This document shows, in pieces, positions 1-64,000 of a stretch of 64,000 nt of DNA (positions within the stretch are counted from its first letter, which is position 1; the number at the start of each line of letters is the position of its first letter). Under the pieces are notes generated by a model. The model was not told the origin of the DNA. It saw only the letters and a program-made list of their open reading frames with translations, and did no database searches. The stretch spans positions 1 through 64,000 of the forward strand of contig NZ_GL882692.1 of assembly GCF_000195635.1 (NCBI RefSeq), written 5' to 3'. Origin of the DNA: Bacteroides fluxus YIT 12057 (lineage in GTDB: Bacteria; Bacteroidota; Bacteroidia; Bacteroidales; Bacteroidaceae). Made by a program: the position numbers and the translations under genes.

Positions 1-112
1 TATAACAATCCCAGAGCATTCGCTCAATAAAGTTGATTTTTTAAAGAGCCGTGTTCAGAAAGGGGGGATTTGCTTTCGTTTTTCTTGTCTTTGTTTCTTG
101 ATTTCTGTATCC

Positions 113-991
113 TTAATGTGATTGGGCCGTTATGCCGCTGAATGTGCCGCATAACGTGGCTTTCGAAAGTTTGAATTGCCCGTGAAGCAGATGGCAGATA
201 GCTTTCTTAGGGGATGCCAGCAGGCAAATGTAGAAACATGCCAGCAGTTTTCTTATGCCATCCAGATTTCTGCGTGCAAATAGTACTCGTGCGCGCGACA
301 TATAAAATTCTCTCAGTGGCGTACCTCTTTGTGCCGTCATGCTTTCCTTATGATAGACCACGGAGGCGGGTTCGTACCAAAGTCTGTATCCGGCACGGCG
401 TATCCGCACGGACCAGTCTATCTCTTCATAGAAAAGAAAGAAAATGTCGGTCATGGGACCTACCCGTTGCAGTACGTCCCGGCGCACCATCATGGCGGCA
501 CCATGCAGATAGGGAATTTCACGGGGAGAGGAGTATTGCCCGTGGTCCGGTTCTCGTTCTCCTATCATCCGGTTTCGCAGGGTAATGGGGGAGAGGGGAG
601 TGAATCCGGCAAATTGTATGACGTTCATATTACTGCCATATTTCAACATCGGTGATACCCCACCGTTCTGTCGGTCCTTGAGGCGATGTACTAATTTTTT
701 TAATATCGGTCCTGTGATGAAAGCGTCGTTGTTGATGAAGAAGAGATAATCGCCTTCTGCCACTTTCAATCCGGCGTTGTTTCCTCCTGCAAAGCCGTTG
801 TTGATATTCTGCACGACTTTAATCTGAGGTTTGTCGGGATACTGTTTCTTGATTTTTTCTGCCTGGGGAGATTGAGAACCGTTATCCACTACAATAATTT
901 CGTAAGGATAGGTCTCGTTTTTCAGAAATGAGTCAATCATTTCGCAAGTGTCGGACAAACCGTTATAGTTTACGGTAATGATGGATACCAT
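113..991 (-). CDS. Family 2 glycosyltransferase (rhamnosyltransferase-like)
   Basis: The protein has 292 aa and a GT-A fold. The N-terminal strand SIITVNYNG (residues 3-11) is followed by EIIVVDNGS and by the pattern NNGFAGGNNAG, which is typical of rhamnosyltransferase-like GT2 enzymes. NND at about residues 87-89 takes the place of the metal/nucleotide-binding DxD. It probably adds one sugar to a lipid-linked exopolysaccharide repeat unit on the cytoplasmic side of the inner membrane. It lies 13 bp downstream of the acyltransferase in a long minus-strand operon that continues beyond the left edge. The family is clear; donor and acceptor sugars cannot be read from the sequence. Confidence 0.9.
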   Translation of the reverse strand: MVSIITVNYNGLSDTCEMIDSFLKNETYPYEIIVVDNGSQSPQAEKIKKQYPDKPQIKVVQNINNGFAGGNNAGLKVAEGDYLFFINNDAFITGPILKKLVHRLKDRQNGGVSPMLKYGSNMNVIQFAGFTPLSPITLRNRMIGEREPDHGQYSSPREIPYLHGAAMMVRRDVLQRVGPMTDIFFLFYEEIDWSVRIRRAGYRLWYEPASVVYHKESMTAQRGTPLREFYMSRARVLFARRNLDGIRKLLACFYICLLASPKKAICHLLHGQFKLSKATLCGTFSGITAQSH

Positions 992-1004
992 TGCATTGGG
1001 TTGT

Positions 1005-1628
1005 TTATTGTTTTATCCATTCTTTCTTTTCAAAATCATATCGCTTGATTACTTTTGCGGGGTTTCCTACGGCTACCGAGTAGTCGGGTATGTCTTTAGT
1101 GACAACGCTTCCGGCTCCTATCTGGCAACGGCATCCTATATGTACGCCCGCTACAATCACAGAGTTGGCGCCTATATGTGTATCTTTCCCTATAATTACT
1201 TCTTTTTTATCAAGAGGCTGTATGGAGGAATTTTGCGTTCCGTCTTTATATCCGTGATTGAACCCCGAAATAAAGACATGCTGCCCTAATCCGGCACCCG
1301 ACTGTATCGTGACTGGGCCTATCACTACGGAGCCGATACCAATGCGTACCCCATCTCCCAATATCACATCTCCTGCTCCGTTGTTGACGGTAGCAAAAGT
1401 CTCAATAACCGTTTCTTTTCCCATGCGGAATTGTTTCCAGGGAAAAACATCCATACGTGAAGGACGGCGTATGATGCTACCTTTTCCTCTGCTGTGAACC
1501 AGTGGATTCAAAAAAAACTTGACCCATAATCGCGGTTTGGGATTTCGCTGGGGGGTGATAATCCAGATTGCGAAATCGTGAATCTGTTTATTCTGCTTGA
1601 TTTTTTGTTTTAGTTTGGATAGTGACAT
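1005..1628 (-). CDS. Hexapeptide-repeat (left-handed beta-helix) acyltransferase
   Basis: The protein has 207 aa. After a basic N-terminus rich in Lys and Gln, the stretch from about residue 75 to 195 shows hexapeptide turns such as VILGDGVRIGIGSVV, VIIGKDTHIGANSVI and CQIGAGSVVTKDIPDYSVAVGNPAKVI. The last is the usual C-terminal signature of WbbJ/CysE-type acetyltransferases. It probably O-acetylates a sugar of the exopolysaccharide made by the neighbouring transferases. Its start overlaps the end of the upstream glycosyltransferase gene by 41 bp, suggesting translational coupling. The acceptor is unknown. Confidence 0.88.
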   Translation of the reverse strand: MSLSKLKQKIKQNKQIHDFAIWIITPQRNPKPRLWVKFFLNPLVHSRGKGSIIRRPSRMDVFPWKQFRMGKETVIETFATVNNGAGDVILGDGVRIGIGSVVIGPVTIQSGAGLGQHVFISGFNHGYKDGTQNSSIQPLDKKEVIIGKDTHIGANSVIVAGVHIGCRCQIGAGSVVTKDIPDYSVAVGNPAKVIKRYDFEKKEWIKQ

Positions 1629-2817
1629 ATTGTTGGGCTCTTATTATATAATCATATAACTTTGACACACTGTTTTCCCAAGTGTGTGTATGCGCAAATT
1701 CGATGCGTCTCTTTGTTGCATCCGGATTGTGCTCTTGCAATGCCTTGCGGATGGCTTGTATATATTCGGAGGCTCCCAGGCAATTCAAAACATAGTTGTC
1801 GAAAATCTCCATCGTTTTGGTTCTTGTTGCTACCACGGGTTTGCCTAACGCCAGATATTCGTCCACTTTGCGGGGATAGTTCCCGACGGTGATTTCATTG
1901 ATTAGCTGCGGATTGATGCATATATCGAAATGCGACATATAGGCTACTGTCTCTGCTTGTTGCTTTGCTCCCAAAAAGAAGACATTCTTCAGTGAGTGCA
2001 ATTTGTGTGCCTTGAAATAGTCGTCTTCTCCACCCACCAAGACCATTGAGCATTCAGGAAGTTTTTTTGCCGTTTCATACATAAGGTCAGCGTCTAAGCG
2101 GCGGGAAGTAATCCATCCCATATAACCGATGATGGGGCGTTTGATGTCCTTCATATCTTCAGGAAGCGGATAGTTACCGTCTGCTTGGTAATTTTTCAAG
2201 TCTACGCCTTGACCTATGTCGTAGCAATGGGTATTATAGGGGCTGACTGCCTCTGCCAGTTGCCGTGAGTTGGCGACTATCAAATCACTTTTGCCGCACA
2301 ATAGCGGCTCTAAGCGTGGAGCGTGTTTTTTCCAGAAAGCACTGACCATATTGTCTCGCCTGTAATAGACGGACAGTGAGGGTTTTAAAAAGTTTTTGGC
2401 ATAGAAACTGCGGTAGATGTCATTGTCTATGAAAAGAATATAATCCTTGAATCCGATTGAACGGGCCGTGGAAAGGACGTGATTGTATATTTTCCGGTTA
2501 TTCAGTTTGTTTACCGCGTCGAATAAACATCCGTCGGGAAGACTGTTCACCGGATAGACAGTGAAAGGGCAGTCCAACACCCATAGGTTGGATGAAACCT
2601 GTCTGACCCCGTTTCCTTTATTCTTTCTGAGGTTCTTGATGCGTTGTACGTTGGCATCCTCAGGATGTCTTAGGTAATTCAGTTTATCCACCGGCGTGTT
2701 TATATAGAGTACACGGTTGTGTCTGGCTATTTCCATGGCTATGTCTTTGGCGTTGCTGCCAATCGTGATGTCCCACGGTTGCATGCCGCTGATGATGAAG
2801 TCTCGTCCTGTAATCAT
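1588..2817 (-). CDS. Glycosyltransferase, GT4-like (group 1)
   Basis: The protein has 409 aa and a two-domain GT-B architecture. The N-terminal half carries a segment beginning RDFIISGMQPWDITIGSNAK. The C-terminal half has the nucleotide-sugar-binding region IIGYMGWITSRRLDADLMYE, a SMVLVGGEDDYF strand, and YPRKVDEYLALGKPVVAT, a variant of the usual E-x7-E region. No signal peptide or membrane segment is seen. It should act at the inner face of the cytoplasmic membrane in polysaccharide assembly. It sits between another GT4 gene (4-bp gap) and the acyltransferase (41-bp overlap). The specific sugar is not predictable. Confidence 0.85.
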   Translation of the reverse strand: MITGRDFIISGMQPWDITIGSNAKDIAMEIARHNRVLYINTPVDKLNYLRHPEDANVQRIKNLRKNKGNGVRQVSSNLWVLDCPFTVYPVNSLPDGCLFDAVNKLNNRKIYNHVLSTARSIGFKDYILFIDNDIYRSFYAKNFLKPSLSVYYRRDNMVSAFWKKHAPRLEPLLCGKSDLIVANSRQLAEAVSPYNTHCYDIGQGVDLKNYQADGNYPLPEDMKDIKRPIIGYMGWITSRRLDADLMYETAKKLPECSMVLVGGEDDYFKAHKLHSLKNVFFLGAKQQAETVAYMSHFDICINPQLINEITVGNYPRKVDEYLALGKPVVATRTKTMEIFDNYVLNCLGASEYIQAIRKALQEHNPDATKRRIEFAHTHTWENSVSKLYDYIIRAQQYVTIQTKTKNQAE

Positions 2818-2821
2818 GACA

Positions 2822-3946
2822 TCAGATATTTATGGATTGATAAACTTTCAGCAGTTCTTCTGCGGTTTTTGTCCATGAGAACTGCCGCGCCCTTTGCAGG
2901 CCGTACTCTTTTTGCTTCTGGTATAAATCCGGTTGCTGTTCCAGTTCCAGTAGTTTGCCGGCAATTTCTTCCGGTTTGAAGGGATTGACGGTCAGCGCGC
3001 CGCTTCCCGCCACTTCGGGCATGGCGGAGGTGTTTCCTGTGATGACGGGCGTGCCGCATGCCATGGCTTCCAGCATGGGAATACCGAAACTCTCGCGCAA
3101 CGAGGGGTAGAGAAATGCAAAAGCTGCGTTGTAGAGTGTGGCGAGGTCGCTGTTTGGAATGTAACCGGGGAAGTGCAGGTATTGTTTGATATCGTTGATG
3201 CCCTCCTGTTGCAGCAGTTGGTCTATATAGGTTTCCTTGAGGTCGGCTATGAGCAGAGGACGTTTTATAATGGACTGTTGCAGATACAGGCTGTACGCCT
3301 TCAGCACACGTGCCGCATTCTTTTTGGGATCGGTATTGCCCAGAAAGAACAGATAGCCCTTTTGGGGGATATATCGCTGCACAATATGCAGATCGGTGTC
3401 CGGCAACGGGTGGAAGTGCGTATTGTAGCCGTTGTAGATGGCGGTGATACGTTCGGCGGGAATATGGAGCGTCTGGCGGATGCGGTCGCACTCAAAGCGG
3501 GAAACGGTGATGATTTTCCGGCATTTCTTCAGAATGCGGGGTACTACCAATCGGCGATAATGCCGGCCCATTTCCTGATAGAGAGAGGGACTGCGGTGTT
3601 GGCGGGGTTCCAGATAGATGATGTCGTGAAGCGTCAGCACCAACGGCACGGGACACCACAGTGGTGCGGTGTTGGAGGTGCAGTGCAGCAGGTCCGCTCC
3701 TAAACTCTTGACGGCAAGCGGTAGCGCCACTTGCTCCCAAAGCGGATAGCCACCGGGGCAGCTTATCTCTACAATGGACAAGTTGGACGAATTTTCCAGG
3801 CAACGGTCTTCACCCGGAGCTACAAGCACATAGTATTCGTTGCCGTCCTTCTGTTTCTGCAATTCGCGGATAGATTCCAATGCTACGAAATCCATACCGT
3901 GTTTGTTGGCGCGGAAAATGCGCTGGGCTTCAATGGCTATTTTCAT
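2822..3946 (-). CDS. Glycosyltransferase family 4
   Basis: I place the start at the ATG at 3946, giving 374 aa beginning MKIAIEAQRIFRANKHGMD, the normal N-terminal strand of GT4 enzymes. The open frame extends upstream without a convincing start. Features are HCTSNTAPLW, VLTLHDIIYLEPRQ, the donor-binding FFLGNTDPKKN, and SLRESFGIPMLEAMACGTPVI, which holds the E-x7-E motif. It closely resembles mannosyltransferases that use a nucleotide-sugar donor. It is 8 bp downstream of the membrane GT2 gene in the exopolysaccharide operon. The family is certain; the linkage formed is not. Confidence 0.9.
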   Translation of the reverse strand: MKIAIEAQRIFRANKHGMDFVALESIRELQKQKDGNEYYVLVAPGEDRCLENSSNLSIVEISCPGGYPLWEQVALPLAVKSLGADLLHCTSNTAPLWCPVPLVLTLHDIIYLEPRQHRSPSLYQEMGRHYRRLVVPRILKKCRKIITVSRFECDRIRQTLHIPAERITAIYNGYNTHFHPLPDTDLHIVQRYIPQKGYLFFLGNTDPKKNAARVLKAYSLYLQQSIIKRPLLIADLKETYIDQLLQQEGINDIKQYLHFPGYIPNSDLATLYNAAFAFLYPSLRESFGIPMLEAMACGTPVITGNTSAMPEVAGSGALTVNPFKPEEIAGKLLELEQQPDLYQKQKEYGLQRARQFSWTKTAEELLKVYQSINI

Positions 3947-3954
3947 AAGATTCT

Positions 3955-5151
3955 TTATTGGGCTTTTCTTTTTTTCTTGAACTGCAGGACATGACTGAAA
4001 ATGGATTTGAACATAAGGACGGGGAACGCCCATATCGCTTTTCTGAAGCGCAGGGCTATCTCTCCTTCGGGCAACGCCATGATAAACGTGAAGCCCATGG
4101 CGGCCGATAGCAGGTACCACTTGGGGCAAAGCGTCCAGTCTGTGACGGTGGTGACAACTGTGAAAAAAAGGATAAGCGCTATCAGCAGGAAGCGTGAGGG
4201 GAGCAGCCATTGGAACAGTTTGTTGCAATAGTCCCATTTGCCTTTCAGAACCGCCATAGGAAGGTGCCTGATGGCAAACAGTCCGCTACTGTACTGCGAG
4301 TGAAGCCATCCCAGTCGGCGGGCTTCGTAGCCGTCGGCGTTTTCTTCTTTCTTGCTGTAGCACACCACTTCTTCCATGTATTCTGTATAAATATTCTGTT
4401 TTAAGAGGGCTATTTCCGTCGTTTTGCTGATGTCTGATCCTCTCAAGGTGGGGGCTATCTCATGAAACATCTTGAAGTCAAAAGCCATGGCCGATCCTAT
4501 TAAGGCTGCCGAGAGCCCCATGCGGGTATGTCCTTTACGGAAAATGTTGTTGTTTATTTCTTCACTGGTGGCATTGAGCACGGCAATGTCGGTGGTCAAG
4601 TTTTCGGTCATACGGTGTGCCTGCATGGCATCGCAACCGGAGTAATAGGCATTGTTGAATAGACATAAGGCGTTGGAGACCGCTTTGTTGTCGGAATTGA
4701 AGATGACTATCATGTCATACTCGTCGGGAGAATAGCGTTCCATGACTTGTTGGATAGCATAGACTTTGGTACATCGGTCATTATCCGGAACCACAATGTT
4801 GACGGGCATTTGCAATAATGTCATCAAGTCTTCTTCAGGCAGTCGGGTGGCAGCTACGGCTATGTCGTATTTTTCGCGCGGATAATCTTGGTTCTCCAGA
4901 AAGTGGCTGACGGATTCTATGACTTCTTTCCCGTCGCGCAATACGGTAAACAGTACCAGGAAGCGATGCTTTATCCTGCTGGCAGGGTAGGGGTTTCTGT
5001 ACCGTCCCAATGAGAAGAGGGCACAGACAAACAGGTATAGTACCGGTATGGCCATGAAAAGGAACAATATGGAATCTGTTATTTGCAGTGTATTGTTGTT
5101 GTCGTTCATCCACCAGCCCGGGTTGAATATGGAGAAGATATCAAGATTCAT
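3955..5151 (-). CDS. Membrane-anchored family 2 glycosyltransferase
   Basis: The protein has 398 aa. An N-terminal membrane segment (SILFLFMAIPVLYLFVCALF, about residues 27-46) is followed by a GT-A domain in which FNSDNKA takes the place of the DxD motif. The C-terminal third has two or three more membrane segments (about 315-370) and a very basic end (KKKRK). This layout is typical of processive or lipid-linked GT2 enzymes. It probably contributes one step of exopolysaccharide repeat-unit synthesis. It follows the polymerase gene by 12 bp. It could instead be a polymerizing synthase, but a separate Wzy-like gene next to it makes that less likely. Confidence 0.82.
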   Translation of the reverse strand: MNLDIFSIFNPGWWMNDNNNTLQITDSILFLFMAIPVLYLFVCALFSLGRYRNPYPASRIKHRFLVLFTVLRDGKEVIESVSHFLENQDYPREKYDIAVAATRLPEEDLMTLLQMPVNIVVPDNDRCTKVYAIQQVMERYSPDEYDMIVIFNSDNKAVSNALCLFNNAYYSGCDAMQAHRMTENLTTDIAVLNATSEEINNNIFRKGHTRMGLSAALIGSAMAFDFKMFHEIAPTLRGSDISKTTEIALLKQNIYTEYMEEVVCYSKKEENADGYEARRLGWLHSQYSSGLFAIRHLPMAVLKGKWDYCNKLFQWLLPSRFLLIALILFFTVVTTVTDWTLCPKWYLLSAAMGFTFIMALPEGEIALRFRKAIWAFPVLMFKSIFSHVLQFKKKRKAQ

Positions 5152-5163
5152 GTTTCCGTTTAT

Positions 5164-6603
5164 TTAGTTTGTTATATTTTGTCTGTGAATGCAAGCGTCT
5201 ATCCGTTGTCCGTTCAATGTTGCAGCCAAGAAAGTGAATACGATGATCTGGGTGGGGAACTGATTGAAGAAGGCATTGCCATAGGCGCTGACCATCAGTC
5301 CGAACACACCGCACAGCATGGCTGTGAGTATTCCCCGGAACTCTTTGTTCTTGATGCGGAACATCACTATGTAGCATGCCCGCAAAAGACTTGTGATAAG
5401 TACTCCCAGATATAGTGAAAGGCCGACTATTCCGGTTTCCATCCATAGTTTTACGTAGGTGGAATCATGGGGGATAACTGTGGTGACGCGCATGGCGAAA
5501 CGTTGCGCTTCCACACCGCCCAGCCCCAGGCCTTCACCGAAAGGACGTTTTTTGAGATATACCGCCAATTTCTTCTTGTTTTCTGCACGCACGTTGTACG
5601 AAGCGTCTTCCGTGGGATTGAAAGCCGTACGCATGCGGCGTATCATGGGGTTGTCCTGGCCTATGTAGGTATGGGCGAAGAATATGTAAATGCTGATGCC
5701 GAGCAGACCAGTCATCAGCATCATACTGACTTGCTTGTTTATCAAGGCGAAAAGTAGCATTCCGCCCAACGGGACGGCTATGGCTCCGCGGGTTCCGGAA
5801 AGGAACATGGCATATATTCCCAATGAAGCGACGATGGCGTAATAGATTTTATACCGCTTTTCGGGAGTATAGAAGGCAATGATGCCGTAAAGCACACCGG
5901 CCATACCCATATTGGAACCGAGATTGCCTGCATCCGTAAAGAAAGAGAAGTAGCGGGTACCCGTAGCGATGATGTGTGTTTTGGCACCGCCTTGGGCGAG
6001 CCATACTTTCTCTAAAGAGTCGAATCCTATATATTTCTGGATAAGAGTTTTCAACACTGCCAGCAGCACCAATATAGATAAGATAAAGACAAGCTGTTTC
6101 ACGTACTTTAGCCGGTTGATGAGCACGCTGCCCAAAAAAGCGGTCAGAAGCCCGGTGTATATGATTCCTCGTGAAGCGCTCCATGCCTCGAAAGTGGCAG
6201 TGGGATTGGCTACTTCAAGAAGACAGTAGAGGCTCCATAGGAGGCAGCCTGCTGTAAGTATGTTTCTACCGTTCTCCCACGGAAGTTTCCGGCTTAGTAT
6301 GGAGTGGGTCAGAGCGATAAACAGTGTGCCGAACAAACCGACGTCCATGATTACGCTGAAACCGGATAACTGGCCGTAGCGTATGATATAGTTGATGAAG
6401 TAGTTGAGTATGAACAGCCCATAGAAGGCGACTACCGGGAAACGCAGCGTCTGTATCAGGTAATACAAAGCCACCGGAAGCAACATGACTGCGATGACTC
6501 CGGACAGGCTTCCGCTGCCGGAGCAGATCGCTATGACTGCCAATCCTGTGATAAGGCCTGCATAAAGTAGCAGTTTGGGTGATATGTATCCTTGTTCTAT
6601 CAT
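5164..6603 (-). CDS. O-antigen ligase/polymerase-like (Wzy) membrane protein
   Basis: The protein has 479 aa and about ten to twelve hydrophobic segments. A long periplasmic loop lies around residues 320-390 and contains RAENKKKLAVYLKKRPFGEG and a VIPHDSTYVKLWMETGIVGL segment. That H-x-x-Y region before the last helices is typical of the Wzy_C/O-antigen ligase family. In this operon it most likely polymerizes undecaprenyl-linked repeat units at the periplasmic face. It lies between the chain-length protein (8-bp gap) and the membrane GT2 gene. A ligase role cannot be excluded because both activities share this fold. Confidence 0.85.
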   Translation of the reverse strand: MIEQGYISPKLLLYAGLITGLAVIAICSGSGSLSGVIAVMLLPVALYYLIQTLRFPVVAFYGLFILNYFINYIIRYGQLSGFSVIMDVGLFGTLFIALTHSILSRKLPWENGRNILTAGCLLWSLYCLLEVANPTATFEAWSASRGIIYTGLLTAFLGSVLINRLKYVKQLVFILSILVLLAVLKTLIQKYIGFDSLEKVWLAQGGAKTHIIATGTRYFSFFTDAGNLGSNMGMAGVLYGIIAFYTPEKRYKIYYAIVASLGIYAMFLSGTRGAIAVPLGGMLLFALINKQVSMMLMTGLLGISIYIFFAHTYIGQDNPMIRRMRTAFNPTEDASYNVRAENKKKLAVYLKKRPFGEGLGLGGVEAQRFAMRVTTVIPHDSTYVKLWMETGIVGLSLYLGVLITSLLRACYIVMFRIKNKEFRGILTAMLCGVFGLMVSAYGNAFFNQFPTQIIVFTFLAATLNGQRIDACIHRQNITN

Positions 6604-6611
6604 CTTGGCTT

Positions 6612-8780
6612 TTATTTTACCGCTGCCTTGTGGGAGGTCAGTCCCAATTGGGCCAGATTACTGAGGAAACTGTGCGCAGGGTTGTAAGGTGGAAGCGGAC
6701 CGGTGAATGATTCCACTACTTCACGGTCGGCATTGTTGAGGTAGAGGTAGAAAGGTTTCCCGGACAGTGTTTTCCGCAAGGAACGCAAGCGTGCGTCATC
6801 CTTGGCACTCCATAAACGCGCTGCATTGGCTATCAGTAAGTTGACGTCCGCAGTGGCTAGCACGGATTCCGGTACTGTATGGTGGCACAGAGCGGGATAT
6901 TCTACCAGCAGTATGTCAGGAATCTTTTCGGCTTCATTCTTTTGCCAGAAGTCCGACAGTTGCCGGGCCTGTACATATTTTTTGTCTTCTATTTCAAAAT
7001 CCGACTGATGGGTGACGATACGGACATTCAAGCTTTCTGTTCTCCAATAGTCGGCAAAGTACTTGGCAAGGAACGATTTCCCCTCCCGTTCTTCCATGCT
7101 GAGCAGGTTGATGACAGTCGTTTTTCCCGGTACGAGATATTGGTTAAGTTGCTGGCAGGCGTATGCGGCTGCACGGCGGTTGCATGCTTTGAGGAAACCG
7201 CGGAACTTCAGGTTGCTGATTCCATTGAATGCAGCGATTACAGGTAGTCCGGTAAGCCGCTTGCTACGTTCTACGTCCCGTAGGGTTCTGTCTATGAGTT
7301 CAACCAGCAAGGAGAGTCCTATGATAAATATCAGACTGCCGAAGAAAGCGGCAGCGATGAACAAGGCTCGTTTGCGTCCATTATCAGTCAGAGGATACTC
7401 CGGAGGGGTAATGATTTGAAGGTTGCTGGTACTCATTTCAATATTTTTCAGACGGAGACGAGCCTCGGATAATCCACGGAGGACTTCGCGGTAAGTATCT
7501 TCCGCAATGCCCACCGCACGTTCTTTACGGTTTACTTGAGTACCTACGGGAGAAAGCGCCTTGTAGCCTTCACGGATATCTTCCCGGCGTTCGTCCAGAA
7601 CTTTAAGCTCCGCCTTGGCCTTGGCTTCATTGATCACCGCCAGCAACCATTCATTGACCATATTCTGGATACCGACTCCTTCCTTGGAGAAAGCATATTC
7701 ATTGATATTGTCGGACAGGCGGCTGATGTTGTCCTCTGCCTGTTTCAACTCGCGTTTGCTTTTCAAAAGCTCTTCATTCTTACTATGTTCTGTATCGGTA
7801 GTGAAGATTTCTTGTTCCGTAATCTTCTCGTTCAACTTGCTGACCTTGTCCAATTCTTGCAATAGGTTGGTATTAGTACGCATCAGGCGGGCACGTATAT
7901 CCATTTTCTTTTCCAGCATGTCGAGTAAGGCTCGTGCCCCTGCGTATTCTCTTTTGGTGAGTTCATAGCGGTCATCCACTTCATATTTGGTAATGGCGAG
8001 GGCTTTGGTCTGTTCTCCATAGTTAATGACTTCCTCTTGTACGCTGTAGCGCATCAAGTCATCCTCCTCTTTGGTGAGAATGCTTTTCGCTTTTTTTACT
8101 TGTTCTTCAAAGTAGGCTATTACATTTCTGGTCGAACTGAACCGCAATATCTCATAAGCTTTGGTCAGTTCATCTTCCAGAAGAATAAGAGTGTTCTGAG
8201 TGATACCGGGGTCGCCGCAAGTATAGGTGATGTCTATCAAATCGCTGTTGCCAAGACGTTTGATGACGATTTTACTTAATGCATTATAACTGAAGAAAGG
8301 ACTTGTAGGCCGACTGAAGAGGGTGAATACGAAATTACCTTGGTTGGGCTTGCGGTATTTGAACAGGTTTTCGGTGGTTTTGCTGACCGACTCGCGGTCA
8401 ACCAATGCAAGAACCTCTTTCGGTGTGTTTTTTATCAGTTGCCGGTAATGCTTGGCAAGGAGGTAGGGGGTGTCTTTGTTTTCGTCGCCATGAACCAGAC
8501 AGGTGGCGAGCAGGCGGACGGAGACTTTTTCCAAAGTTCCTTTGGATTTACCAATGTTAATGATATTGTCGAATGTGCTGTTGATTGAGAAAAAATTGAA
8601 ACTTTCTTCTGTAACGGCACTTGCGTTGGTCACACCTGCATAAATACTGCTGTTTACTGTGTAGCTGAACGGTAAGAATTGGGTGAAATAAATCACCAAG
8701 GCAGTTACAATGAGACTTCCCCATAACATTCGGTAACGGATGCGGTAAAGAAATAGGGATATGAACTGTATTACATCCAT
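6612..8780 (-). CDS. Wzz-type polysaccharide chain-length protein with degenerate kinase-like C-terminus
   Basis: The protein has 722 aa. It has a first membrane helix at about 18-34, a long periplasmic part rich in coiled coil (about 190-440), a second helix at about 475-495 (ALFIAAAFFGSLIFIIGLSL), then a cytoplasmic domain of about 200 residues. That domain resembles the ATPase part of bacterial tyrosine kinases. The P-loop region reads SMEEREGKSFLAKY and a Walker-B-like strand reads ILLVEYPAL, but the C-terminus has no tyrosine cluster. It probably controls chain length with Wzy and forms the inner-membrane part of the export machine. Whether the C-terminal domain binds ATP is doubtful. 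Confidence 0.85.
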   Translation of the reverse strand: MDVIQFISLFLYRIRYRMLWGSLIVTALVIYFTQFLPFSYTVNSSIYAGVTNASAVTEESFNFFSINSTFDNIINIGKSKGTLEKVSVRLLATCLVHGDENKDTPYLLAKHYRQLIKNTPKEVLALVDRESVSKTTENLFKYRKPNQGNFVFTLFSRPTSPFFSYNALSKIVIKRLGNSDLIDITYTCGDPGITQNTLILLEDELTKAYEILRFSSTRNVIAYFEEQVKKAKSILTKEEDDLMRYSVQEEVINYGEQTKALAITKYEVDDRYELTKREYAGARALLDMLEKKMDIRARLMRTNTNLLQELDKVSKLNEKITEQEIFTTDTEHSKNEELLKSKRELKQAEDNISRLSDNINEYAFSKEGVGIQNMVNEWLLAVINEAKAKAELKVLDERREDIREGYKALSPVGTQVNRKERAVGIAEDTYREVLRGLSEARLRLKNIEMSTSNLQIITPPEYPLTDNGRKRALFIAAAFFGSLIFIIGLSLLVELIDRTLRDVERSKRLTGLPVIAAFNGISNLKFRGFLKACNRRAAAYACQQLNQYLVPGKTTVINLLSMEEREGKSFLAKYFADYWRTESLNVRIVTHQSDFEIEDKKYVQARQLSDFWQKNEAEKIPDILLVEYPALCHHTVPESVLATADVNLLIANAARLWSAKDDARLRSLRKTLSGKPFYLYLNNADREVVESFTGPLPPYNPAHSFLSNLAQLGLTSHKAAVK

Positions 8781-8785
8781 AGGGA

Positions 8786-9661
8786 TTATTTGTCTTTGAT
8801 GATTTTTACATTGGTCAGCATCTCCAGCAGGATGATGGCGTTGTGGAGGCTTACACGTGCCTGTTCATATTGTACCACGGCAGTAGAGCGTCTGCTCCTT
8901 TCTAAGGAAAGGGAGATGATGTCGATAGTCCCGTTGATGAAGTTATTTTCTGATATTTTCATTTGGGCGTTGTAGAGTGCGGCTGATTCTGCTTTTGCCT
9001 TGATGGTTGCAAGTTGTTCTGTCACGGAGTTATAAGCATCAAGAACTTTCAGCTTGCGGTCTTCCATGACCTCCTCTTGTGTATATTGCAACTGCTCAAT
9101 GTCATACTTGTATTTTTTCAATTTTAGGGGACGATTGAATAGATCACTGAGGCTGACACTGATATTGGCTCCTACATAGAATGAATGACGAAAACTGGAT
9201 GTGGAGGTCTGATACCAATTCTCGGTAGTAGTGCTGTTGTTGTCGAGCATGTTGTAGTAACCGTAGGTGTAATTGCTGTTCAGACGGAAGTAGTTCCACC
9301 AGTCTCTTTTTTGAAGGCGGTATTCGTTTTTCACTTGTTCTACCTGGGACTGGGCGCGTTTCACGCTGGCGTTTTCCGTCACCGCATCCAAAAAAGCCGA
9401 AAGGGGAGGCAGTTCCAGATTGTTGATCTCTTTGGAAATCTTGTCTGTACTTTGGGGTTGAACGGCCTTTTCTAATTCAGCGTCACTCTCTTTCAATAAC
9501 TGTAATGTTTTGATGCGTTCAGAACGTGTCATATCTTGTTGAGCTACAATATTGCCTGAATAGCACAACAAAGCAAAAAATATGATTTTATATGTGTGAG
9601 CCAGATTATGTTTATTTCTCATTCTACATTTCATAAAGCAACAGGAGGTTTTGAAAATCAT
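8786..9661 (-). CDS. Short TolC-like outer-membrane protein of the exopolysaccharide operon
   Basis: The longest reading is 291 aa. Its first codon overlaps the stop of the preceding gene by one base (TAATG). An internal ATG at 9622 would place the signal peptide (hydrophobic core IIFFALLCYSG, cleavage near VAQ) at the true N-terminus, so either start is possible. The mature part has long amphipathic helices around residues 80-110 and 190-285, flanking strands such as FYVGANISVSLSDLF. This resembles one half of a TolC protomer, whereas family members usually have about 430-480 aa with two repeats. No Wza-type porin gene is seen, so it may take that place in export. Confidence 0.75.
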   Translation of the reverse strand: MIFKTSCCFMKCRMRNKHNLAHTYKIIFFALLCYSGNIVAQQDMTRSERIKTLQLLKESDAELEKAVQPQSTDKISKEINNLELPPLSAFLDAVTENASVKRAQSQVEQVKNEYRLQKRDWWNYFRLNSNYTYGYYNMLDNNSTTTENWYQTSTSSFRHSFYVGANISVSLSDLFNRPLKLKKYKYDIEQLQYTQEEVMEDRKLKVLDAYNSVTEQLATIKAKAESAALYNAQMKISENNFINGTIDIISLSLERSRRSTAVVQYEQARVSLHNAIILLEMLTNVKIIKDK

Positions 9662-10827
9662 TATACATTCTCTTTCTGTACAAACGCCGTCGCTGTTCTG
9701 AGCAGAATCTTCATGTCCATCCAGAATGAGAAATTCCTGGCATATTTGATGTCCAGTTGTTTCCGTTCTTCAGCGGACATTTTTCCGGCTCCGCCACGTT
9801 TTTCCACCTGCCACAGCCCTGTCAGCCCGGAAGGTGCCATGAAGCGTTCCACGTAGTCGTCGCTGGTCAACAGCTCTGCCTCGTAGAGGGGCAGGGGGCG
9901 GTTTCCTACGATGCTCATGTCTCCATTCAGGACATTGATGAGCTGGGGCAATTCATCAATGCTGTATTTGCGGATGAAGCGTCCTACACGGGTGACGCGC
10001 GGGTCATTTTCTATCTTGACAAAAGCATTTTGTTTCTCTTGGGATTTCTTTTTCAGGAAATCTTCTTCCGAAATCACGAAATCGTCCGATATCAGTAAGG
10101 TGGCTTCTTCCTCCTCACTCCCCACAAGGTCCTCAAACCGGATATCCGGTTTCTCGTCAGCTGCCTCTTCTTCCATCTTGTACTGGTTCAGAGAGTTCAG
10201 TTCCTTCAGATGCTTGTCCGCATTGGCGTACATGGAACGGAACTTGAGAAAGTTGAATATGCGGTAATTACTCCCGACACGTTGTGACTTGTAAATGATC
10301 CTTCCCCTGCTTTCCATGCGGATGGCTATGACTGTGGCTATAAGCAACGGTGACAACGCGATGAGTACCCCTGCGGCAAAAAAGATGTCAAACAGCCGTT
10401 TCCACAAGGGCAATCGGAATTCGTTGAGCGACTTGCGGTGATACAAACTGAATTCCTGCAGCTTGCTTTCCTTGCGTGTTTTGAGAAACCGGGTCATTTG
10501 CCGGATCGAACTCTCATTTGCTTCGGGAGGTAGCGTATTGTTGACCCCTGCCTGCAGGTAGAGCCTGCGGTCCCGGTCCTGCAGCAGTTTCGTGATGAGA
10601 ATGATATAGACACGGGGAAAGCGTTTGTGCAGGAAGGATATGTTCCTGCAATCCTCTTCCGCGTTGTTTTGCTCATAGAGAATGGAGGTGTTGTACCGTT
10701 CGCGGATACCGTCGATGACCTTTGTCGCTTTGTTGCAGGACGGGACAGCCATGAACATACCGTCTGTGACTTTGCTCAAGTGGTTTATGATGGTATGGTC
10801 GTTCCCTATGTAGATATAATATAGCAT
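9661..10827 (-). CDS. Polyprenyl-phosphate sugar-1-phosphate transferase with receiver-like N-terminal domain
   Basis: The protein has 388 aa. Residues 1-120 have the alternating strand/helix layout of a response-regulator receiver, but neither the phosphoacceptor Asp (SILYEQNN at that strand) nor the conserved Lys ([11 protein letters not shown]) is present. One membrane segment follows (about 142-165), then the bacterial sugar transferase domain: [58 protein letters not shown] and GLTGLWQV. An acidic insert of about 60 residues splits the domain between the first two motifs. It should start repeat-unit synthesis by moving a sugar phosphate to undecaprenyl phosphate. It follows the stand-alone regulator gene by 20 bp. 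Confidence 0.9.
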
Positions 10828-10847
10828 ATCCTTGTTATGATGGGAGT

Positions 10848-11207
10848 TTAGAGATATTTCTTGATACGTGCCTTCAGTTCCATGGGGTTGAAAGGCTTCA
10901 GGATATAGTCTTCGGCACCGGCATTGAGCAGGTTGATCCGTTCTGTAGTACTTTCTTCACTGGAGAGCATGACAACAGGGATGTGCCTGAAAAGGGCGTT
11001 GCTTTTCAGATAGCATAAAAATTCACTGCCGGTCATTCGGGGCATCCGTATGTCTGAGATGATAAGTGCGGGTTCGTTTCCTTCGTTCAGCCATTCTATG
11101 GCTCTGATGGGATCTTCCACATATACTAAATCGTTTTCTTTTCCTAAATAGACAGAAAGTACCTTACCTATGGCAGGTTTGTCATCTACAAATAATATTG
11201 TTTTCAT
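10848..11207 (-). CDS. Stand-alone response-regulator receiver (CheY-like)
   Basis: The protein has 119 aa and consists of one complete receiver domain with no output domain. The acidic pair is D8-D9, the phosphoacceptor is D52 in IISDIRMPRMTG, the switch residue is in VVMLSSEES (S82/S83), and the conserved lysine is K104 in YILKPFNP. It must act by protein contact, not DNA binding. It is the first gene of the exopolysaccharide operon and precedes a sugar transferase with a degenerate receiver fold. Control of polymer synthesis or export by phosphorylation is a reasonable inference. No partner kinase is seen nearby. Confidence 0.9.
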   Translation of the reverse strand: MKTILFVDDKPAIGKVLSVYLGKENDLVYVEDPIRAIEWLNEGNEPALIISDIRMPRMTGSEFLCYLKSNALFRHIPVVMLSSEESTTERINLLNAGAEDYILKPFNPMELKARIKKYL

Positions 11208-11238
11208 TGTTTATGTTATATACCTTGTTTGCTATAAA

Positions 11239-11246
11239 CAAAAATA
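11239..11246 (-). promoter_or_regulatory. Promoter -7 element for the exopolysaccharide operon
   Basis: TATTTTTG on the minus strand fits the Bacteroides -7 consensus TAnnTTTG and lies 32 bp before the regulator start. No clear TTTG is seen at -33. Tight spacing of all genes from 11207 leftwards suggests that this drives the whole block. Confidence 0.5.
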
Positions 11247-11390
11247 CATGTTATTATTATCTTTTTATATAATTGGTAATAAAAACAAGAATGCATTAAT
11301 GATTATTAACTGTTTCCTCCAAAAGTGTGAGAAGTCATACCGTCTGATGTTGTTTCACACTTTGAGTGAGGAAGTAAAAAGTACGGATCT

Positions 11391-13943
11391 CTAATCTTCC
11401 TTTATAGGAGACAACTGGGTCAGAGGGTATATTTCTCCGTTGTTATAGTTGTACCATTTTCCGTTTCCGCTTTCATCTCCGTCTTCTTTGCCGCCGGTGG
11501 TCACCCATTTCTTGAAATAGGGATATACGGAGGAAATCTTGTAGTGCTCCATAGGCCATGGGAATTCGGTAGGGATGACAACGGCCCATGCCAGATTCTC
11601 GTTGCTGACATAGTATTGGCCTTTGGTCAGGGACCGGTCATTTCCTTGGTCGAAATATCTGGTGTTTGCCAGTTCGGTAGGCTTGAAACCAACCACATGC
11701 ACTTCGGTGCGTAAAGACTTGACTGTGGCGGGGGATGTGATGGCGAAGACGTCTATATGGTTGATGTTGAAGGCGTCTGCCTTGATGCCTGCCGAAGCGG
11801 GGATTTCCATAATGATATCGAATCCTTTGGTATCGTATTTGCAGTTGACCCCGTTGGGCAGGGTATTGATGAACGGGCCATTTTCTTTATAGTCATCGTT
11901 TCCCCATAAGGTGAGGTGGGCGTTGTCAAAGAGGATGTAGGTAGGGGCGTTCTGTCCTTTTTCAAAGGAACTTGCCGTACCGTTGACCGTGAATTTGTCC
12001 GGTTGCAGGCCGGCTGGCAATTGAAGGAAACGGATGCCGGCTCCCAAGGTTTTGGATGCTCCTACGGCACGGACTTCTATCCGCATTCTAAGACGCGTTA
12101 CGTGGTTGTCACCGTTTAGCTGGAGTTTTTTGACCGGCATCACAAGGACGAGGTCATTCAGTTCGAAGTCTCCGTATGCGGGCCAGTTATCTTCGAAGGC
12201 AAAGGTATAGACATTGCTTTCACCTGTTTCTATCGGAAATTCAGGATTAGTTGGCGTACTGCCTTCATTGCCGTCATAAATGATGCCCGCACACGTTTCG
12301 ACGGTGTATTTTGATGCATCGGTGCCGACGGACGAGCAGTGGGTCTTTGTCACTTGCCAGTCTTCACTTCCTAACGGGTAATAATCGGTCTTGTTGTCTT
12401 GCCAATTGTATTTACGGACATATTCTTTTCCAAGATCCAGGATCAGGCCATTGAATGTGTTTTTACCGGGGTAGTAAGTTTCCGCGGCTTTTATCATGGA
12501 GAGGGAGGTTCCTTCACCGGTGCATGTTCCTGTATTCCCGCCGGTGAGTTTTTCGGCCAGAATAATGGAACTGTTCTTCAGTATGGCCTTTGCGCTGTTG
12601 TAAAAGGTGAAGTTTTTGACCGGTTTCCACGTCTTTCCATCCTGTGGTCCTGTGATGGAGCCATTGTCCAGTATTAGTGTGCCGCTGAATACAAACAGGT
12701 CGGATATGATGAAGGTACAGGCGTTGTATATGGAGCTGGCTCCATTGTTTTGAGTGTCGTATGTATTCAGAACGATTGTTCCATGATTGTTGACGGTAGA
12801 TCCGTTCATGATGGAGGTGGCGTGAATGGTGGCGTTCCCGAAGTTGTTGAGGATAGCGTCGGAATTCCCGTTCATTTGGATAGTCAGTTTGTCTGCCGGA
12901 TGAACGGTTCCGATTTTGCCTTGATTGTCAAACTGTGCGGAGACCAACGAAAGCAGGCCGGTAGCTTTGATTTCTCCTTTGTTCAGTATCTGGCTTGTAC
13001 CGGCATGGAATTCTTTACTTGAGACAGTGGTACCGAGGTTGTAGAATCTCACGCTTCCGGCTTGTATTTCTATTCTTGTTTTTCCTGTAAATATACCTTT
13101 ATTATAGAACTCGGCTGATTCTTGCAGCTTTGCATGGTCTGTTGTCAGCACGTTGAAATTCTTGATTCGGCTGGCCGATTGGGCTGTCAGGGATGTGCAA
13201 TCCGCTTGTCCGTCGCTTGAGACGGTCAAGGTTGCATTATTCTGCAATGTGATGCTTTTCCCGCTGAAAGTTCCTTGAATGTAAATGTTGACTCCCTGTC
13301 CTGCCGTGATTGGTTGGCTGAAGGTGGTACCGGACTTTATGAGGTAGTTTCCGGCATTCCATAAGCTGCATCCCCATGGATAGTCCTCATTCTTCAGTTC
13401 CTTGGCATCTGCCGGGATAGCCGGCTCCGTATATGACGGGTCGGCAATGGCACTTTCTGCATGTGCGGTGCCGTAAGCGCGCGTGTCGGTCTGTGCGATG
13501 TACGGCTTGCAGTGCAATGTCCCTCCATGTTCCGGGACTTCGTATTCGTAAATTTCTTTACGCTGTTTCGGGTCTGTCTGCCGGATATACAGGCGCTTTA
13601 TGGCGTTGGATATATTGATGCCGGCTGTGTAGTCGCTGCCGCCTTTTGCCATTCCGGCTGCAATGGGAGTGGCTGCCGGGTCATTCAAAGGATTGGCTGT
13701 AAACACTTCTATCAGATAATTGTATCGCCCGTTGAATTCATCCTTGACCGCAACATTCAGATTGATGGAGTTGATCATTGACCAGTTAAAGCCGTCGGGA
13801 GCAATAAAATCTTCTCCTAATGGGTTTTCCTTGGGCTCTGTTTGTATCCCTCTCTCGGGATCATACACATCCTCTGTACAACCGGTAAATGTCAATGTGC
13901 ATGCAATGGCGGTCATTGCCGAAAAATAATTTAATGATTTCAT
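11391..13943 (-). CDS. LruC/DUF4842-domain surface lipoprotein
   Basis: The protein has 850 aa. The N-terminus MKSLNYFSAMTAIACTLTFTGC is a lipoprotein signal with the lipobox Cys at residue 22. The middle (about 200-450) is rich in short Asn/Gly/Thr turns (ILNKGEIKATG, VNNHGTIVLN), which suggests a beta-helix or stacked beta structure. The C-terminal part holds the DUF4842 signature FEDNWPAYGDFELNDLVL, as in Bacteroidetes LruC-domain proteins. It is probably anchored in the outer membrane. It is separate from the exopolysaccharide operon (183-bp gap plus its own promoter). Function is unknown; an adhesin-like or matrix role is only a guess. Confidence 0.82.
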   Translation of the reverse strand: MKSLNYFSAMTAIACTLTFTGCTEDVYDPERGIQTEPKENPLGEDFIAPDGFNWSMINSINLNVAVKDEFNGRYNYLIEVFTANPLNDPAATPIAAGMAKGGSDYTAGINISNAIKRLYIRQTDPKQRKEIYEYEVPEHGGTLHCKPYIAQTDTRAYGTAHAESAIADPSYTEPAIPADAKELKNEDYPWGCSLWNAGNYLIKSGTTFSQPITAGQGVNIYIQGTFSGKSITLQNNATLTVSSDGQADCTSLTAQSASRIKNFNVLTTDHAKLQESAEFYNKGIFTGKTRIEIQAGSVRFYNLGTTVSSKEFHAGTSQILNKGEIKATGLLSLVSAQFDNQGKIGTVHPADKLTIQMNGNSDAILNNFGNATIHATSIMNGSTVNNHGTIVLNTYDTQNNGASSIYNACTFIISDLFVFSGTLILDNGSITGPQDGKTWKPVKNFTFYNSAKAILKNSSIILAEKLTGGNTGTCTGEGTSLSMIKAAETYYPGKNTFNGLILDLGKEYVRKYNWQDNKTDYYPLGSEDWQVTKTHCSSVGTDASKYTVETCAGIIYDGNEGSTPTNPEFPIETGESNVYTFAFEDNWPAYGDFELNDLVLVMPVKKLQLNGDNHVTRLRMRIEVRAVGASKTLGAGIRFLQLPAGLQPDKFTVNGTASSFEKGQNAPTYILFDNAHLTLWGNDDYKENGPFINTLPNGVNCKYDTKGFDIIMEIPASAGIKADAFNINHIDVFAITSPATVKSLRTEVHVVGFKPTELANTRYFDQGNDRSLTKGQYYVSNENLAWAVVIPTEFPWPMEHYKISSVYPYFKKWVTTGGKEDGDESGNGKWYNYNNGEIYPLTQLSPIKED

Positions 13944-14023
13944 AAGCTAATCCGATGTGCGTTTTTATCTTTCGATATTGTTTTGTTTGCCTAAAATAAT
14001 CAAGTTTTTGATTCCTCACGCCA

Positions 14024-14031
14024 CAAAATTA
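14024..14031 (-). promoter_or_regulatory. Promoter -7 element for the LruC-domain gene
   Basis: TAATTTTG on the minus strand matches TAnnTTTG and lies about 80 bp before the lipoprotein start. The rest of the 215-bp gap holds no other clear feature. Confidence 0.45.
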
Positions 14032-14158
14032 GGCATATTCTTTGGAATATAGCTTGTGATAATTGTTTTTTTTATTCTATGAATAAGTGTTTCTTGCCAA
14101 AAACAGGCTTTTTAACCTTTGGAAAAGTTGTATATGCTGTTCATATGGTCCGGCAGGC

Positions 14159-15199
14159 TTAGTCTTTGGTGATTTCGCCTGCGAGGTCGGAGTTCATGCG
14201 GTAACGGATTTCTTCTTGTGTCAGTCCGTGTCCGAGGAGGAACATAAGTTTGGTGACCGCACATTCGGGAGTGCTGTCGTAACCGCTGATCACACCTGCC
14301 TGAAGCAGATGAAGTCCGGTTTCGTAACGTCCCATTTCTACAGCACCGCTTTGGCATTGGGTGATGTTGACAATGACGATTCCACGTTCCGAGGCATCCT
14401 TCAATTGGCGGATGAACCATTCCTTCTGGGGGGCATTCCCGGAACCGAAAGTCTTGAGGACTACAGCTTTCAGCCCCGGAACGTGCAGTACGGAGTTGAT
14501 GATACTTTCCTGTATGCCGGGGAAGAGGGTGAGCACCACGACGTTGGTATCGAAAAGGTAGTGCGGCTTCATGGAACGTGACGGGTCCGGGCGGCGGATC
14601 AAATGCTCGTTATAGCGGATATGAATGCCTGCTTTTGCCAGGGCGGGATAGTTGAAGGAACGGAAAGCGTTGAAATTCTCGGCATTGATTTTGGTTGTCC
14701 GGTTGCCCCTCATCAGTTCGTTTTCAAAAAAGATACATACCTCGGGAACTGCGGGGGTACCGTCAGGATTCTTGGCAGCGGCTATTTCGATGGAGGTGAT
14801 GAGGTTTTCCTTGCCGTCGGTGCGTAAGGTACCGATGGGAAGTTGCGAGCCGGTAAGAATGACGGGTTTGGAAAGATTTTCGAGCATGAAGCTGAGGGCA
14901 GAGGCAGTGTAGGCCATTGTGTCAGTGCCGTGCAGGATGACAAAGCCGTCAAAGCGGTCATAGTTGCGGTGAATGATTTCGACAATCTTTGCCCAGAAAG
15001 AGGGCTCCATATCCGAAGAATCGATGGGAGGGTCGAATGGATGTGAGGAGATGTGATAGTTGAAACGTTTCAATTCCGGAACATGTTTGAGCAAGTGGTC
15101 GAAATTAAAGTTTTCAAGGGCACCGGTTTCCGGGTTTTCTATCATTCCGATAGTTCCACCTGTGTAAATCAATAGTACGGAAGGGCAATTGGCTTTCAT
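14159..15199 (-). CDS. ansA: Type I (cytosolic) L-asparaginase
   Basis: I choose the ATG at 15199, giving 346 aa that begin MKANCPSVLLIYTGGTIGMI; the open frame has an upstream start that lacks support. TGGTIG carries the first catalytic Thr, and VILHGTDTMAYTAS holds the second active-site group (Thr, Asp). There is no signal peptide, which fits the cytosolic type I enzyme. It hydrolyses L-asparagine to aspartate and ammonia. A TAnnTTTG element stands directly upstream, so it probably has its own promoter although it follows trpA by only 50 bp on the same strand. Confidence 0.92.
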   Translation of the reverse strand: MKANCPSVLLIYTGGTIGMIENPETGALENFNFDHLLKHVPELKRFNYHISSHPFDPPIDSSDMEPSFWAKIVEIIHRNYDRFDGFVILHGTDTMAYTASALSFMLENLSKPVILTGSQLPIGTLRTDGKENLITSIEIAAAKNPDGTPAVPEVCIFFENELMRGNRTTKINAENFNAFRSFNYPALAKAGIHIRYNEHLIRRPDPSRSMKPHYLFDTNVVVLTLFPGIQESIINSVLHVPGLKAVVLKTFGSGNAPQKEWFIRQLKDASERGIVIVNITQCQSGAVEMGRYETGLHLLQAGVISGYDSTPECAVTKLMFLLGHGLTQEEIRYRMNSDLAGEITKD

Positions 15200-15229
15200 A
15201 AATATTGTATTTGCGTTCTTTTCGGGGCA

Positions 15230-15237
15230 CAAAGATA
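15230..15237 (-). promoter_or_regulatory. Promoter -7 element for ansA
   Basis: TATCTTTG on the minus strand is an exact TAnnTTTG match 30 bp before the ansA ATG. It favours the ATG at 15199 over the further upstream start at 15232, which would begin inside the element. Confidence 0.55.
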
Positions 15238-15249
15238 GTGAAAAAGTGA

Positions 15250-16029
15250 TTACCTTCCGATTTCTTCCTTCAGTTTTTTTATCGCTTTTTCAGTGTTCCC
15301 ACCGGCTTCATTGAGCAAAGTGACGAAACGGCTGCCGATGATGGCACCGGAGGAGTTGCTGCAGGCAGCGTCAAATGTCTGTTTGTTGCTGATTCCGAAA
15401 CCCACCATGAGGGGATTGCGGAGATTCATATCCTGTATCTTCTTGAAGTAGGCCTGCTTTTGGATGTCGAAGTCTTTTTGGGCGCCGGTGGTGGCTGCAC
15501 TGGAAACCATGTAGATGAAACTGTCTGTATGGGCATCAATTTCGCGGACACGGGATTCATCGGTTTCGGGAGTGATGAGCATGATGACCCGTATGTCACA
15601 TTTCCGGGCAATGGCCTTGTAACTTTCTTCGTAATCCTTGAAGGGGAGGTCGGGGATGATGACACCGTCGATGCCGCATTCGGTACACTTCCGGCAGAAA
15701 TTCTCGAAACCGAATTGCATGATGGGGTTGAGGTAGCCCATGAGGATGAGCGGGATGTGGACGTCACGGCGAATGTCCTGCAGCTGTTCGAAAAGGAGGC
15801 GGAGGGACATGCCGTTCCGGAGGGCGCGGGTGGCGGCGTTTTGGATGACGATGCCGTCAGCCATCGGGTCGCTGAACGGGATGCCGATTTCTATCATGTT
15901 GACTCCGTTCTTTTCAAGGGTACGGATAACATCGGCTGTACCTTCCAGGTTCGGACAGCCGGCACAGAAGTATATGGACAGCAGATTCTTGGGGCTGTCC
16001 TGGAAAAGTGGGTGGATGCGGTTTACCAT
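15250..16029 (-). CDS. trpA: Tryptophan synthase alpha subunit
   Basis: The protein has 259 aa, about the usual length. It cleaves indole-3-glycerol phosphate to indole and glyceraldehyde 3-phosphate. IEIGIPFSDPMADG contains the catalytic Glu, and IDGVIIPDLPFKDY contains the catalytic Asp. A TIM-barrel pattern runs through the chain. It works in a complex with TrpB, the first gene of the same operon. It is the last trp gene and is separated from trpF by 116 bp that hold a perfect 15-bp inverted repeat, unlike the tight spacing of the other genes. Confidence 0.96.
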   Translation of the reverse strand: MVNRIHPLFQDSPKNLLSIYFCAGCPNLEGTADVIRTLEKNGVNMIEIGIPFSDPMADGIVIQNAATRALRNGMSLRLLFEQLQDIRRDVHIPLILMGYLNPIMQFGFENFCRKCTECGIDGVIIPDLPFKDYEESYKAIARKCDIRVIMLITPETDESRVREIDAHTDSFIYMVSSAATTGAQKDFDIQKQAYFKKIQDMNLRNPLMVGFGISNKQTFDAACSNSSGAIIGSRFVTLLNEAGGNTEKAIKKLKEEIGR

Positions 16030-16071
16030 TGTTGTTTACGATTTTATGATTTTACAATTCTATGATTTTAT

Positions 16072-16144
16072 GATGTACCGTTTACGGTTAGTTTTATTTG
16101 TGATTTTTATCTGTGAATCTGATTCTGGTCGTAAACGGTACATC
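16072..16144. repeat. 15-bp perfect inverted repeat between trpF and trpA
   Basis: GATGTACCGTTTACG at 16072-16086 is exactly complementary to CGTAAACGGTACATC at 16130-16144, with a 43-nt AT-rich loop. On the trpA side, related copies of a TATGATTTTA-like word occur at 16039-16073. The structure fills the trpF-trpA gap and could fold in the mRNA. There is no U-tract typical of a terminator. Confidence 0.8.
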
Positions 16145-16145
16145 G

Positions 16146-16769
16146 TCAAATCGAACTTTCTTTCAGTTCTCTCAGAAAGGTTTCGATACGCTCTGTGTCT
16201 TTTATGCCCGGCGCCGTTTCGAAGCGGCTGTTGAGGTCGATGCCTGCAAAGCGGGAATGACGGAATTCCTTGATGGATTTTGCGCTGTAGGGATTGATGC
16301 CGCCGCTGAGCAGAAAAGGGGTGGGACCGCTGTAGCGGTACAGCAGGTTCCAGTCGAACTGGTTGCCCGAGCCGCCGTAGCAGGGTGTTTTCGTATCGAA
16401 AAGATAGTAGTCGCACAGACCGTTGTAGCTTGAGGTGGCGAGCAGGTCTTTCAGGTGAGAAATGGAAAATACCTTGATGAGGCGCAGGCCGTGGCTTTGC
16501 AGGGAGCGGCAATATTCGGGTGATTCCGTTCCGTGCAGCTGGATGTAGTCCAGACTGAAACGGTCGGCATACATCAGGATATTCTCTTTGTTTTCGTTGA
16601 CGAAGACACCTACACGTTTAGCGTGTGTGGGCAGGTACTCGGGCATTTCGCACAGGCAACGGGGAGATTTGGGGTAGAAAATAAAGCCAATCATATCCAC
16701 GCCCAGTTGTTCTACATTGCGGATGTTCTCCGCTTCGGTCATTCCGCATACTTTGATAAGGGTAGCCAT
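16146..16769 (-). CDS. trpF: Phosphoribosylanthranilate isomerase
   Basis: The protein has 207 aa and catalyses the Amadori rearrangement of N-(5-phosphoribosyl)anthranilate to CdRP. The N-terminal LIKVCGMTEAENI contains the catalytic Cys, and the C-terminal part has IDLNSRFETAPGIKD, which contains the catalytic Asp and the phosphate-binding end. It is separate from TrpC here, whereas in enterobacteria the two are fused. It lies between trpC (45-bp gap) and trpA (116-bp gap with an inverted repeat). Confidence 0.95.
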   Translation of the reverse strand: MATLIKVCGMTEAENIRNVEQLGVDMIGFIFYPKSPRCLCEMPEYLPTHAKRVGVFVNENKENILMYADRFSLDYIQLHGTESPEYCRSLQSHGLRLIKVFSISHLKDLLATSSYNGLCDYYLFDTKTPCYGGSGNQFDWNLLYRYSGPTPFLLSGGINPYSAKSIKEFRHSRFAGIDLNSRFETAPGIKDTERIETFLRELKESSI

Positions 16770-16814
16770 GGTGTTTTACTGTTTATCGGTTTATGAATAA
16801 TTAATAATTATTTT

Positions 16815-17636
16815 TTACAGTCTGTCACTGACCTTTATAAACTCTTTCAGTGCATCGCCCGGACTTGCTGTTTTCATGAAGGTTTCACCGATAAGGAAAC
16901 CGTGGAAGCCGGCAGCACGCAGGTTGTGCAGAGTGGCGGGACTGGAGATGCCGCTTTCGGATACCAACAGTGGAAATTCCGTTCCGTTGGTAGCTTCGCG
17001 GAGTTGTCCGGCTATTCGGAATGAGTTTTCCACATCGGTGGTGAAAGAACCGAGGTTACGGTTGTTGACCCCGACCATATCTATCTCCTTATTTATATAG
17101 GAGAGTTCTGAAGGGCTGTGAATTTCAAGTAGCACCTCCAGGCCGAGCTCATGGGCAAGGAGGGTGAGGTCATTGCATTGCTCCGGGGTGAGGCAGGCTG
17201 CAATGAGCAGCACGGCATCGGCGCCGACAATACGGGCTTGCAAAAGTTGATACTCGTCAATGATGAAATCCTTGCGCAGGATAGGGATATTGACCAGCGG
17301 GCGTGCCGTGCGGATGTCACGCAGGGAACCGCCGAAGAATCTTTCGTCTGTAAGTATGGAGAGGGCAGAAGCGCCGCCGGCTTCGTAGGCTACGGGAATC
17401 TCTTCCGACCGGGCGCTCTCGTTAATCCAGCCTTTGGAGGGAGACCGGCGCTTGAACTCGGCGATGATGCCTGTGGCTGAAGCGGCAAGGGCGCTTTTCA
17501 TACTGCGGCAGGGCGTAGTGCCTTCATGTAGGACGATGGCAGCTTGTCCGCGCAGATGCTGCAAAGAAACGGCGTCTTTCTGTGATGCGATCTCTACTTT
17601 CTTGTGGGCAATTATTTCGGATAAAATATCTTTCAT
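16815..17636 (-). CDS. trpC: Indole-3-glycerol phosphate synthase
   Basis: The protein has 273 aa. It converts CdRP to indole-3-glycerol phosphate. Motifs of the family are IIAEFKRRSPSKGWIN (first catalytic Lys region), ILRKDFIIDEYQLLQARIVGADAVLLI, LEVLLEIHSPSEL, and VGVNNRNLGSFTTDVE. The length is near the usual 260. It is 6 bp downstream of trpD and 45 bp upstream of trpF. Confidence 0.96.
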   Translation of the reverse strand: MKDILSEIIAHKKVEIASQKDAVSLQHLRGQAAIVLHEGTTPCRSMKSALAASATGIIAEFKRRSPSKGWINESARSEEIPVAYEAGGASALSILTDERFFGGSLRDIRTARPLVNIPILRKDFIIDEYQLLQARIVGADAVLLIAACLTPEQCNDLTLLAHELGLEVLLEIHSPSELSYINKEIDMVGVNNRNLGSFTTDVENSFRIAGQLREATNGTEFPLLVSESGISSPATLHNLRAAGFHGFLIGETFMKTASPGDALKEFIKVSDRL

Positions 17637-17642
17637 TGTTAA

Positions 17643-18644
17643 TCAAATATGGCTGTTAATCTCTATGAATTTCTTCAGTGCCTGCAATGCCCGCCCGCTT
17701 TCCAGGGATTCGCGGGCAATGGCGATGCACTCTTCAATCTCTTTCTCCGGCTCCATGATCTGGATGGCAAACGCAGCATTGACAATCACGCATTGGGTCT
17801 GGGCTGCCGTGGCACAGTTGGCCAGGATATTGTCGAATATGCGGGCGGCATCTTCCTTGCAGGCTCCCCCCGAGAGTTCTTCAGGATGGGCGTCCCTGAA
17901 GCCAAGCGCCTGCGGGCGATAAATGCGTTCGTAGTTGCGGGTCATCACCTTGAACTCGTCAGTCAGTGAAATTTCGTCGTAGTTGTCAAGGCTGTTGACT
18001 ACGGCAAAGTCGATACCTAATTTGTAGAACACGTGGGTGTAAAGCCGCATTTGCGAGAGGTCGGCAACTCCGAGCAACTGATAGGAGGGCTGGCAGGGAT
18101 TGACCAGCGGGCCGAGCAGGTTAAATAGAGTACGTACCCCCAATGCCTTGCGGACAGGCCCTACCAATTTCATGGCCGGGTTGAACAGTTGGGCGTGCAG
18201 ATAGGCAATGTTGCACTCCTCCATACTGCGTTTCAGAATGTCGGGATTGTTGGTGAAGCGCACTCCGTGCTGCTCGATGACATTGCTGGCACCGCTGACG
18301 GAAGTGGCGCCATAATTACCGTGCTTGGCAACTTTGTAACCGGCACCGGCTACAATGAAACAGGCGCAGGTGGAGATGTTGAACGTGTTCTTGCCGTCTC
18401 CTCCCGTGCCCACGATATCTATAGGCCGGTAAGGGGCAAAGTCTATCGGAATACGTGTTTCCATCAGTGCTTCACGGAATCCGGTGAGTTCGTCAACCGT
18501 GATTCCGCGCATCTGAAATGCGGTGAGCAGGGCGGCTATCTGCGCTTCCGGGTACATCTCCCTGGTAATATTCAGGAGGATTTGCTTGGTTTCCTCCGAA
18601 GTAAGTTCTTCATGGTTGAAGAGACGGGACAATATTGCTTTCAT
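17643..18644 (-). CDS. trpD: Anthranilate phosphoribosyltransferase
   Basis: The protein has 333 aa. It transfers phosphoribose from PRPP to anthranilate. The PRPP-binding glycine motif reads DIVGTGGDGKNTFNIST, and KHGNYGATSVSGASNVIEQHG is the second conserved loop. It is a separate gene and is not fused to the trpG amidotransferase as in E. coli. It is 42 bp downstream of trpG and 6 bp upstream of trpC. Confidence 0.96.
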   Translation of the reverse strand: MKAILSRLFNHEELTSEETKQILLNITREMYPEAQIAALLTAFQMRGITVDELTGFREALMETRIPIDFAPYRPIDIVGTGGDGKNTFNISTCACFIVAGAGYKVAKHGNYGATSVSGASNVIEQHGVRFTNNPDILKRSMEECNIAYLHAQLFNPAMKLVGPVRKALGVRTLFNLLGPLVNPCQPSYQLLGVADLSQMRLYTHVFYKLGIDFAVVNSLDNYDEISLTDEFKVMTRNYERIYRPQALGFRDAHPEELSGGACKEDAARIFDNILANCATAAQTQCVIVNAAFAIQIMEPEKEIEECIAIARESLESGRALQALKKFIEINSHI

Positions 18645-18686
18645 CTTGATATTTACAGTTAAAGTTACTCCTTTTTGAAATGCCGT

Positions 18687-19307
18687 TCATTTGAAAAGCC
18701 AGTTCTTCAGGATGGTTTTCCCGTCCGGAGTCAGTATGGATTCCGGATGGAATTGAATGCCATGAATATCATATTTCCGGTGCTTCAGTGCCATGATTTG
18801 CCCTTCGGGGCTGAGGGCGGTTACTGCCAACTCTCCGGGGAATCCTTCCGTATCCACTACCCAGGAATGATACCGTCCTACGGGAATCTCCTCGGGTAAG
18901 TCGCGGAAGATGTAGTCTTCTTCGAGCATGACATTTCCTTGGGTTCTCTCTTCGATTTCTCCTTTTTTCTCTTTACAGTTTCCGGTTCTCACCTTCGTCT
19001 GCACTCCGTGGAATACCTTGCTCAGGTTGACAAGTTTTCCTCCGAATGCCTGGCCGATGGCTTGTTCGCCGAGGCAAACGCCCAGTATCGGTTTCCGTCC
19101 GGCATAAGTGCGGATGGTATCCAGCAGCAGTCCGGCTTCTTCGGGAATGCCGGGACCGGGCGAGAGTATGATCTTGCTGTAGGGAGCCAGGTCTTCAAGA
19201 TTGAATTGGTCGTTGCGCAGAACGTCTGTTTCTACGCCGAGTTCTTTCACCAAATGGGCAAGGTTGTAAGTGAAAGAGTCGTAATTGTCTATGATAACTG
19301 TTTTCAT
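18687..19307 (-). CDS. trpG: Anthranilate synthase glutamine amidotransferase subunit
   Basis: The protein has 206 aa and forms a class I glutamine amidotransferase. The nucleophile Cys is in ILGVCLGEQAIG, and His and Glu are in HGIQFHPESIL. It supplies ammonia to TrpE. It may also serve p-aminobenzoate synthesis, as trpG does in some bacteria, but nothing here shows that. A Lys/Glu-rich insertion (CKEKKGEIEERTQGN) at about residues 111-125 is unusual for the family. It is 23 bp downstream of trpE. Confidence 0.95.
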   Translation of the reverse strand: MKTVIIDNYDSFTYNLAHLVKELGVETDVLRNDQFNLEDLAPYSKIILSPGPGIPEEAGLLLDTIRTYAGRKPILGVCLGEQAIGQAFGGKLVNLSKVFHGVQTKVRTGNCKEKKGEIEERTQGNVMLEEDYIFRDLPEEIPVGRYHSWVVDTEGFPGELAVTALSPEGQIMALKHRKYDIHGIQFHPESILTPDGKTILKNWLFK

Positions 19308-19330
19308 TGCTGATTATTATTGGGGGTTCG

Positions 19331-20737
19331 TTACAGGTTGTCACTTTCTGCCATCTCAATCGCCTTTTTCAGTGCACCGAGCTTGTTGTTGACCTCTTGC
19401 AGTTCATATTCATCATTGCTTTTGGCTACAATACCGCCTCCGGCCTGGAACCAAAGTACGCCATTGCGGCTGACGAAGGTGCGGATGGTGATGGCTTGGT
19501 TCAGTGAGCCGTTCAGGCCGATGAACCCGATGCAACCGCCGTAAGCGCCGCGGTTGTGCGGTTCCAGTTCGCTGATGAGTTCCATGGCACGTACTTTCGG
19601 TGCACCGCTCAGAGTGCCGGCAGGAAAGGTGTCGATGAAAGTCTTGATAGGGTCGGCATCTTCATTCAGCGTGCCGCTGACACGGCTGACGAGGTGAATG
19701 ACGTGGCTGTAATATTGCATCTCCTTGTAGAAGTCCACCTTTACTTCCCGGCAGTTGCGGGACAGGTCGTTGCGGGCAAGATCCACCAGCATGACGTGTT
19801 CGGCATTCTCTTTGGGGTCATCGTGCAGGTAACGGGCGTTGATGGCGTCCTGAACGGCATCTCCGGTGCGTCTGGTGGTTCCGGCGATGGGGTCGATATA
19901 GGCATGGCGTCCTTCGATGCGGCAGTGGGTTTCGGGTGAGGAACCGAAGATGCGGAAACCGCCAAAGTCAAAATAGAACAGGTAGGGGGAGGGGTTGATG
20001 CTGCGCAGGGCACGGTAAAGTTTGAAGTCATCGCCCACAAAGCGTTGTTCAAAACGGCGGGACAGGACCATCTGGAAAACGTCTCCTCGCAGACAATGGG
20101 CTATGCCTTGGCGGATGTTCGCTTTATGCTCTTCGTCGGTGAGCGGAGAGGTGGTTTCACCGACGGCACGGAAATCGTATACGGTGTAGTTGCGGTTGTG
20201 GATGGCTTTCTGCACGGTATCCAGTTCGCTGGCTTCACCGGGGGCAAGCATTTCAAGAAGCATCATCTCGTTTTTGAAATCGTTGAAGATGATAAGGTAT
20301 TTGTACAGTATGTAGAGCATGTCCGGTGCGTCATTGGTTGCCTCTCGACTGTCCTTGACGGGGATATTCTCAAAATAGCGTATTGCGTTGAAGGAAGTGT
20401 ATCCGTAGAGTCCGCAATAACGGCTATACTCGCCTTCCACGCGGAAGCGGCCCAGAAAATCATTAAGGGCGTTTTCCACACGGTATCCTTCTGTTACGGG
20501 ATGCTCCTCACGGGTACCGTCGGGCAGACGGAAAACGGCGATACCGTGGTCAATGCTGACGCTTGCCACCGGACAGAGACCGATGAAAGAACGGTTGTTT
20601 TCGCTGCTATGATAATCGGAACTTTCCATCAGGGCGCTCTGTGGAAAGAGATCACGTACTTTCAGATACGTGCTCACCGGAGTATGCAGGTCGCCAAGTA
20701 CGGTGCGGCTGACTGTGGCATATGGATATTGTTTCAT
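19331..20737 (-). CDS. trpE: Anthranilate synthase component I
   Basis: I use the ATG at 20737, giving 468 aa beginning MKQYPYATVSRTVLGDLH. A TTG at 20764 would overlap trpB and is less likely. The protein converts chorismate to anthranilate with TrpG. ALMESSDYHS near residue 37 corresponds to the tryptophan-binding LLES region, so feedback inhibition is expected. The chorismate-binding core includes FGSSPETHCRIEG, PIAGTTRRTG, DLARNDLSR and AGTLSGAPKVRAMELI. It is the second gene of the operon, 16 bp after trpB. Confidence 0.95.
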   Translation of the reverse strand: MKQYPYATVSRTVLGDLHTPVSTYLKVRDLFPQSALMESSDYHSSENNRSFIGLCPVASVSIDHGIAVFRLPDGTREEHPVTEGYRVENALNDFLGRFRVEGEYSRYCGLYGYTSFNAIRYFENIPVKDSREATNDAPDMLYILYKYLIIFNDFKNEMMLLEMLAPGEASELDTVQKAIHNRNYTVYDFRAVGETTSPLTDEEHKANIRQGIAHCLRGDVFQMVLSRRFEQRFVGDDFKLYRALRSINPSPYLFYFDFGGFRIFGSSPETHCRIEGRHAYIDPIAGTTRRTGDAVQDAINARYLHDDPKENAEHVMLVDLARNDLSRNCREVKVDFYKEMQYYSHVIHLVSRVSGTLNEDADPIKTFIDTFPAGTLSGAPKVRAMELISELEPHNRGAYGGCIGFIGLNGSLNQAITIRTFVSRNGVLWFQAGGGIVAKSNDEYELQEVNNKLGALKKAIEMAESDNL

Positions 20738-20753
20738 TGCCTTCTCAAATAAT

Positions 20754-21932
20754 TTATAATTCAAAATTCAAAAACGTCTCTACATCCTTGTCCCCTCTTC
20801 CCGAAACGGTCAGGACCACCACATCTTCCGGTTTGAATTTCATCTTTTCCAGTGCACCGAGTGCATGGGCACTTTCGAGTGCGGGGATGATGCCTTCCAA
20901 CTTTGTCAGTTCATAGGCAGCCCGGATGGCCTCGTCGTCATTGACAGAGAGGACAAGGGCACGCTTCTGTGCCGCAAGGTTGGCGTGCATGGGCCCTATG
21001 CCCGGATAGTCCAGTCCGGCAGAGATGGAATAAGGTTCCTCAATCTGCCCGTCCTCATTCTGGATAACGTATGTGCGTGCACCGTGGATGATGCCCAGTT
21101 TGCCGAGAGCGATGGTGGCGGCGGTCATGCCCGTTTCTATCCCTTTTCCGCCTGCCTCGGCAAGTACAATCTGCACGCGTGGGTCATCTATGTAATGATA
21201 GATTGTGCCGGCCGCATTGCTTCCTCCGCCCACGCAGGCAATGAGATAGTCGGGGCATTCCCGTCCTTCGTGTTCAAGGAGCTGTTTCCTGATTTCTTCG
21301 CTGATGACGGATTGGAGGCGTGCCACCATGTCGGGGTATGGGTGTGGCCCTACGGTAGAGCCTATGACGTAGTAGGTGTCCGATGGATGGCAGCACCAGT
21401 CACGGATGGCTTCATTGGTGGCATCTTTCAGCGTCATGTTGCCGCTGGTGACCGGGACTACGGTTGCTCCCAGCATCTTCATCTTCTCCACATTGACGTG
21501 CTGGCGCTCCACGTCGGTCTTGCCCATGTAAACAATGCATTCCATGTTCATCAGTGCACAGACGGTGGCCGTGGCAACTCCGTGCTGTCCGGCACCGGTT
21601 TCGGCAATGATACGGCGCTTGCCCATGCGGCGCGCCAGAAGTACCTGTCCGATACTGTTATTGATTTTGTGGGCACCGGTGTGGTTCAGGTCTTCACGCT
21701 TGAGATAGATTTTGCAGCCGTACTTTTCGGACAGGCGGTGTGCCGGATAGAGTGGGGAAGGACGCCCTACATAGTCACGAAGCAACTGGTCGTATTCATG
21801 CTTGAAGTCTTCACTTTGCAATACCTTGAGATAGGTGTCCTGCAATTCATCTACACATTTGTGAAGTATCTCGGGGATGTATGCTCCGCCGAATTCTCCG
21901 TAATAACCATCTTTGTCAACTAAATAACTCAT
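20754..21932 (-). CDS. trpB: Tryptophan synthase beta subunit
   Basis: The protein has 392 aa and condenses indole with serine using PLP. The PLP lysine is in [15 protein letters not shown]. The phosphate-binding glycine loop is in [11 protein letters not shown], and [11 protein letters not shown] is the conserved loop after the lysine. It is the first structural gene of the trpBEGDCFA operon, directly behind the leader peptide and attenuator. This gene order with trpB first is typical of Bacteroidales. Regulation is by attenuation, as the leader sequence shows. Confidence 0.97.
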
Positions 21933-21961
21933 AACTGATATTTGAAGGTGTTGATTTAACG

Positions 21962-21993
21962 AAAAAAGCCCCGTCGCTTGGTGCGACAGGGCT
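21962..21993 (-). terminator. trp operon attenuator (intrinsic terminator)
   Basis: On the minus strand, AGCCCTGTCGC and GCGACGGGGCT form an 11-bp stem (one G-U pair) with loop ACCAA, followed by six U residues. It lies about 50 nt after the leader-peptide stop and 29 bp before the trpB start. A segment AGGG...GCTC at 22032-22045 could pair with GAGCCCT of the terminator and act as antiterminator; that pairing is inferred. Confidence 0.92.
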
Positions 21994-22044
21994 CTTTCTT
22001 ATTCCTTATAATATATTACATATATACATACGAGCACTGCTCCC

Positions 22045-22107
22045 TTACGACTGCCGGAGTTGTAACGGGTGCCACCACCAATATGTATTTACGAATCTTG
22101 TTTTCAT
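22045..22107 (-). CDS. trpL: trp leader peptide with three consecutive Trp codons
   Basis: A 20-residue peptide starts at the ATG at 22107 and contains Tyr-Trp-Trp-Trp at residues 9-12. It lies about 20 nt downstream of the predicted transcription start and is followed by the attenuator hairpin. Ribosome stalling at the Trp codons when Trp-tRNA is scarce should favour an antiterminator and read-through into trpB. This agrees with the described Bacteroid-trp RNA motif of Bacteroidales. A longer in-frame reading to 22236 exists, but it begins upstream of the promoter and is not used. Confidence 0.92.
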   Translation of the reverse strand: MKTRFVNTYWWWHPLQLRQS

Positions 22108-22133
22108 TGTCTTTTTTTGTTTTTGACGGGGGA

Positions 22134-22164
22134 CAAATATAAGCACTATGTCTGAAACATCAAA
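22134..22164 (-). promoter_or_regulatory. trp operon promoter
   Basis: On the minus strand TTTG (22164-22161) is followed after 19 bp by TATATTTG (22141-22134). This matches the Bacteroides -33/-7 consensus exactly, including spacing. Transcription should start near 22127. Confidence 0.85.
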
Positions 22165-22268
22165 ATAAAACTTACTTTTTTTCTTCAATAGAACATTTTT
22201 ATTGAATTGTTGTTCTATTAGCGTATGATATGACAATTATTTACACTAAAAAAAGAAAGGAACAAACA

Positions 22269-22376
22269 ATGAAACGAAAACATTTGGTCGCGATTGGAGT
22301 GGCTATTGCAATTCTTCTGTTATTATATTGGCTTTTGGTAGCCGAAGACATGAATGCCTGGTTGAATGTGAATTGA
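22269..22376 (+). CDS. Small single-span membrane protein (35 aa)
   Basis: ATG at 22269 opens a 35-residue frame with a purine-rich AGGAA about 10 nt before it. The N-terminus MKRKH is basic, residues 7-23 are strongly hydrophobic (VAIGVAIAILLLLYWLL), and the tail is acidic and polar (AEDMNAWLNVN). This is the layout of a small inner-membrane protein with the N-terminus inside. It stands 65 bp before the DUF308 membrane protein gene on the same strand and may be co-transcribed with it. I recognise no family. The signal is short, so confidence is moderate. Confidence 0.55.
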   Translation: MKRKHLVAIGVAIAILLLLYWLLVAEDMNAWLNVN

Positions 22377-22416
22377 TTTTTCGGGGCTTTCCTGCGGAGT
22401 TGTTCGGATAAATCTG

Positions 22417-22424
22417 TATCTTCG
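22417..22424 (+). promoter_or_regulatory. Possible promoter -7 element before the DUF308 gene
   Basis: TATCTTCG differs from TAnnTTTG at one position and lies 17 bp before the ATG at 22442. No -33 element is seen at standard spacing. Confidence 0.3.
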
Positions 22425-22441
22425 CAAAAAAACATAGACTC

Positions 22442-23017
22442 ATGAAAGGAATAAGTTATTCATTTTTGCGTGCGATATGCGCGCTTGTAATCGGTCTGGT
22501 ACTGGTCATGTTTCCCGACCGGGCCGGTGATTATTTTGTGATTACGATAGGTATCATTTTCCTGGTGCCCTCATTGATCAGTGTCATCGGCTATTTTGCC
22601 CAGAACGCCGAAATGCGCCGCCGCTTCCCTGTTGAAGGGGTAGGCAGCCTGCTGTTTGGTCTGTGGCTGATTGTCATGCCCGGTTTTTTTGCCGACCTGC
22701 TGACTTTTGTATTGGGATTTATCCTGGTGATGGGAGGAGTGCAGCAGATAGCCTCGCTTTCGGCGGCACGTCGCTGGATGCCGGTTCCGGGAGGCTTTTA
22801 TGTGGTTCCGGCATTGATTCTGATTGCCGGCTTGATAGCTTTGTTCAATCCTACGGGAGTACGCTCTACGGCATTTATTATAATAGGTGTCAGCAGTCTG
22901 GTGTATGCGGCTTCGGAATTGGTGAACTGGTTCAAGTTCACGCGCAGGCGTCCCAAGGCGCCGGATACTCCGGTGAAGGGTGTTGACAATATTGAGGATG
23001 CGGAAATAATTCAGTGA
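22442..23017 (+). CDS. DUF308/HdeD-like membrane protein
   Basis: The protein has 191 aa and six hydrophobic segments arranged as three pairs (about residues 8-50, 65-105 and 115-160), the pattern of the DUF308 (HdeD) family. HdeD of E. coli is linked to acid resistance, but the function of Bacteroides members is not established. The C-terminus is hydrophilic (RRRPKAPDTPVKGVDNIEDAEII) and should be cytoplasmic. It follows a 35-aa membrane peptide gene and converges on the peptidase gene across a palindromic repeat. Confidence 0.82.
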   Translation: MKGISYSFLRAICALVIGLVLVMFPDRAGDYFVITIGIIFLVPSLISVIGYFAQNAEMRRRFPVEGVGSLLFGLWLIVMPGFFADLLTFVLGFILVMGGVQQIASLSAARRWMPVPGGFYVVPALILIAGLIALFNPTGVRSTAFIIIGVSSLVYAASELVNWFKFTRRRPKAPDTPVKGVDNIEDAEIIQ

Positions 23018-23115
23018 CGAGACGGTCTTGAATCAGCAAAGAGGGATGCCGGAACTCTATTTTTGAGAAGATGGACTTTTAATTTGAAATTAGAACCTCC
23101 TAAAAGAATAAAGAA

Positions 23116-23268
23116 GGAGGTGTGTCAAAATAAAGATTTGGAACACAAATTACACAAATTACGCAACCCCTGCTTTTTAATGACTACTGATAATCAGCGA
23201 TTATCAGATTCGCTTTTTTTGCGTAATTTGTGTAATTTGCGTTCTTTTATCAGTTTTGACGCACCTCC
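23116..23268. repeat. Nested palindromic repeat, filled form
   Basis: Three inverted repeats are nested. The outer arms GGAGGTGTGTCAAAA (23116-23130) and TTTTGACGCACCTCC (23254-23268) have one mismatch. Inner 25-bp arms at 23142-23166 and 23219-23243 have one mismatch and contain the word ACACAAATTAC. A central hairpin CTGATAATC-AGC-GATTATCAG lies at 23187-23207. The outer unit without the inner part occurs at 56231-56275. It fills the convergent gap between the DUF308 and peptidase genes and could act as a two-way terminator. Confidence 0.85.
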
Positions 23269-23290
23269 CTTGCTGATTGGCGCTTGATAC

Positions 23291-24586
23291 TTATTTCAAC
23301 CATTGGTTAAGCAATTCGATGGCTTCTTTCTTTTCTGCTTCAGGCAATGTACTGATGCGTGCCTTGTGGCTTCCTCCGGGTTCAACAAACACATGAATGT
23401 TTTTCTTTTCTTTCAGCCAGGTGACTCCGGCCGCTGTCCAGGGATCGTTTTCGCCATAGATAAATATCATTTTCGGGTCATTCTCCTTCAGGAATTTTGT
23501 AATCTTCCGGCTCAGTGTCTTGTCAAAAGGCATGTCTTTCAATTCTTCGGGCAGCATCAGCCGGTGCAAATATCCTTTGCTTGACCGGATGGAAAGGTAC
23601 TTCTTGAAAGGTTTTGTGTCGTAACCGTAATAGCCCAGTTCACGGGCAGCCTGTACAAAGAATGAAGCGGTCGGACTGTCGGCGATGAAGTAGTCGGGAT
23701 TACTGATGTCGAGCAGGTGGGCAAGGAGTTCATCGTCCGGGGCTGTCACGGCAGGAATCGTGCTTGTCGGGGTACCCCATTGCCAGAGGGCAAAGGAATA
23801 TTCCAACACTGAATAATCATAGATTTCTTCTATGGGAGCACGGAACTTCAGTCCTTTTTCAGTGCAATACTTTTCGAAACGCGGGAGTAGGGTCCCTTTC
23901 CGTTTCAGTACCTCCAGTTGGAAATCTTCAATTTTCTTGCGTGCCTCGGCTGTTGACACCTTTTGCAGAAAAGGCTCGTGACGTCCGTCTTCGGCTGCAT
24001 AGCAAAGCGGGGCTACGTATGGAACGGAGATATCTACATCATCCGGATAGAAAGTGCGGTATAGCAAGGCTGTTTGTCCGCCCTTGCTGATGCCTGTGGC
24101 TATCCATTTTCCGGGGTAGATGCTTTTGAAGGCGTTGCGGACGGCATGCAGGTCGTCAGCGGAATTTTCGGCAGTCAGGTATTGCCAGTCCTTCGGTTCA
24201 GGGGTAGATTCGAGGAAGTAGCGGTGTTCTACAAAAATCATGTTGGCGTCCAGTAGCCGGGACAGCTCTTCGCGGTACTTCGGATGGAGGGCATAGGCAG
24301 CTCCATAGCCTTCGGTCACGATTACCGTGGGACGGTCAAAACCGACGTGGGATATGATGACACGTTGACGGAAGCTTCCTTTTTCCGGATGGCGGTGATC
24401 CAGCGGTTGGGTGAAGTAGGTTACATACTTTTCGGAGAATCGGGAAGACTCCAAAGATTGGGTTTCCGTGATGGCGGAAATTTTGCCCAGCTTTTGTTGC
24501 AGGTCAGTCTGTGCAGAAAGTGAGACTGAAGCAGACAACAGGGCAAACAGCAGAAATGCTGCATAGCAGCTGCGTAAGTTTTTCAT
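23291..24586 (-). CDS. Secreted S37-type serine peptidase (tripeptidyl aminopeptidase-like)
   Basis: The protein has 431 aa. A Sec signal peptide (hydrophobic core AAFLLFALLSASVSLS, cleavage after SAQ) leads to an alpha/beta-hydrolase domain. The nucleophile elbow is GISKGGQTA, the acid is likely in IFIYGENDPW, and the His in EPGGSHKARI. These fit the PS-10/S37 peptidase family, known from Streptomyces tripeptidyl aminopeptidases. It is expected in the periplasm and would trim short peptides from their N-terminus. It stands alone with its own promoter. Confidence 0.82.
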   Translation of the reverse strand: MKNLRSCYAAFLLFALLSASVSLSAQTDLQQKLGKISAITETQSLESSRFSEKYVTYFTQPLDHRHPEKGSFRQRVIISHVGFDRPTVIVTEGYGAAYALHPKYREELSRLLDANMIFVEHRYFLESTPEPKDWQYLTAENSADDLHAVRNAFKSIYPGKWIATGISKGGQTALLYRTFYPDDVDISVPYVAPLCYAAEDGRHEPFLQKVSTAEARKKIEDFQLEVLKRKGTLLPRFEKYCTEKGLKFRAPIEEIYDYSVLEYSFALWQWGTPTSTIPAVTAPDDELLAHLLDISNPDYFIADSPTASFFVQAARELGYYGYDTKPFKKYLSIRSSKGYLHRLMLPEELKDMPFDKTLSRKITKFLKENDPKMIFIYGENDPWTAAGVTWLKEKKNIHVFVEPGGSHKARISTLPEAEKKEAIELLNQWLK

Positions 24587-24613
24587 AATTTTACGGTTGT
24601 TTTATACCGGGGA

Positions 24614-24621
24614 CAAAGATA
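24614..24621 (-). promoter_or_regulatory. Promoter -7 element for the S37-type peptidase gene
   Basis: TATCTTTG on the minus strand is an exact TAnnTTTG match 28 bp before the peptidase ATG. Confidence 0.55.
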
Positions 24622-24695
24622 ATGCAAACCGGGAGCAGAATAAAATGAACATGTTCTTTTTATTCTGCCAAGACAAAAAAAGATGGCTGGCTTTT

Positions 24696-25400
24696 CTAAA
24701 AACTCAGTCCGGCTACGAAGTAGGCTCCTTCTGTCCTTGGGTTCCAGGTTGCCTTGACAAACAATGGGAGGGAGAATGAGTCGGTAATCTTGATCTCTTT
24801 GTTTGCTCCCAGGCTGACGTCACATACAGCAAAGCCGTTTGAACCGTAGAAGTCTGTAGCCCATGGAGTAGCGCCGATTTCGGCAGTCCAGTCCAGACCT
24901 CCCAAGCTGAAAGGGGCGACCAGCGAGAGATAGGAAGAGTACGCTCTGTCGCCCTCTTTATTTACCCCGTCGGCTCCGGCGAAGTTTGTGTACCAATTGA
25001 TAGCCAAAAGGCCGAAGTCATAACCTATTTGCCCCTCGAATACATGGGCCGTATTCCGGGCGCCATAATGGAAATATCCCGGACCGCCATTGAACCAGTA
25101 ATCGGTTACCGATACGCTGAAACCTCCGGTCGAATATCCTAAAGTGAGGTCTAATTCCTTGTCGTCTTTACTTTCAAATCCTACCGACCCCCATGCTTCC
25201 AATGAAAAGCCTTTGTAGGCAACGGACGCGCTTGGCTGAAGGCTTACGCCTCCCAAATCCTGTCCGCGCCAAATGTAGCCGCTTACGAGGTCGGCACCTA
25301 CCGATGCTTCCACTTTGTCCTGGGCTTTTGCCGTGAAAGGCATCGCCATTGATAATAACGCTGAGGCTATTACTCCCAATTTCATGCTTCTTGTTTTCAT
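24696..25400 (-). CDS. Outer-membrane beta-barrel protein (TorF/Gcw_chp-like porin)
   Basis: The start at 25400 gives 234 aa beginning MKTRSMKLG, with a signal peptide ending at AKA-QDK near residue 26. A longer frame runs back into the neighbouring gene without support. The mature chain alternates hydrophobic and polar residues and has the opening ADLVSGYIWRGQDLG, which resembles the start of the Gcw_chp/TorF family barrel. It ends FVAGLSF, with the aromatic C-terminus of outer-membrane barrels. Its ATG overlaps the stop of the upstream glycerophosphodiesterase gene by 4 bp, so both are translated together. The transported substrate is unknown. Confidence 0.75.
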   Translation of the reverse strand: MKTRSMKLGVIASALLSMAMPFTAKAQDKVEASVGADLVSGYIWRGQDLGGVSLQPSASVAYKGFSLEAWGSVGFESKDDKELDLTLGYSTGGFSVSVTDYWFNGGPGYFHYGARNTAHVFEGQIGYDFGLLAINWYTNFAGADGVNKEGDRAYSSYLSLVAPFSLGGLDWTAEIGATPWATDFYGSNGFAVCDVSLGANKEIKITDSFSLPLFVKATWNPRTEGAYFVAGLSF

Positions 25401-26167
25401 CTCTTTTTTAAAATATCTTGCAATACTACCGGTTCGTTGGTAGTGATGAAATCTACACCTTGGCTGATGAGCCATTCCATATCCGGGGTTTCGTTGACAG
25501 TCCAGGCATTGACTTTCATGCCAAGGTCGTGGCATTCTTTAATCCATCCGGGGTTCTTCTTGAATACGCTGAAGTGGTAGTCAGGCCCCGCACAGCCCCA
25601 TTCTTTTAGTTCTTTGGGTGCAACATCCCCCGTCAGATAGTAAACGGGAGTACCTTTGGGTGCCAGACGGATAAATTCTTGGGTGGCATGACGGGAGAAA
25701 GTGATATATTCGGTACGTTCTTCCAATCCCATTTCCTTGATCATGCTCACGATACCTTCAACGGCACGCGTTTCCTGTTCGGGAGTTTTATGCCCTTTCA
25801 ATTCCAGGATGAGGCGGGTCTTCAGTTTTCGGGCTTCATCCAGATATTGCCGCAGGGTGGGGAGCTGTTCGCCATTACCCAGTTGTACGGCGGTACATAC
25901 TTTTTCTGTGGCGTTCTGCATGGTTACCCCTTTGAAAGTCTCGTCGTGGTTTACCACCAGTTGATGGTCGGCGGTGAGCCATACGTCGAATTCGGATCCG
26001 TAACAGTGGATGGAGTCAGCTTTTGCTAATGCGGCAAGAGAATTCTGGGCAGAGCCGCTGGTTTTCCAGAACCCCCGGTGTGCAATAACCTGTGTGTCCT
26101 GTGCCTGTATGGTGCTGCATGCGGCGATCAGTACGGCGGATACGAAAATCAGTTTTTTAAAGTTCAT
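25397..26167 (-). CDS. Glycerophosphodiester phosphodiesterase, exported
   Basis: The protein has 256 aa and a signal peptide (KLIFVSAVLIAACSTIQAQ); a Cys at 17 may make it a lipoprotein. The GDPD active site is visible: IAHRGFWKTSGSAQNS (His-Arg), EFDVWLTADHQLVVNHDE (Glu-x-Asp and second His) and LILELKG. It hydrolyses glycerophosphodiesters from phospholipid breakdown to glycerol 3-phosphate and an alcohol. It is coupled to the downstream porin-like gene by a 4-bp overlap, suggesting that the pair handles outer-envelope lipid products; the pairing is inference. Confidence 0.9.
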   Translation of the reverse strand: MNFKKLIFVSAVLIAACSTIQAQDTQVIAHRGFWKTSGSAQNSLAALAKADSIHCYGSEFDVWLTADHQLVVNHDETFKGVTMQNATEKVCTAVQLGNGEQLPTLRQYLDEARKLKTRLILELKGHKTPEQETRAVEGIVSMIKEMGLEERTEYITFSRHATQEFIRLAPKGTPVYYLTGDVAPKELKEWGCAGPDYHFSVFKKNPGWIKECHDLGMKVNAWTVNETPDMEWLISQGVDFITTNEPVVLQDILKKR

Positions 26168-26197
26168 GGTTATCAGTGTATCTTTAATTTTTCACTT

Positions 26198-26205
26198 CAA
26201 AGATA
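26198..26205 (-). promoter_or_regulatory. Promoter -7 element for the glycerophosphodiesterase-porin pair
   Basis: TATCTTTG on the minus strand matches TAnnTTTG and lies 31 bp before the ATG. Confidence 0.5.
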
Positions 26206-26266
26206 GTACATGTATTTTGAATACAGGACAGGTTGATCTTAAATTTTTGTCCTGTGCCTGTTGAGG

Positions 26267-26476
26267 TGGCCTATACTTTGTATAAGTGGTACTATGCAGG
26301 GGATAAGTATTGGATATTAAAGGAAAAGTTGTCTGATGTAGGGAGAAAAAGTCTGCGGTACTGGGTGAAAACTTGTTCTTTGCTATATGAAATCTCTGTT
26401 CGCAGTGCGCGAATACATATTCGCAGTGCTTGAATATGTATTCGCACGGTGCGAATAAGCGTTCGCAGGCTTTGAA
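26267..26476 (-). repeat. Degenerate 21-bp tandem array encoding heptads
   Basis: Read on the minus strand, ten successive 21-bp units encode heptads that begin with Phe or Thr. The first four are FKACERL, FAPCEYI, FKHCEYV and FAHCEQR; later units drift to FHIAKNK and TYPLHST but keep the period. The units contain TTCGCA and TGCGAA, so neighbours also form hairpins, the best being a 14-bp perfect stem at 26409-26422 and 26432-26445. The open frame (26192-26509, 105 aa) has no visible promoter or known domain. I treat it as a repeat array and not as a proven gene. Confidence 0.7.
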
Positions 26477-26541
26477 CGAATTATGGGACGGTTGCATGAG
26501 TAACTTCACGTATTGCCCCTGCCTTCAGGCATTGCTCCGGT

Positions 26542-26576
26542 TATCCGAAAATGTACAGAGTGTTCGTTTTCGGACA
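26542..26576 (+). promoter_or_regulatory. Two candidate activator sites upstream of a sigma-54 promoter
   Basis: TATCCGAAAATGTACA (26542-26557) and the reverse complement of 26561-26576, TGTCCGAAAACGAACA, agree at 13 of 16 positions. Their centres are 19 bp apart, about 99 and 80 bp before the predicted start. The second, TGTTCG-TTTT-CGGACA, is nearly palindromic. The location fits enhancer sites for a sigma-54 activator. The palindrome extends to a 10-bp stem before a T-rich run, so a terminator role is an alternative. Confidence 0.55.
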
Positions 26577-26621
26577 CTCTTTCTTTTACGCTTTCCGTTA
26601 ATTTTCAATGGATTATGATTT

Positions 26622-26636
26622 TGGCACAGATTTCGT
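26622..26636 (+). promoter_or_regulatory. Candidate sigma-54 promoter of the ABC export operon
   Basis: TGGCACAGATTTCGT matches the sigma-54 consensus TGGCAC-N5-TTGC at the complete -24 box and at two of four bases of the -12 box, with correct spacing. It lies 44 bp before the adaptor start. No TAnnTTTG element is seen there. Confidence 0.55.
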
Positions 26637-26680
26637 ATAAGAGACTGTATCATGTTCGTTAATAATTAAACTATAAAGAT

Positions 26681-27928
26681 ATGGATAGAGAAATTCCCAA
26701 AGAAGTCCGTAATAAGGAACGCAATAAGAAAATCATCCGTTATGGTGGCATGGGTGCGGCAGGTATCGTAGTTGTCAGTATGCTTATCTCGTTGATGCGT
26801 ACCGGCGTGAAAGAAAAAGACCTTGTTTTTTCAAAAGTGGACAACGGTACGATTGAGGTCAGCGTCAGCGCATCGGGGAAGGTGGTTCCCGCATTTGAGG
26901 AGATTATTAATTCGCCCATCAATACCCGTATCCTGGAAGTGTATAAAAAGGGGGGGGACAGTGTGGATATCGGTACTCCTATCTTGAAGCTGGACTTGCA
27001 GAGTGCAGAAACCGACTATAAAAAGCAACTGGATGAAGAACAGATGCGAAGTTATAAACTTAAACAGCTTCAGGTGAACAACCAGACCAAACTGAATGAC
27101 CTGCAGATGCAAATCAAAGTCTCCGCCATGAAACTGAACCGCATGAAGGTGGAACTCCGTAATGAGCAGTACCTCGACAGCCTCGGTTCGGGAACGACAG
27201 ACAAGGTGCGCCAGGCCGAACTCAGCTATAACGTAGCCCAGTTGGAGTATGAACAGTTGAAACAGCAGTATGCCAATGAAAAAGAGGTACTGGCTGCCGA
27301 GTATAAAGTGCAGGAACTGGAATTCAGTATCTTCAAGAAGAGCCTGGCCGAAACCAAGCGTACTTTGGATGATGCGCAGGTACGTTCACCCCGGAAGGCC
27401 ATCCTTACCTATATTAACAATCAGATCGGTGCACAGGTTCCTGAAGGCACACAGATTGCCGTAATATCCGATTTGAGCCATTTCAAGGTAGAAGGTGAGA
27501 TTGCCGATACCTACGGTGACCGTGTGGCTGCCGGCGGAAAGGCTATTGTGAAGATAGGCAGCGAGAAGCTGGAAGGTTCGGTAAGCAGTGTGACACCGTT
27601 GTCAAAGAATGGGGTGATTTCTTTCACCGTACAGTTGAATGAGGACAACAACCGCCGACTGCGTTCCGGTCTGAAAACCGACGTCTATGTGATGAATGCA
27701 GTGAAGGAAGACGTGATGCGCATAGCCAATGCTTCTTACTACGTGGGACGTGGGGAATATGAACTCTTTGTACGTAATTCGGACAAGGAGATCGTGAAGC
27801 GTAAAGTCCAGTTGGGCGACAGTAACTTTGAGTTCGTGGAGGTGATTGGTGGCTTGCAGCCGGGGGATGAAGTAGTGGTGAATGACATGAGCCAGTACAA
27901 GAACAAGAATAAACTGAAACTGAAATGA
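26681..27928 (+). CDS. Membrane-fusion (HlyD/MacA-type) periplasmic adaptor
   Basis: The protein has 415 aa. One N-terminal membrane anchor (GMGAAGIVVVSMLISLM, about 23-40) is followed by the barrel-sandwich half-motif VSVSASGKVVPAFEEIINS, a long coiled-coil hairpin (about 105-235), the second half-motif DAQVRSPRKAILTY, and beta-barrel plus membrane-proximal domains. It should link the FtsX-type permeases below to an outer-membrane factor. It is the first gene of the ABC export operon, under a candidate sigma-54 promoter, and is followed after 56 bp by the first permease. The exported substrate is unknown. Confidence 0.9.
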   Translation: MDREIPKEVRNKERNKKIIRYGGMGAAGIVVVSMLISLMRTGVKEKDLVFSKVDNGTIEVSVSASGKVVPAFEEIINSPINTRILEVYKKGGDSVDIGTPILKLDLQSAETDYKKQLDEEQMRSYKLKQLQVNNQTKLNDLQMQIKVSAMKLNRMKVELRNEQYLDSLGSGTTDKVRQAELSYNVAQLEYEQLKQQYANEKEVLAAEYKVQELEFSIFKKSLAETKRTLDDAQVRSPRKAILTYINNQIGAQVPEGTQIAVISDLSHFKVEGEIADTYGDRVAAGGKAIVKIGSEKLEGSVSSVTPLSKNGVISFTVQLNEDNNRRLRSGLKTDVYVMNAVKEDVMRIANASYYVGRGEYELFVRNSDKEIVKRKVQLGDSNFEFVEVIGGLQPGDEVVVNDMSQYKNKNKLKLK

Positions 27929-27984
27929 TAATCAAAACATGAGTTGATACCGTGAATTGGAATATGTAAAACCTGAAATGTAAT

Positions 27985-29283
27985 ATGATAAAACTCTATT
28001 TAAAGCAGGCATGGATGCTGATGAAGCAGAACAAGCTTTTTACCGGCATTTATGTGGTGGGCACCGGGCTTTCCATAGCTTTGGTGATGACAATGTTCAT
28101 CATCTTTTATGTGAAGTTTGCACCCATCTATCCGGAGTATAACCGGGACCGGACATTGGTGATGAAGAATATGAAACGTTACCCCAAGGGCAAGCCGGAC
28201 AACTGGAATTGTAACGGCGGCGTGGCCTACCAGGTGGTGAAGGATATGCTGCCGGGACTGCCCCATGTGGAGGCGGTGGGAGGAGGACTCTCCGATTTTA
28301 TGGGTGACAACAAAGTGACGCTCCCCAACAAGGAGTTGTTGCCCGTCAGTACTTATTATGCTGATGCGGGATTCTGGCGGGTGTTCACTTTCCGCTTCCT
28401 CGGCGGGAAACCTTTCACCAAGGCCGATGTGGAGGCATCCATGCCGGTGGCGGTGCTTTCCGAGGGACTGGCGAAGAGGCTCTTTGCCACGGCTGATGCC
28501 ACGGGCAGGCATTTCCTGTACAACGGCAAGGACTTCCGCGTGACGGGCGTGGTGGAAGACGTTTCCAACGCTACCCCCGAAACGGCAGGCGACCTCTGGG
28601 TACCCATTTTACATGCCCCGTGGATGACAGTGGAATCGAAGAGGGGACTGCTGGGCAATACTTACGCCTATATTTTGGTGGACGATGCCGCCAACAAAGA
28701 AACGGTACGCCGCGAAGTGCAGGACGTGATACGCAAGTACAACCTGCAGGACAAAGAGTACGACCACGACATCATGGGGCAGCCCGACAATTACATAACG
28801 AGCACCTTCCGGCAGGATGTGTCGAAAGTACCGGACATGACGGAAATTGCCAAGAGCTTCTGCTATATCTTGCTGGCGTTACTATTCATCCCCGCCTTGA
28901 ACCTCAGCGGCATGATTTCTTCGCGCATGCACCAGCGCCTCTGCGAAGTGGGCGTACGCAAGGCCTATGGTGCCACCCGCATGCAGCTGATGAACCAGGT
29001 ATTGTGCGAGAACCTGCTGCTCACGGTGATTGGAGGCATAGTAGGTTTGCTCATTTCTTATCTGATAGTGCTGACGGCAAGCGACTGGATATTGACATTG
29101 TTTGATAAACGCATCGCTGATCCGACGAAGAATATGACCTTGACGACAGAAATGCTTTTTAACCCTATAGTCTTCAGCATAGCCTTCGGACTGTGCGTGG
29201 TGCTCAATGTGATTTCTGCGTTAGTGCCTGCCGCCTCGGCGTTGCGCCACACGATTATCCGCTCGCTCAATACCAACCGATAA
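27985..29283 (+). CDS. MacB/FtsX-type ABC permease, copy 1a
   Basis: The protein has 432 aa. It has an N-terminal helix (IYVVGTGLSIALVMTMFIIF), a periplasmic MacB-PCD-like domain of about 230 residues, and three C-terminal helices with the FtsX core motif SSRMHQRLCEVGVRKAYGATR. It should use the LolD-type ATPase encoded two genes downstream. It resembles the gene at 32349, sharing the start MIK-Y--QAW and the segment DVFWRVF/DAGFWRVF, so the operon contains a duplicated permease pair. It probably exports or extracts a lipid-linked or peptide substrate with the adaptor. Confidence 0.9.
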   Translation: MIKLYLKQAWMLMKQNKLFTGIYVVGTGLSIALVMTMFIIFYVKFAPIYPEYNRDRTLVMKNMKRYPKGKPDNWNCNGGVAYQVVKDMLPGLPHVEAVGGGLSDFMGDNKVTLPNKELLPVSTYYADAGFWRVFTFRFLGGKPFTKADVEASMPVAVLSEGLAKRLFATADATGRHFLYNGKDFRVTGVVEDVSNATPETAGDLWVPILHAPWMTVESKRGLLGNTYAYILVDDAANKETVRREVQDVIRKYNLQDKEYDHDIMGQPDNYITSTFRQDVSKVPDMTEIAKSFCYILLALLFIPALNLSGMISSRMHQRLCEVGVRKAYGATRMQLMNQVLCENLLLTVIGGIVGLLISYLIVLTASDWILTLFDKRIADPTKNMTLTTEMLFNPIVFSIAFGLCVVLNVISALVPAASALRHTIIRSLNTNR

Positions 29284-29304
29284 AACAAGAAGGAGGACAA
29301 AGAT

Positions 29305-30618
29305 ATGCTGAAAATGATATTTAATCAATTATGGAACCAGCGTCGGCAGAATGGCTGGATATTCATGGAACTCTTGGTCGTCAGTTTCTTCTTGTGGACG
29401 GTCATCGACCCTATCTACGTGCTGACCGCCAACCGCCATATAGACAGCGGTTACCGTCCCGAAGGGCTTTACGTGGTGCAGATGGGGGCCTACAACGAGA
29501 GCAATGCCCTATATAATAAGGAACAGGACAATGATTCGCTGTCCAAGGCAGCCTATTGGCGCATCGTCCGCCTCTTGAGGCAGCAACCCGAGGTAAAGTC
29601 CTATTCCATATCCTACACATGGGCCTTTCCCAACAGCCGTTCATGGAGCGGCACGCAGATATATGCCGACACTGCATCCATCAGTAGGGAAGACGGCTAT
29701 GTACATGCCCAGCGTTATGATTTCGCTGCCGTGGAAGGCAGTAACCTTTTCGCTGCTTACGGCATGACGGATGTCCGCACGGGTGGGGAACTGAAGCTGC
29801 CCGAGGACGTGCGTCACCGGGCTTTCATCTCCGAACGTCTGGCACGCCGCCTGTTTGGCACCATTGACGTGGTGGGACGGAAGGTGTATCAGTACAATAA
29901 GGAGGATGTGGAAGTGGCGGGTGTGTTCCGTGACTACAAGCATCGCGATTACGAGCAGCCTTATCCGTTGATAGTCTATATGGATACGGATATTTACGGC
30001 AGCAAATACATGGCTTGGGATTATGGCCTCATCATCCGTCTGAAGGACGGTGTGGATGCCGATGCTTTTGAACGTCGGTTCAAGAAGGAAGTGGGACCGA
30101 TGCTCTCCATCGGCAACTTCTACTTCGACAAACTGCAGACCTTCAGTGAACTGAGCGACACGTATGCCGCCCAAAGCGGAATGACCAACAAACTCCGCCT
30201 GCAATATGCCTTGGCGAGTTTCGCTGTCCTCTGCATCTTCTTGGGGATGGTGGGCACGTTCTGGATTCGCTGCAACGCCCGCCGCCAGGAGATAGGCCTG
30301 ATGGCAAGCATGGGAGCGGGCCGGAAGACTATCTGCCGCCAGTTCCTGGTGGAAGCCTGGATGCTGGTCACGGTGGCATTTGCGGTGATGCTTCCTCTGC
30401 TGCTGCATCATGCCTGGGTGAACGGTGTGTATGTCATGGAAATGAAAGATTACTTTGTACCCAATCCCGACTATTGGCAGAACCGCTTCGGCATGCACTT
30501 CTTGTTGGTGACTGTGCTGAGTTACTCGTTGCTGCTCGTAGTGGCGTTAATCGGTACCTACATTCCCGCCTACCGGGCCGCCCGTACGCTTCCCGCCGAG
30601 GCGTTGCGAGACGAATAG
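29305..30618 (+). CDS. MacB/FtsX-type ABC permease, copy 1b
   Basis: The protein has 437 aa. The N-terminal helix (WIFMELLVVSFFLWTVIDPIYVL) matches that of the gene at 33668 (ALELLVVSVVMWYIVDDIY), showing that the two are paralogues. The C-terminal part has the FtsX motif RCNARRQEIGLMASMGAGRKTI and ends YIPAYRAARTLPAEALRDE, a typical permease end. It probably forms a heterodimer with copy 1a, which is 21 bp upstream. The ATPase gene follows after 109 bp. Confidence 0.9.
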   Translation: MLKMIFNQLWNQRRQNGWIFMELLVVSFFLWTVIDPIYVLTANRHIDSGYRPEGLYVVQMGAYNESNALYNKEQDNDSLSKAAYWRIVRLLRQQPEVKSYSISYTWAFPNSRSWSGTQIYADTASISREDGYVHAQRYDFAAVEGSNLFAAYGMTDVRTGGELKLPEDVRHRAFISERLARRLFGTIDVVGRKVYQYNKEDVEVAGVFRDYKHRDYEQPYPLIVYMDTDIYGSKYMAWDYGLIIRLKDGVDADAFERRFKKEVGPMLSIGNFYFDKLQTFSELSDTYAAQSGMTNKLRLQYALASFAVLCIFLGMVGTFWIRCNARRQEIGLMASMGAGRKTICRQFLVEAWMLVTVAFAVMLPLLLHHAWVNGVYVMEMKDYFVPNPDYWQNRFGMHFLLVTVLSYSLLLVVALIGTYIPAYRAARTLPAEALRDE

Positions 30619-30727
30619 CGGGGAAGTACTGCCTAATGCCTTTTGGCAGGGTACTTGTTTTTTCTAAATATGTATTTGTGCAAAAAGTAAAACAGAACAG
30701 AATAATAACAATTAAATACTTACCATT

Positions 30728-31393
30728 ATGATTAAGTTAACTGGCATCAACAAGATTTATCGTACAAACGAGATTGAAACCGTGGCATTGGAAAACGTAA
30801 ACCTCGAAGTGAACAAGGGAGAATTCCTCAGTATCATGGGACCTTCCGGTTGCGGGAAATCTACGTTGCTGAACATTATGGGTCTGCTGGATGCACCTAC
30901 CAGCGGCACCATCGAAATAGCCGGTACGAAAGTGGACGGCATGAAGGACAAGGAGCTGGCTGCTTTCCGTAACCGGAAGCTGGGCTTTGTGTTCCAGTCT
31001 TTCCATCTGATCAATTCTCTGAATGTGCTGGATAATGTGGAGCTGCCTTTACTGTATAGGAAGGTGTCTGCCAAGGAACGCCGTCATCTGGCGGAAGAGG
31101 TTTTGAAGAAGGTCGATCTGAGCCATCGTATGCGCCACATGCCTACACAGCTATCCGGCGGTCAGTGTCAGCGTGTAGCTGTTGCCCGTGCCATCATCGG
31201 CAATCCTGAGATAATTCTCGCCGATGAGCCTACCGGTAACCTGGACTCCAAGATGGGTGCCGAAGTCATGGAACTGTTGCACCAACTGAACAAGGAAGAC
31301 GGACGTACCATCGTGATGGTAACCCACAATGAAGAGCAGGCCAAACAGACTTCACGTACCATCCGCTTCTTCGACGGACGTCAGGTGGAATAA
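30728..31393 (+). CDS. LolD/MacB-type ABC transporter ATPase
   Basis: The protein has 221 aa and is a full ABC ATPase: Walker A GPSGCGKST (about residues 38-46), Q-loop VFQSFHLI, signature LSGGQCQRVAVARA, Walker B IILADEPTGNLDSK and H-loop VTHNEE. It is the only ATPase in the operon and should power all FtsX-type permeases around it. It is the type that drives mechanotransmission systems such as LolCDE and MacAB. Confidence 0.95.
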   Translation: MIKLTGINKIYRTNEIETVALENVNLEVNKGEFLSIMGPSGCGKSTLLNIMGLLDAPTSGTIEIAGTKVDGMKDKELAAFRNRKLGFVFQSFHLINSLNVLDNVELPLLYRKVSAKERRHLAEEVLKKVDLSHRMRHMPTQLSGGQCQRVAVARAIIGNPEIILADEPTGNLDSKMGAEVMELLHQLNKEDGRTIVMVTHNEEQAKQTSRTIRFFDGRQVE

Positions 31394-31434
31394 TCACTGC
31401 TTAGTAGCTGTCAACTATTAATTATCAACTATCA

Positions 31435-31681
31435 ATGAATGAAATGCGAATCATAAGACAGACTTTTGCCATTTTGAAGCAGAATCCATTGCTAAGTACG
31501 ATTTCCATATTGGGTACGGCCTTTGCCATCACCATGATTATGGTTGTGGAGCATGGTACGCTTTCTGGCTGGCTCGCTGGGGGCTTGGCTGCTGATAGCG
31601 CTGATGGTAGTGGTGGGAATATGGTTTCCGGCATGGCAGGCTATGAAGATTGAGCCGGCAGAAGCGTTGCATGAAGAGTAG
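31435..31681 (+). pseudogene. Deletion-fused remnant of two FtsX-type permease genes
   Basis: The frame from 31435 encodes the N-terminus of a permease (RIIRQTFAILKQNPLLSTISILGTAFAIT), close to the start of the gene at 32349. It then breaks at about 31550. From there, another frame encodes the last 42 residues of a permease, GIWFPAWQAMKIEPAEALHEE, closest to the end of the gene at 33668 (PARKAMRVQPAEALHDE). So a deletion joined the start of a copy-a gene to the end of a copy-b gene, with a frameshift. The short in-frame product (72 aa) is unlikely to function. Confidence 0.88.
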
Positions 31682-31723
31682 GATGAAAGATAATAAAGAA
31701 TTAACGATAAAAAGAGAAGAAAA

Positions 31724-32347
31724 ATGAAAACTAATATAGTAGGTGTTATTATTGCATTGGTATTGGCATTCGTAGGTATGCTGAACGTTTGTGCACAAGA
31801 TGTAAAAGTGAGTGAAGTGCGTAAAGTGGATGCCTTTTCGTCCATTGAGGTAACCTCTGTGGGAACCATTCATTTTACACAGAGCGACACTTATTCTTTC
31901 AAGATTGAAGGTAAGGAAAAGTACGTGAAGAATACGGAAACCACCGTCAAGGACGGCCGTTTGCTGATAGGCTTCAAGGATAAGAAAAACAAGCGTATGA
32001 GAAATCAGAAAGATGGCGTGGTCATTTGGATTTCGGCTCCCGATCTGAAGAAGGTGGAGTTTACCGGTGTAGGGGAATTCAAATGTGAGAAACCTTTGAA
32101 ACTGGATGAAGTGTCATTTGAGGTAAAAGGAGTGGGTGAAGTGCATGTTTCCGATTTGACGTGTAACGAGTTGAAAGTTGCTTTGCGCGGAGTAGGTAGC
32201 GCCGATATTCATGTAGCCTGTGATTATTTGTCTGCCAAAATGAGCGGTGTGGGTGATGTCACTTTGAGCGGAACTGCCGGTCATGCCGACATTTCTAAAG
32301 GAGGCATAGGCGGGGTAAATACGGATAATTTGAAAATAGGTCGTTGA
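31724..32347 (+). CDS. DUF2807 (GIN-domain) exported protein
   Basis: The protein has 207 aa. A signal peptide (VGVIIALVLAFVGMLNVCAQ) is followed by the head-GIN/DUF2807 repeat pattern: FSSIEVTSVGTIHFTQSD, LKKVEFTGVGEFKCEKPL, FEVKGVGEVHVSDL and ALRGVGSADIHVACD. This predicts a beta-helix-like fold. Bacteroidetes have many such proteins in the periplasm or on the surface, mostly of unknown function. It lies inside the ABC operon, 1 bp before the next permease, so its product may be a partner or a cargo-handling factor; this is inference. Confidence 0.85.
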   Translation: MKTNIVGVIIALVLAFVGMLNVCAQDVKVSEVRKVDAFSSIEVTSVGTIHFTQSDTYSFKIEGKEKYVKNTETTVKDGRLLIGFKDKKNKRMRNQKDGVVIWISAPDLKKVEFTGVGEFKCEKPLKLDEVSFEVKGVGEVHVSDLTCNELKVALRGVGSADIHVACDYLSAKMSGVGDVTLSGTAGHADISKGGIGGVNTDNLKIGR

Positions 32348-32348
32348 T

Positions 32349-33641
32349 ATGATAAAACAATATTTTACGCAAGCTTGGGCGCAACTCCGCCAGCAGCCGT
32401 TGATAAGCACTGTCAGTATTGCGGGTACGGCGCTTGCTATCTTCCTCATTATGCTGGTGGTGATGATACAACAGGTGCAGGTAGTTCCGTTTGCTCCGGA
32501 AAGTAACCGTGACCGTTTTCTGCACGTCAAATGGATGAGTATCTCCAATAAAGACTGGGGAGACGGGACAAGCAACGGGCCGATGAGTGTCCGTACGGCG
32601 CGGGAGTGCTTCCAGTCCTTGAAAACTCCCGAAGCTGTTTCCATCTATGCTTGTCAGACGGAATCTACGCCGGTCAGTCTGCCGGGACAACCGTCAACCG
32701 GAGTGGATATGTTGCAGACGGATGATGTGTTTTGGCGGGTGTTCGATTTTTCGTTTACTGCGGGCAAACCGTACGACAAGGCGACATTTGATGCCGGTAT
32801 ACCGGTAGCCGTCGTTACGGAGAGTGTATCGCGTCATCTTTTCGGGACTACAGAGTCCGTAGGTCGTGAGTTTTTGCTGAACCACGCCCCTTACCGGGTG
32901 TGCGGTGTGGTGAAGGATGTTTCTACCTTGGCCACTACAGCCTACGGACAGGTATGGATACCTTTTACCTCTACCGATTTTGAGAATGACGTGTGGAGTG
33001 ACCACATGGGAATGGCAAGCTGTATCATTCTGGCACGCGACCGCAGTGATTTTCCTGCCATTCGTGAGGAAGCCGAGCGCCGTAAACTGGAATACAACAC
33101 TCTTATCGGCGAGCGGGGCTATAAGCTGATTTACCGTAACCGCCCGTACGACCAGGAAAAGAATGCACTGGTGGAAGGTGCCAATGTGGAGCCGGATGTG
33201 GATGCGGCGCGCCGTCAACGACTCGTCATCTTTGTCATCCTGCTCATTGTTCCGGCTATCAACTTGAGCAGTATGACACAGAGCCGCCTGCGTCAGCGTG
33301 TCACTGAGGTGGGGGTGAGAAGGGCTTTCGGTAGTACGCGTATGGAAATTATGGGACAGATTGTGGCCGAGAACATGGTCGTGACATTCTTTGCCGGTGT
33401 GTTGGGACTATTGTTGAGCGTGACCTTTGCTTATTTGGGTGAATCCATGCTTTTTGCCGAAGGATTCAGCAAGGCTGTGAATGCGCCGCTTATCGATGCT
33501 TCCATTCTGCTGCATGCCTCCACTTTCGGATGGGCTTTGCTTTTCTGTTTTATCTTGAATCTGCTGAGTAGCGGGATTCCTGCATGGAAAGCCTCAAGAG
33601 TGGGAATCGTGAATGCATTGGGAGGAAAACTTCAGAAATAG
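32349..33641 (+). CDS. MacB/FtsX-type ABC permease, copy 2a
   Basis: The protein has 430 aa. An N-terminal helix (STVSIAGTALAIFLIMLVVMI) leads to a periplasmic domain and a C-terminal FtsX core with SQSRLRQRVTEVGVRRAFGSTR. It is paralogous to copy 1a at 27985. It starts 1 bp after the DUF2807 stop, so translation is probably coupled. It should pair with copy 2b and use the ATPase encoded at 30728. Confidence 0.9.
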   Translation: MIKQYFTQAWAQLRQQPLISTVSIAGTALAIFLIMLVVMIQQVQVVPFAPESNRDRFLHVKWMSISNKDWGDGTSNGPMSVRTARECFQSLKTPEAVSIYACQTESTPVSLPGQPSTGVDMLQTDDVFWRVFDFSFTAGKPYDKATFDAGIPVAVVTESVSRHLFGTTESVGREFLLNHAPYRVCGVVKDVSTLATTAYGQVWIPFTSTDFENDVWSDHMGMASCIILARDRSDFPAIREEAERRKLEYNTLIGERGYKLIYRNRPYDQEKNALVEGANVEPDVDAARRQRLVIFVILLIVPAINLSSMTQSRLRQRVTEVGVRRAFGSTRMEIMGQIVAENMVVTFFAGVLGLLLSVTFAYLGESMLFAEGFSKAVNAPLIDASILLHASTFGWALLFCFILNLLSSGIPAWKASRVGIVNALGGKLQK

Positions 33642-33667
33642 GGTGTTAATATGTTGAAATAAATAAG

Positions 33668-34915
33668 ATGACAAAGAAACTTTTTACACAGATAAAGAAC
33701 GAGTGGCGGAGCAATACATGGCTGGCACTGGAATTGTTGGTCGTAAGCGTGGTGATGTGGTATATTGTGGACGACATCTATACACAGACCGCCACTGCCA
33801 TGGAACCGAGGGGTTTTGATATTGAACATTGCTACCTTATTAATATGGGGCAGCTAACGGACAAAAGCCCTGACTATATACCCGGCCAGTCTGCCGAAGA
33901 CCGGCAGAAGGACGTGCAGGAAATGCTGGACCGCCTGAAGCATCGTCCGGATGTGGAGGCTGTAAGCCTTTCACAGAATTCCTATCCTTACAACGGAAGC
34001 AACAGTTCGGCAGAGGTACGGTATGACACATTGCAGGCACCGAACTGGACCATAAGAAGCCTTGTAACACCGGACTTTGTGCGGGTATTCCGTTACCGGG
34101 GCACGCGTGGTGAGACTCCCGAACAGTTGGCTGCAATGTTGGAGAAGGATGACCAGTTCCTTGCTTCGGACAACCTTTTCAGAAAGTATGACGTTCCCCT
34201 GACTTCATTGGTGGGGAAGCGGTTTTATCTGTTCGGTGACACAACCAGCACTGTGAGGTTGGCTGCCGCCATACAGAATGTGCGTTACAGTGACTATCAA
34301 CAGGCACGTTCTTCTTACCGCATGCTCTATAAAATGCCGTCCGCATGGATGGATTATAGCAAGGAATGGTGTGTCCGCGTGCGTCCAGACCAGGACAAGG
34401 GCTTTATCGAGCGCCTGAAAGCTGACAGTGAAAAGCTCTATCGTGTGGGTAATATTTTCATTGCCGAGGTTCGTTCGTTTGCCGATATACGTGATGATTT
34501 TCAGAGTGGTTGGGTGACAGGGCTGCGCAGCTATATGGTAGGTATGGGATTCTTGTTGCTGAATATCTTTCTCGGATTGTTGGGCACGTTCTGGTTCCGC
34601 ACGCAACAGCGCCGGGCCGAAATAGCGTTGCATAAGGCACACGGTGCTACGGACCGTATCATTTTCAGACGCTTGCTTTGTGAGGGCTGGCTGTTGCTGC
34701 TGATAGTCACTCCTATAGCACTCGTCATTGATTACAATCTGGCTCATTTGGAATTGAACTCTTGGCGCAACGGTACTACCTTGGAAGGGGACAGATTATT
34801 GATTTGTGCCGCTATCACTTTCTTGCTTATCGCATTGATGATTGCCGTCGGTATTGGCATTCCGGCACGTAAAGCGATGAGGGTGCAGCCTGCCGAAGCG
34901 TTGCATGATGAATAA
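33668..34915 (+). CDS. MacB/FtsX-type ABC permease, copy 2b
   Basis: The protein has 415 aa. The N-terminal helix lies at about 19-36, a periplasmic domain of about 240 residues follows, and the FtsX core includes RTQQRRAEIALHKAHGATDRI. The end GIPARKAMRVQPAEALHDE matches the C-terminal part of the fused remnant at 31551-31681. It is the last gene of the ABC export operon. A promoter and sensor kinase gene follow on the same strand. Confidence 0.9.
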   Translation: MTKKLFTQIKNEWRSNTWLALELLVVSVVMWYIVDDIYTQTATAMEPRGFDIEHCYLINMGQLTDKSPDYIPGQSAEDRQKDVQEMLDRLKHRPDVEAVSLSQNSYPYNGSNSSAEVRYDTLQAPNWTIRSLVTPDFVRVFRYRGTRGETPEQLAAMLEKDDQFLASDNLFRKYDVPLTSLVGKRFYLFGDTTSTVRLAAAIQNVRYSDYQQARSSYRMLYKMPSAWMDYSKEWCVRVRPDQDKGFIERLKADSEKLYRVGNIFIAEVRSFADIRDDFQSGWVTGLRSYMVGMGFLLLNIFLGLLGTFWFRTQQRRAEIALHKAHGATDRIIFRRLLCEGWLLLLIVTPIALVIDYNLAHLELNSWRNGTTLEGDRLLICAAITFLLIALMIAVGIGIPARKAMRVQPAEALHDE

Positions 34916-34955
34916 GTTTTTTTGAATATTCTGTGCATTTTCGCAAGAATACTTG

Positions 34956-34963
34956 TATATTTG
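34956..34963 (+). promoter_or_regulatory. Promoter -7 element for the sensor kinase gene
   Basis: TATATTTG matches TAnnTTTG and lies 45 bp before the ATG at 35009. It supports that ATG over the start at 34922, which is upstream of the promoter. Confidence 0.5.
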
Positions 34964-35008
34964 CTAACTCTTAAGATTCTTGCACATAATATCCAAAAGT
35001 TTAATATT

Positions 35009-37615
35009 ATGAGAAAATGCCTTTTCTTATCATTGTTGTTGGGCTTGTTGTGGGCGGTACCGGAGACACTTTCCGCTGCCGAACATACGTATGATGTACT
35101 TTTCATACAATCATATACCAGTCATACCCCTTGGCATAGCCGGCTGACAACAGGCTTGAAAAGCGGATTTGAAAAGGGAGGGGCCAAGGTAAATATTGTC
35201 ACAGAGTATCTGAATGCGGATTTCTGGACTTTCCCTTCTGAATGTTTCATCATGCGCCGTATTTGTGAGCGTGCCAGACAGCGGAATACGGACATGATTG
35301 TGACTTCCGGTGATGAGGCATTTTATACATTGGTGCATTGCGGTGATTCTTTACCTTACCGGTTGCCGGTGGTGGTATCCGGTATAAAGTATCCCGACGA
35401 GAATGTCTTGAAGAAAATGCCCAATGTTTCCGGGTATGTCTCAAAGCCGGATTTTAGTGTATTGTTGGAAGAAGCGATCCGTATGTTCCCCTCACGAACA
35501 GAAATCGTTTGTCTGTCGGACAGCAGTTTCTTGAGCCGCAAGGGGGGAGAACAGGTGGAGGAAGTTTGGGAAGGGTTGAAACAGAAGTATCCTAAGCATA
35601 GCTTGAAGAAGATGAACGTACAGGCTCAGTCCTTGAATTCCATCATTACTTCTATTTGTTATGACTACAACGCCTACAAACATATTGTCATTGCACCGAA
35701 GTGGATTCCTTTTCTTTCTTTGAAACTGAAGTCTCCTGTTTTCGCCAGCCAGAATTTGGCCATGACAAACGGTGTCTTATGTGTTTATGATGTCGTACCT
35801 TCAGAAGATACCTATGCCGCAGGTAAATGGGCTGCACGTATTTTGAAGGGAAAGGAGCCTTTTTCTTTGGGAGTGACCAATTTCACGGGAAAATTGTTGT
35901 ATGACTACAAGCAGTTGGAGTTTTTCCATATAGATGCCGGACGGGTAGAAGCTGAGGGGGTCATTCTGAATGTGCCGTTGGTGGAACGGTACCGTGTTTG
36001 GTTCATTTTCTTCTATTCGGTGGTTGTAGGTGCCTTGGTGCTGTTGGTGGCATGGCTTTACCGTATGAACCGCCGGGAGTCCCGCAGACGTATCCATGCG
36101 CAAACTCGTTTGCTGATACAGCATCGTCTGGTGGAACAGCGCGATGAGTTTGATAATATCTTTTGTTCCATCCGTGACGGTCTGATTACCTATGATATTG
36201 ATTTTCGCATTCATTTCGTGAACCGTTCTTTGATGATGATGCTGGGGGTGGATTCAGAAGTTCATACCGCCCGTTATTATGAGGGACAGATGGCTGGTTC
36301 AATTTTTCGTATTTATATGGATGGGGAAGACGTCCTGCATAAGTTGCTGAAACAGGTCTATTCAGAGAGGAAGCCTGTTCCCATTCCGGAAAATGCATTT
36401 ATGCAAGAGAAAGATAAGGAAAACTATTTCCCGATTTCCGGTGAGGTTGTTCCCATCTTCTCCAATGAACAGCTGACGGGAATGGCTATTGTGTGCCGTA
36501 ATATTTCTGAGGAGGAGATGCAAAGACGCTTCTTTAATATGGCGGTGGAGGAAAGTTCCATCTATCCTTGGCAGTATAATATGCACATGAACTGCTTTTA
36601 TTTTCCCGAAGGACTGTTGAAGCGTTTTAATATTCTGGCTGATACGGAGTTCTTGACAAGGGAAGATTTAGATAGGCTTATACATCCGGATGATTTGCCG
36701 CACACCCGTGTGCATTTCGATTCTATCTTGTTAGGACGGGAACTGAATTCCCGCATGAATTTCCGTTTACAGCATGTGGGGGGAGGGTATGAATGGTGGG
36801 AATTCCGGAGTACGGCATACAACGGCTTGAAACCGGAAGCTCCCTATATGGTGTTGGGCGTTTGTCAAAGTATCCAGAAGTATAAGGATACGGAAGAAGC
36901 ATTGATTGCGGCACGTGACCGTGCTTTGCAGGCTGATAAGCTGAAGTCTGCCTTTCTTGCCAATATGAGTCATGAAATACGTACTCCGCTGAATGCAATT
37001 GTAGGGTTTTCCGATTTGTTGCAAAACCTGGATGTTTTCACCCCCGAAGAAGTGAAGCAATTTGTAGAGACCATCAACATCAACTGTACGTTGCTGTTGG
37101 CATTGATGAACGATATCCTGGACATGTCACGCATCGAATCCGGTACCATGGATTTCCAGTTTGAGTCGCATGATCTGACGTCTGTCCTGCAATAGGTATA
37201 TGATTCCCAGCGTTTGAGTATGCCGCAAGGGGTGGAGCTGCGAACGGGATTTCCGGAAGAAGAGGGGAAGTCCATTCTGACCGATTCTGTACGTCTGAAG
37301 CAGGTAGTGAACAATCTGATAAATAATGCCAAGAAGTTTACCGTGGCAGGAAGTATCACATTCGGTTATCTGATGGATGAACCGGACTACACTACCCTTT
37401 ATGTGGAAGATACTGGTAGCGGTATTTCTGAAGAGGATCAGAAACATATATTCGAACGGTTCTACAAAGCTGATAATTTCACGCAGGGTGCAGGGCTGGG
37501 ATTGAGCATCTGTCATACGATTGTAAACCGCCTGCAAGGGGAGATTGCCGTTTCCTCGCAGTTCGGAAAGGGGACGCGGTTTGAGGTGAGACTTCCGGAT
37601 GGTATCAGAGAATAA
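35009..37615 (+). pseudogene. Hybrid substrate-binding/PAS sensor histidine kinase interrupted by an amber codon
   Basis: Reading from ATG 35009, a signal peptide (LFLSLLLGLLWAVPETLSA) precedes an ABC-type substrate-binding-like sensor domain (about 20-320). A helix (VWFIFFYSVVVGALVLLVAWLY) and PAS-like domains follow (about 375-615). HisKA has SHEIRTPLNAIVGFSDLL with His at about 655. Codon 729 is TAG (37193-37195). The same frame then stays open to 37615 and encodes the missing ATPase part: LINNAKKF (N box), VEDTGSGIS (G1) and GAGLGLSICHTI (G2). A single CAG-to-TAG change would explain this. Without read-through the protein lacks its catalytic domain. Confidence 0.88.
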
Positions 37616-37616
37616 A

Positions 37617-38852
37617 TCATTCGATTCTTTTACATCCGTTTGCCTGCAGAAACTCATCGAGCATTGTTTCATAATTACCGTGCAGCATGATGTGGTGATT
37701 TCCCAAAGGATTTTTCAAGAAATATTCGGCAGAGGAATGGAGCTTTACGCGTACCTGGGTACGGCACATATTGATATAGTTGGTATTTTCTGTCAACGTT
37801 CCTGTGCTCAAGTAGTATTCGTCCAGACACTCGCTGCCACATTTTACAATAGTTACATCTCCGGTAGGGAGAATACCCTGGATACCGATACCGCTTTCTG
37901 TCTCGAAGTGATTACGGATAATGAACTTCTCTGTTTGGGCAATGCCTACGGTGCAATGTGCCAGTATGACTTCGTTGGTGCGGGCATTGATCATGGAAGG
38001 ATTCGCCATGAAAGTAGATTTCCCAGTCAGCACTTTTACAACAAGCATGCTGAATATGGATTGTAAGTCACCTTCACAGCCGGCTATGATTCCTTCGTCG
38101 TTCAGCAGGGCAAGGGCGAGACAGCCGGTAGTGCCGGTCTGTTCTATCAGGCGGAAGCAGCTCAAGGTAATGGCGCTCAACTTGTCTTCTTCCACGATCC
38201 TTTTGATGGCATGGTAGAGGCGCATGGCCTTTATCATATCTTCCGGTGTGGCTTCACGGCAGGCAAGTGCCTTTCCGGCAAGGGAGGCGCAGGCTTCACC
38301 GACCTCATCATCCGTTATCTGTTCATAATATTCATAAACCCGGTTCAACGGAACATCTATATATTCAATTCCCCAACGGCGTTTGGCAAGCAGATAGTCC
38401 ACGTTACTCGCGATGAGCCAGTTGGACGGAGTGCCCATTACGCCTATGCGCATGCCTACAAGACTGCGCTGAGCCTTGAAGTTGCTGTACAATACGAAAA
38501 TCCGTTTGATGATTTCTGACAATTCGCCGTGCAGGATTTCACTTCTCATTCCTCGTCCCCGCAGCCAGGAGGAAATTTCCAATGCGGCGGCAAGAGAGTT
38601 CTGCATGCCGTCTGCTAAAAGAATGGCAGGACGGGGAAGAGATTCGAAATGCTGGATAACCAGCCGTTCCACTCCCCCGGTAGCAATGAACAGAATACTG
38701 AAATCATTGGGCGTCAGTTTGTCTATATCCTGGTAGTCGATAAAGTTGACAGTAAAGTATTTTTCCAATTCAGTCAATATCACTTCATGTGAACTACGGA
38801 TGGACGCTTGCTTATGCAGGATAGAAGCAAAGGTTATTAGGTTGATGACCAT
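37617..38852 (-). CDS. L-fucose/L-arabinose isomerase-like protein of unknown function
   Basis: The protein has 411 aa without signal peptide or membrane segment. SILFIATGGVERLVIQHF and AILLADGMQNSLAAALEISSW, then MRIGVMGTPSNWLIASNV, resemble the N-terminal Rossmann-like regions of the FucI/AraA superfamily. GCLALALLNDEGIIAGCEGDLQS resembles the part of those enzymes that carries metal ligands (Glu, Asp). It may therefore bind or isomerize a sugar, but the match is at fold level only. It converges with the kinase gene (1-bp gap), has its own promoter, and stands alone. Confidence 0.6.
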   Translation of the reverse strand: MVINLITFASILHKQASIRSSHEVILTELEKYFTVNFIDYQDIDKLTPNDFSILFIATGGVERLVIQHFESLPRPAILLADGMQNSLAAALEISSWLRGRGMRSEILHGELSEIIKRIFVLYSNFKAQRSLVGMRIGVMGTPSNWLIASNVDYLLAKRRWGIEYIDVPLNRVYEYYEQITDDEVGEACASLAGKALACREATPEDMIKAMRLYHAIKRIVEEDKLSAITLSCFRLIEQTGTTGCLALALLNDEGIIAGCEGDLQSIFSMLVVKVLTGKSTFMANPSMINARTNEVILAHCTVGIAQTEKFIIRNHFETESGIGIQGILPTGDVTIVKCGSECLDEYYLSTGTLTENTNYINMCRTQVRVKLHSSAEYFLKNPLGNHHIMLHGNYETMLDEFLQANGCKRIE

Positions 38853-38916
38853 ATTATTAATAGTGGTTTAATAATTTACGGTTTAACAATTGTAGTTGCT
38901 TATTTGTTTGATATTT

Positions 38917-38924
38917 CAAAGGTA
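38917..38924 (-). promoter_or_regulatory. Promoter -7 element for the isomerase-like gene
   Basis: TACCTTTG on the minus strand matches TAnnTTTG, 65 bp before the start at 38852. The 232-bp divergent gap also holds the promoter of the aminotransferase gene. Confidence 0.5.
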
Positions 38925-38996
38925 CAAGTTTCTTTTCATATAACATAGCGTTTTTAATATAGATAAGGTTTTTAAAGTTTTTATGTCTATGCATCC

Positions 38997-39025
38997 TTTG
39001 GGTTTCAAATAAATCGCTACATTTG
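38997..39025 (+). promoter_or_regulatory. Promoter of the aminotransferase-permease pair
   Basis: TTTG (38997-39000) is followed after 17 bp by TACATTTG (39018-39025), close to the Bacteroides -33/-7 consensus, 60 bp before the ATG at 39085. Confidence 0.6.
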
Positions 39026-39084
39026 CACTTTAATAATCAAATGATAGCAATATCAATCGTCAATCGTTAATAGTAAATTATCTC

Positions 39085-40284
39085 ATGCCAACAATATCCA
39101 TTCGCGGAGTAGAGATGCCTGCATCTCCTATCAGAAAGCTTGCCCCTTTGGCAGATGCTGCCAAACAAAGAGGCGTACATGTATTTCACTTGAATATCGG
39201 CCAACCCGACCTGCCTACACCGCAAGTCGCGATTGATGCGATACGCAATATAGACCGGAAAGTGTTGGAATATAGTCCCAGTGCAGGATACCGCAGCTAC
39301 CGCGAGAAATTGGTGGGCTACTATCAGAAATATAATATCAATCTGACGGCTGATGACATCATCATAACTTCCGGCGGTTCGGAAGCGGTGTTGTTTTCGT
39401 TTCTTGCCTGCCTGAATCCGGGTGATGAGATTATTGTTCCCGAACCGGCCTATGCCAACTATATGGCGTTTGCCATTTCTGCCGGAGCAAAGATACGTAC
39501 GATTGCCACCACCATTGAAGAAGGTTTCTCATTGCCTAAGGTGGAAAAGTTCGAAGAGCTGATAAACGAACGCACCCGTGCCATTTTGATTTGCAATCCC
39601 AACAATCCTACCGGTTATCTTTATACCCGTCGTGAGATGAACCAGATTCGCGACCTTGTGAAGAAGTATGATCTGTTCCTGTTCTCGGATGAAGTGTATC
39701 GTGAATTCATATACACGGGTTCTCCCTATATCTCAGCCTGCCATTTGGAGGGTATTGAGAATAATGTGGTATTGATTGATTCCGTGTCCAAGCGTTATTC
39801 GGAATGCGGTATCCGTATCGGTGCGCTGATAACGAAAAACAAAGAGATACGCGATGCCGTAATGAAGTTCTGCCAGGCGCGCCTCAGTCCTCCTTTAATC
39901 GGCCAGATTGCTGCCGAGGCTTCTTTGGATGCCGGTGAAGACTATTTGCGTGATACGTACGATGAATATGTAGAGCGCCGTAAATGCCTGATTGATGGTT
40001 TGAACCGTATTCCCGGTGTCTATTCGCCCATCCCGATGGGGGCTTTCTATACGGTGGCCAAGTTGCCGGTAGATGATTCGGACAAGTTCTGCGCATGGTG
40101 CCTTTCTGAATTTGAATACGAAGGCCAGACGGTCTTTATGGCTCCTGCCTCCGGCTTCTATACAACACCCGGCTCCGGGCGTAACGAGGTCCGTATAGCA
40201 TACGTGCTGAAGAAGGACGATTTGAACCGTGCTCTTTTGGTACTTCAGAAAGCATTGGAGGCGTATCCGGGACGTACGGAATAA
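39085..40284 (+). CDS. Class I/II PLP-dependent aminotransferase
   Basis: The protein has 399 aa. Family features are LNIGQPDLPTPQVA, ITSGGSEAVLFSFLACLNPGDEI, ICNPNNPTGYLYTR (the Asn that contacts PLP), FLFSDEVYREFIY (Asp, Tyr) and SVSKRYSECGIRIG, which holds the PLP lysine. It is probably an aspartate- or aromatic-type aminotransferase acting in the cytoplasm. Its stop codon overlaps the start of the permease gene by one base, although no functional link is evident. Confidence 0.92.
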   Translation: MPTISIRGVEMPASPIRKLAPLADAAKQRGVHVFHLNIGQPDLPTPQVAIDAIRNIDRKVLEYSPSAGYRSYREKLVGYYQKYNINLTADDIIITSGGSEAVLFSFLACLNPGDEIIVPEPAYANYMAFAISAGAKIRTIATTIEEGFSLPKVEKFEELINERTRAILICNPNNPTGYLYTRREMNQIRDLVKKYDLFLFSDEVYREFIYTGSPYISACHLEGIENNVVLIDSVSKRYSECGIRIGALITKNKEIRDAVMKFCQARLSPPLIGQIAAEASLDAGEDYLRDTYDEYVERRKCLIDGLNRIPGVYSPIPMGAFYTVAKLPVDDSDKFCAWCLSEFEYEGQTVFMAPASGFYTTPGSGRNEVRIAYVLKKDDLNRALLVLQKALEAYPGRTE

Positions 40285-41534
40285 TGAATATGGACTTATC
40301 CCGCTTTATAGCCCTTCGTATCTATCGCAACTCGGAGCCGGGCAAGCAGGTTTCCCGGCCTGCCGTGCTCATCGCCATGATTGGCATTGCCATCGGACTG
40401 GCGGTGATGATTATTGCTGTGTCCGTAATTGTCGGGTTCAAGAGCGAGGTGCGTGAGAAGGTGGTGGGTTTCGGAGCGCATATCCAGGTAAGCAACCTGG
40501 ATGCCGTACGTTCATACGAAACTCGTCCGGTTGTGGTGGGAGACAGTATGCTGACGGCTCTGTCCGCCTATCCGGAGGTAAAGCATGTACAGCGATACTC
40601 CACCAAACCGGGCATGATAAAGACTTCGGACGCTTTTCAGGGAATAGTGCTGAAAGGTGTCGGGCCGGAATATGACAGGGCGTTCTTTTGCCGTCATCTG
40701 GTGGAGGGTGACATTCCGCAGTTCAGTGATTCGGCTTCTTCCAACCGGGTAGTAATTTCTAAATCCCTTGCCGGCAAGCTGAAACTGAAACTTGGAGACA
40801 AGATCGACACTTATTACATACAGGAGGATGTACGCGCCCGTCGCCTGGTAATTGCAGGGATTTACCAGACTAACTTTTCCGAATATGACAACCTTTTCCT
40901 GTTGACCGATTTGAATATGGTGAACCGTCTGAATAAGTGGGAACCGGATCAGGTGAGCGGTGTGGAACTGGAATTGCGCGATTACGGCACACTGGAGGAA
41001 ACCACTTATCGGATAGCTGCCGATACGGATGAACGGCCCGACCGGAACGGGGCTGAATATTGTGTCCGTAACGTGGAACAGCTTAATCCTCAGATATTCG
41101 CCTGGCTGGGCATTCTGGATGTGAATATCTGGGTGATCCTTATTTTGATGATTGGAGTAGCCGGCTTTACCATGGTTTCCGGTTTACTGATCATTATCAT
41201 CGAACGTACCTCCATGATCGGTGTATTGAAGTCCTTGGGTGCCGATAATTTTACCATCCGCAAAGTTTTCCTGTGGTTTTCAGTTTTTCTGATAGGGAAG
41301 GGAATGCTATGGGGCAATGTTATCGGCCTTGCATTCTATTTCGTACAACACTGGTTCGGTTTGTTCAAGCTTGATCCGGAAACATATTATATGGATACGG
41401 TTCCCGTGTCCTTTAATATCTGGCTGTTCCTGTTGCTGAATGCGGGTACTTTGCTGGCATCGGTTCTTATGCTGCTTGGCCCTTCTTACCTTATTACGCG
41501 CATCAGCCCGGCAACTTCCATCCGTTACGAGTAA
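40284..41534 (+). CDS. LolC/LolE-like lipoprotein-releasing permease
   Basis: The protein has 416 aa. The N-terminal signature FIALRIYRNSEPGKQVSRPAV is followed by a helix (IAMIGIAIGLAVMIIAVSVIVGF), KSEVREKVVGFGAHIQVSN, a periplasmic domain of about 220 residues, and three C-terminal helices with ERTSMIGVLKSLGADNFTIRK and the end SYLITRISPATSIRYE. This is the LolC/E layout. It should extract lipoproteins from the inner membrane, paired with a LolD ATPase. It overlaps the aminotransferase gene by one base and converges with the next gene (4-bp gap). Confidence 0.88.
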   Translation: MNMDLSRFIALRIYRNSEPGKQVSRPAVLIAMIGIAIGLAVMIIAVSVIVGFKSEVREKVVGFGAHIQVSNLDAVRSYETRPVVVGDSMLTALSAYPEVKHVQRYSTKPGMIKTSDAFQGIVLKGVGPEYDRAFFCRHLVEGDIPQFSDSASSNRVVISKSLAGKLKLKLGDKIDTYYIQEDVRARRLVIAGIYQTNFSEYDNLFLLTDLNMVNRLNKWEPDQVSGVELELRDYGTLEETTYRIAADTDERPDRNGAEYCVRNVEQLNPQIFAWLGILDVNIWVILILMIGVAGFTMVSGLLIIIIERTSMIGVLKSLGADNFTIRKVFLWFSVFLIGKGMLWGNVIGLAFYFVQHWFGLFKLDPETYYMDTVPVSFNIWLFLLLNAGTLLASVLMLLGPSYLITRISPATSIRYE

Positions 41535-41538
41535 TCTT

Positions 41539-42711
41539 TTATTTTCTCAGAAAATCGCTTTTCTTGCGGAACAGGCAATACAGTTTCCAACGTAGGGACT
41601 GTACCGGTTGCAGCATGTCGAATACCGGCAACGTAAAGTAATACCTTCGTTTCTCCTCCAGATCTTTGGCAGTATGGTTGATGATGACGGCTTGTGTGGC
41701 AAAACGCAACAGGAAGAGCAGAAACGCGATGCTTGCTGCCAGCCAATGGAAATTCAGGATGCCGATGACGAGAGTTGCCGTCCATGTACCGTAAAAAGCC
41801 AGGCGTGTCAAGGTTTCCAATCCTGCCAGCCAACGTTGTGCTCCATGATACAGTCTTGAGGTAGAAGCGTAGCTGATCTTTTCTTCTCTCCAGTCTTTGG
41901 CGCGTACAACAGGTTGTACACGTACAATGGCATTCACATCGGTTTCTACCCTTGTGTTTTCCGGGGTGGCTACATGGTTGATGAACAGGTCGTCGTCTCC
42001 CCGTTGCAGATTAAGATGGGCGGAGAATCCTTTGTGCTGATAGAACAGTTCCTTGCGGTAAGCAAGATTGCGTCCGATACCCATATAAGGGCTGCCGGCC
42101 AAAGCAAATCCCAAGTAGCGCATGGAGGTAAACAGGTTGTCGAAACATACCCGTTTATGCAGCCAGCCTTTGCCGCGTTCGTAACCACTGTAGCCCAGTA
42201 CCACCTGGGTGCGGGAGGTGAAATTGCGTGCCATCAGCCGGAGCCATTGGTTGCTTTGCGGCAGGCATTTGGCATCCGTAAAGACCAGCCAGTCATGCTT
42301 GCTTGCCTTGATACCAAGGGTGATAGCCAATTTTTTCCGGCTGATATAGCGGGAAGAACCGGGCACAAAGCTATGATAGAGGTGGGGATATTTTTCTTCC
42401 AGCAAAGTCAGGTAATCTTCGCTTTCATCTGTATCGCCGTCATTAATGACTATCACTTCAAACTGCGGATAATCCTGTTCCAGCACGGCACTTAGGTTGC
42501 GGCGCAGATTCTCGGATTCCTCGCGGGCGCAGATGATGACCGATATGGGCGGCAACTCCTGTGTGAAGTGCGTATCACCCCGTTTGGTGGCACGGCTACG
42601 CATGTGGATACGGTTGTAAAGACAAAAGTAGTAGAGGACTTGAGTGATGAAAAGAATGCCTGTCGCAACAAGCAGTATTTTTTCAGTGTGGTCAAATGTA
42701 AATGCTTCCAT
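41539..42711 (-). CDS. Membrane-bound family 2 glycosyltransferase
   Basis: The protein has 390 aa. An N-terminal helix (KILLVATGILFITQVLYYFCLY) precedes a GT-A domain with PPISVIICAREESENL, VIVINDGDTDESEDYL, LVFTDAKCLPQS (the D-x-x DxD equivalent), QRGDDDLFINHV and a QRW motif (HGAQRW). Two more helices follow near 300-340. QxxRW-type motifs are typical of processive or chain-extending GT2 enzymes. Neighbours give no pathway hint. It has its own promoter. Confidence 0.87.
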   Translation of the reverse strand: MEAFTFDHTEKILLVATGILFITQVLYYFCLYNRIHMRSRATKRGDTHFTQELPPISVIICAREESENLRRNLSAVLEQDYPQFEVIVINDGDTDESEDYLTLLEEKYPHLYHSFVPGSSRYISRKKLAITLGIKASKHDWLVFTDAKCLPQSNQWLRLMARNFTSRTQVVLGYSGYERGKGWLHKRVCFDNLFTSMRYLGFALAGSPYMGIGRNLAYRKELFYQHKGFSAHLNLQRGDDDLFINHVATPENTRVETDVNAIVRVQPVVRAKDWREEKISYASTSRLYHGAQRWLAGLETLTRLAFYGTWTATLVIGILNFHWLAASIAFLLFLLRFATQAVIINHTAKDLEEKRRYYFTLPVFDMLQPVQSLRWKLYCLFRKKSDFLRK

Positions 42712-42736
42712 GTGTCGTAAGACGTTTTATGCGTCG

Positions 42737-42744
42737 CAAAGGTA
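42737..42744 (-). promoter_or_regulatory. Promoter -7 element for the membrane GT2 gene
   Basis: TACCTTTG on the minus strand matches TAnnTTTG, 26 bp before the ATG at 42711. Confidence 0.5.
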
Positions 42745-42798
42745 CTAAATTTCGTTACAAGAAATACTGGGACTTGCGTTTTTTTGACTTTCTCCCTG

Positions 42799-43440
42799 TC
42801 AGATCTCCGGCACCACCTCGAACTTTGTGTCCGGAAAATGCTTTGCCAGGTAATTTTTGATGTATTGCATCGTGTCTTCCTGAATGGTCTTGTCTTCCAC
42901 GGTGGGATAGAGATTATACAATACCGTATCCAGCCTGATGCCTCTGTTTTTGATGGCTTCCAGGCTCAGCAGGGTATGGTTGATGCTGCCCAGCTTGCCG
43001 GAAGTTACAAAGAGAAGCGGATATTGCTTTTCTGCTATATAGTCTATTGTCAGATATTCCTCTGTCAAAGGTACCATGAGACCGCCGGCACCTTCTACAA
43101 GAACGATGTCGTAGCGGCGGGCAAGTTCCAGGGTTGCCCGTTCTATCTTATTGAAATCAATGGGGCGCCGGTCTATGCGGGCGGCAAGGTGTGGAGAGCA
43201 GGGATAAGAAAATATTTCGGGCATGGTAAGTCCTTCGCGGTCTTCGGGCAGGTAACCTGTCTCCATGATGCGTCGGTGAAGGTCGATGTCTTCGGAATGG
43301 CCTACATTTCCGGTCTGTATGAATTTCTGCGTGATGACGCGTTTGCCGTTTTGGGCAAGTTGACGGGCATACCAGGCAGTACAATAACTTTTTCCGGCAT
43401 CGGTATCAATGCCGCTGATGAAGTAAATCTGAGATTCCAT
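42799..43440 (-). CDS. bioD: Dethiobiotin synthetase
   Basis: I use the ATG at 43440, giving 213 aa beginning MESQIYFISGIDTDAGKS; a start 15 bp upstream is also possible. The P-loop ISGIDTDAGKS and VLVEGAGGLMVPL are the family signatures. The enzyme closes the ureido ring of DAPA with CO2 and ATP to give dethiobiotin. It is the last gene of the biotin operon, 125 bp after bioC, which is the widest gap in the operon. Confidence 0.95.
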   Translation of the reverse strand: MESQIYFISGIDTDAGKSYCTAWYARQLAQNGKRVITQKFIQTGNVGHSEDIDLHRRIMETGYLPEDREGLTMPEIFSYPCSPHLAARIDRRPIDFNKIERATLELARRYDIVLVEGAGGLMVPLTEEYLTIDYIAEKQYPLLFVTSGKLGSINHTLLSLEAIKNRGIRLDTVLYNLYPTVEDKTIQEDTMQYIKNYLAKHFPDTKFEVVPEI

Positions 43441-43565
43441 TGTCTTATATTCCATTGTTGTTATTTGTTTTAGTTCCTTTTTGAATTTTCTCTTGCGATA
43501 AGTTTTTATACTCTTGTCCTATTTATTCCTTTATCTTATTTTCTCAAAGAAAGATGAAGTGGGAT

Positions 43566-44393
43566 TTAAACCGGTTTCTTGTTTTTGGCGATGATATAAA
43601 TAGGGTGATAAGTCAGCGTCACGTTCCCGTCTGCATCAGTGAACTGTCGGATATACTCCTCACAGAACCTTTGCAGCCGTCCGCGTGTCCATATCCTCTT
43701 TTCGGTGCCTGTCACTCCGGTTTGTTTCAGATGTTTCAAGACGGCTTGCGGCGTGGTGAAGGAGAGGGATACAATCTCCTCTTCGGCATGAAGTACGTCG
43801 AAGTGGGGAGCCAACAGTTGTTGAAGGCGCTGGGCGGGCAGATAGTCCAGTCCGTGTCCGGTCAGACGGCGGATTTGATGCATGTTCTCTGTCCCGAAAG
43901 TGCTGAAGGCGAGGATACCGTCCTTTGCCAGTGCATGGTGGCAACGGAGAAAGAAAGCTTCCGGATCATTGAACCATTGCAGGGTGGAACAGGAAGTTAT
44001 CAAGTCCGTGTATTCGGGGAAGTCAAGGCTCTCTGCATCTCCCGGCAGAAAACGGACTTCAGTCTCCGTGCTGCCCTCCTTTCGGGGGATGGCTTGTGCG
44101 GAACAGAGCTCTCCGACGCACTCCTCCATTTCCCGGCAAAGGTCGTTCAGCAATAAAGTGTCGGGTTGCAGCGTCTGTAGCAGGATACGGGAATAACTGC
44201 CCGTGCCGCAGCCGAATTCCACGATGTGCCGGAAACGTGCGGATAGAGTTTCCGGCAGGATATGCTCGGCAGAGTACAGGACATCTGTCAGTATCCGCAT
44301 CATTTTCCCGGCAACCTGTTGTTGTACGCGGGCTTCGCGGGTATAAGTGCTGCGCGCTTTGGCAAAACGTTCGGCTATCAGTTGCTTGTCCAT
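43566..44393 (-). CDS. bioC: Malonyl-ACP O-methyltransferase
   Basis: The protein has 275 aa. The SAM-binding motif IVEFGCGTGSYSRILLQ (about 72-88) is followed by LLNDLCREME, FLPGDAESLDFPE and DLITSCSTLQWFND, the usual BioC order. It methylates malonyl-ACP so that fatty-acid enzymes can build the pimeloyl chain. Its start overlaps bioG by 16 bp. BioC and BioG together supply pimeloyl-ACP. Confidence 0.94.
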   Translation of the reverse strand: MDKQLIAERFAKARSTYTREARVQQQVAGKMMRILTDVLYSAEHILPETLSARFRHIVEFGCGTGSYSRILLQTLQPDTLLLNDLCREMEECVGELCSAQAIPRKEGSTETEVRFLPGDAESLDFPEYTDLITSCSTLQWFNDPEAFFLRCHHALAKDGILAFSTFGTENMHQIRRLTGHGLDYLPAQRLQQLLAPHFDVLHAEEEIVSLSFTTPQAVLKHLKQTGVTGTEKRIWTRGRLQRFCEEYIRQFTDADGNVTLTYHPIYIIAKNKKPV

Positions 44394-45043
44394 AGTTCTT
44401 GCAGATAGTGGCGGAATAGTTCTTCTTGATAGTGGGCGTCTTCCGTCTGCCGTGCCGGAGTCCCTGATGCTTCCCAGGCCTGCAATTGATTGGCGGGCGG
44501 GATGATGCGGTCATTGCTGCCCACAACGGCCTGTTGCCAATGGAAGGTGGCGGGAAGAAGCCTTTTATACATCTTTTCAATCTCTGCCAGTTCGTCGCGA
44601 AGCTCTTCCAGCGGACGTTGCGGGGTGATTTGCAGGAAGGCTCTGAAGGCGGTTCCGTCTGCACACATCCGGCGGAGGAATTTGTGCAGGGAGGCTCCGG
44701 TGAGCCCGTCCAATGTGCCGCGGAAGATGACGGGAGGAATGCCTAAATGTTCGTCGATGGGATAAGGGGTGCCGTTGATGGCAATGCTGTCTGCTATGGG
44801 TAACGACAGTTGCGGTACCACCTGCGAAGCAGCCCACACTCCCATGGACCAGCCGACGATGTTGACCGTCTTGTATTCATCCAGGCCGGACTTGTCAAAA
44901 TCCAAGGTGCGGTAGTCGTAGCATACCATGAAATCACTGCGTTCGGGACGGTAGGTTTTGAAAGGTGTCTCGTCTGCTCCCCATCCGGCAAAGAATAGCA
45001 GCAGGCGGGGATGATGTTCATGTATAATATAAGTCTGTTTCAT
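44378..45043 (-). CDS. bioG: Pimeloyl-ACP methyl ester esterase (BioG, DUF452)
   Basis: The protein has 221 aa and an alpha/beta-hydrolase fold of the DUF452 family. LLLFFAGWGADETPF is typical of the family's oxyanion region, and the nucleophile elbow is VGWSMGVWAA. It removes the methyl ester from pimeloyl-ACP, ending chain extension; it takes the place of E. coli BioH. The 16-bp overlap with bioC supports the pairing. It lies 58 bp after bioF. Confidence 0.92.
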   Translation of the reverse strand: MKQTYIIHEHHPRLLLFFAGWGADETPFKTYRPERSDFMVCYDYRTLDFDKSGLDEYKTVNIVGWSMGVWAASQVVPQLSLPIADSIAINGTPYPIDEHLGIPPVIFRGTLDGLTGASLHKFLRRMCADGTAFRAFLQITPQRPLEELRDELAEIEKMYKRLLPATFHWQQAVVGSNDRIIPPANQLQAWEASGTPARQTEDAHYQEELFRHYLQELWTSN

Positions 45044-45101
45044 AATCTTCTTTTATTGCTTGATGGATATAGTATAGCTTCGCACACAGTGAACGGACCT
45101 T

Positions 45102-46289
45102 TTAGCTGATGTGCTTTATCAGTTCTTCTATCTCTTCCTCTCTGATATCCGCTGTCAGTGAAAAGCGGATTCGCGATGTTCCTTCGGGCACCGTGGGCGG
45201 GCGGACCGGCAATGCATAGAAACCGTGCCGTTGTAACTCTTCCGCACGGATCACGGTGTCTGCGCTGGGACCGACCACCAGCGGTACGATGTGGCTTACG
45301 CTGGGGCAGGAATAACCCTTGGCCTCCAATGCTTCGCGCAATGTACGGCTGATTCGGTCCAGATGCTTCCGCTCCTCCTGCATTTCGGGGATTCTGCGTA
45401 TGACGGACAAAGTCCAGGCGATGTTTACGGGAGGCAGGGCAGTGGTGAAAATAAGTGTACGCATGCAGTTTACGAGGTATTCCCGAAGCACCCGGCTGCA
45501 GACAATATATGCGCCTGCCGATGCGCCTGCTTTTCCGAATGTGCCTACCAGAAAGTCTATGTCATGGATGCACCCGGCTTCTTCCGCACATCCCAGTCCG
45601 TGCTTGCCGCGCACTCCGAAAGCGTGCGCTTCATCCACATATAGCGATACGTTACCGTAGCGGTGTTTCAATTGTACCAGAGACTGGAGGTCGGCCCTGT
45701 CACCGTCCATGCTGAATATGCTTTCGGTTACGATGATGACCTGTTGATGGGATTGGGTGTGTTCCTTCAACAGTCGTTCCAACTGGTTCAGGTCATTGTG
45801 GCGGTAGCGGATGCAGCGTGCTGCTGAAAGCCGGATGCCGTCGATGATGCTGGCATGTACCAGTTTGTCTGCCAATATCAGAGTCTGTGAATTGCTTACA
45901 GCAGGCAGGATACCGGTATTGGCATGATAACCGCTGTTGAATACCAAGGCGGCTTCTGTGCCGAACCGTGCGGCCAATTCTGCCTCCAGCTCCTCGTAAA
46001 CGCTGAAGTTGCCCGTCAGTAGGCGGGAGGAGGAGGAAGTGGGCAGGAATGAATCCGGTGTAAGTGTCTGTAAGAAGTCTTCCCTGATCTTTCTGTCTGT
46101 GCCCAGGCCCAAATAATCGTTGGATGAAAGGTTCAGCATCCGCCGGCCGTTTACGATGACTTCCCTTCCGTCGTGTACCATTGAAGGCAGGCGGCGAAGG
46201 TTGCTGTGCGATTCTAATTCTTGGAGCCTCACCCCCAACATGGTTGTCTCATTGTCTTGCTTCTTCATCATATTGTCTTTTATCATCAT
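45102..46289 (-). CDS. bioF: 8-amino-7-oxononanoate synthase
   Basis: The protein has 395 aa and belongs to the alpha-oxoamine synthases. NLSSNDYLGLG, FNSGYHANTGILPAV, SIFSMDGDRADLQ, VDEAHAFGVRG and the PLP lysine in VGTFGKAGASAGAYI are all present. It joins pimeloyl-ACP with alanine to give KAPA. Several Met codons lie near the N-terminus (residues 1, 2, 7, 8 and 17), so the start is uncertain by up to 17 residues. It lies 38 bp after the bioBA fusion gene. Confidence 0.94.
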   Translation of the reverse strand: MMIKDNMMKKQDNETTMLGVRLQELESHSNLRRLPSMVHDGREVIVNGRRMLNLSSNDYLGLGTDRKIREDFLQTLTPDSFLPTSSSSRLLTGNFSVYEELEAELAARFGTEAALVFNSGYHANTGILPAVSNSQTLILADKLVHASIIDGIRLSAARCIRYRHNDLNQLERLLKEHTQSHQQVIIVTESIFSMDGDRADLQSLVQLKHRYGNVSLYVDEAHAFGVRGKHGLGCAEEAGCIHDIDFLVGTFGKAGASAGAYIVCSRVLREYLVNCMRTLIFTTALPPVNIAWTLSVIRRIPEMQEERKHLDRISRTLREALEAKGYSCPSVSHIVPLVVGPSADTVIRAEELQRHGFYALPVRPPTVPEGTSRIRFSLTADIREEEIEELIKHIS

Positions 46290-46318
46290 GCATATATCTT
46301 GCAGTCTTTCCTAATCTT

Positions 46319-46346
46319 TCTTTTTTATCAGTTCTGACGCACCTCC
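46319..46346. repeat. Half copy of the palindromic repeat at the bioBA 3' end
   Basis: On the minus strand GGAGGTGCGTCAGAACTGA continues into a TAAAAAA run. This matches one half of the element at 23244-23268 at all but one or two positions. It encodes the last residues (EEVRQN and stop) of the BioA part. The opposite arm is missing. Confidence 0.6.
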
Positions 46347-48574
46347 TCGGGGGTGAGGCTGTTCATCAGCCCCCTTGTCAGTTTCGTCAACTGCTCCGGC
46401 TCTATGATAAACGGTGGCATCAGATAAACCAGCTTGCCGAATGGGCGAACCCAGATACCCTCCTCCACAAAGCGCCGTTGCATCCATGCCATATCTACCG
46501 GTGTCTTGGTTTCGATGACACCGATGGCGCCCAATACACGTACATCGTTTACCGAAGGCAGTTCCCATGCAGGGGCGAGTTCCTCCTGAAGTTGCCGGGA
46601 GATGCGGTTGACCTTTCCTTGCCAGTCATATTCGGGAGACGTCAGTAGCCGGACCGATGCACATGCCACGGCACATGCCAACGGATTGCCCATGAAAGTG
46701 GGGCCATGCATGAAGGCGCCGGGCGAGTGGTTGGAGATGGTGTCTGCCACCTCATTCGTCGTCAGCACGGCAGAGAGTGTCATATATCCGCCGGTCAGCG
46801 CCTTGCCTATGCACATGATGTCCGGTTCCACACCGGCATGTTCCCAGGCGAACAGTTTGCCGGTCCGTCCGAATCCCGTCGCAATCTCGTCGAATATCAG
46901 CAGCAGATTGTATTCCTTGCAGAGACGTGCTGCTTCACGCAGATACTGCGGGTGATAGAACCACATGCCGCCTGCACCTTGTACGATGGGTTCGAGGATA
47001 AGTGCGGCCAATTCGTCGTGGTGCCGTTCTATTGTTTCTTTCAGAGGGAGGAGGTCTTCCGGATTCCATTCGCCGTTGAACCGCGAGGAGGGTTGCGGAA
47101 CAAAGTGGCGTACAGGCAATGACGGGCCAAACAGGGAGTGCATGCCTGTCACCGGGTCGCATACGGACATCGCATTCCATGTGTCTCCGTGATATCCGGA
47201 ACGGATGGTTACGAAGTTGTTCTTTTTCTCTTTTCCTTTGCCGTACCAGTATTGCACAGCCATTTTCAAAGCTACTTCTACGGCTACCGAACCGGAGTCC
47301 GCATAAAATATCTTCTGCATGGAGGGCGGTACTAAAGGCAGCAGCAGTTTGCCCAATTCTATGGCAGGGTCGTGGGTCAGGCCTCCGAACATGACGTGCG
47401 ACATCTTGCGCAGTTGCTCTTCCGCCGCCCGGTTCAGTACGGGATGGTTGTAACCGTGTACGGCGCACCACCATGACGACATTCCTTCAATCAGCGTCTG
47501 TCCGCTTTCCAGAGTAATCGTCGCGCCTTCCGCCTGCTTCACCTTATATACGGGCAGGGGATGGGTGGTTGAAGTGTAGGGATGCCAAAGATGCTCGCGG
47601 TCGAACTGCGAATCGCTGAAACGGTAGCCCGCCTCTTCAATCAGCACTTTGTCTTCTGATACCTTGGAGCCGAGCGTGGTCAGCAGATCTCCTACAATGG
47701 CAGAGTTGATTCCTATATGCAGGGCTTTCTTTACTGCTTCTTTGCTCAGCTGCGAACGTCCTCCGGCAAAACGCAGGAAAGCCGTGGGGTTGATGAAGCG
47801 GAACAGTGCGATGGTGGTCAGTATCTCTTCTTCGCTCAGCGGTTCCTGCTTTTCCAATGGGGTGCCGGGAATGGGGCTTAGCAAATTGATGGGGATGGAC
47901 TGGACTTCCAGGTTTTTCAGGGTGAAAGCAAATTCGATACGCTGCTGCATGCTTTCGCCCATGCCGATAATGCCTCCGCTACAGATGTCCATACCGGCAT
48001 TGCGGGCAGCTTTCAGTGTACGCAGCTTGTCTTCCTGGGAGTGGGTACTGCACAGGTGAGGGAAGTAGGAAGGAGCGGTCTCGAGATTGCAGTGGTAGCG
48101 GGTAATTCCGGCTTCGTGCAAGGCGCGCATTTCTTCTTCGTCCAGCAATCCTAACGAGGCGCACAGCTGTATGGACGAGTGTTTACGCATGTGTCGTGCC
48201 GCTTCGCATAATTTTTCCATATTCTTGCTCGAAGGCTTTCTTCCGCTGGTTACCAATGAGAAACGGGCTACGCCTTGCTCTTCGTTGTGCCGGGCATGCC
48301 GCAGGCATTCTTCTTTGCCTACCAGGTCATAGACATCCGCTTGGGTCTTGTAGTGTGCTGATTGTGCACACCATTTGCAATTCTCCGGGCATCGTCCCGA
48401 CTTGGCATTGATGATGGAACACATATCAAATTCCTCTGAGGCCAGGGCTTTGGTTATCCCGTGTGCGGCTTCGTATAGTGCTTCCTTGTCTGGTTGGGTG
48501 GCCAGCCATTCTGCCTGTTCCTCTTTAAGGGAGCCACCTTGCAATACAATTGCTTTCAGTTCGTTTACAGTCAT
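46328..48574 (-). CDS. bioBA: Fused biotin synthase-DAPA aminotransferase (BioB-BioA)
   Basis: The protein has 748 aa. Residues 1-320 form BioB: the radical-SAM cluster motif [25 protein letters not shown] and GGIIGMGES. From about 330 the BioA part begins with [16 protein letters not shown] and continues with [47 protein letters not shown] and the PLP lysine in [14 protein letters not shown]. The fusion joins the third-last step (KAPA to DAPA) and the final sulfur insertion. It is the first gene of the operon, behind a long attenuated leader. Its last codons overlap a repeat half-element. Confidence 0.95.
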
Positions 48575-49050
48575 ATCCTTTTGTTATAAAATGGGTGGAT
48601 AAAAAAGAGGCACGGATTGCCGGAGTCCATGCGGCGCATCGTGTGAGCTGCATGATTCCGGCAATCCGTGCCTGTCCTATTTTTTGTTTCTGAAATGTAT
48701 GTTTCCTGCTTGCCCGTATTTGCATAGGCGCAAGTAACCGGTTCCCGGAACAGTACCTGCAGGTTTGTTCCCGGTTCCATAATCCCGTTGACAAGAGCCG
48801 CTTCGCTCCCTGATGGGATGCCGATATCTGTCTGCCTGCTGTGGGTGATTCCTTTCCAGGTACTTTCTTCGCCGCATCCCGCATGACCGGCAGTTCCCGT
48901 TTTCTTCTGCTTTGACAGTGAACTGTCCGCTACGCTTTTGCGCAGGCAACCGATAGTGACGCATCGGCCTATGCTGGCAAATGCGGCGTAGGCTTTTCTG
49001 CTCCAACGGCGAAAACGGATCGTATTTCCGGTGATTGCGGTACTCTTCAT
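48571..49050 (-). CDS. Possible leader ORF of the biotin operon
   Basis: ATG at 49050, about 28 nt after the predicted transcription start, opens a frame that runs 159 codons and ends at the bioBA start. The first 45 or so residues look protein-like: a basic, aromatic segment [19 protein letters not shown], then [18 protein letters not shown]. The rest reads through the terminator stem and has no protein character. I suspect that only the N-terminal part matters, perhaps as a translated leader that influences the terminator. I have an unverified impression that similar short basic segments occur before other cofactor genes in Bacteroidetes. Confidence 0.4.
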
Positions 49051-49078
49051 GCTTTTTGCTTGATATTGGCTTTTTTTG
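48575..49078 (-). promoter_or_regulatory. Long transcribed leader of the biotin operon (candidate riboswitch or attenuator)
   Basis: About 500 nt lie between the predicted start near 49078 and the bioBA ATG. The leader ends in a strong intrinsic terminator 26 nt before the ATG, with no room for another promoter, so expression of bioBA requires read-through. Internal elements include GGAACA/TGTTCC arms around ACCTGCAGGT (sense, about 48748-48770) and CCGCAATCACCGG (49028-49040). The latter could pair with GATTGCCGG of the terminator. I found no match to cobalamin, TPP or SAM riboswitch signatures. Confidence 0.65.
48601..48673 (-). terminator. Intrinsic terminator in the biotin operon leader
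   Basis: On the minus strand GGCACGGATTGCCGGA (48672-48657) pairs perfectly with TCCGGCAATCCGTGCC (48624-48609), extended to 17 bp by one more A-U pair. The loop is 32 nt and contains a further small stem. UUUUUU follows at 48606-48601. Confidence 0.9.
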
Positions 49079-49084
49079 TGAGTG

Positions 49085-49092
49085 CAAAGATA
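49085..49092 (-). promoter_or_regulatory. Promoter -7 element of the biotin operon
   Basis: TATCTTTG on the minus strand is an exact TAnnTTTG match. A TTTA lies 15 bp upstream; a canonical TTTG at 19 bp is lacking. The start would fall near 49078, before the leader ORF. Confidence 0.6.
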
Positions 49093-49142
49093 GTGCAAAT
49101 TTCCAATTAAACGGGTTTCGGGGGAGTGTGTTTTTAAGGCAT

Positions 49143-49208
49143 AAAAAAAGGCTATCTTCCCAGACAGCCAATCTTTTTGTTAACCTTAAATCTAATACTA
49201 TGAAAAAC
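49143..49208 (-). ncRNA. Candidate small RNA of about 65 nt upstream of the biotin operon
   Basis: A perfect promoter stands just upstream (49215-49245) and an intrinsic terminator closes the unit: GGCTGTCT and AGATAGCC (sense, 49069-offset region 49157-49150 and 49069-type arm 49069 not used; arms at 49169-49162 and 49157-49150) with a 4-nt loop and a run of seven U residues at 49149-49143. The body is AT-rich, with TTAGATTTAAGGTTAAC in the middle, and has no start codon with a useful frame. Transcript ends are inferred. It ends about 30 bp before the biotin promoter, so it is a separate unit. Confidence 0.65.
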
Positions 49209-49214
49209 ACATTG

Positions 49215-49245
49215 CAAAGGTACGGTTTTTATGGTAATCTCCAAA
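49215..49245 (-). promoter_or_regulatory. Promoter of the candidate small RNA
   Basis: On the minus strand TTTG (49245-49242) is followed after exactly 19 bp by TACCTTTG (49222-49215). This is as good as the trp promoter. No gene other than the short terminated unit follows it. Confidence 0.8.
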
Positions 49246-49502
49246 TTCCCGAAGGAAAGGAAGCCCACTTATAACATGGTTTAATAGATGTTGCCGGGTT
49301 GTTAACTTTTAAGATTCTAATCGTTAAAAATCACTTTGTTCATCTATATTCGCGACCGTCATTTAGAAGTGTTTTTATGGTTAGAACTGTGAGTACGATT
49401 ATGAATTGATTCTATGATTAAGTTTAAAATGATAAGTAGGAACGAGGTTTCCTTTTGATAAATAAATAGGCGAAAGGTTAACTTTATGTTCTCAAGAATA
49501 TA

Positions 49503-49510
49503 TATATTTG
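49503..49510 (+). promoter_or_regulatory. Promoter -7 element before the glmS remnant and purF-carAB
   Basis: TATATTTG matches TAnnTTTG. It lies 27 bp before the ATG of the glmS remnant and is the only good promoter seen before the amidotransferase gene at 49730. The stretch 49250-49500 otherwise shows nothing I can interpret. Confidence 0.55.
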
Positions 49511-49537
49511 CAGCGCTAATCAAATACTGATAGAATT

Positions 49538-49687
49538 ATGTGTGGAATCGTAGGCTATTATTTCTTTTCCCGACGTCTCGCCCTCATTCATAACGGCATT
49601 CTTGAAAGCTACGCCGTCCTTAAACTGTTTCAAGTCCGCAGCATACATTTAAAAAAAAGAGTTACCTTACGGTGTGCGGAAGCATAG
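49538..49687 (+). pseudogene. glmS: Internally deleted remnant of glmS
   Basis: ATG at 49538 encodes MCGIVGY, the invariant start of glucosamine-6-phosphate synthase with its catalytic Cys2. After seven unrelated residues comes LALIHNGILESYAVLK, which matches the HNGIIENY region found about 90 residues later in the intact enzyme. The frame ends at 49687 after 49 codons. Thus an internal part of the glutaminase domain, and everything after it, has been lost. A functional glmS must exist elsewhere if the cell makes its own amino sugars. It lies 42 bp before the amidotransferase gene and may still carry its promoter. Confidence 0.88.
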
Positions 49688-49729
49688 ATATATGTGTAGA
49701 TAGTCAGTAAATCAACAAAATAGGAATAA

Positions 49730-51613
49730 ATGGAACAACTGAAGCATGAATGTGGCGTTGCCATGATACGCCTGCTGAAACCGTTGGAGTATTATGAGGA
49801 GAAATACGGAACTTGGATGTATGGTCTGAACAAGCTCTATCTCCTCATGGAGAAACAGCATAACCGTGGGCAGGAAGGGGCCGGTCTGGCTTGTGTGAAA
49901 CTGGAAGCCAATCCCGGTGAGGAATATATGTTCCGTGAACGTGCGCTCGGCTCAAGTGCCATTACTGAAATCTTCGGTACGGTACAGAGCAACTTTAAAG
50001 ACCTGCCCAAAGAACAACTGCATGATGCAGGGTACGCCAAACGGGTGTTGCCTTTTGCCGGAGAGGTCTATATGGGCCATCTGCGTTACTCTACTACCGG
50101 GAAGTCCGGCATTTCGTATGTTCATCCGTTCCTGCGGCGCAACAACTGGCGCGCAAAGAATCTGGCCCTCTGCGGCAACTTCAACATGACGAACGTGGAC
50201 GAGATTTTTGCGCGTATCACCGCCATCGGCCAGCATCCGCGGAAGTATGCCGATACTTATATCATGCTGGAGCAGGTAGGCCACCGTCTGGACCGGGAGG
50301 TAGAACGCGTATTCAATCTTGCCGAGGCGGAAGGGCTGGCAGGGATGGAGATTACCCGTTATATAGAAGACCACATCGACCTTGCCAATGTGCTGCGCAC
50401 TTCAAGCAAGGAGTGGGATGGAGGATATGTGATGTGCGGGCTTACTGGAAGCGGGGAGACATTCGCTGTCCGTGACCCCTGGGGAATCCGTACCGCATTC
50501 TGGTATCAGGATGATGAGATAGTGGTACTTGCCAGTGAGCGTCCGGTGATACAGACGGCTCTTAACGTACCCGCCGGCTCCATCAGGGAACTGCAACCCG
50601 GACAAGCCATGTTCATCCATAAGGCGGGAAAGGTGCGTACGGTGCAGATCAACAAGCCGCGTGAGGTGAGACCTTGCTCGTTCGAGCGCATTTACTTCAG
50701 CCGTGGCAGTGACGCGGACATTTACCGCGAGCGCAAACTGCTTGGCGAGAAACTGGTTCCCAACATATTGAAAGCCATCGACTATGATATAGACCATACC
50801 GTTTTCTCCTTCATCCCCAACACGGCGGAAGTGGCTTTCTACGGGATGTTGCAGGGGCTGGATGAGTATCTCAACGAAGAAAAGGTCTATCAGATAGACG
50901 CGTTGGGACATGCTCCCGGCCATGACGAACTGGAACGCATCCTGTCACGCCGCATACGGAGCGAGAAGGTGGCCATCAAGGATATCAAACTGCGCACGTT
51001 CATAGCCGAGGGCAACAGCCGCAATGACCTGGCGGCCCATGTATATGACATCACGTACGGCAGTCTCGTGCCCGGTGAGGACAACCTCGTTATCATAGAT
51101 GACAGCATTGTGCGCGGCACTACTTTAAGGCAGAGCATCATCGGTATCCTCGACCGTCTCAATCCGAAAAAGATAGTGATTGTCAGCTCTTCGCCACAAG
51201 TGCGTTATCCCGATTATTACGGTATAGACATGTCGAGGATGAGTGAATTCATCGCTTTCAAGGCAGCCGTTGAATTGTTGAAAGAACGGGATATGAAAGA
51301 TGTGATTGCCGCCGCTTACCGCAAGTCCAAGGAGCAGGTGGGACTGCCCAAGGAGCAGATGGTGAACTATGTGAAGGATATCTATGCTCCTTTCACCGAT
51401 GAGGAGATTTCCGCCAAGATGGTGGAACTGCTGACTCCGAAAGGGACGAAAGCCCAGGTGCAGATCGTCTATCAACCTCTTGAAGGGTTGCATGAGGCTT
51501 GTCCGAAGCATCCGGGAGACTGGTACTTCAGCGGTGATTATCCCACTCCGGGCGGGGTGAAGTTGCTGAATGCGGCATTTATTGATTATATAGAACAGGT
51601 ATATCAATTTTAG
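49730..51613 (+). CDS. purF: Amidophosphoribosyltransferase (long PurF-family form)
   Basis: The protein has 627 aa, against about 470-500 for standard PurF. The nucleophile should be Cys8 in LKHECGVAMIRLL after N-terminal processing. NRGQEGAGLAC, MGHLRYSTTG, LCGNFNMTN and the PRPP-binding loop LVIIDDSIVRGTTLRQS are the expected motifs. It makes phosphoribosylamine from PRPP and glutamine at the start of purine synthesis. A C-terminal extension of about 130 residues (from about 500) has no motif I recognise. It forms a glutamine-using block with carA and carB downstream. A second, standard PurF elsewhere is possible, so the symbol is provisional. Confidence 0.88.
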   Translation: MEQLKHECGVAMIRLLKPLEYYEEKYGTWMYGLNKLYLLMEKQHNRGQEGAGLACVKLEANPGEEYMFRERALGSSAITEIFGTVQSNFKDLPKEQLHDAGYAKRVLPFAGEVYMGHLRYSTTGKSGISYVHPFLRRNNWRAKNLALCGNFNMTNVDEIFARITAIGQHPRKYADTYIMLEQVGHRLDREVERVFNLAEAEGLAGMEITRYIEDHIDLANVLRTSSKEWDGGYVMCGLTGSGETFAVRDPWGIRTAFWYQDDEIVVLASERPVIQTALNVPAGSIRELQPGQAMFIHKAGKVRTVQINKPREVRPCSFERIYFSRGSDADIYRERKLLGEKLVPNILKAIDYDIDHTVFSFIPNTAEVAFYGMLQGLDEYLNEEKVYQIDALGHAPGHDELERILSRRIRSEKVAIKDIKLRTFIAEGNSRNDLAAHVYDITYGSLVPGEDNLVIIDDSIVRGTTLRQSIIGILDRLNPKKIVIVSSSPQVRYPDYYGIDMSRMSEFIAFKAAVELLKERDMKDVIAAAYRKSKEQVGLPKEQMVNYVKDIYAPFTDEEISAKMVELLTPKGTKAQVQIVYQPLEGLHEACPKHPGDWYFSGDYPTPGGVKLLNAAFIDYIEQVYQF

Positions 51614-51615
51614 CC

Positions 51616-51645
51616 TTCTCTTCCCCCTTCCCCGTAGGGAGGAGA
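51616..51645. repeat. Degenerate GC-rich palindrome between purF and carA
   Basis: CTTCCCCCTTCCCCGTAGGG and the following GGAGA resemble the C/G-rich palindromes inside carA and the RND genes. This copy is intergenic. Confidence 0.45.
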
Positions 51646-51685
51646 TGGCATGGAATTGTGACAGGTGATACTATACATAACATAT

Positions 51686-52969
51686 ATGAATAAGGAAAAT
51701 AACAAACAAAATCTGACTTCTTCCCCCCTCCCTGCGGGGGAGGGGAAGGGGGTGAGGCTTCTCCTTGACGACGGCACCGTGTTTCACGGCAAGTCGTTTG
51801 GTTATGAAAAAACGGTAGCGGGAGAGGTGGTCTTCAATACAGCCATGACGGGTTATCCCGAGAGCTTGACCGACCCTTCGTATGCCGGACAGTTGATGAC
51901 GCTTACTTACCCGTTGGTGGGCAATTATGGAGTGCCTCCTTTTACTGTTGAACCGAATGGGCTGGCTACGTTCATGGAGAGTGGGCATATCCATGCCGAG
52001 GCCATTATTGTGAGTGACTATTCTGAAAACTATAACCACTGGAATGCGGTGGAGAGTCTCGATGACTGGCTGAAGCGCGAACAGGTTCCGGGAATCACAG
52101 GTATCGATACCCGTGAACTGACTAAAATTCTCCGGGAACATGGTGTGATGATGGGCAAGATTGTCTTTGACGATGAACCGGACAGCGGACAATGGGGCGT
52201 TGATAATTATGGAGACATTAATTATGTAGATAGGGTAAGCTGCAAGGATATCATTGCATATGCCGGAACGGAAAGCTTGCATTTGAGTGTAGATGCCCCT
52301 GCGGCACAGCTTAACGCCCAACTCTCAGACCTCGACTCCAGGATCCTGAACCTCAACTCTGGATCTCTAAACCTCAACTCTGGATCTCTGGACCTCAACT
52401 CCCGACGGAAGAAGCGGGTACTTCTCGTTGATTGCGGGGTGAAGACCAACATTATCCGTTGTCTGCTGAAGCGGGATGTGACGGTAGTCCGTGTTCCCTG
52501 GGACTATGATTACAACGGACTGGAATTTGACGGCCTGTTTATTTCCAACGGTCCCGGTGACCCCGATACGTGTGATGCGGCCGTACAGAATATCCGTAAG
52601 GCGATGAAGGACGAGGCACTTCCCATTTTCGGCATCTGTATGGGGAACCAGTTGTTGGCCAAAGCCGGAGGAGCCAAGATATACAAGCTGAAATACGGTC
52701 ATCGCAGCCATAACCAGCCGGTGCGCATGGTGGGTACGGAACGTTGTTTCATCACCTCGCAGAACCACGGTTATGCAGTAGATAACGGTACGCTGAACGA
52801 AGACTGGGAACCGCTTTTCATCAATATGAACGATGGTTCCAACGAAGGTATCCGCCATAAACGCAATCCTTGGTTCTCGGCACAATTCCATCCGGAGGCT
52901 GCCAGCGGGCCTACAGATACGGAATTCCTCTTTGATGACTTTGTGAAGTTAGTCATGGGTGGTTTTTGA
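51686..52969 (+). CDS. carA: Carbamoyl phosphate synthase small subunit with two repeat-derived insertions
   Basis: The ATG at 51686 gives 427 aa, longer than the usual 360-385. A GTG at 51665 is also open. The N-terminal 20 or so residues (NLTSSPLPAGEGKGVR) come from a GC-rich palindrome and precede the normal start LLLDDGTVFHGKSFGYE. The linker before the amidotransferase domain contains DLDSRIL, NLNSGSL, NLNSGSL, DLNSRRK, encoded by a 21-bp tandem repeat. The glutaminase Cys is in PIFGICMGNQLLA, and His-Glu in SAQFHPEAASG. It feeds ammonia to CarB for arginine and pyrimidine synthesis. Confidence 0.94.
   Translation: MNKENNKQNLTSSPLPAGEGKGVRLLLDDGTVFHGKSFGYEKTVAGEVVFNTAMTGYPESLTDPSYAGQLMTLTYPLVGNYGVPPFTVEPNGLATFMESGHIHAEAIIVSDYSENYNHWNAVESLDDWLKREQVPGITGIDTRELTKILREHGVMMGKIVFDDEPDSGQWGVDNYGDINYVDRVSCKDIIAYAGTESLHLSVDAPAAQLNAQLSDLDSRILNLNSGSLNLNSGSLDLNSRRKKRVLLVDCGVKTNIIRCLLKRDVTVVRVPWDYDYNGLEFDGLFISNGPGDPDTCDAAVQNIRKAMKDEALPIFGICMGNQLLAKAGGAKIYKLKYGHRSHNQPVRMVGTERCFITSQNHGYAVDNGTLNEDWEPLFINMNDGSNEGIRHKRNPWFSAQFHPEAASGPTDTEFLFDDFVKLVMGGF
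51718..51759. repeat. GC-rich palindrome in frame at the carA N-terminus
   Basis: CCCCCTCCCTGCGGGGGAGG forms a near-perfect hairpin and is followed by GGAAGGGGGTGAGGC. It encodes SPLPAGEGKGVR. Related sequences occur at 57646-57678 and 57794-57830. Confidence 0.75.
52328..52405 (+). repeat. 21-bp tandem repeat inside carA
   Basis: Units begin ACCTCGACTCC or ACCTCAACTC and repeat every 21 bp about 3.7 times; the two central units are almost identical. They encode heptads of the type NLNSGSL in the interdomain linker. A copy-number change would keep the frame. Confidence 0.85.
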
Positions 52970-53004
52970 AGGTAATTTGTAATTAGTAATCAATAATTAT
53001 TGAC

Positions 53005-56000
53005 GTGAAAGAAGACAATATAAAGAAAGTCCTGCTTCTGGGTTCCGGAGCATTGAAAATCGGTGAGGCGGGAGAGTTTGACTACTCCGGTTCGCAGGCA
53101 CTCAAGGCACTGAAAGAGGAGGGTATCCATACAGTTCTTATCAACCCCAACATTGCTACGGTACAGACTTCGGAAGGGGTTGCCGACCAGATTTATTTCT
53201 TGCCCGTCACTCCGTACTTCGTGGAAAAAGTGATTGAGAAGGAACGCCCGGACGGCATCATGCTTGCCTTTGGAGGACAGACGGCTTTGAACTGCGGTGT
53301 GGCTCTCTATAAGGACAAAGTATTTGAGAAGTACGGGGTAAAGGTGCTCGGTACCCCCGTACAGGCTATTATCGATACGGAAGACCGTGAAATATTCGTG
53401 CAGAAACTGGACGAGATTGACGTAAAGACCATCCAGAGTGAGGCTGTGGAAAATGTGGAAGATGCCCGCCGTGCCGCTGCCGAATTGGGCTATCCGGTCA
53501 TTGTCCGTGCCGCGTATGCCCTTGGCGGACTGGGTTCCGGGTTCTGTGACAATGAAGCGGAATTAAACGTACTGGTAGAAAAAGCTTTTTCTTTCTCCCC
53601 GCAGGTTCTGGTAGAGAAGTCCTTGAGAGGTTGGAAAGAGGTGGAATATGAGGTAGTCCGTGACCGTTTTGACAATTGTATCACGGTCTGCAATATGGAA
53701 AACTTCGACCCGCTGGGGATTCACACGGGTGAATCCATCGTTATTGCCCCCTCGCAGACATTGAGCAATGCGGACTATCACAAGCTGCGCGAACTTGCCA
53801 TCCGCATTATCCGCCACATTGGTATTGTGGGAGAGTGCAACGTGCAGTATGCCTACGATCCCAACAGTGAGGATTATCGTGTGATCGAGGTAAATGCCCG
53901 CTTGAGCCGTTCGTCCGCACTCGCCTCTAAGGCAACGGGTTATCCACTGGCTTTTGTGGCGGCAAAACTGGGCTTGGGCTATGGGCTTTTTGATTTGAAG
54001 AATTCCGTAACGAAGACTACCAGCGCCTTTTTTGAACCTGCGTTGGATTATGTGGTCTGCAAGATACCCCGTTGGGATTTGGGCAAGTTCCATGGTGTCG
54101 ATAAAGAACTCGGTTCTTCCATGAAGTCGGTAGGTGAGGTCATGGCTATCGGGCGTACCTTTGAAGAAGCCATCCAGAAAGGCCTCCGCATGATAGGCCA
54201 GGGCATGCACGGCTTTGTGGAAAACAAGGAGCTCGTGATTGCCGATATCGACAAGGCATTGCGGGAACCCACGGACAAACGTATCTTCGTTATATCAAAA
54301 GCTTTCCGGGCCGGATATACCGTTGGTCAGGTGCATGAACTGACTAAAATAGACAAGTGGTTTCTGGAGAAGCTGATGAACATCATGAATACCTCGAAAG
54401 AGTTGCACTCTTTTGCACCGTCCACCATCCCCTTGGACTTGTTGCGCAAAGCCAAGATACAAGGTTTCTCCGATTTCCAGATTGCCCGTGCCGTCGGTTA
54501 TGAAAGAGATATGGAGGAGGGGATTCTTTATGTCCGCAACTTGCGCAAGCGTGCAGGAATCCTGCCGGTAGTGAAGCAGATTGATACCCTTGCCGCCGAA
54601 TATCCGGCACAGACCAACTATCTGTATCTGACTTATAGCGGCGTTGCCAATGATGTACATTATCTGGGCGACCGTAAGTCGATCGTTGTTCTCGGTTCCG
54701 GTGCCTACCGTATCGGTTCTTCCGTAGAATTTGACTGGTGTGGGGTACAGGCTCTGGATACCATCCGCAAGGAGGGGTATCGCAGTGTGATGATCAACTA
54801 TAATCCGGAGACGGTGTCCACGGACTATGACATGTGTGACCGTCTTTACTTTGATGAACTTACTTTTGAGCGTGTGATGGATATCCTCGAACTGGAAAAT
54901 CCCCACGGTGTCATTGTGTCTACCGGAGGACAGATACCGAACAACCTTGCCTTGCGTCTCGATGCACAGAATGTGCCCATTCTCGGTACAAGTGCCAGGA
55001 GCATAGACAATGCCGAAGACCGTGACAAGTTTTCCGCCATGCTCGACCGCATCGGTGTGGACCAGCCTGAATGGAGGGCACTGACTTCTCTGGAAGATAT
55101 CAATGCCTTTGTCGATAAGGTGGGCTTTCCGGTATTGGTCCGTCCTTCATACGTTCTTTCGGGCGCAGCGATGAATGTCTGCTCCAACCGGGAGGAACTG
55201 GAACGCTTCCTGCAACTGGCGGCGAACGTCAGCAAGAAACATCCGGTTGTGGTAAGCCAGTTCATTGAGCATGCCAAGGAAGTGGAGATGGATGCTGTGG
55301 CGCAGGACGGTGAAATCATGGCATACGCCATCAGCGAGCACATCGAATTTGCCGGTGTACACTCCGGTGACGCCACCATCCAGTTCCCGCCGCAGAAATT
55401 GTACGTAGAGACGGTACGCCGTATCAAGCGCATCAGTCGTGAGATTGCGCGGGAACTGAACATTTCCGGTCCGTTTAATATCCAGTATCTGGCCAAGGAC
55501 AATGATATCAAAGTGATTGAATGTAACCTGCGTGCCAGCCGTTCGTTCCCGTTTGTCAGCAAGGTGCTTAAAATCAACTTTATCGAACTGGCCACGAAGG
55601 TAATGCTCGGCATTCCTGTACAGAAGCCGGACAAGAACCTCTTCGACCTGGACTATGTAGGCATCAAGGCAAGCCAGTTTTCCTTCAACCGCTTGCAGAA
55701 GGCAGATCCTGTGTTGGGGGTGGATATGGCAAGTACGGGTGAGGTGGGCTGTATCGGCAGTGATACCTCCTGTGCCATCCTGAAGGCCATGCTTTCTGTC
55801 GGTTACCGTATCCCCAAGAAGAACATCCTGCTTTCTACCGGTACTCCGAAGCAGAAGGTAGATATGCTTTCGGCGGCACGCATGCTTCAGAAGAAGGGGT
55901 ATCACCTTTTTGCCACGGGAGGTTCCAGCAAGTTCCTTACGGAAAACGGTGTGGAAAATACGCGCGTTTACTGGCCCAGCGAGCCGGAAGGACATCCGCA

Positions 56001-56223
56001 GGCTCTGGACATGCTCCACAGGAAGGAAATAGATATGGTGGTGAATATTCCGAAGAACCTTACTGCCGGAGAGTTGGATAACGGCTATAAGATACGCCGT
56101 GCCGCTATCGACCTCAATATTCCGTTGATCACGAATGCCCGTCTGGCAAGTGCGTTCATCAATGCGTTCTGCACGATGAGTGTGGATGACATCGCCATCA
56201 AGTCGTGGGAGGAGTATAAATAA
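53005..56223 (+). CDS. carB: Carbamoyl phosphate synthase large subunit
   Basis: The protein has 1072 aa, full length, and begins with GTG at 53005. The two homologous ATP-grasp halves are visible: LLLGSGALKIGEAGEFDYSG at the N-terminus and VVLGSGAYRIGSSVEFDWCG at about residue 560. PVIVRAAYALGGLGSGF and PVLVRPSYVLSGAAM are the corresponding ATP-binding loops. The C-terminal MGS-like domain (about 940-1072) holds ATGGSSKFL and would bind allosteric effectors. It lies 35 bp after carA and converges with the efflux operon across a palindromic element. Confidence 0.97.
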   Translation: MKEDNIKKVLLLGSGALKIGEAGEFDYSGSQALKALKEEGIHTVLINPNIATVQTSEGVADQIYFLPVTPYFVEKVIEKERPDGIMLAFGGQTALNCGVALYKDKVFEKYGVKVLGTPVQAIIDTEDREIFVQKLDEIDVKTIQSEAVENVEDARRAAAELGYPVIVRAAYALGGLGSGFCDNEAELNVLVEKAFSFSPQVLVEKSLRGWKEVEYEVVRDRFDNCITVCNMENFDPLGIHTGESIVIAPSQTLSNADYHKLRELAIRIIRHIGIVGECNVQYAYDPNSEDYRVIEVNARLSRSSALASKATGYPLAFVAAKLGLGYGLFDLKNSVTKTTSAFFEPALDYVVCKIPRWDLGKFHGVDKELGSSMKSVGEVMAIGRTFEEAIQKGLRMIGQGMHGFVENKELVIADIDKALREPTDKRIFVISKAFRAGYTVGQVHELTKIDKWFLEKLMNIMNTSKELHSFAPSTIPLDLLRKAKIQGFSDFQIARAVGYERDMEEGILYVRNLRKRAGILPVVKQIDTLAAEYPAQTNYLYLTYSGVANDVHYLGDRKSIVVLGSGAYRIGSSVEFDWCGVQALDTIRKEGYRSVMINYNPETVSTDYDMCDRLYFDELTFERVMDILELENPHGVIVSTGGQIPNNLALRLDAQNVPILGTSARSIDNAEDRDKFSAMLDRIGVDQPEWRALTSLEDINAFVDKVGFPVLVRPSYVLSGAAMNVCSNREELERFLQLAANVSKKHPVVVSQFIEHAKEVEMDAVAQDGEIMAYAISEHIEFAGVHSGDATIQFPPQKLYVETVRRIKRISREIARELNISGPFNIQYLAKDNDIKVIECNLRASRSFPFVSKVLKINFIELATKVMLGIPVQKPDKNLFDLDYVGIKASQFSFNRLQKADPVLGVDMASTGEVGCIGSDTSCAILKAMLSVGYRIPKKNILLSTGTPKQKVDMLSAARMLQKKGYHLFATGGSSKFLTENGVENTRVYWPSEPEGHPQALDMLHRKEIDMVVNIPKNLTAGELDNGYKIRRAAIDLNIPLITNARLASAFINAFCTMSVDDIAIKSWEEYK

Positions 56224-56230
56224 GAAGGGC

Positions 56231-56275
56231 AGGTGTGTCAAAATAAAGATTTCTTTTATCAGTTTTGACACACCT
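56231..56275. repeat. Palindromic repeat, empty form
   Basis: AGGTGTGTCAAAA (56231-56243) and TTTTGACACACCT (56263-56275) are perfect inverted arms around a 19-nt loop TAAAGATTTCTTTTATCAG. The same outer unit at 23116-23268 is split in this loop by about 104 bp. It lies between the convergent carB and outer-membrane factor genes and may work as a terminator in both directions. Confidence 0.85.
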
Positions 56276-56279
56276 CCTG

Positions 56280-57728
56280 TCATTTGCAGCACTTGTCGTA
56301 CAGCGTGCCGGCAGCCTTTAAGTAAGTAATGTAGTTCAGATAAAGCCGGAAATGTGCGTCCACGCGGGTCTCGTATGCCTGTTGCCACAGAACTTGTGCT
56401 TCCAGATGGTCGGACAGAGTTTCCAGCCCTACTTCATACTGGCTTTTGCTGACACGCATATTTTCTTCCGCCTGTTGCAATGAACGGTCTGAGAGTTCAC
56501 TTTCCAGGCGGGCTTCATCCAGATTATTGGCTGCCTGTGTGAGTTCCAGCAGCATTTGCTCATTCATGTTTTCCTGTTCCAGGCGTGATTGTTCCAATTT
56601 GGCCTTGGCGGCACGTATCTTGTTGCTCCGTTCGCCGAAGTGAAACAAGGGGACGCTGACATTCAGAAATACAGAGAAACTGCCTTTGTCAAACAGGTCC
56701 TGGCCGTTCAGCTCAAATCCGTGTATGTAGTCGTACGAACCTTTGATACCGACTTTGGGCAGCAGTTCGCTGCGGTTCAATTTTACCTGCTGCTGTGCAA
56801 TGGAGACCTGTTTGTTCAGGATACCGTATTCCGGACGGGCTGTGATATCGGAAACCTGCATCCGGATATCCTGTTCTATTTCAGGGAAGTCACCGGAGAT
56901 TCGGATATCCGTAGCCAACGGCTTGCCGATGTAATGGCAAAGGTTCATGGTAGCCAGGCGGAGGGCATTCTCTGCTTTGCGGATGCCGAGTTCGCTTTCA
57001 TTCAGTTTCACCCGTACTTTCAGAACGTCATTTTGTGGTTTCAGTCCGTGACGGTGGGCACTTTCCACGTTTTTCATCAGCTCCGTGAGGACGGCATTGT
57101 ATTTGTCGGCCACCTTCTTCATTTCTTGTGCCTTGACTACGAGTGCGTAAGCCTGGTCTGTCTTCAGAATGACCTCAGTGGCAGTCAGGGTTTCGTTCAT
57201 GTGTGCCATTTCCTTGTCCAACAGAGACATCTTGTAGGCTGCACGGATTTTTCCACCCATATAGAGAGGCTGTTCCACTTGTATGCCTCCCATATATATA
57301 GTCCCTGTTTTATAGTTCAAGTCTATGCCGGGAAAATATGCATAGCCGCCGTTAGGCAGGAATTGTCCGGTCGCATGGGGCAGGAAGGTGGGCAGGTTAC
57401 CGCCCGGTATGCCCAAGCTGCCGTCTATTGTGCTGTAGATGCCCGTTCCGCCGGCGGTGAAGTTAGGGAAGAAATTTCCAAGATAACTTTTGGCGGTATA
57501 GTGGGCACTTTCCGTTTGTTTGGCGGAAGCTGCCATCTCTTTATTGTATTCCAGTGCCATTTCCCTGCATTGCTGCAAGTTCAGTATCTCTTGGGCAGGG
57601 AGGGAGAGGGGGAAAAGGAGGAATAAGAAAAGTACGGCCTTATCTCCGCCCCTTCTCCGAAAGAGAGGGGAGGTCGGGGCAGTGGCGGTATGGCAGGCTT
57701 GAATAAGCTGTGAGATTCTAAAGTTCAT
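56280..57728 (-). CDS. TolC-family outer-membrane efflux factor
   Basis: The protein has 482 aa with two TolC repeats: ILNLQQCREMALEYNKEMAAS at the start and LLELTQAANNLDEARLESELSDRSLQQAEENMRVSKSQYEVG near the end. The signal peptide core (AVLFLFLLFPLSLPAQ) begins only at residue 31, because a segment TSPLFRRRGGDK derived from a GC-rich palindrome sits before it. This may weaken export or shift the start. The gene overlaps the end of the RND gene by 4 bp (ATGA) and completes the tripartite pump. Confidence 0.9.
   Translation of the reverse strand: MNFRISQLIQACHTATAPTSPLFRRRGGDKAVLFLFLLFPLSLPAQEILNLQQCREMALEYNKEMAASAKQTESAHYTAKSYLGNFFPNFTAGGTGIYSTIDGSLGIPGGNLPTFLPHATGQFLPNGGYAYFPGIDLNYKTGTIYMGGIQVEQPLYMGGKIRAAYKMSLLDKEMAHMNETLTATEVILKTDQAYALVVKAQEMKKVADKYNAVLTELMKNVESAHRHGLKPQNDVLKVRVKLNESELGIRKAENALRLATMNLCHYIGKPLATDIRISGDFPEIEQDIRMQVSDITARPEYGILNKQVSIAQQQVKLNRSELLPKVGIKGSYDYIHGFELNGQDLFDKGSFSVFLNVSVPLFHFGERSNKIRAAKAKLEQSRLEQENMNEQMLLELTQAANNLDEARLESELSDRSLQQAEENMRVSKSQYEVGLETLSDHLEAQVLWQQAYETRVDAHFRLYLNYITYLKAAGTLYDKCCK
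57646..57678. repeat. GC-rich palindrome in frame before the efflux factor signal peptide
   Basis: CGCCCCTTCTCCGAAAGAGA followed by GGGGAGGTCGGGG forms an imperfect hairpin and encodes PTSPLFRRRGG on the minus strand. It resembles the elements at 51718 and 57794. Confidence 0.65.
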
Positions 57729-60700
57729 AATTTATGGTTTAAAGTTTGTATATCCGAAAAATCTTCCGTCTTGTGAGTGCCTTGCTCTCTCTCTTCCCTC
57801 CCTGCCGGAGAGGGGGCGGGGGTGAGGCCGAAGAACAAGGCATACAATACCGGTATAAACAGCAATGTTATCAACGTGCCGAATGTCAGTCCCCCCATGA
57901 TGGATGCGGCGAGTGAACCGAACATGGCATCGGGCAGCAGCGGTATCATGCCGAGGATGGTAGTCAGTGCCGCCATGGTTACAGGGCGGAGCCGGCTTTG
58001 GGCACTGTCTATCAGTGCCGTTGTCGGCTCTACGCCTTGCCGGAGCTGTAAGGTGATTTCATCCATCAGTACAATGCCGTTTTTGATGAGCATGCCTATC
58101 AGTCCCAGTGTACCGACGATGGCTACGAAGTTGAACGTTTTTCCTGTCAGCAGCATTACTGCCACTACACCTACGATAATCATGGGGATGCAGCAGAAGA
58201 TGATGAGGGGCTTGCGATAATCCTTGAACAGCATTATCAGAATGGCTATCATCAGAATGATGGCAAGCGGGAAGTTCTTGAACAGGTATTTCATGGACTG
58301 GTCACTGGCATTTTTTTCTCCCTGCCAGTGCAGTGTATATCCTTCCGGAAGTTCCATCTGTTCAATCTTCCGTGCAATGGCAAGGCGTGCCTTTTCCGTT
58401 TCTATGCCCGGAGCCGGAGAACACTGCACACGTTGGCTGCGCTGTCCGTTGTAACGCGGCACGACGGGATCTTCCCAACGGATGTCAATGCTCTTGCTGA
58501 TTTGCTTCAGCGGTGTGCTGCCCATCAGACTTTCCACGAGCTCTTCTTTCGAGAGGGTGCCGGCTTTCAGCTTGACCATGGTTTCCTCGTTCAGCAGTCC
58601 GTTCAGTGAAGGCAGTGAAGAGAACACTTGCGTATTGGCAAGGTCCTCTATCGGATGTCCCTTTTCATCCAGGCATTTCAGGTAGATATTGTCCCGGTGT
58701 ATGCCCTCGTAGAAAGCGCCGATAGGGATACCGCCATTGGCCGATAGCAGGGACAGGCTCACATCATTCCGGCTCAGTCCCAGTGCGCGGGCGGCAGCCT
58801 GGTCGTATTCAATGGAGAGGACCGGCACTTGCGGTTCCCAGTCTGTCGTGATGAGGCATACCTCGGGAGTGCTCTCCATAATGCTGCGTGCACTGTCTGC
58901 CAGTTGATGCAGCACGGCAGGATCAGGTCCCGTGAACTGGGCTTCAATGGGGTATTTCTTGAACATCAGGTTGTACCGTTTCATTTTGACGTAGGCATCC
59001 GGATAATGCAACGTCAGGTAGGCTTGTATTTCTTCCATATTGTCCACCAGTTCGTCGGGAGAGGTGAAGTCAATGATGAGTTCCCCATAGGCCAGTGACG
59101 GGTTGGCGACGCTGCGCACCAAGTTATAACGTCCCGGTGTCCCGCCGATAGAGGTAGTGACGTGAGTCACCTCTTTGCGGGTCTTCAGGTAGGCTTCTAT
59201 TTCTCTCAGGTCTTGCGCTACCCGTGTGGAATTGTTCCCTTCGGGCAATTTATATTCCATATATAACTGGTCGTAAACCATGTCCGGGAAAAATCCCTGG
59301 CGCATATACCGGTAGCCAAAGGCGGATAATGCCAGAAGGGCAATCATGGTCAGGACGAAACTCCAGCGGTGTGCCAGCCCGAAGCGCAGCGCGGCACGCA
59401 GTGCGGCGTATGTACGGCCCTTGTATTCCCGTTTTCCTGTAGCGCTGATCTCCACTTCGGGATGTAGCCTTCGGTTGGCCATCAGCGGCACGTGTATCAA
59501 TGCCAGTATCCAGCTCAATAGCAGAGATACTGCGAGGACGATAAAAAGGTCGCGTGTATAGACACCTGCAGTGTCGGGTGACATGAAGATGGGCAGGAAA
59601 GCTATAATGGCTATTAGCGTGGCTCCCAACAGAGGCATGGCTGTTTGCCGTCCGATGGCAGTCATTGCCTCCATCCGGTCCTTGCCGGCTTTCAAATCCA
59701 CCAGTATGCCGTCGATGATGACGATGGCATTGTCCACCAGCATGCCCATTGCCAGTACGAATGCGGCCAGTGACACGCGCTGCATGGTTCCGCCCGCAGT
59801 ATAGAGGAACAGGAATGAGCCGAACACCGTAACCACAAGGCTGATGCCGATGATGACACCGCTTTTGAACCCCATGGCTATCATCAGGATGAGCACTACG
59901 ATGATTACGGATTCTATCAGGTTGATGATGAATGTTCCCAAGGAGGCGCCCACACGTTCCGGCTGGTAGAATACTTTGTGGCATTCCACGCCCACAGGCA
60001 GGCGGGTTTCCTTGAGTTGTTCCAGTTTCTTTTCTACGGCGGCTCCCACTTTCACTATGTCCGAACCACTGGAGGCTGCAATCAGAATGCCCTGTGCCCG
60101 TTCGCTGTCGAAGAACATTTCGTTGCGTGTGGGTTCTTCGTATCCCTTTTCTATCCGCGCTATGTCGCGCATGCGGAGTTGGTCGTCATCGTGGCCCTGG
60201 ATAAGCATGTTTCCGATGTCTTCCACGGTTTTGAACTTGTCACTCACCGTTACACGGACACGCAGGTCTCCATTGTCGTAATAGCCGCTGTATGTCGTTT
60301 TATTCTGTCCGTTCAGGGTGGCGAGAACCTCCGCGGGTTTCACGCCCAGATTGGCCATGCGGTCCTGCAACAAGGAAATGTTGATGCATTCCGAACGTTT
60401 GCCGTACAGTTCCACCCGTTCCACGCCTTCCATATCACTGATTTCACGTTTGATGAGTTCGGCATAGTCAGACAGTTCCCGGTCATCCAGTCCGTCACCT
60501 GTCAATGCGTAGAACATGCCGAATACATTGCCGAAATCATCTTTTACGATAGGGGTGGCGGCACCGTCGGGGAGCGAGGCGCGTGCGTCATTTACCTTGC
60601 GGCGCAGCATGTCCCAGCATTGCTCCACTTCTTCGTCCCGGGTAGTGGTGGTCAATTCTATCTGTATCAAGGAGAGGTCGTTGAAGGAATAACTTTCCAC

Positions 60701-60937
60701 GTTGTCTATATTGCCCATGCTGCGGATGCTTTTTTCCAGTACATCCGTCACTTCCAGTTCCACCTGGTGTGCCGAGGCACCCGGATAGGTCGTCACTACC
60801 ATGGCCAGTTTGACCTTTATTTCCGGGTCTTCCAGTTTGCTCATTTCATAGCAGGAATAGGCTCCGCCCAATAGCAGCACTGCTATCAGGAAGTAGATCA
60901 GGTTACGGTTCTGAAATGCCCATTTACTTATATCCAT
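57725..60937 (-). CDS. RND-family (AcrB-like) efflux pump
   Basis: The protein has 1070 aa and twelve predicted helices with two large periplasmic loops. The N-terminus is AFQNRNLIYFLIAVLLLGGAY. The central part of helix 4 has AFVLAMGMLVDNAIVIIDGI, with the Asp expected for proton transfer. Helix 10-12 regions include VAIVGTLGLIGMLIKNGIVLMDE. The last 35 or so residues after LFIPVLYALFFG (TPAPSPAGREEREQ and so on) come from a GC-rich palindrome and replace a normal RND tail. It works with the adaptor 33 bp upstream and the outer-membrane factor downstream. Confidence 0.93.
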   Translation of the reverse strand: MDISKWAFQNRNLIYFLIAVLLLGGAYSCYEMSKLEDPEIKVKLAMVVTTYPGASAHQVELEVTDVLEKSIRSMGNIDNVESYSFNDLSLIQIELTTTTRDEEVEQCWDMLRRKVNDARASLPDGAATPIVKDDFGNVFGMFYALTGDGLDDRELSDYAELIKREISDMEGVERVELYGKRSECINISLLQDRMANLGVKPAEVLATLNGQNKTTYSGYYDNGDLRVRVTVSDKFKTVEDIGNMLIQGHDDDQLRMRDIARIEKGYEEPTRNEMFFDSERAQGILIAASSGSDIVKVGAAVEKKLEQLKETRLPVGVECHKVFYQPERVGASLGTFIINLIESVIIVVLILMIAMGFKSGVIIGISLVVTVFGSFLFLYTAGGTMQRVSLAAFVLAMGMLVDNAIVIIDGILVDLKAGKDRMEAMTAIGRQTAMPLLGATLIAIIAFLPIFMSPDTAGVYTRDLFIVLAVSLLLSWILALIHVPLMANRRLHPEVEISATGKREYKGRTYAALRAALRFGLAHRWSFVLTMIALLALSAFGYRYMRQGFFPDMVYDQLYMEYKLPEGNNSTRVAQDLREIEAYLKTRKEVTHVTTSIGGTPGRYNLVRSVANPSLAYGELIIDFTSPDELVDNMEEIQAYLTLHYPDAYVKMKRYNLMFKKYPIEAQFTGPDPAVLHQLADSARSIMESTPEVCLITTDWEPQVPVLSIEYDQAAARALGLSRNDVSLSLLSANGGIPIGAFYEGIHRDNIYLKCLDEKGHPIEDLANTQVFSSLPSLNGLLNEETMVKLKAGTLSKEELVESLMGSTPLKQISKSIDIRWEDPVVPRYNGQRSQRVQCSPAPGIETEKARLAIARKIEQMELPEGYTLHWQGEKNASDQSMKYLFKNFPLAIILMIAILIMLFKDYRKPLIIFCCIPMIIVGVVAVMLLTGKTFNFVAIVGTLGLIGMLIKNGIVLMDEITLQLRQGVEPTTALIDSAQSRLRPVTMAALTTILGMIPLLPDAMFGSLAASIMGGLTFGTLITLLFIPVLYALFFGLTPAPSPAGREEREQGTHKTEDFSDIQTLNHKL
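57794..57830. repeat. GC-rich palindrome in frame at the RND pump C-terminus
   Basis: TTCCCTCCCTGCCGGAGAGG followed by GGGCGGGGGTGAGGCCG forms a hairpin; read on the minus strand it encodes GLTPAPSPAGRE. It shares the core CTCCCTGC and the tail GGGGGTGAGGC with the carA element. Confidence 0.75.
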
Positions 60938-60970
60938 TGTCTTTTGATAATTGATGGTTATTGATTGGTT

Positions 60971-62038
60971 TTACAGCAGTCCTCCGATATTGGTTGGGGT
61001 GGTGGGGGTGAGAGGTCTCACTGTTTCCCCGTCCTGTATATGGTGTACGCCGGAAGCGACAATCAGTTCGCCCGGTTTCAGCTCTTCGGAGCTGATGAGG
61101 CTGCGCCCGTTGCCCGTCAGGCGCAGAAGGGTGACTTCACGGCAATCTACTTTGTTGTCGGACGGGTTATAGACAAATACCTGTGCCTTGCCGTCCTTCT
61201 GCAGAATGGCGCCGCTGGGAACAGACAACCGCTGTGAATTTTCCTTGTCACAATAGATGGTGACCATGGTGTTCATGCCCGGAGACGGTAACGGCTGCTT
61301 GTCGGCAAGCAGTTGCAACCGTACGGTATATAGCTGGTTGGCATTGGCTTTGGGGGTAATGCTTATCAGCTTCAGAGGATAGAGCTGTCCCGGATAAACG
61401 TCGAATGTACAATGATAACTGTTGAATTGTCCCCGCCGGATATATTCGGCTGCCGGAAGATTGATTTCCACCTCGGGCATTCCGCCGCTTATCATGGAGA
61501 GTACAGGCATTCCTGCACCTATCGTTTCGTGTGCATCGAACAGGCGTTTCTGAATGAAACCGTTGAAAGGGGCATAGAGGCGGGTGTACTCCAGCTGGTC
61601 TTTGTGGTGCCGGTATTTGGCCGTAATTTGTTTCAGACCATACACGGCCTTGTCATTGGCGCTGGGTGTCGTTCCATTGTCCTTATAGAGTGCCATGACC
61701 CGTTCGGCGTCAGCTTTGATTTGCCGGTATTCGGCTTCGGTGGCATCCAGTTGTACTTGATAGTCCGTCGGGTCCAGTTCGGCAAGCAGCTGTCCATGCC
61801 GTACGCGGCTACCGTCTTCCACATAAATCTTTTGGATAGTTCCGCTTACCCTGAAAGCGAGACTGATATCTTGTGCGGCCTTTACCTTTCCCGGATATTG
61901 CAGGAAAGCCTGTTCATCGGCCGAAGCCACTGTATTTATCTTTACCGTTTGGAGAGTTTTTGTCTCTTGGGGCCGGTTACTGCAGGAGGTTAAGGAGAGC
62001 AGAGAAACGCTCGTAAGAATCCAATAAATTTGTTTCAT
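60971..62038 (-). CDS. RND efflux periplasmic adaptor lipoprotein
   Basis: The protein has 355 aa. A lipoprotein signal ends with the lipobox LTSC at about residue 19. The biotinyl-lipoyl-like halves are ISLAFRVSGTIQKIYVEDGSRVRHGQLLAELD and EYTRLYAPFNGFIQKRLFDAHETI, with a short helical hairpin between. Beta-barrel and membrane-proximal domains follow. It joins the RND pump to the outer-membrane factor. It is the first gene of the three-gene efflux operon, and the AraC-type regulator gene upstream on the same strand may control it. Confidence 0.92.
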   Translation of the reverse strand: MKQIYWILTSVSLLSLTSCSNRPQETKTLQTVKINTVASADEQAFLQYPGKVKAAQDISLAFRVSGTIQKIYVEDGSRVRHGQLLAELDPTDYQVQLDATEAEYRQIKADAERVMALYKDNGTTPSANDKAVYGLKQITAKYRHHKDQLEYTRLYAPFNGFIQKRLFDAHETIGAGMPVLSMISGGMPEVEINLPAAEYIRRGQFNSYHCTFDVYPGQLYPLKLISITPKANANQLYTVRLQLLADKQPLPSPGMNTMVTIYCDKENSQRLSVPSGAILQKDGKAQVFVYNPSDNKVDCREVTLLRLTGNGRSLISSEELKPGELIVASGVHHIQDGETVRPLTPTTPTNIGGLL

Positions 62039-62062
62039 AATCTCAGTCGTTAATATTTAATA

Positions 62063-62070
62063 CAAAATTA
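62063..62070 (-). promoter_or_regulatory. Promoter -7 element of the RND efflux operon
   Basis: TAATTTTG on the minus strand matches TAnnTTTG, 25 bp before the adaptor start. Confidence 0.45.
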
Positions 62071-62145
62071 TCCGGTTGCCGTTTGATAGAAAAGGTCGAT
62101 ATGAATTATAAATTGTTCTATTTGTACATTTCTGTCAGCTTCCTT

Positions 62146-63039
62146 CTATATCTGTTTTTGATATTCTGCCGGAGTTATTCCTGTCATTCTTTTAAAGAAT
62201 TTGGAGAAGAATGACGGATTGGGAAAGTTCAGTTCATCTGAAATCTGGAATATCAGTAGATCACTATGTTTCAGCAATACCTTGGCTTCGAGAATGACGG
62301 CTTGGTTGATCCATTGCATTACAGTTTGTCCGCTTGCCTGGCGGATGACGGTACTCAGATAGTGGGGTGTCAGGTATAGCTTGTCGGCGTAGAAGTTGAC
62401 GGTACGTTCGTGCTTGCTGTATTTGTTGACCAATGCTATGAAGCGGCGGAAAATATCTTCTTGCCGTGACAAGCGTATCTGGGTGCTTGTACGGGTTTGC
62501 TCATGGATGTATTTCAGGTTGTAGAGCAATGAGACAATCAGATGCTGTATGGCTTCACGGCGATAGGGAGAGCTCTGCAGCATATCCCATAGGAGGGAAA
62601 AGAAGGTACCGATATGTTTCCATTCCGTTTCGTCGAGTGACAGGCGGATGCCGTTTCGTGTGTAAGTTTCCGAGAGAATGGAAGCTTGCATCACAGGCAG
62701 AAAGCCGGGTACGGGCATTATGACCTGGAAATCGTAGTCCCGGCTGATTTCCAGTGCTTCTATCAGTGAGTTGTCCGGAATGATAATCAGGTCGTGCGCG
62801 GAAATTTCATATTCTATAAGGTTGATGGAAATCCGTCCTTTCCCTTGCAGGATACGGAGGATTCTTCCTTCTTTGGCACGGTAGGGTTGACCGGTGCGGA
62901 ATAGTTTGCTTCCCATCTGTATGAAACTGACAACCATGCCCAGATCATCGTTTATGAAGCGAAAAACGGAGTTGGCGATGATATCCGGATGTTTACGGAT
63001 ATCTTCAAATGCTACGCTTATGGGGATGTTCTTTTCCAT
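62146..63039 (-). CDS. AraC-family transcriptional regulator
   Basis: I choose the ATG at 63039, giving 297 aa beginning MEKNIPISVAFEDI; the longer reading starts with TTG at 63078, inside the predicted promoter. The N-terminal part is a cupin-like sensor (GRISINLIEYEISAHDLIIIPDNS). The C-terminal 100 residues contain the two helix-turn-helix units NFYADKLYLTPHYLSTVIRQASG and IFQISDELNFPNPSFFSKFFKRMTG, ending TPAEYQKQI. It probably regulates the RND operon downstream, the divergent TolC-family gene, or both. The ligand is unknown. Confidence 0.9.
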   Translation of the reverse strand: MEKNIPISVAFEDIRKHPDIIANSVFRFINDDLGMVVSFIQMGSKLFRTGQPYRAKEGRILRILQGKGRISINLIEYEISAHDLIIIPDNSLIEALEISRDYDFQVIMPVPGFLPVMQASILSETYTRNGIRLSLDETEWKHIGTFFSLLWDMLQSSPYRREAIQHLIVSLLYNLKYIHEQTRTSTQIRLSRQEDIFRRFIALVNKYSKHERTVNFYADKLYLTPHYLSTVIRQASGQTVMQWINQAVILEAKVLLKHSDLLIFQISDELNFPNPSFFSKFFKRMTGITPAEYQKQI

Positions 63040-63075
63040 ATATTGCTTTATTGACGACAGTAGGTATTTCTGTGG

Positions 63076-63083
63076 CAAAGATA
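63076..63083 (-). promoter_or_regulatory. Promoter -7 element for the AraC-type regulator
   Basis: TATCTTTG on the minus strand matches TAnnTTTG; transcription would start near 63069. This places the upstream TTG start outside the transcript and supports the ATG at 63039. Confidence 0.55.
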
Positions 63084-63180
63084 AGAAAACCGTGTTATTC
63101 CTTGTCTTTTCCTATAGAAAGTCGTACTATTGGAACATCTTTACGAACAAATGGATTGTAGACATGCTATGTTATGTCTC

Positions 63181-63188
63181 TATCTTTG
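63181..63188 (+). promoter_or_regulatory. Promoter -7 element for the TolC-family gene at the right edge
   Basis: TATCTTTG matches TAnnTTTG and lies 33 bp before the ATG at 63222. A TTG occurs about 22 bp upstream. Confidence 0.5.
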
Positions 63189-63221
63189 CACCGATGAATG
63201 AAACGATAAATATATATGGAT

Positions 63222-64000
63222 ATGAAACGAGCAATTCTCTCTCTTGCCTTTTTGTTTGCGGCAGCATTGACGCATGCCCAGCTTACGCTGGACGAATGCA
63301 GACGTTCGGCGCAGGAAAACTATCCGTTGGTACGCCGGTACGGATTGATTGAGAAGGCACGCGAGTATGACCTCTCCAATGCCGGAAAGGGATATCTGCC
63401 CCAATTCTCGCTGTCGGGCAAGGCGACGTATCAGAGTGATATAACCCAGCTGCCTGTCGAGATACCGGGTGTGGATATAAAGACAGCCCCGAAAGACCAG
63501 TACCAGGTGATGCTGGAGTTGCAGCAGACCATTTGGGACGGTGGGGATATCCGTGCCCGGAAGCGCTTGACGCGTGCGGCATCGGATGTGGAACTGGAAC
63601 AGCAGAATGTGGATATGTATGCTTTGAACGACCGTGTAAATCAGATTTTCTTCGGCATTTTGTTGCTGGATGAACAACTGAAGCAAAACGGACTTTTGCA
63701 GGATGATTTGAAAAGAACCCACAAGCAGGTGTCCGACTATATTGCCAACGGCATAGCCAGCCAGAGTGATCTGGATGCCGTCAGTGTGGAACTGTTGAAC
63801 ACAAGGCAGCATCGCATTGAACTGGAGGCTTCGCGCCGGGCGTACATGAATATGCTTTCCGCTTTTATCGGGAAAGAGATTCCCGGCAGTGTTTCCTTGC
63901 AGAAACCCGCCTTGGAGGAGATGGAAAGTGCAGGTGTGAATAACCGTCCGGAGCTTCGTCTGTTCGATGCACGGAATGAACAGTTGAGAGTGCAGGAGGC
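63222..64000 (+). CDS. TolC-family outer-membrane factor, 5' part (runs off the window)
   Basis: ATG at 63222 opens a frame that stays open to the window end (about 259 codons). A signal peptide (AILSLAFLFAAALTHAQ) is followed by LTLDECRRSAQENYPLVRRYGLIEKAREYDLSNAGKGYLPQFSLSGKA in the usual TolC opening arrangement, then EIPGVDIKTAPKDQYQVMLELQQTIWDGG and long helices with QVSDYIANGIASQSDLDAVSVELL. It is divergent from the AraC-type regulator and probably starts a second efflux operon to the right. Only the first half of the protein is seen. Confidence 0.9.
   Translation, partial: MKRAILSLAFLFAAALTHAQLTLDECRRSAQENYPLVRRYGLIEKAREYDLSNAGKGYLPQFSLSGKATYQSDITQLPVEIPGVDIKTAPKDQYQVMLELQQTIWDGGDIRARKRLTRAASDVELEQQNVDMYALNDRVNQIFFGILLLDEQLKQNGLLQDDLKRTHKQVSDYIANGIASQSDLDAVSVELLNTRQHRIELEASRRAYMNMLSAFIGKEIPGSVSLQKPALEEMESAGVNNRPELRLFDARNEQLRVQE

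Follow-up and report, generated by a model that had tools for sequence, protein, structure and literature searches.

The biotin operon of Bacteroides fluxus YIT 12057 stands behind a leader that is best explained as a coupled attenuator of the pyrBI kind, in which the nascent peptide of a conserved core would be the sensor, probably stalling the ribosome when biotin suffices. We consider it very likely that the locus is a translated attenuator with coupled transcription and translation, and its architecture as an attenuated leader is well supported by the DNA and its homologues. The complete model, sensing included, is fairly likely; that the ribosome stalls, what would trigger the stall and which way expression would respond are what we infer. 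Because the leader ORF passes through the terminator and ends at the first gene's start, the passage of ribosomes, not a riboswitch, probably decides on biotin synthesis.

Organization of the leader and its terminator

The window, the whole stretch of DNA analysed, comprises 64,000 nucleotides, and the promoter, leader and operon all lie on its minus strand. The leader promoter carries a TAnnTTTG element, TATCTTTG, at 49085..49092, recognized from sequence and kept in 7/7 close leaders; the same element stands 5' of 70 of 88 related leaders, against 7.2 expected from shuffles. The leader ORF (48571..49050, 159 aa), assigned from sequence and homologues, begins with an ATG at 49050-49048 and ends with a TGA at 48573-48571, which overlaps the bioBA start codon (48574-48572) as ATGA. 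Residues 12-48 form a conserved core peptide (48907..49017), defined by profile, codon variety and pN/pS, and are followed by a variable tail (48574..48906) whose frame stays open across the terminator.

The intrinsic terminator, the putative attenuator, lies within the leader ORF at 48601..48673. Its arms, 48673-48657 and 48624-48608, form a perfect 17-bp stem followed by a C and by U6 at 48606-48601, and 26 nt separate the end of U6 from the bioBA ATG. The hairpin has a folding energy of -46.7 kcal/mol and a z of -8.65 against 200 shuffles; a generic terminator scanner missed it because its loops were limited to 3-8. When the terminator was considered as a dispersed repeat, a search of its own genome with 48571-49210 returned, for the terminator part, only the self-match, as a palindrome, and the idea was dropped. 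Behind the leader follow bioBA (46328..48574), which encodes BioB and BioA domains, a bioF-like gene (45102..46289; TIGR00858 at 416 bits, just below its cut-off of 426), bioG (44378..45043; Pfam BioG) and bioC (43566..44393; TIGR02072 above its cut-off).

Much of this layout had been proposed in a sequence-only reading of the window. The TAnnTTTG promoter, the perfect stem with U6 and the distance of 26 nt to the bioBA ATG are all as described there, with the C between stem and U6 added. The leader ORF that it placed before the terminator exists, although it is neither short nor in front, since its 159 codons pass through the hairpin. The claim that expression must depend on read-through also stands: a promoter was sought between terminator and bioBA and no TAnnTTTG was present, nor did the element occur in the final 70 nt before the gene ATG in any of 64 leaders.

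A gene for the FopS sRNA (RF04319, 81 bits; 49140-49210, minus strand) is located directly 5' of the leader promoter on the same strand; a promoter element of its own spans 49222-49215 and reads TACCTTTG. The genome contains at least three further nearly full-length copies of FopS elsewhere, along with several 35-nt pieces. Farther along, on the plus strand, a 49-aa frame at 49538-49684 starts with MCGIVGYY, resembles the start of a glutamine amidotransferase and ends before the gene at 49730; a Pfam search with it matched nothing.

Translation of the leader and selection on its core

The conserved core was followed through 140 loci (L009-L148, with some places represented twice), sorted by the next gene. 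This gene is bioB in 117, bioA in 7 and a TonB-dependent receptor in 14, and two loci reach contig ends; no pyrimidine gene is among them. The plug domain was found by Pfam in 6/6 tested of the 14 receptors, and the other eight were named by eye from sequence. For the analysis of frames 51 loci were dropped, 24 as identical core-to-gene stretches and 27 in which no bioB start could be used (next genes bioA or TonB, contig ends, misplaced alignments). Four of these 27 (L097, L098, L109 and L128) do have bioB, and their leader frames end 8-44 nt before a downstream ATG. The 89 distinct bioB loci that were kept comprise 64 separate leader ORFs and 25 fused cores, which continue in frame into BioB after 10-17 intervening codons.

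In 56 of the 64 separate leaders the first stop in the core frame comes no earlier than 60 nt before the bioB ATG, compared with 4 and 7 in the other two frames and 5.3 after shuffling; the gap is short in six of the 64, which makes an open frame easy to obtain there. Across 42 similarity clusters with gaps above 180 nt, the core frame is open in 38 and the other frames in 2 and 0. An exact ATGA ending is found in 15 of the 64, and eight leaders stop early, 61-335 nt before the bioB ATG. Leaders before bioA and TonB genes are similar, most of those read coming to an end no more than about 60 nt from the start of the gene. In L137 and L148 the leader overlaps its gene by more than 100 nt, and at L070 the start of the receptor could not be placed. 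In 70/89 loci, the in-frame ATG or GTG closest to the core stands 11-13 codons upstream of it. An apparent GTG start is seen in 19/25 fused core-BioB frames (L022, L024, L025, L030-L032, L034 and L043 among them), and the seven close separate leaders start with ATG.

A terminator was detected in 45 of the 64 separate leaders, against 0.6 in shuffles and 10 of 64 on the opposite strand. The scan found none in the other 19, two of which (L012 and L039) have the stem with an imperfect T run; applied to the fused core-bioB loci, it found 0/25. Of the 45 terminator-bearing leaders, 34 have their stop after the hairpin and 11 have it within the hairpin or no more than 4 nt ahead of it, whereas the other two frames reach a stop within 10 nt of the hairpin or beyond in only 2 and 3. 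Translation across the terminator, which defines attenuators of the pyrBI type, is thus read from the frames of 45/45 such leaders, and in the window the ORF spans the hairpin.

The core and the tail of the leader differ sharply in their constraint. Twenty-one pairs of related leaders give a pN/pS of 0.045 for the core against 0.562 for the tail; the pairs were chosen by hand, and six share members of one group. Repeated on 12 pairs sharing no sequence, the values are 0.061 and 0.593. Codons at the majority of conserved core residues are about as varied as pooled usage in 100 sequences, with biased codons at F2, S6 and A14 as the exceptions. Invariant residues of the core are W16, R14-R15 and V31-G34. 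By these measures selection on the core acts at the peptide level, and amino-acid-level selection on a conserved peptide is also the mark of ligand-sensing arrest peptides. The variable tail has an acidic patch 15-30 residues past the core (about residues 63-78), seen in the coding frame only across 58 leaders.

This evidence bears directly on the two regulators that the sequence-only reading had considered, an undescribed riboswitch and a leader-peptide attenuator. A riboswitch or other RNA structure that senses biotin, with the ORF incidental, would account for a long leader with a terminator at its end and for the few biased core codons, and some pairs changed on both sides could be counted for it. 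In a plain count over seven close leaders 18 predicted pairs have changed on both sides, 7/16 in the terminator and 11/68 outside; the latter sit in helices with more broken pairs. Against it stand the low pN/pS of the core with its varied synonymous codons, the leader frame kept open, and the fused loci, which leave only 10-17 codons between core and BioB. Nor did Rfam give support: across 48300-49300 only FopS (49210-49140) exceeded its gathering score, and seven other matches up to E 5 all fell below theirs, in agreement with the earlier finding of no known riboswitch signature. We therefore consider a riboswitch very improbable. The leader-peptide attenuator gains from the same data, namely a frame that appears to be translated and selection at the peptide level.

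The pairing once suggested between the start of the leader (49040-49028) and the terminator fares no better as an antiterminator. The letters are present in the window, but they are not conserved among close leaders: the site reads CAGCAACCGCCAG and CAACACCCACCAG in two close relatives, and the relative with CAGCAACCGCCAG retains GATTGCCGG in its terminator. This candidate was rejected.

Association of the core with biotin genes and a TonB receptor

Relatives of the leader ORF occur in 63/99 genomes of the genus. A profile of the first 48 leader residues (cut E 0.01) matches 84 of these 99 genomes, a few of them weakly, as well as 166/392 genomes of the order and 4/296 in a sample of the phylum, three from the genus of the window and one from elsewhere in the class. 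Niabella matches the core in a named collection. The leader ORF that the sequence-only reading had asked for in orthologous leaders is thus represented by a conserved core, which many Bacteroidales have in front of their biotin genes. The leader is covered by no Rfam, Pfam or NCBIfam family: the 159-aa ORF has no Pfam or NCBIfam match up to E 1, and the core profile matches no PDB sequence up to E 1. In our searches of the open-access literature, titles and abstract starts yielded no description of the leader, the core peptide or a biotin-sensing peptide, and no account of biotin gene control in Bacteroidales. For B. thetaiotaomicron, one report mentions long 5' UTRs carrying short ORFs reminiscent of leader peptides (PMC7366714).

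A link of the leader to biotin, as first proposed, is supported by gene association. Within the genus, bioB scores above cut-off in 67/99 genomes, and the core adjoins it in 62 of the 67. Of the remaining five, one has the core fused on another contig, one has a leader tail beside unread bases, two place bioB at a contig edge, and in one (G045) bioB is present and the core was not found. Three genomes (G057, G067 and G070) have a second bioB match above cut-off with no core beside it.

Many genomes that lack bioB carry the core in another place. It lies at the N-terminus of a receptor-sized frame of the TonB type in 18/32 genomes without bioB and in 3/67 with it (p 1.4e-8), and close receptor orthologues (about 47% identity or more) occur in 23/32 and 3/67, respectively (p 2.6e-12); both p-values ignore kinship, and some of the genomes are incomplete. 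Weaker receptor orthologues add two more genomes to each group, and 7/32 of the bioB-lacking genomes are also without a TonB match at the cut used. The distribution points to a core-bearing receptor that would take up biotin or a precursor. Our searches found no published link between such a receptor and biotin, and one article names BioY and YigM as biotin transporters, its main text not using the term TonB (PMC6593275). On these receptors the core is weaker and covers less, mostly positions 1-38, and an unusual signal peptide is another way to read it. At seven loci (L149, L151, L153, L157, L158, L160 and L167) the core-bearing TonB gene has a divergent neighbour of about 300 aa; considered as a transporter, this 304-aa gene gave no Pfam match in the two copies tested.

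The fusions invite another reading, in which the core functions as a segment of the protein, either an N-terminal BioB extension or a targeting signal, and is no regulator. In-frame fusion to BioB in 25/89 distinct bioB loci would be expected of such a segment, as would a core in the receptor N-terminus before a signal-like stretch. Most loci are nevertheless separate ORFs with terminators, which also stand before bioA and TonB genes. AlphaFold, moreover, predicts the fused core as disordered (residues 1-58 at a pLDDT below 50) ahead of a mostly confident BioB, from a shallow alignment of 24 sequences. We judge this reading improbable, if a little less so than a riboswitch.

Proposed mechanism and comparison with known leaders

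In the coupled attenuator that we prefer, RNA polymerase would start at the TAnnTTTG element with ribosomes translating the leader ORF behind it. Ribosomes that pass the core and keep up would cover the terminator and finish on the bioBA start, so that the operon would be both transcribed and translated. A ribosome stalled or slowed by the nascent core would instead leave the terminator free to fold, and transcription would end. At loci with the core fused to BioB or a TonB receptor, such a stall would act on translation itself and block it directly. Stalling would thus be the OFF state in both forms, which fits feedback by biotin or a derivative. That the same core heads BioB itself in the absence of a terminator makes it the likely sensor. 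As the signal, biotin or a close derivative is slightly favoured.

The model draws on E. coli, in which translating ribosomes repress nearby intrinsic terminators; pyrBI uses this, its terminator lying inside the leader ORF, pyrL, and ribosome-polymerase coupling deciding on read-through (PMC4824070, PMC5021804). The biotin leader differs from pyrBI in having a conserved peptide core, seen in front of different genes and also as part of fused proteins, and in a stop codon that overlaps the gene start. The pyrBI operon responds to UTP via polymerase pausing.

The closest rival keeps this coupling and dispenses with sensing by the peptide: the ORF would set the spacing of ribosome and polymerase, or its initiation would be under control, perhaps that of an sRNA, and conservation of the core would reflect a small functional protein or some other cause. 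It shares the anatomy of an ORF running through the terminator, and both the FopS gene just upstream and the acidic patch in the coding frame of the tail would suit it. It explains less well why the core also heads fused BioB, where the terminator is found in 0/25, and TonB receptors. AlphaFold also folded neither the leader (mean pLDDT 38) nor the fused core with confidence, on shallow alignments of 10 and 24 sequences. Coupling without sensing is accordingly unlikely, though clearly the most credible of the alternatives.

As a sensing peptide, the core can be set beside the ligand-sensing arrest peptides TnaC and SpeFL, which are likewise conserved leader peptides before genes of one metabolite. 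To our knowledge its sequence is unrelated to either. The biotin core is also found fused to the protein that it would control, and stalling, which L-Trp causes on TnaC (PMC8429421), is here a prediction. A run of codons for a single amino acid, as in leaders of the trpL type, was not seen on reading the core and tail sequences. The window does contain a leader RNA of the Bacteroid-trp type (RF01692, 92.6 bits; 21985-22127, minus strand). It too is a peptide-leader RNA of Bacteroidetes, but it belongs to another Rfam family, and the biotin leader does not match RF01692.

Leaders of the MgtL type offer a further likeness, since they contain acidic residues and control transcription through leader translation; their EttA-dependent effects require these residues within the first 30 aa (PMC11282234), whereas the acidic patch of the biotin leader comes well into the tail. 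Destabilization of the ribosome by this patch, which lies beyond that limit, was set aside and is kept as a possibility.

BirA controls biotin genes in E. coli. Unlike the repressor of such bio operons, BirA of this genome (260 aa) has only the ligase domain (PF03099), and Pfam at E 0.01 or better found no DNA-binding domain on it.

More broadly, and tentatively, a family of biotin-responsive nascent peptides may control bioB, bioA and probably uptake through the TonB receptor across Bacteroidales. Its two forms, exchangeable with each other, would be a leader ORF that runs through a terminator and an N-terminal extension of the controlled protein. If so, the synthesis of biotin and its uptake would come under one mechanism in a main order of gut bacteria. 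Strains unable to make biotin would be predicted to have a receptor for it, and a vitamin may be added to the signals that nascent peptides read.
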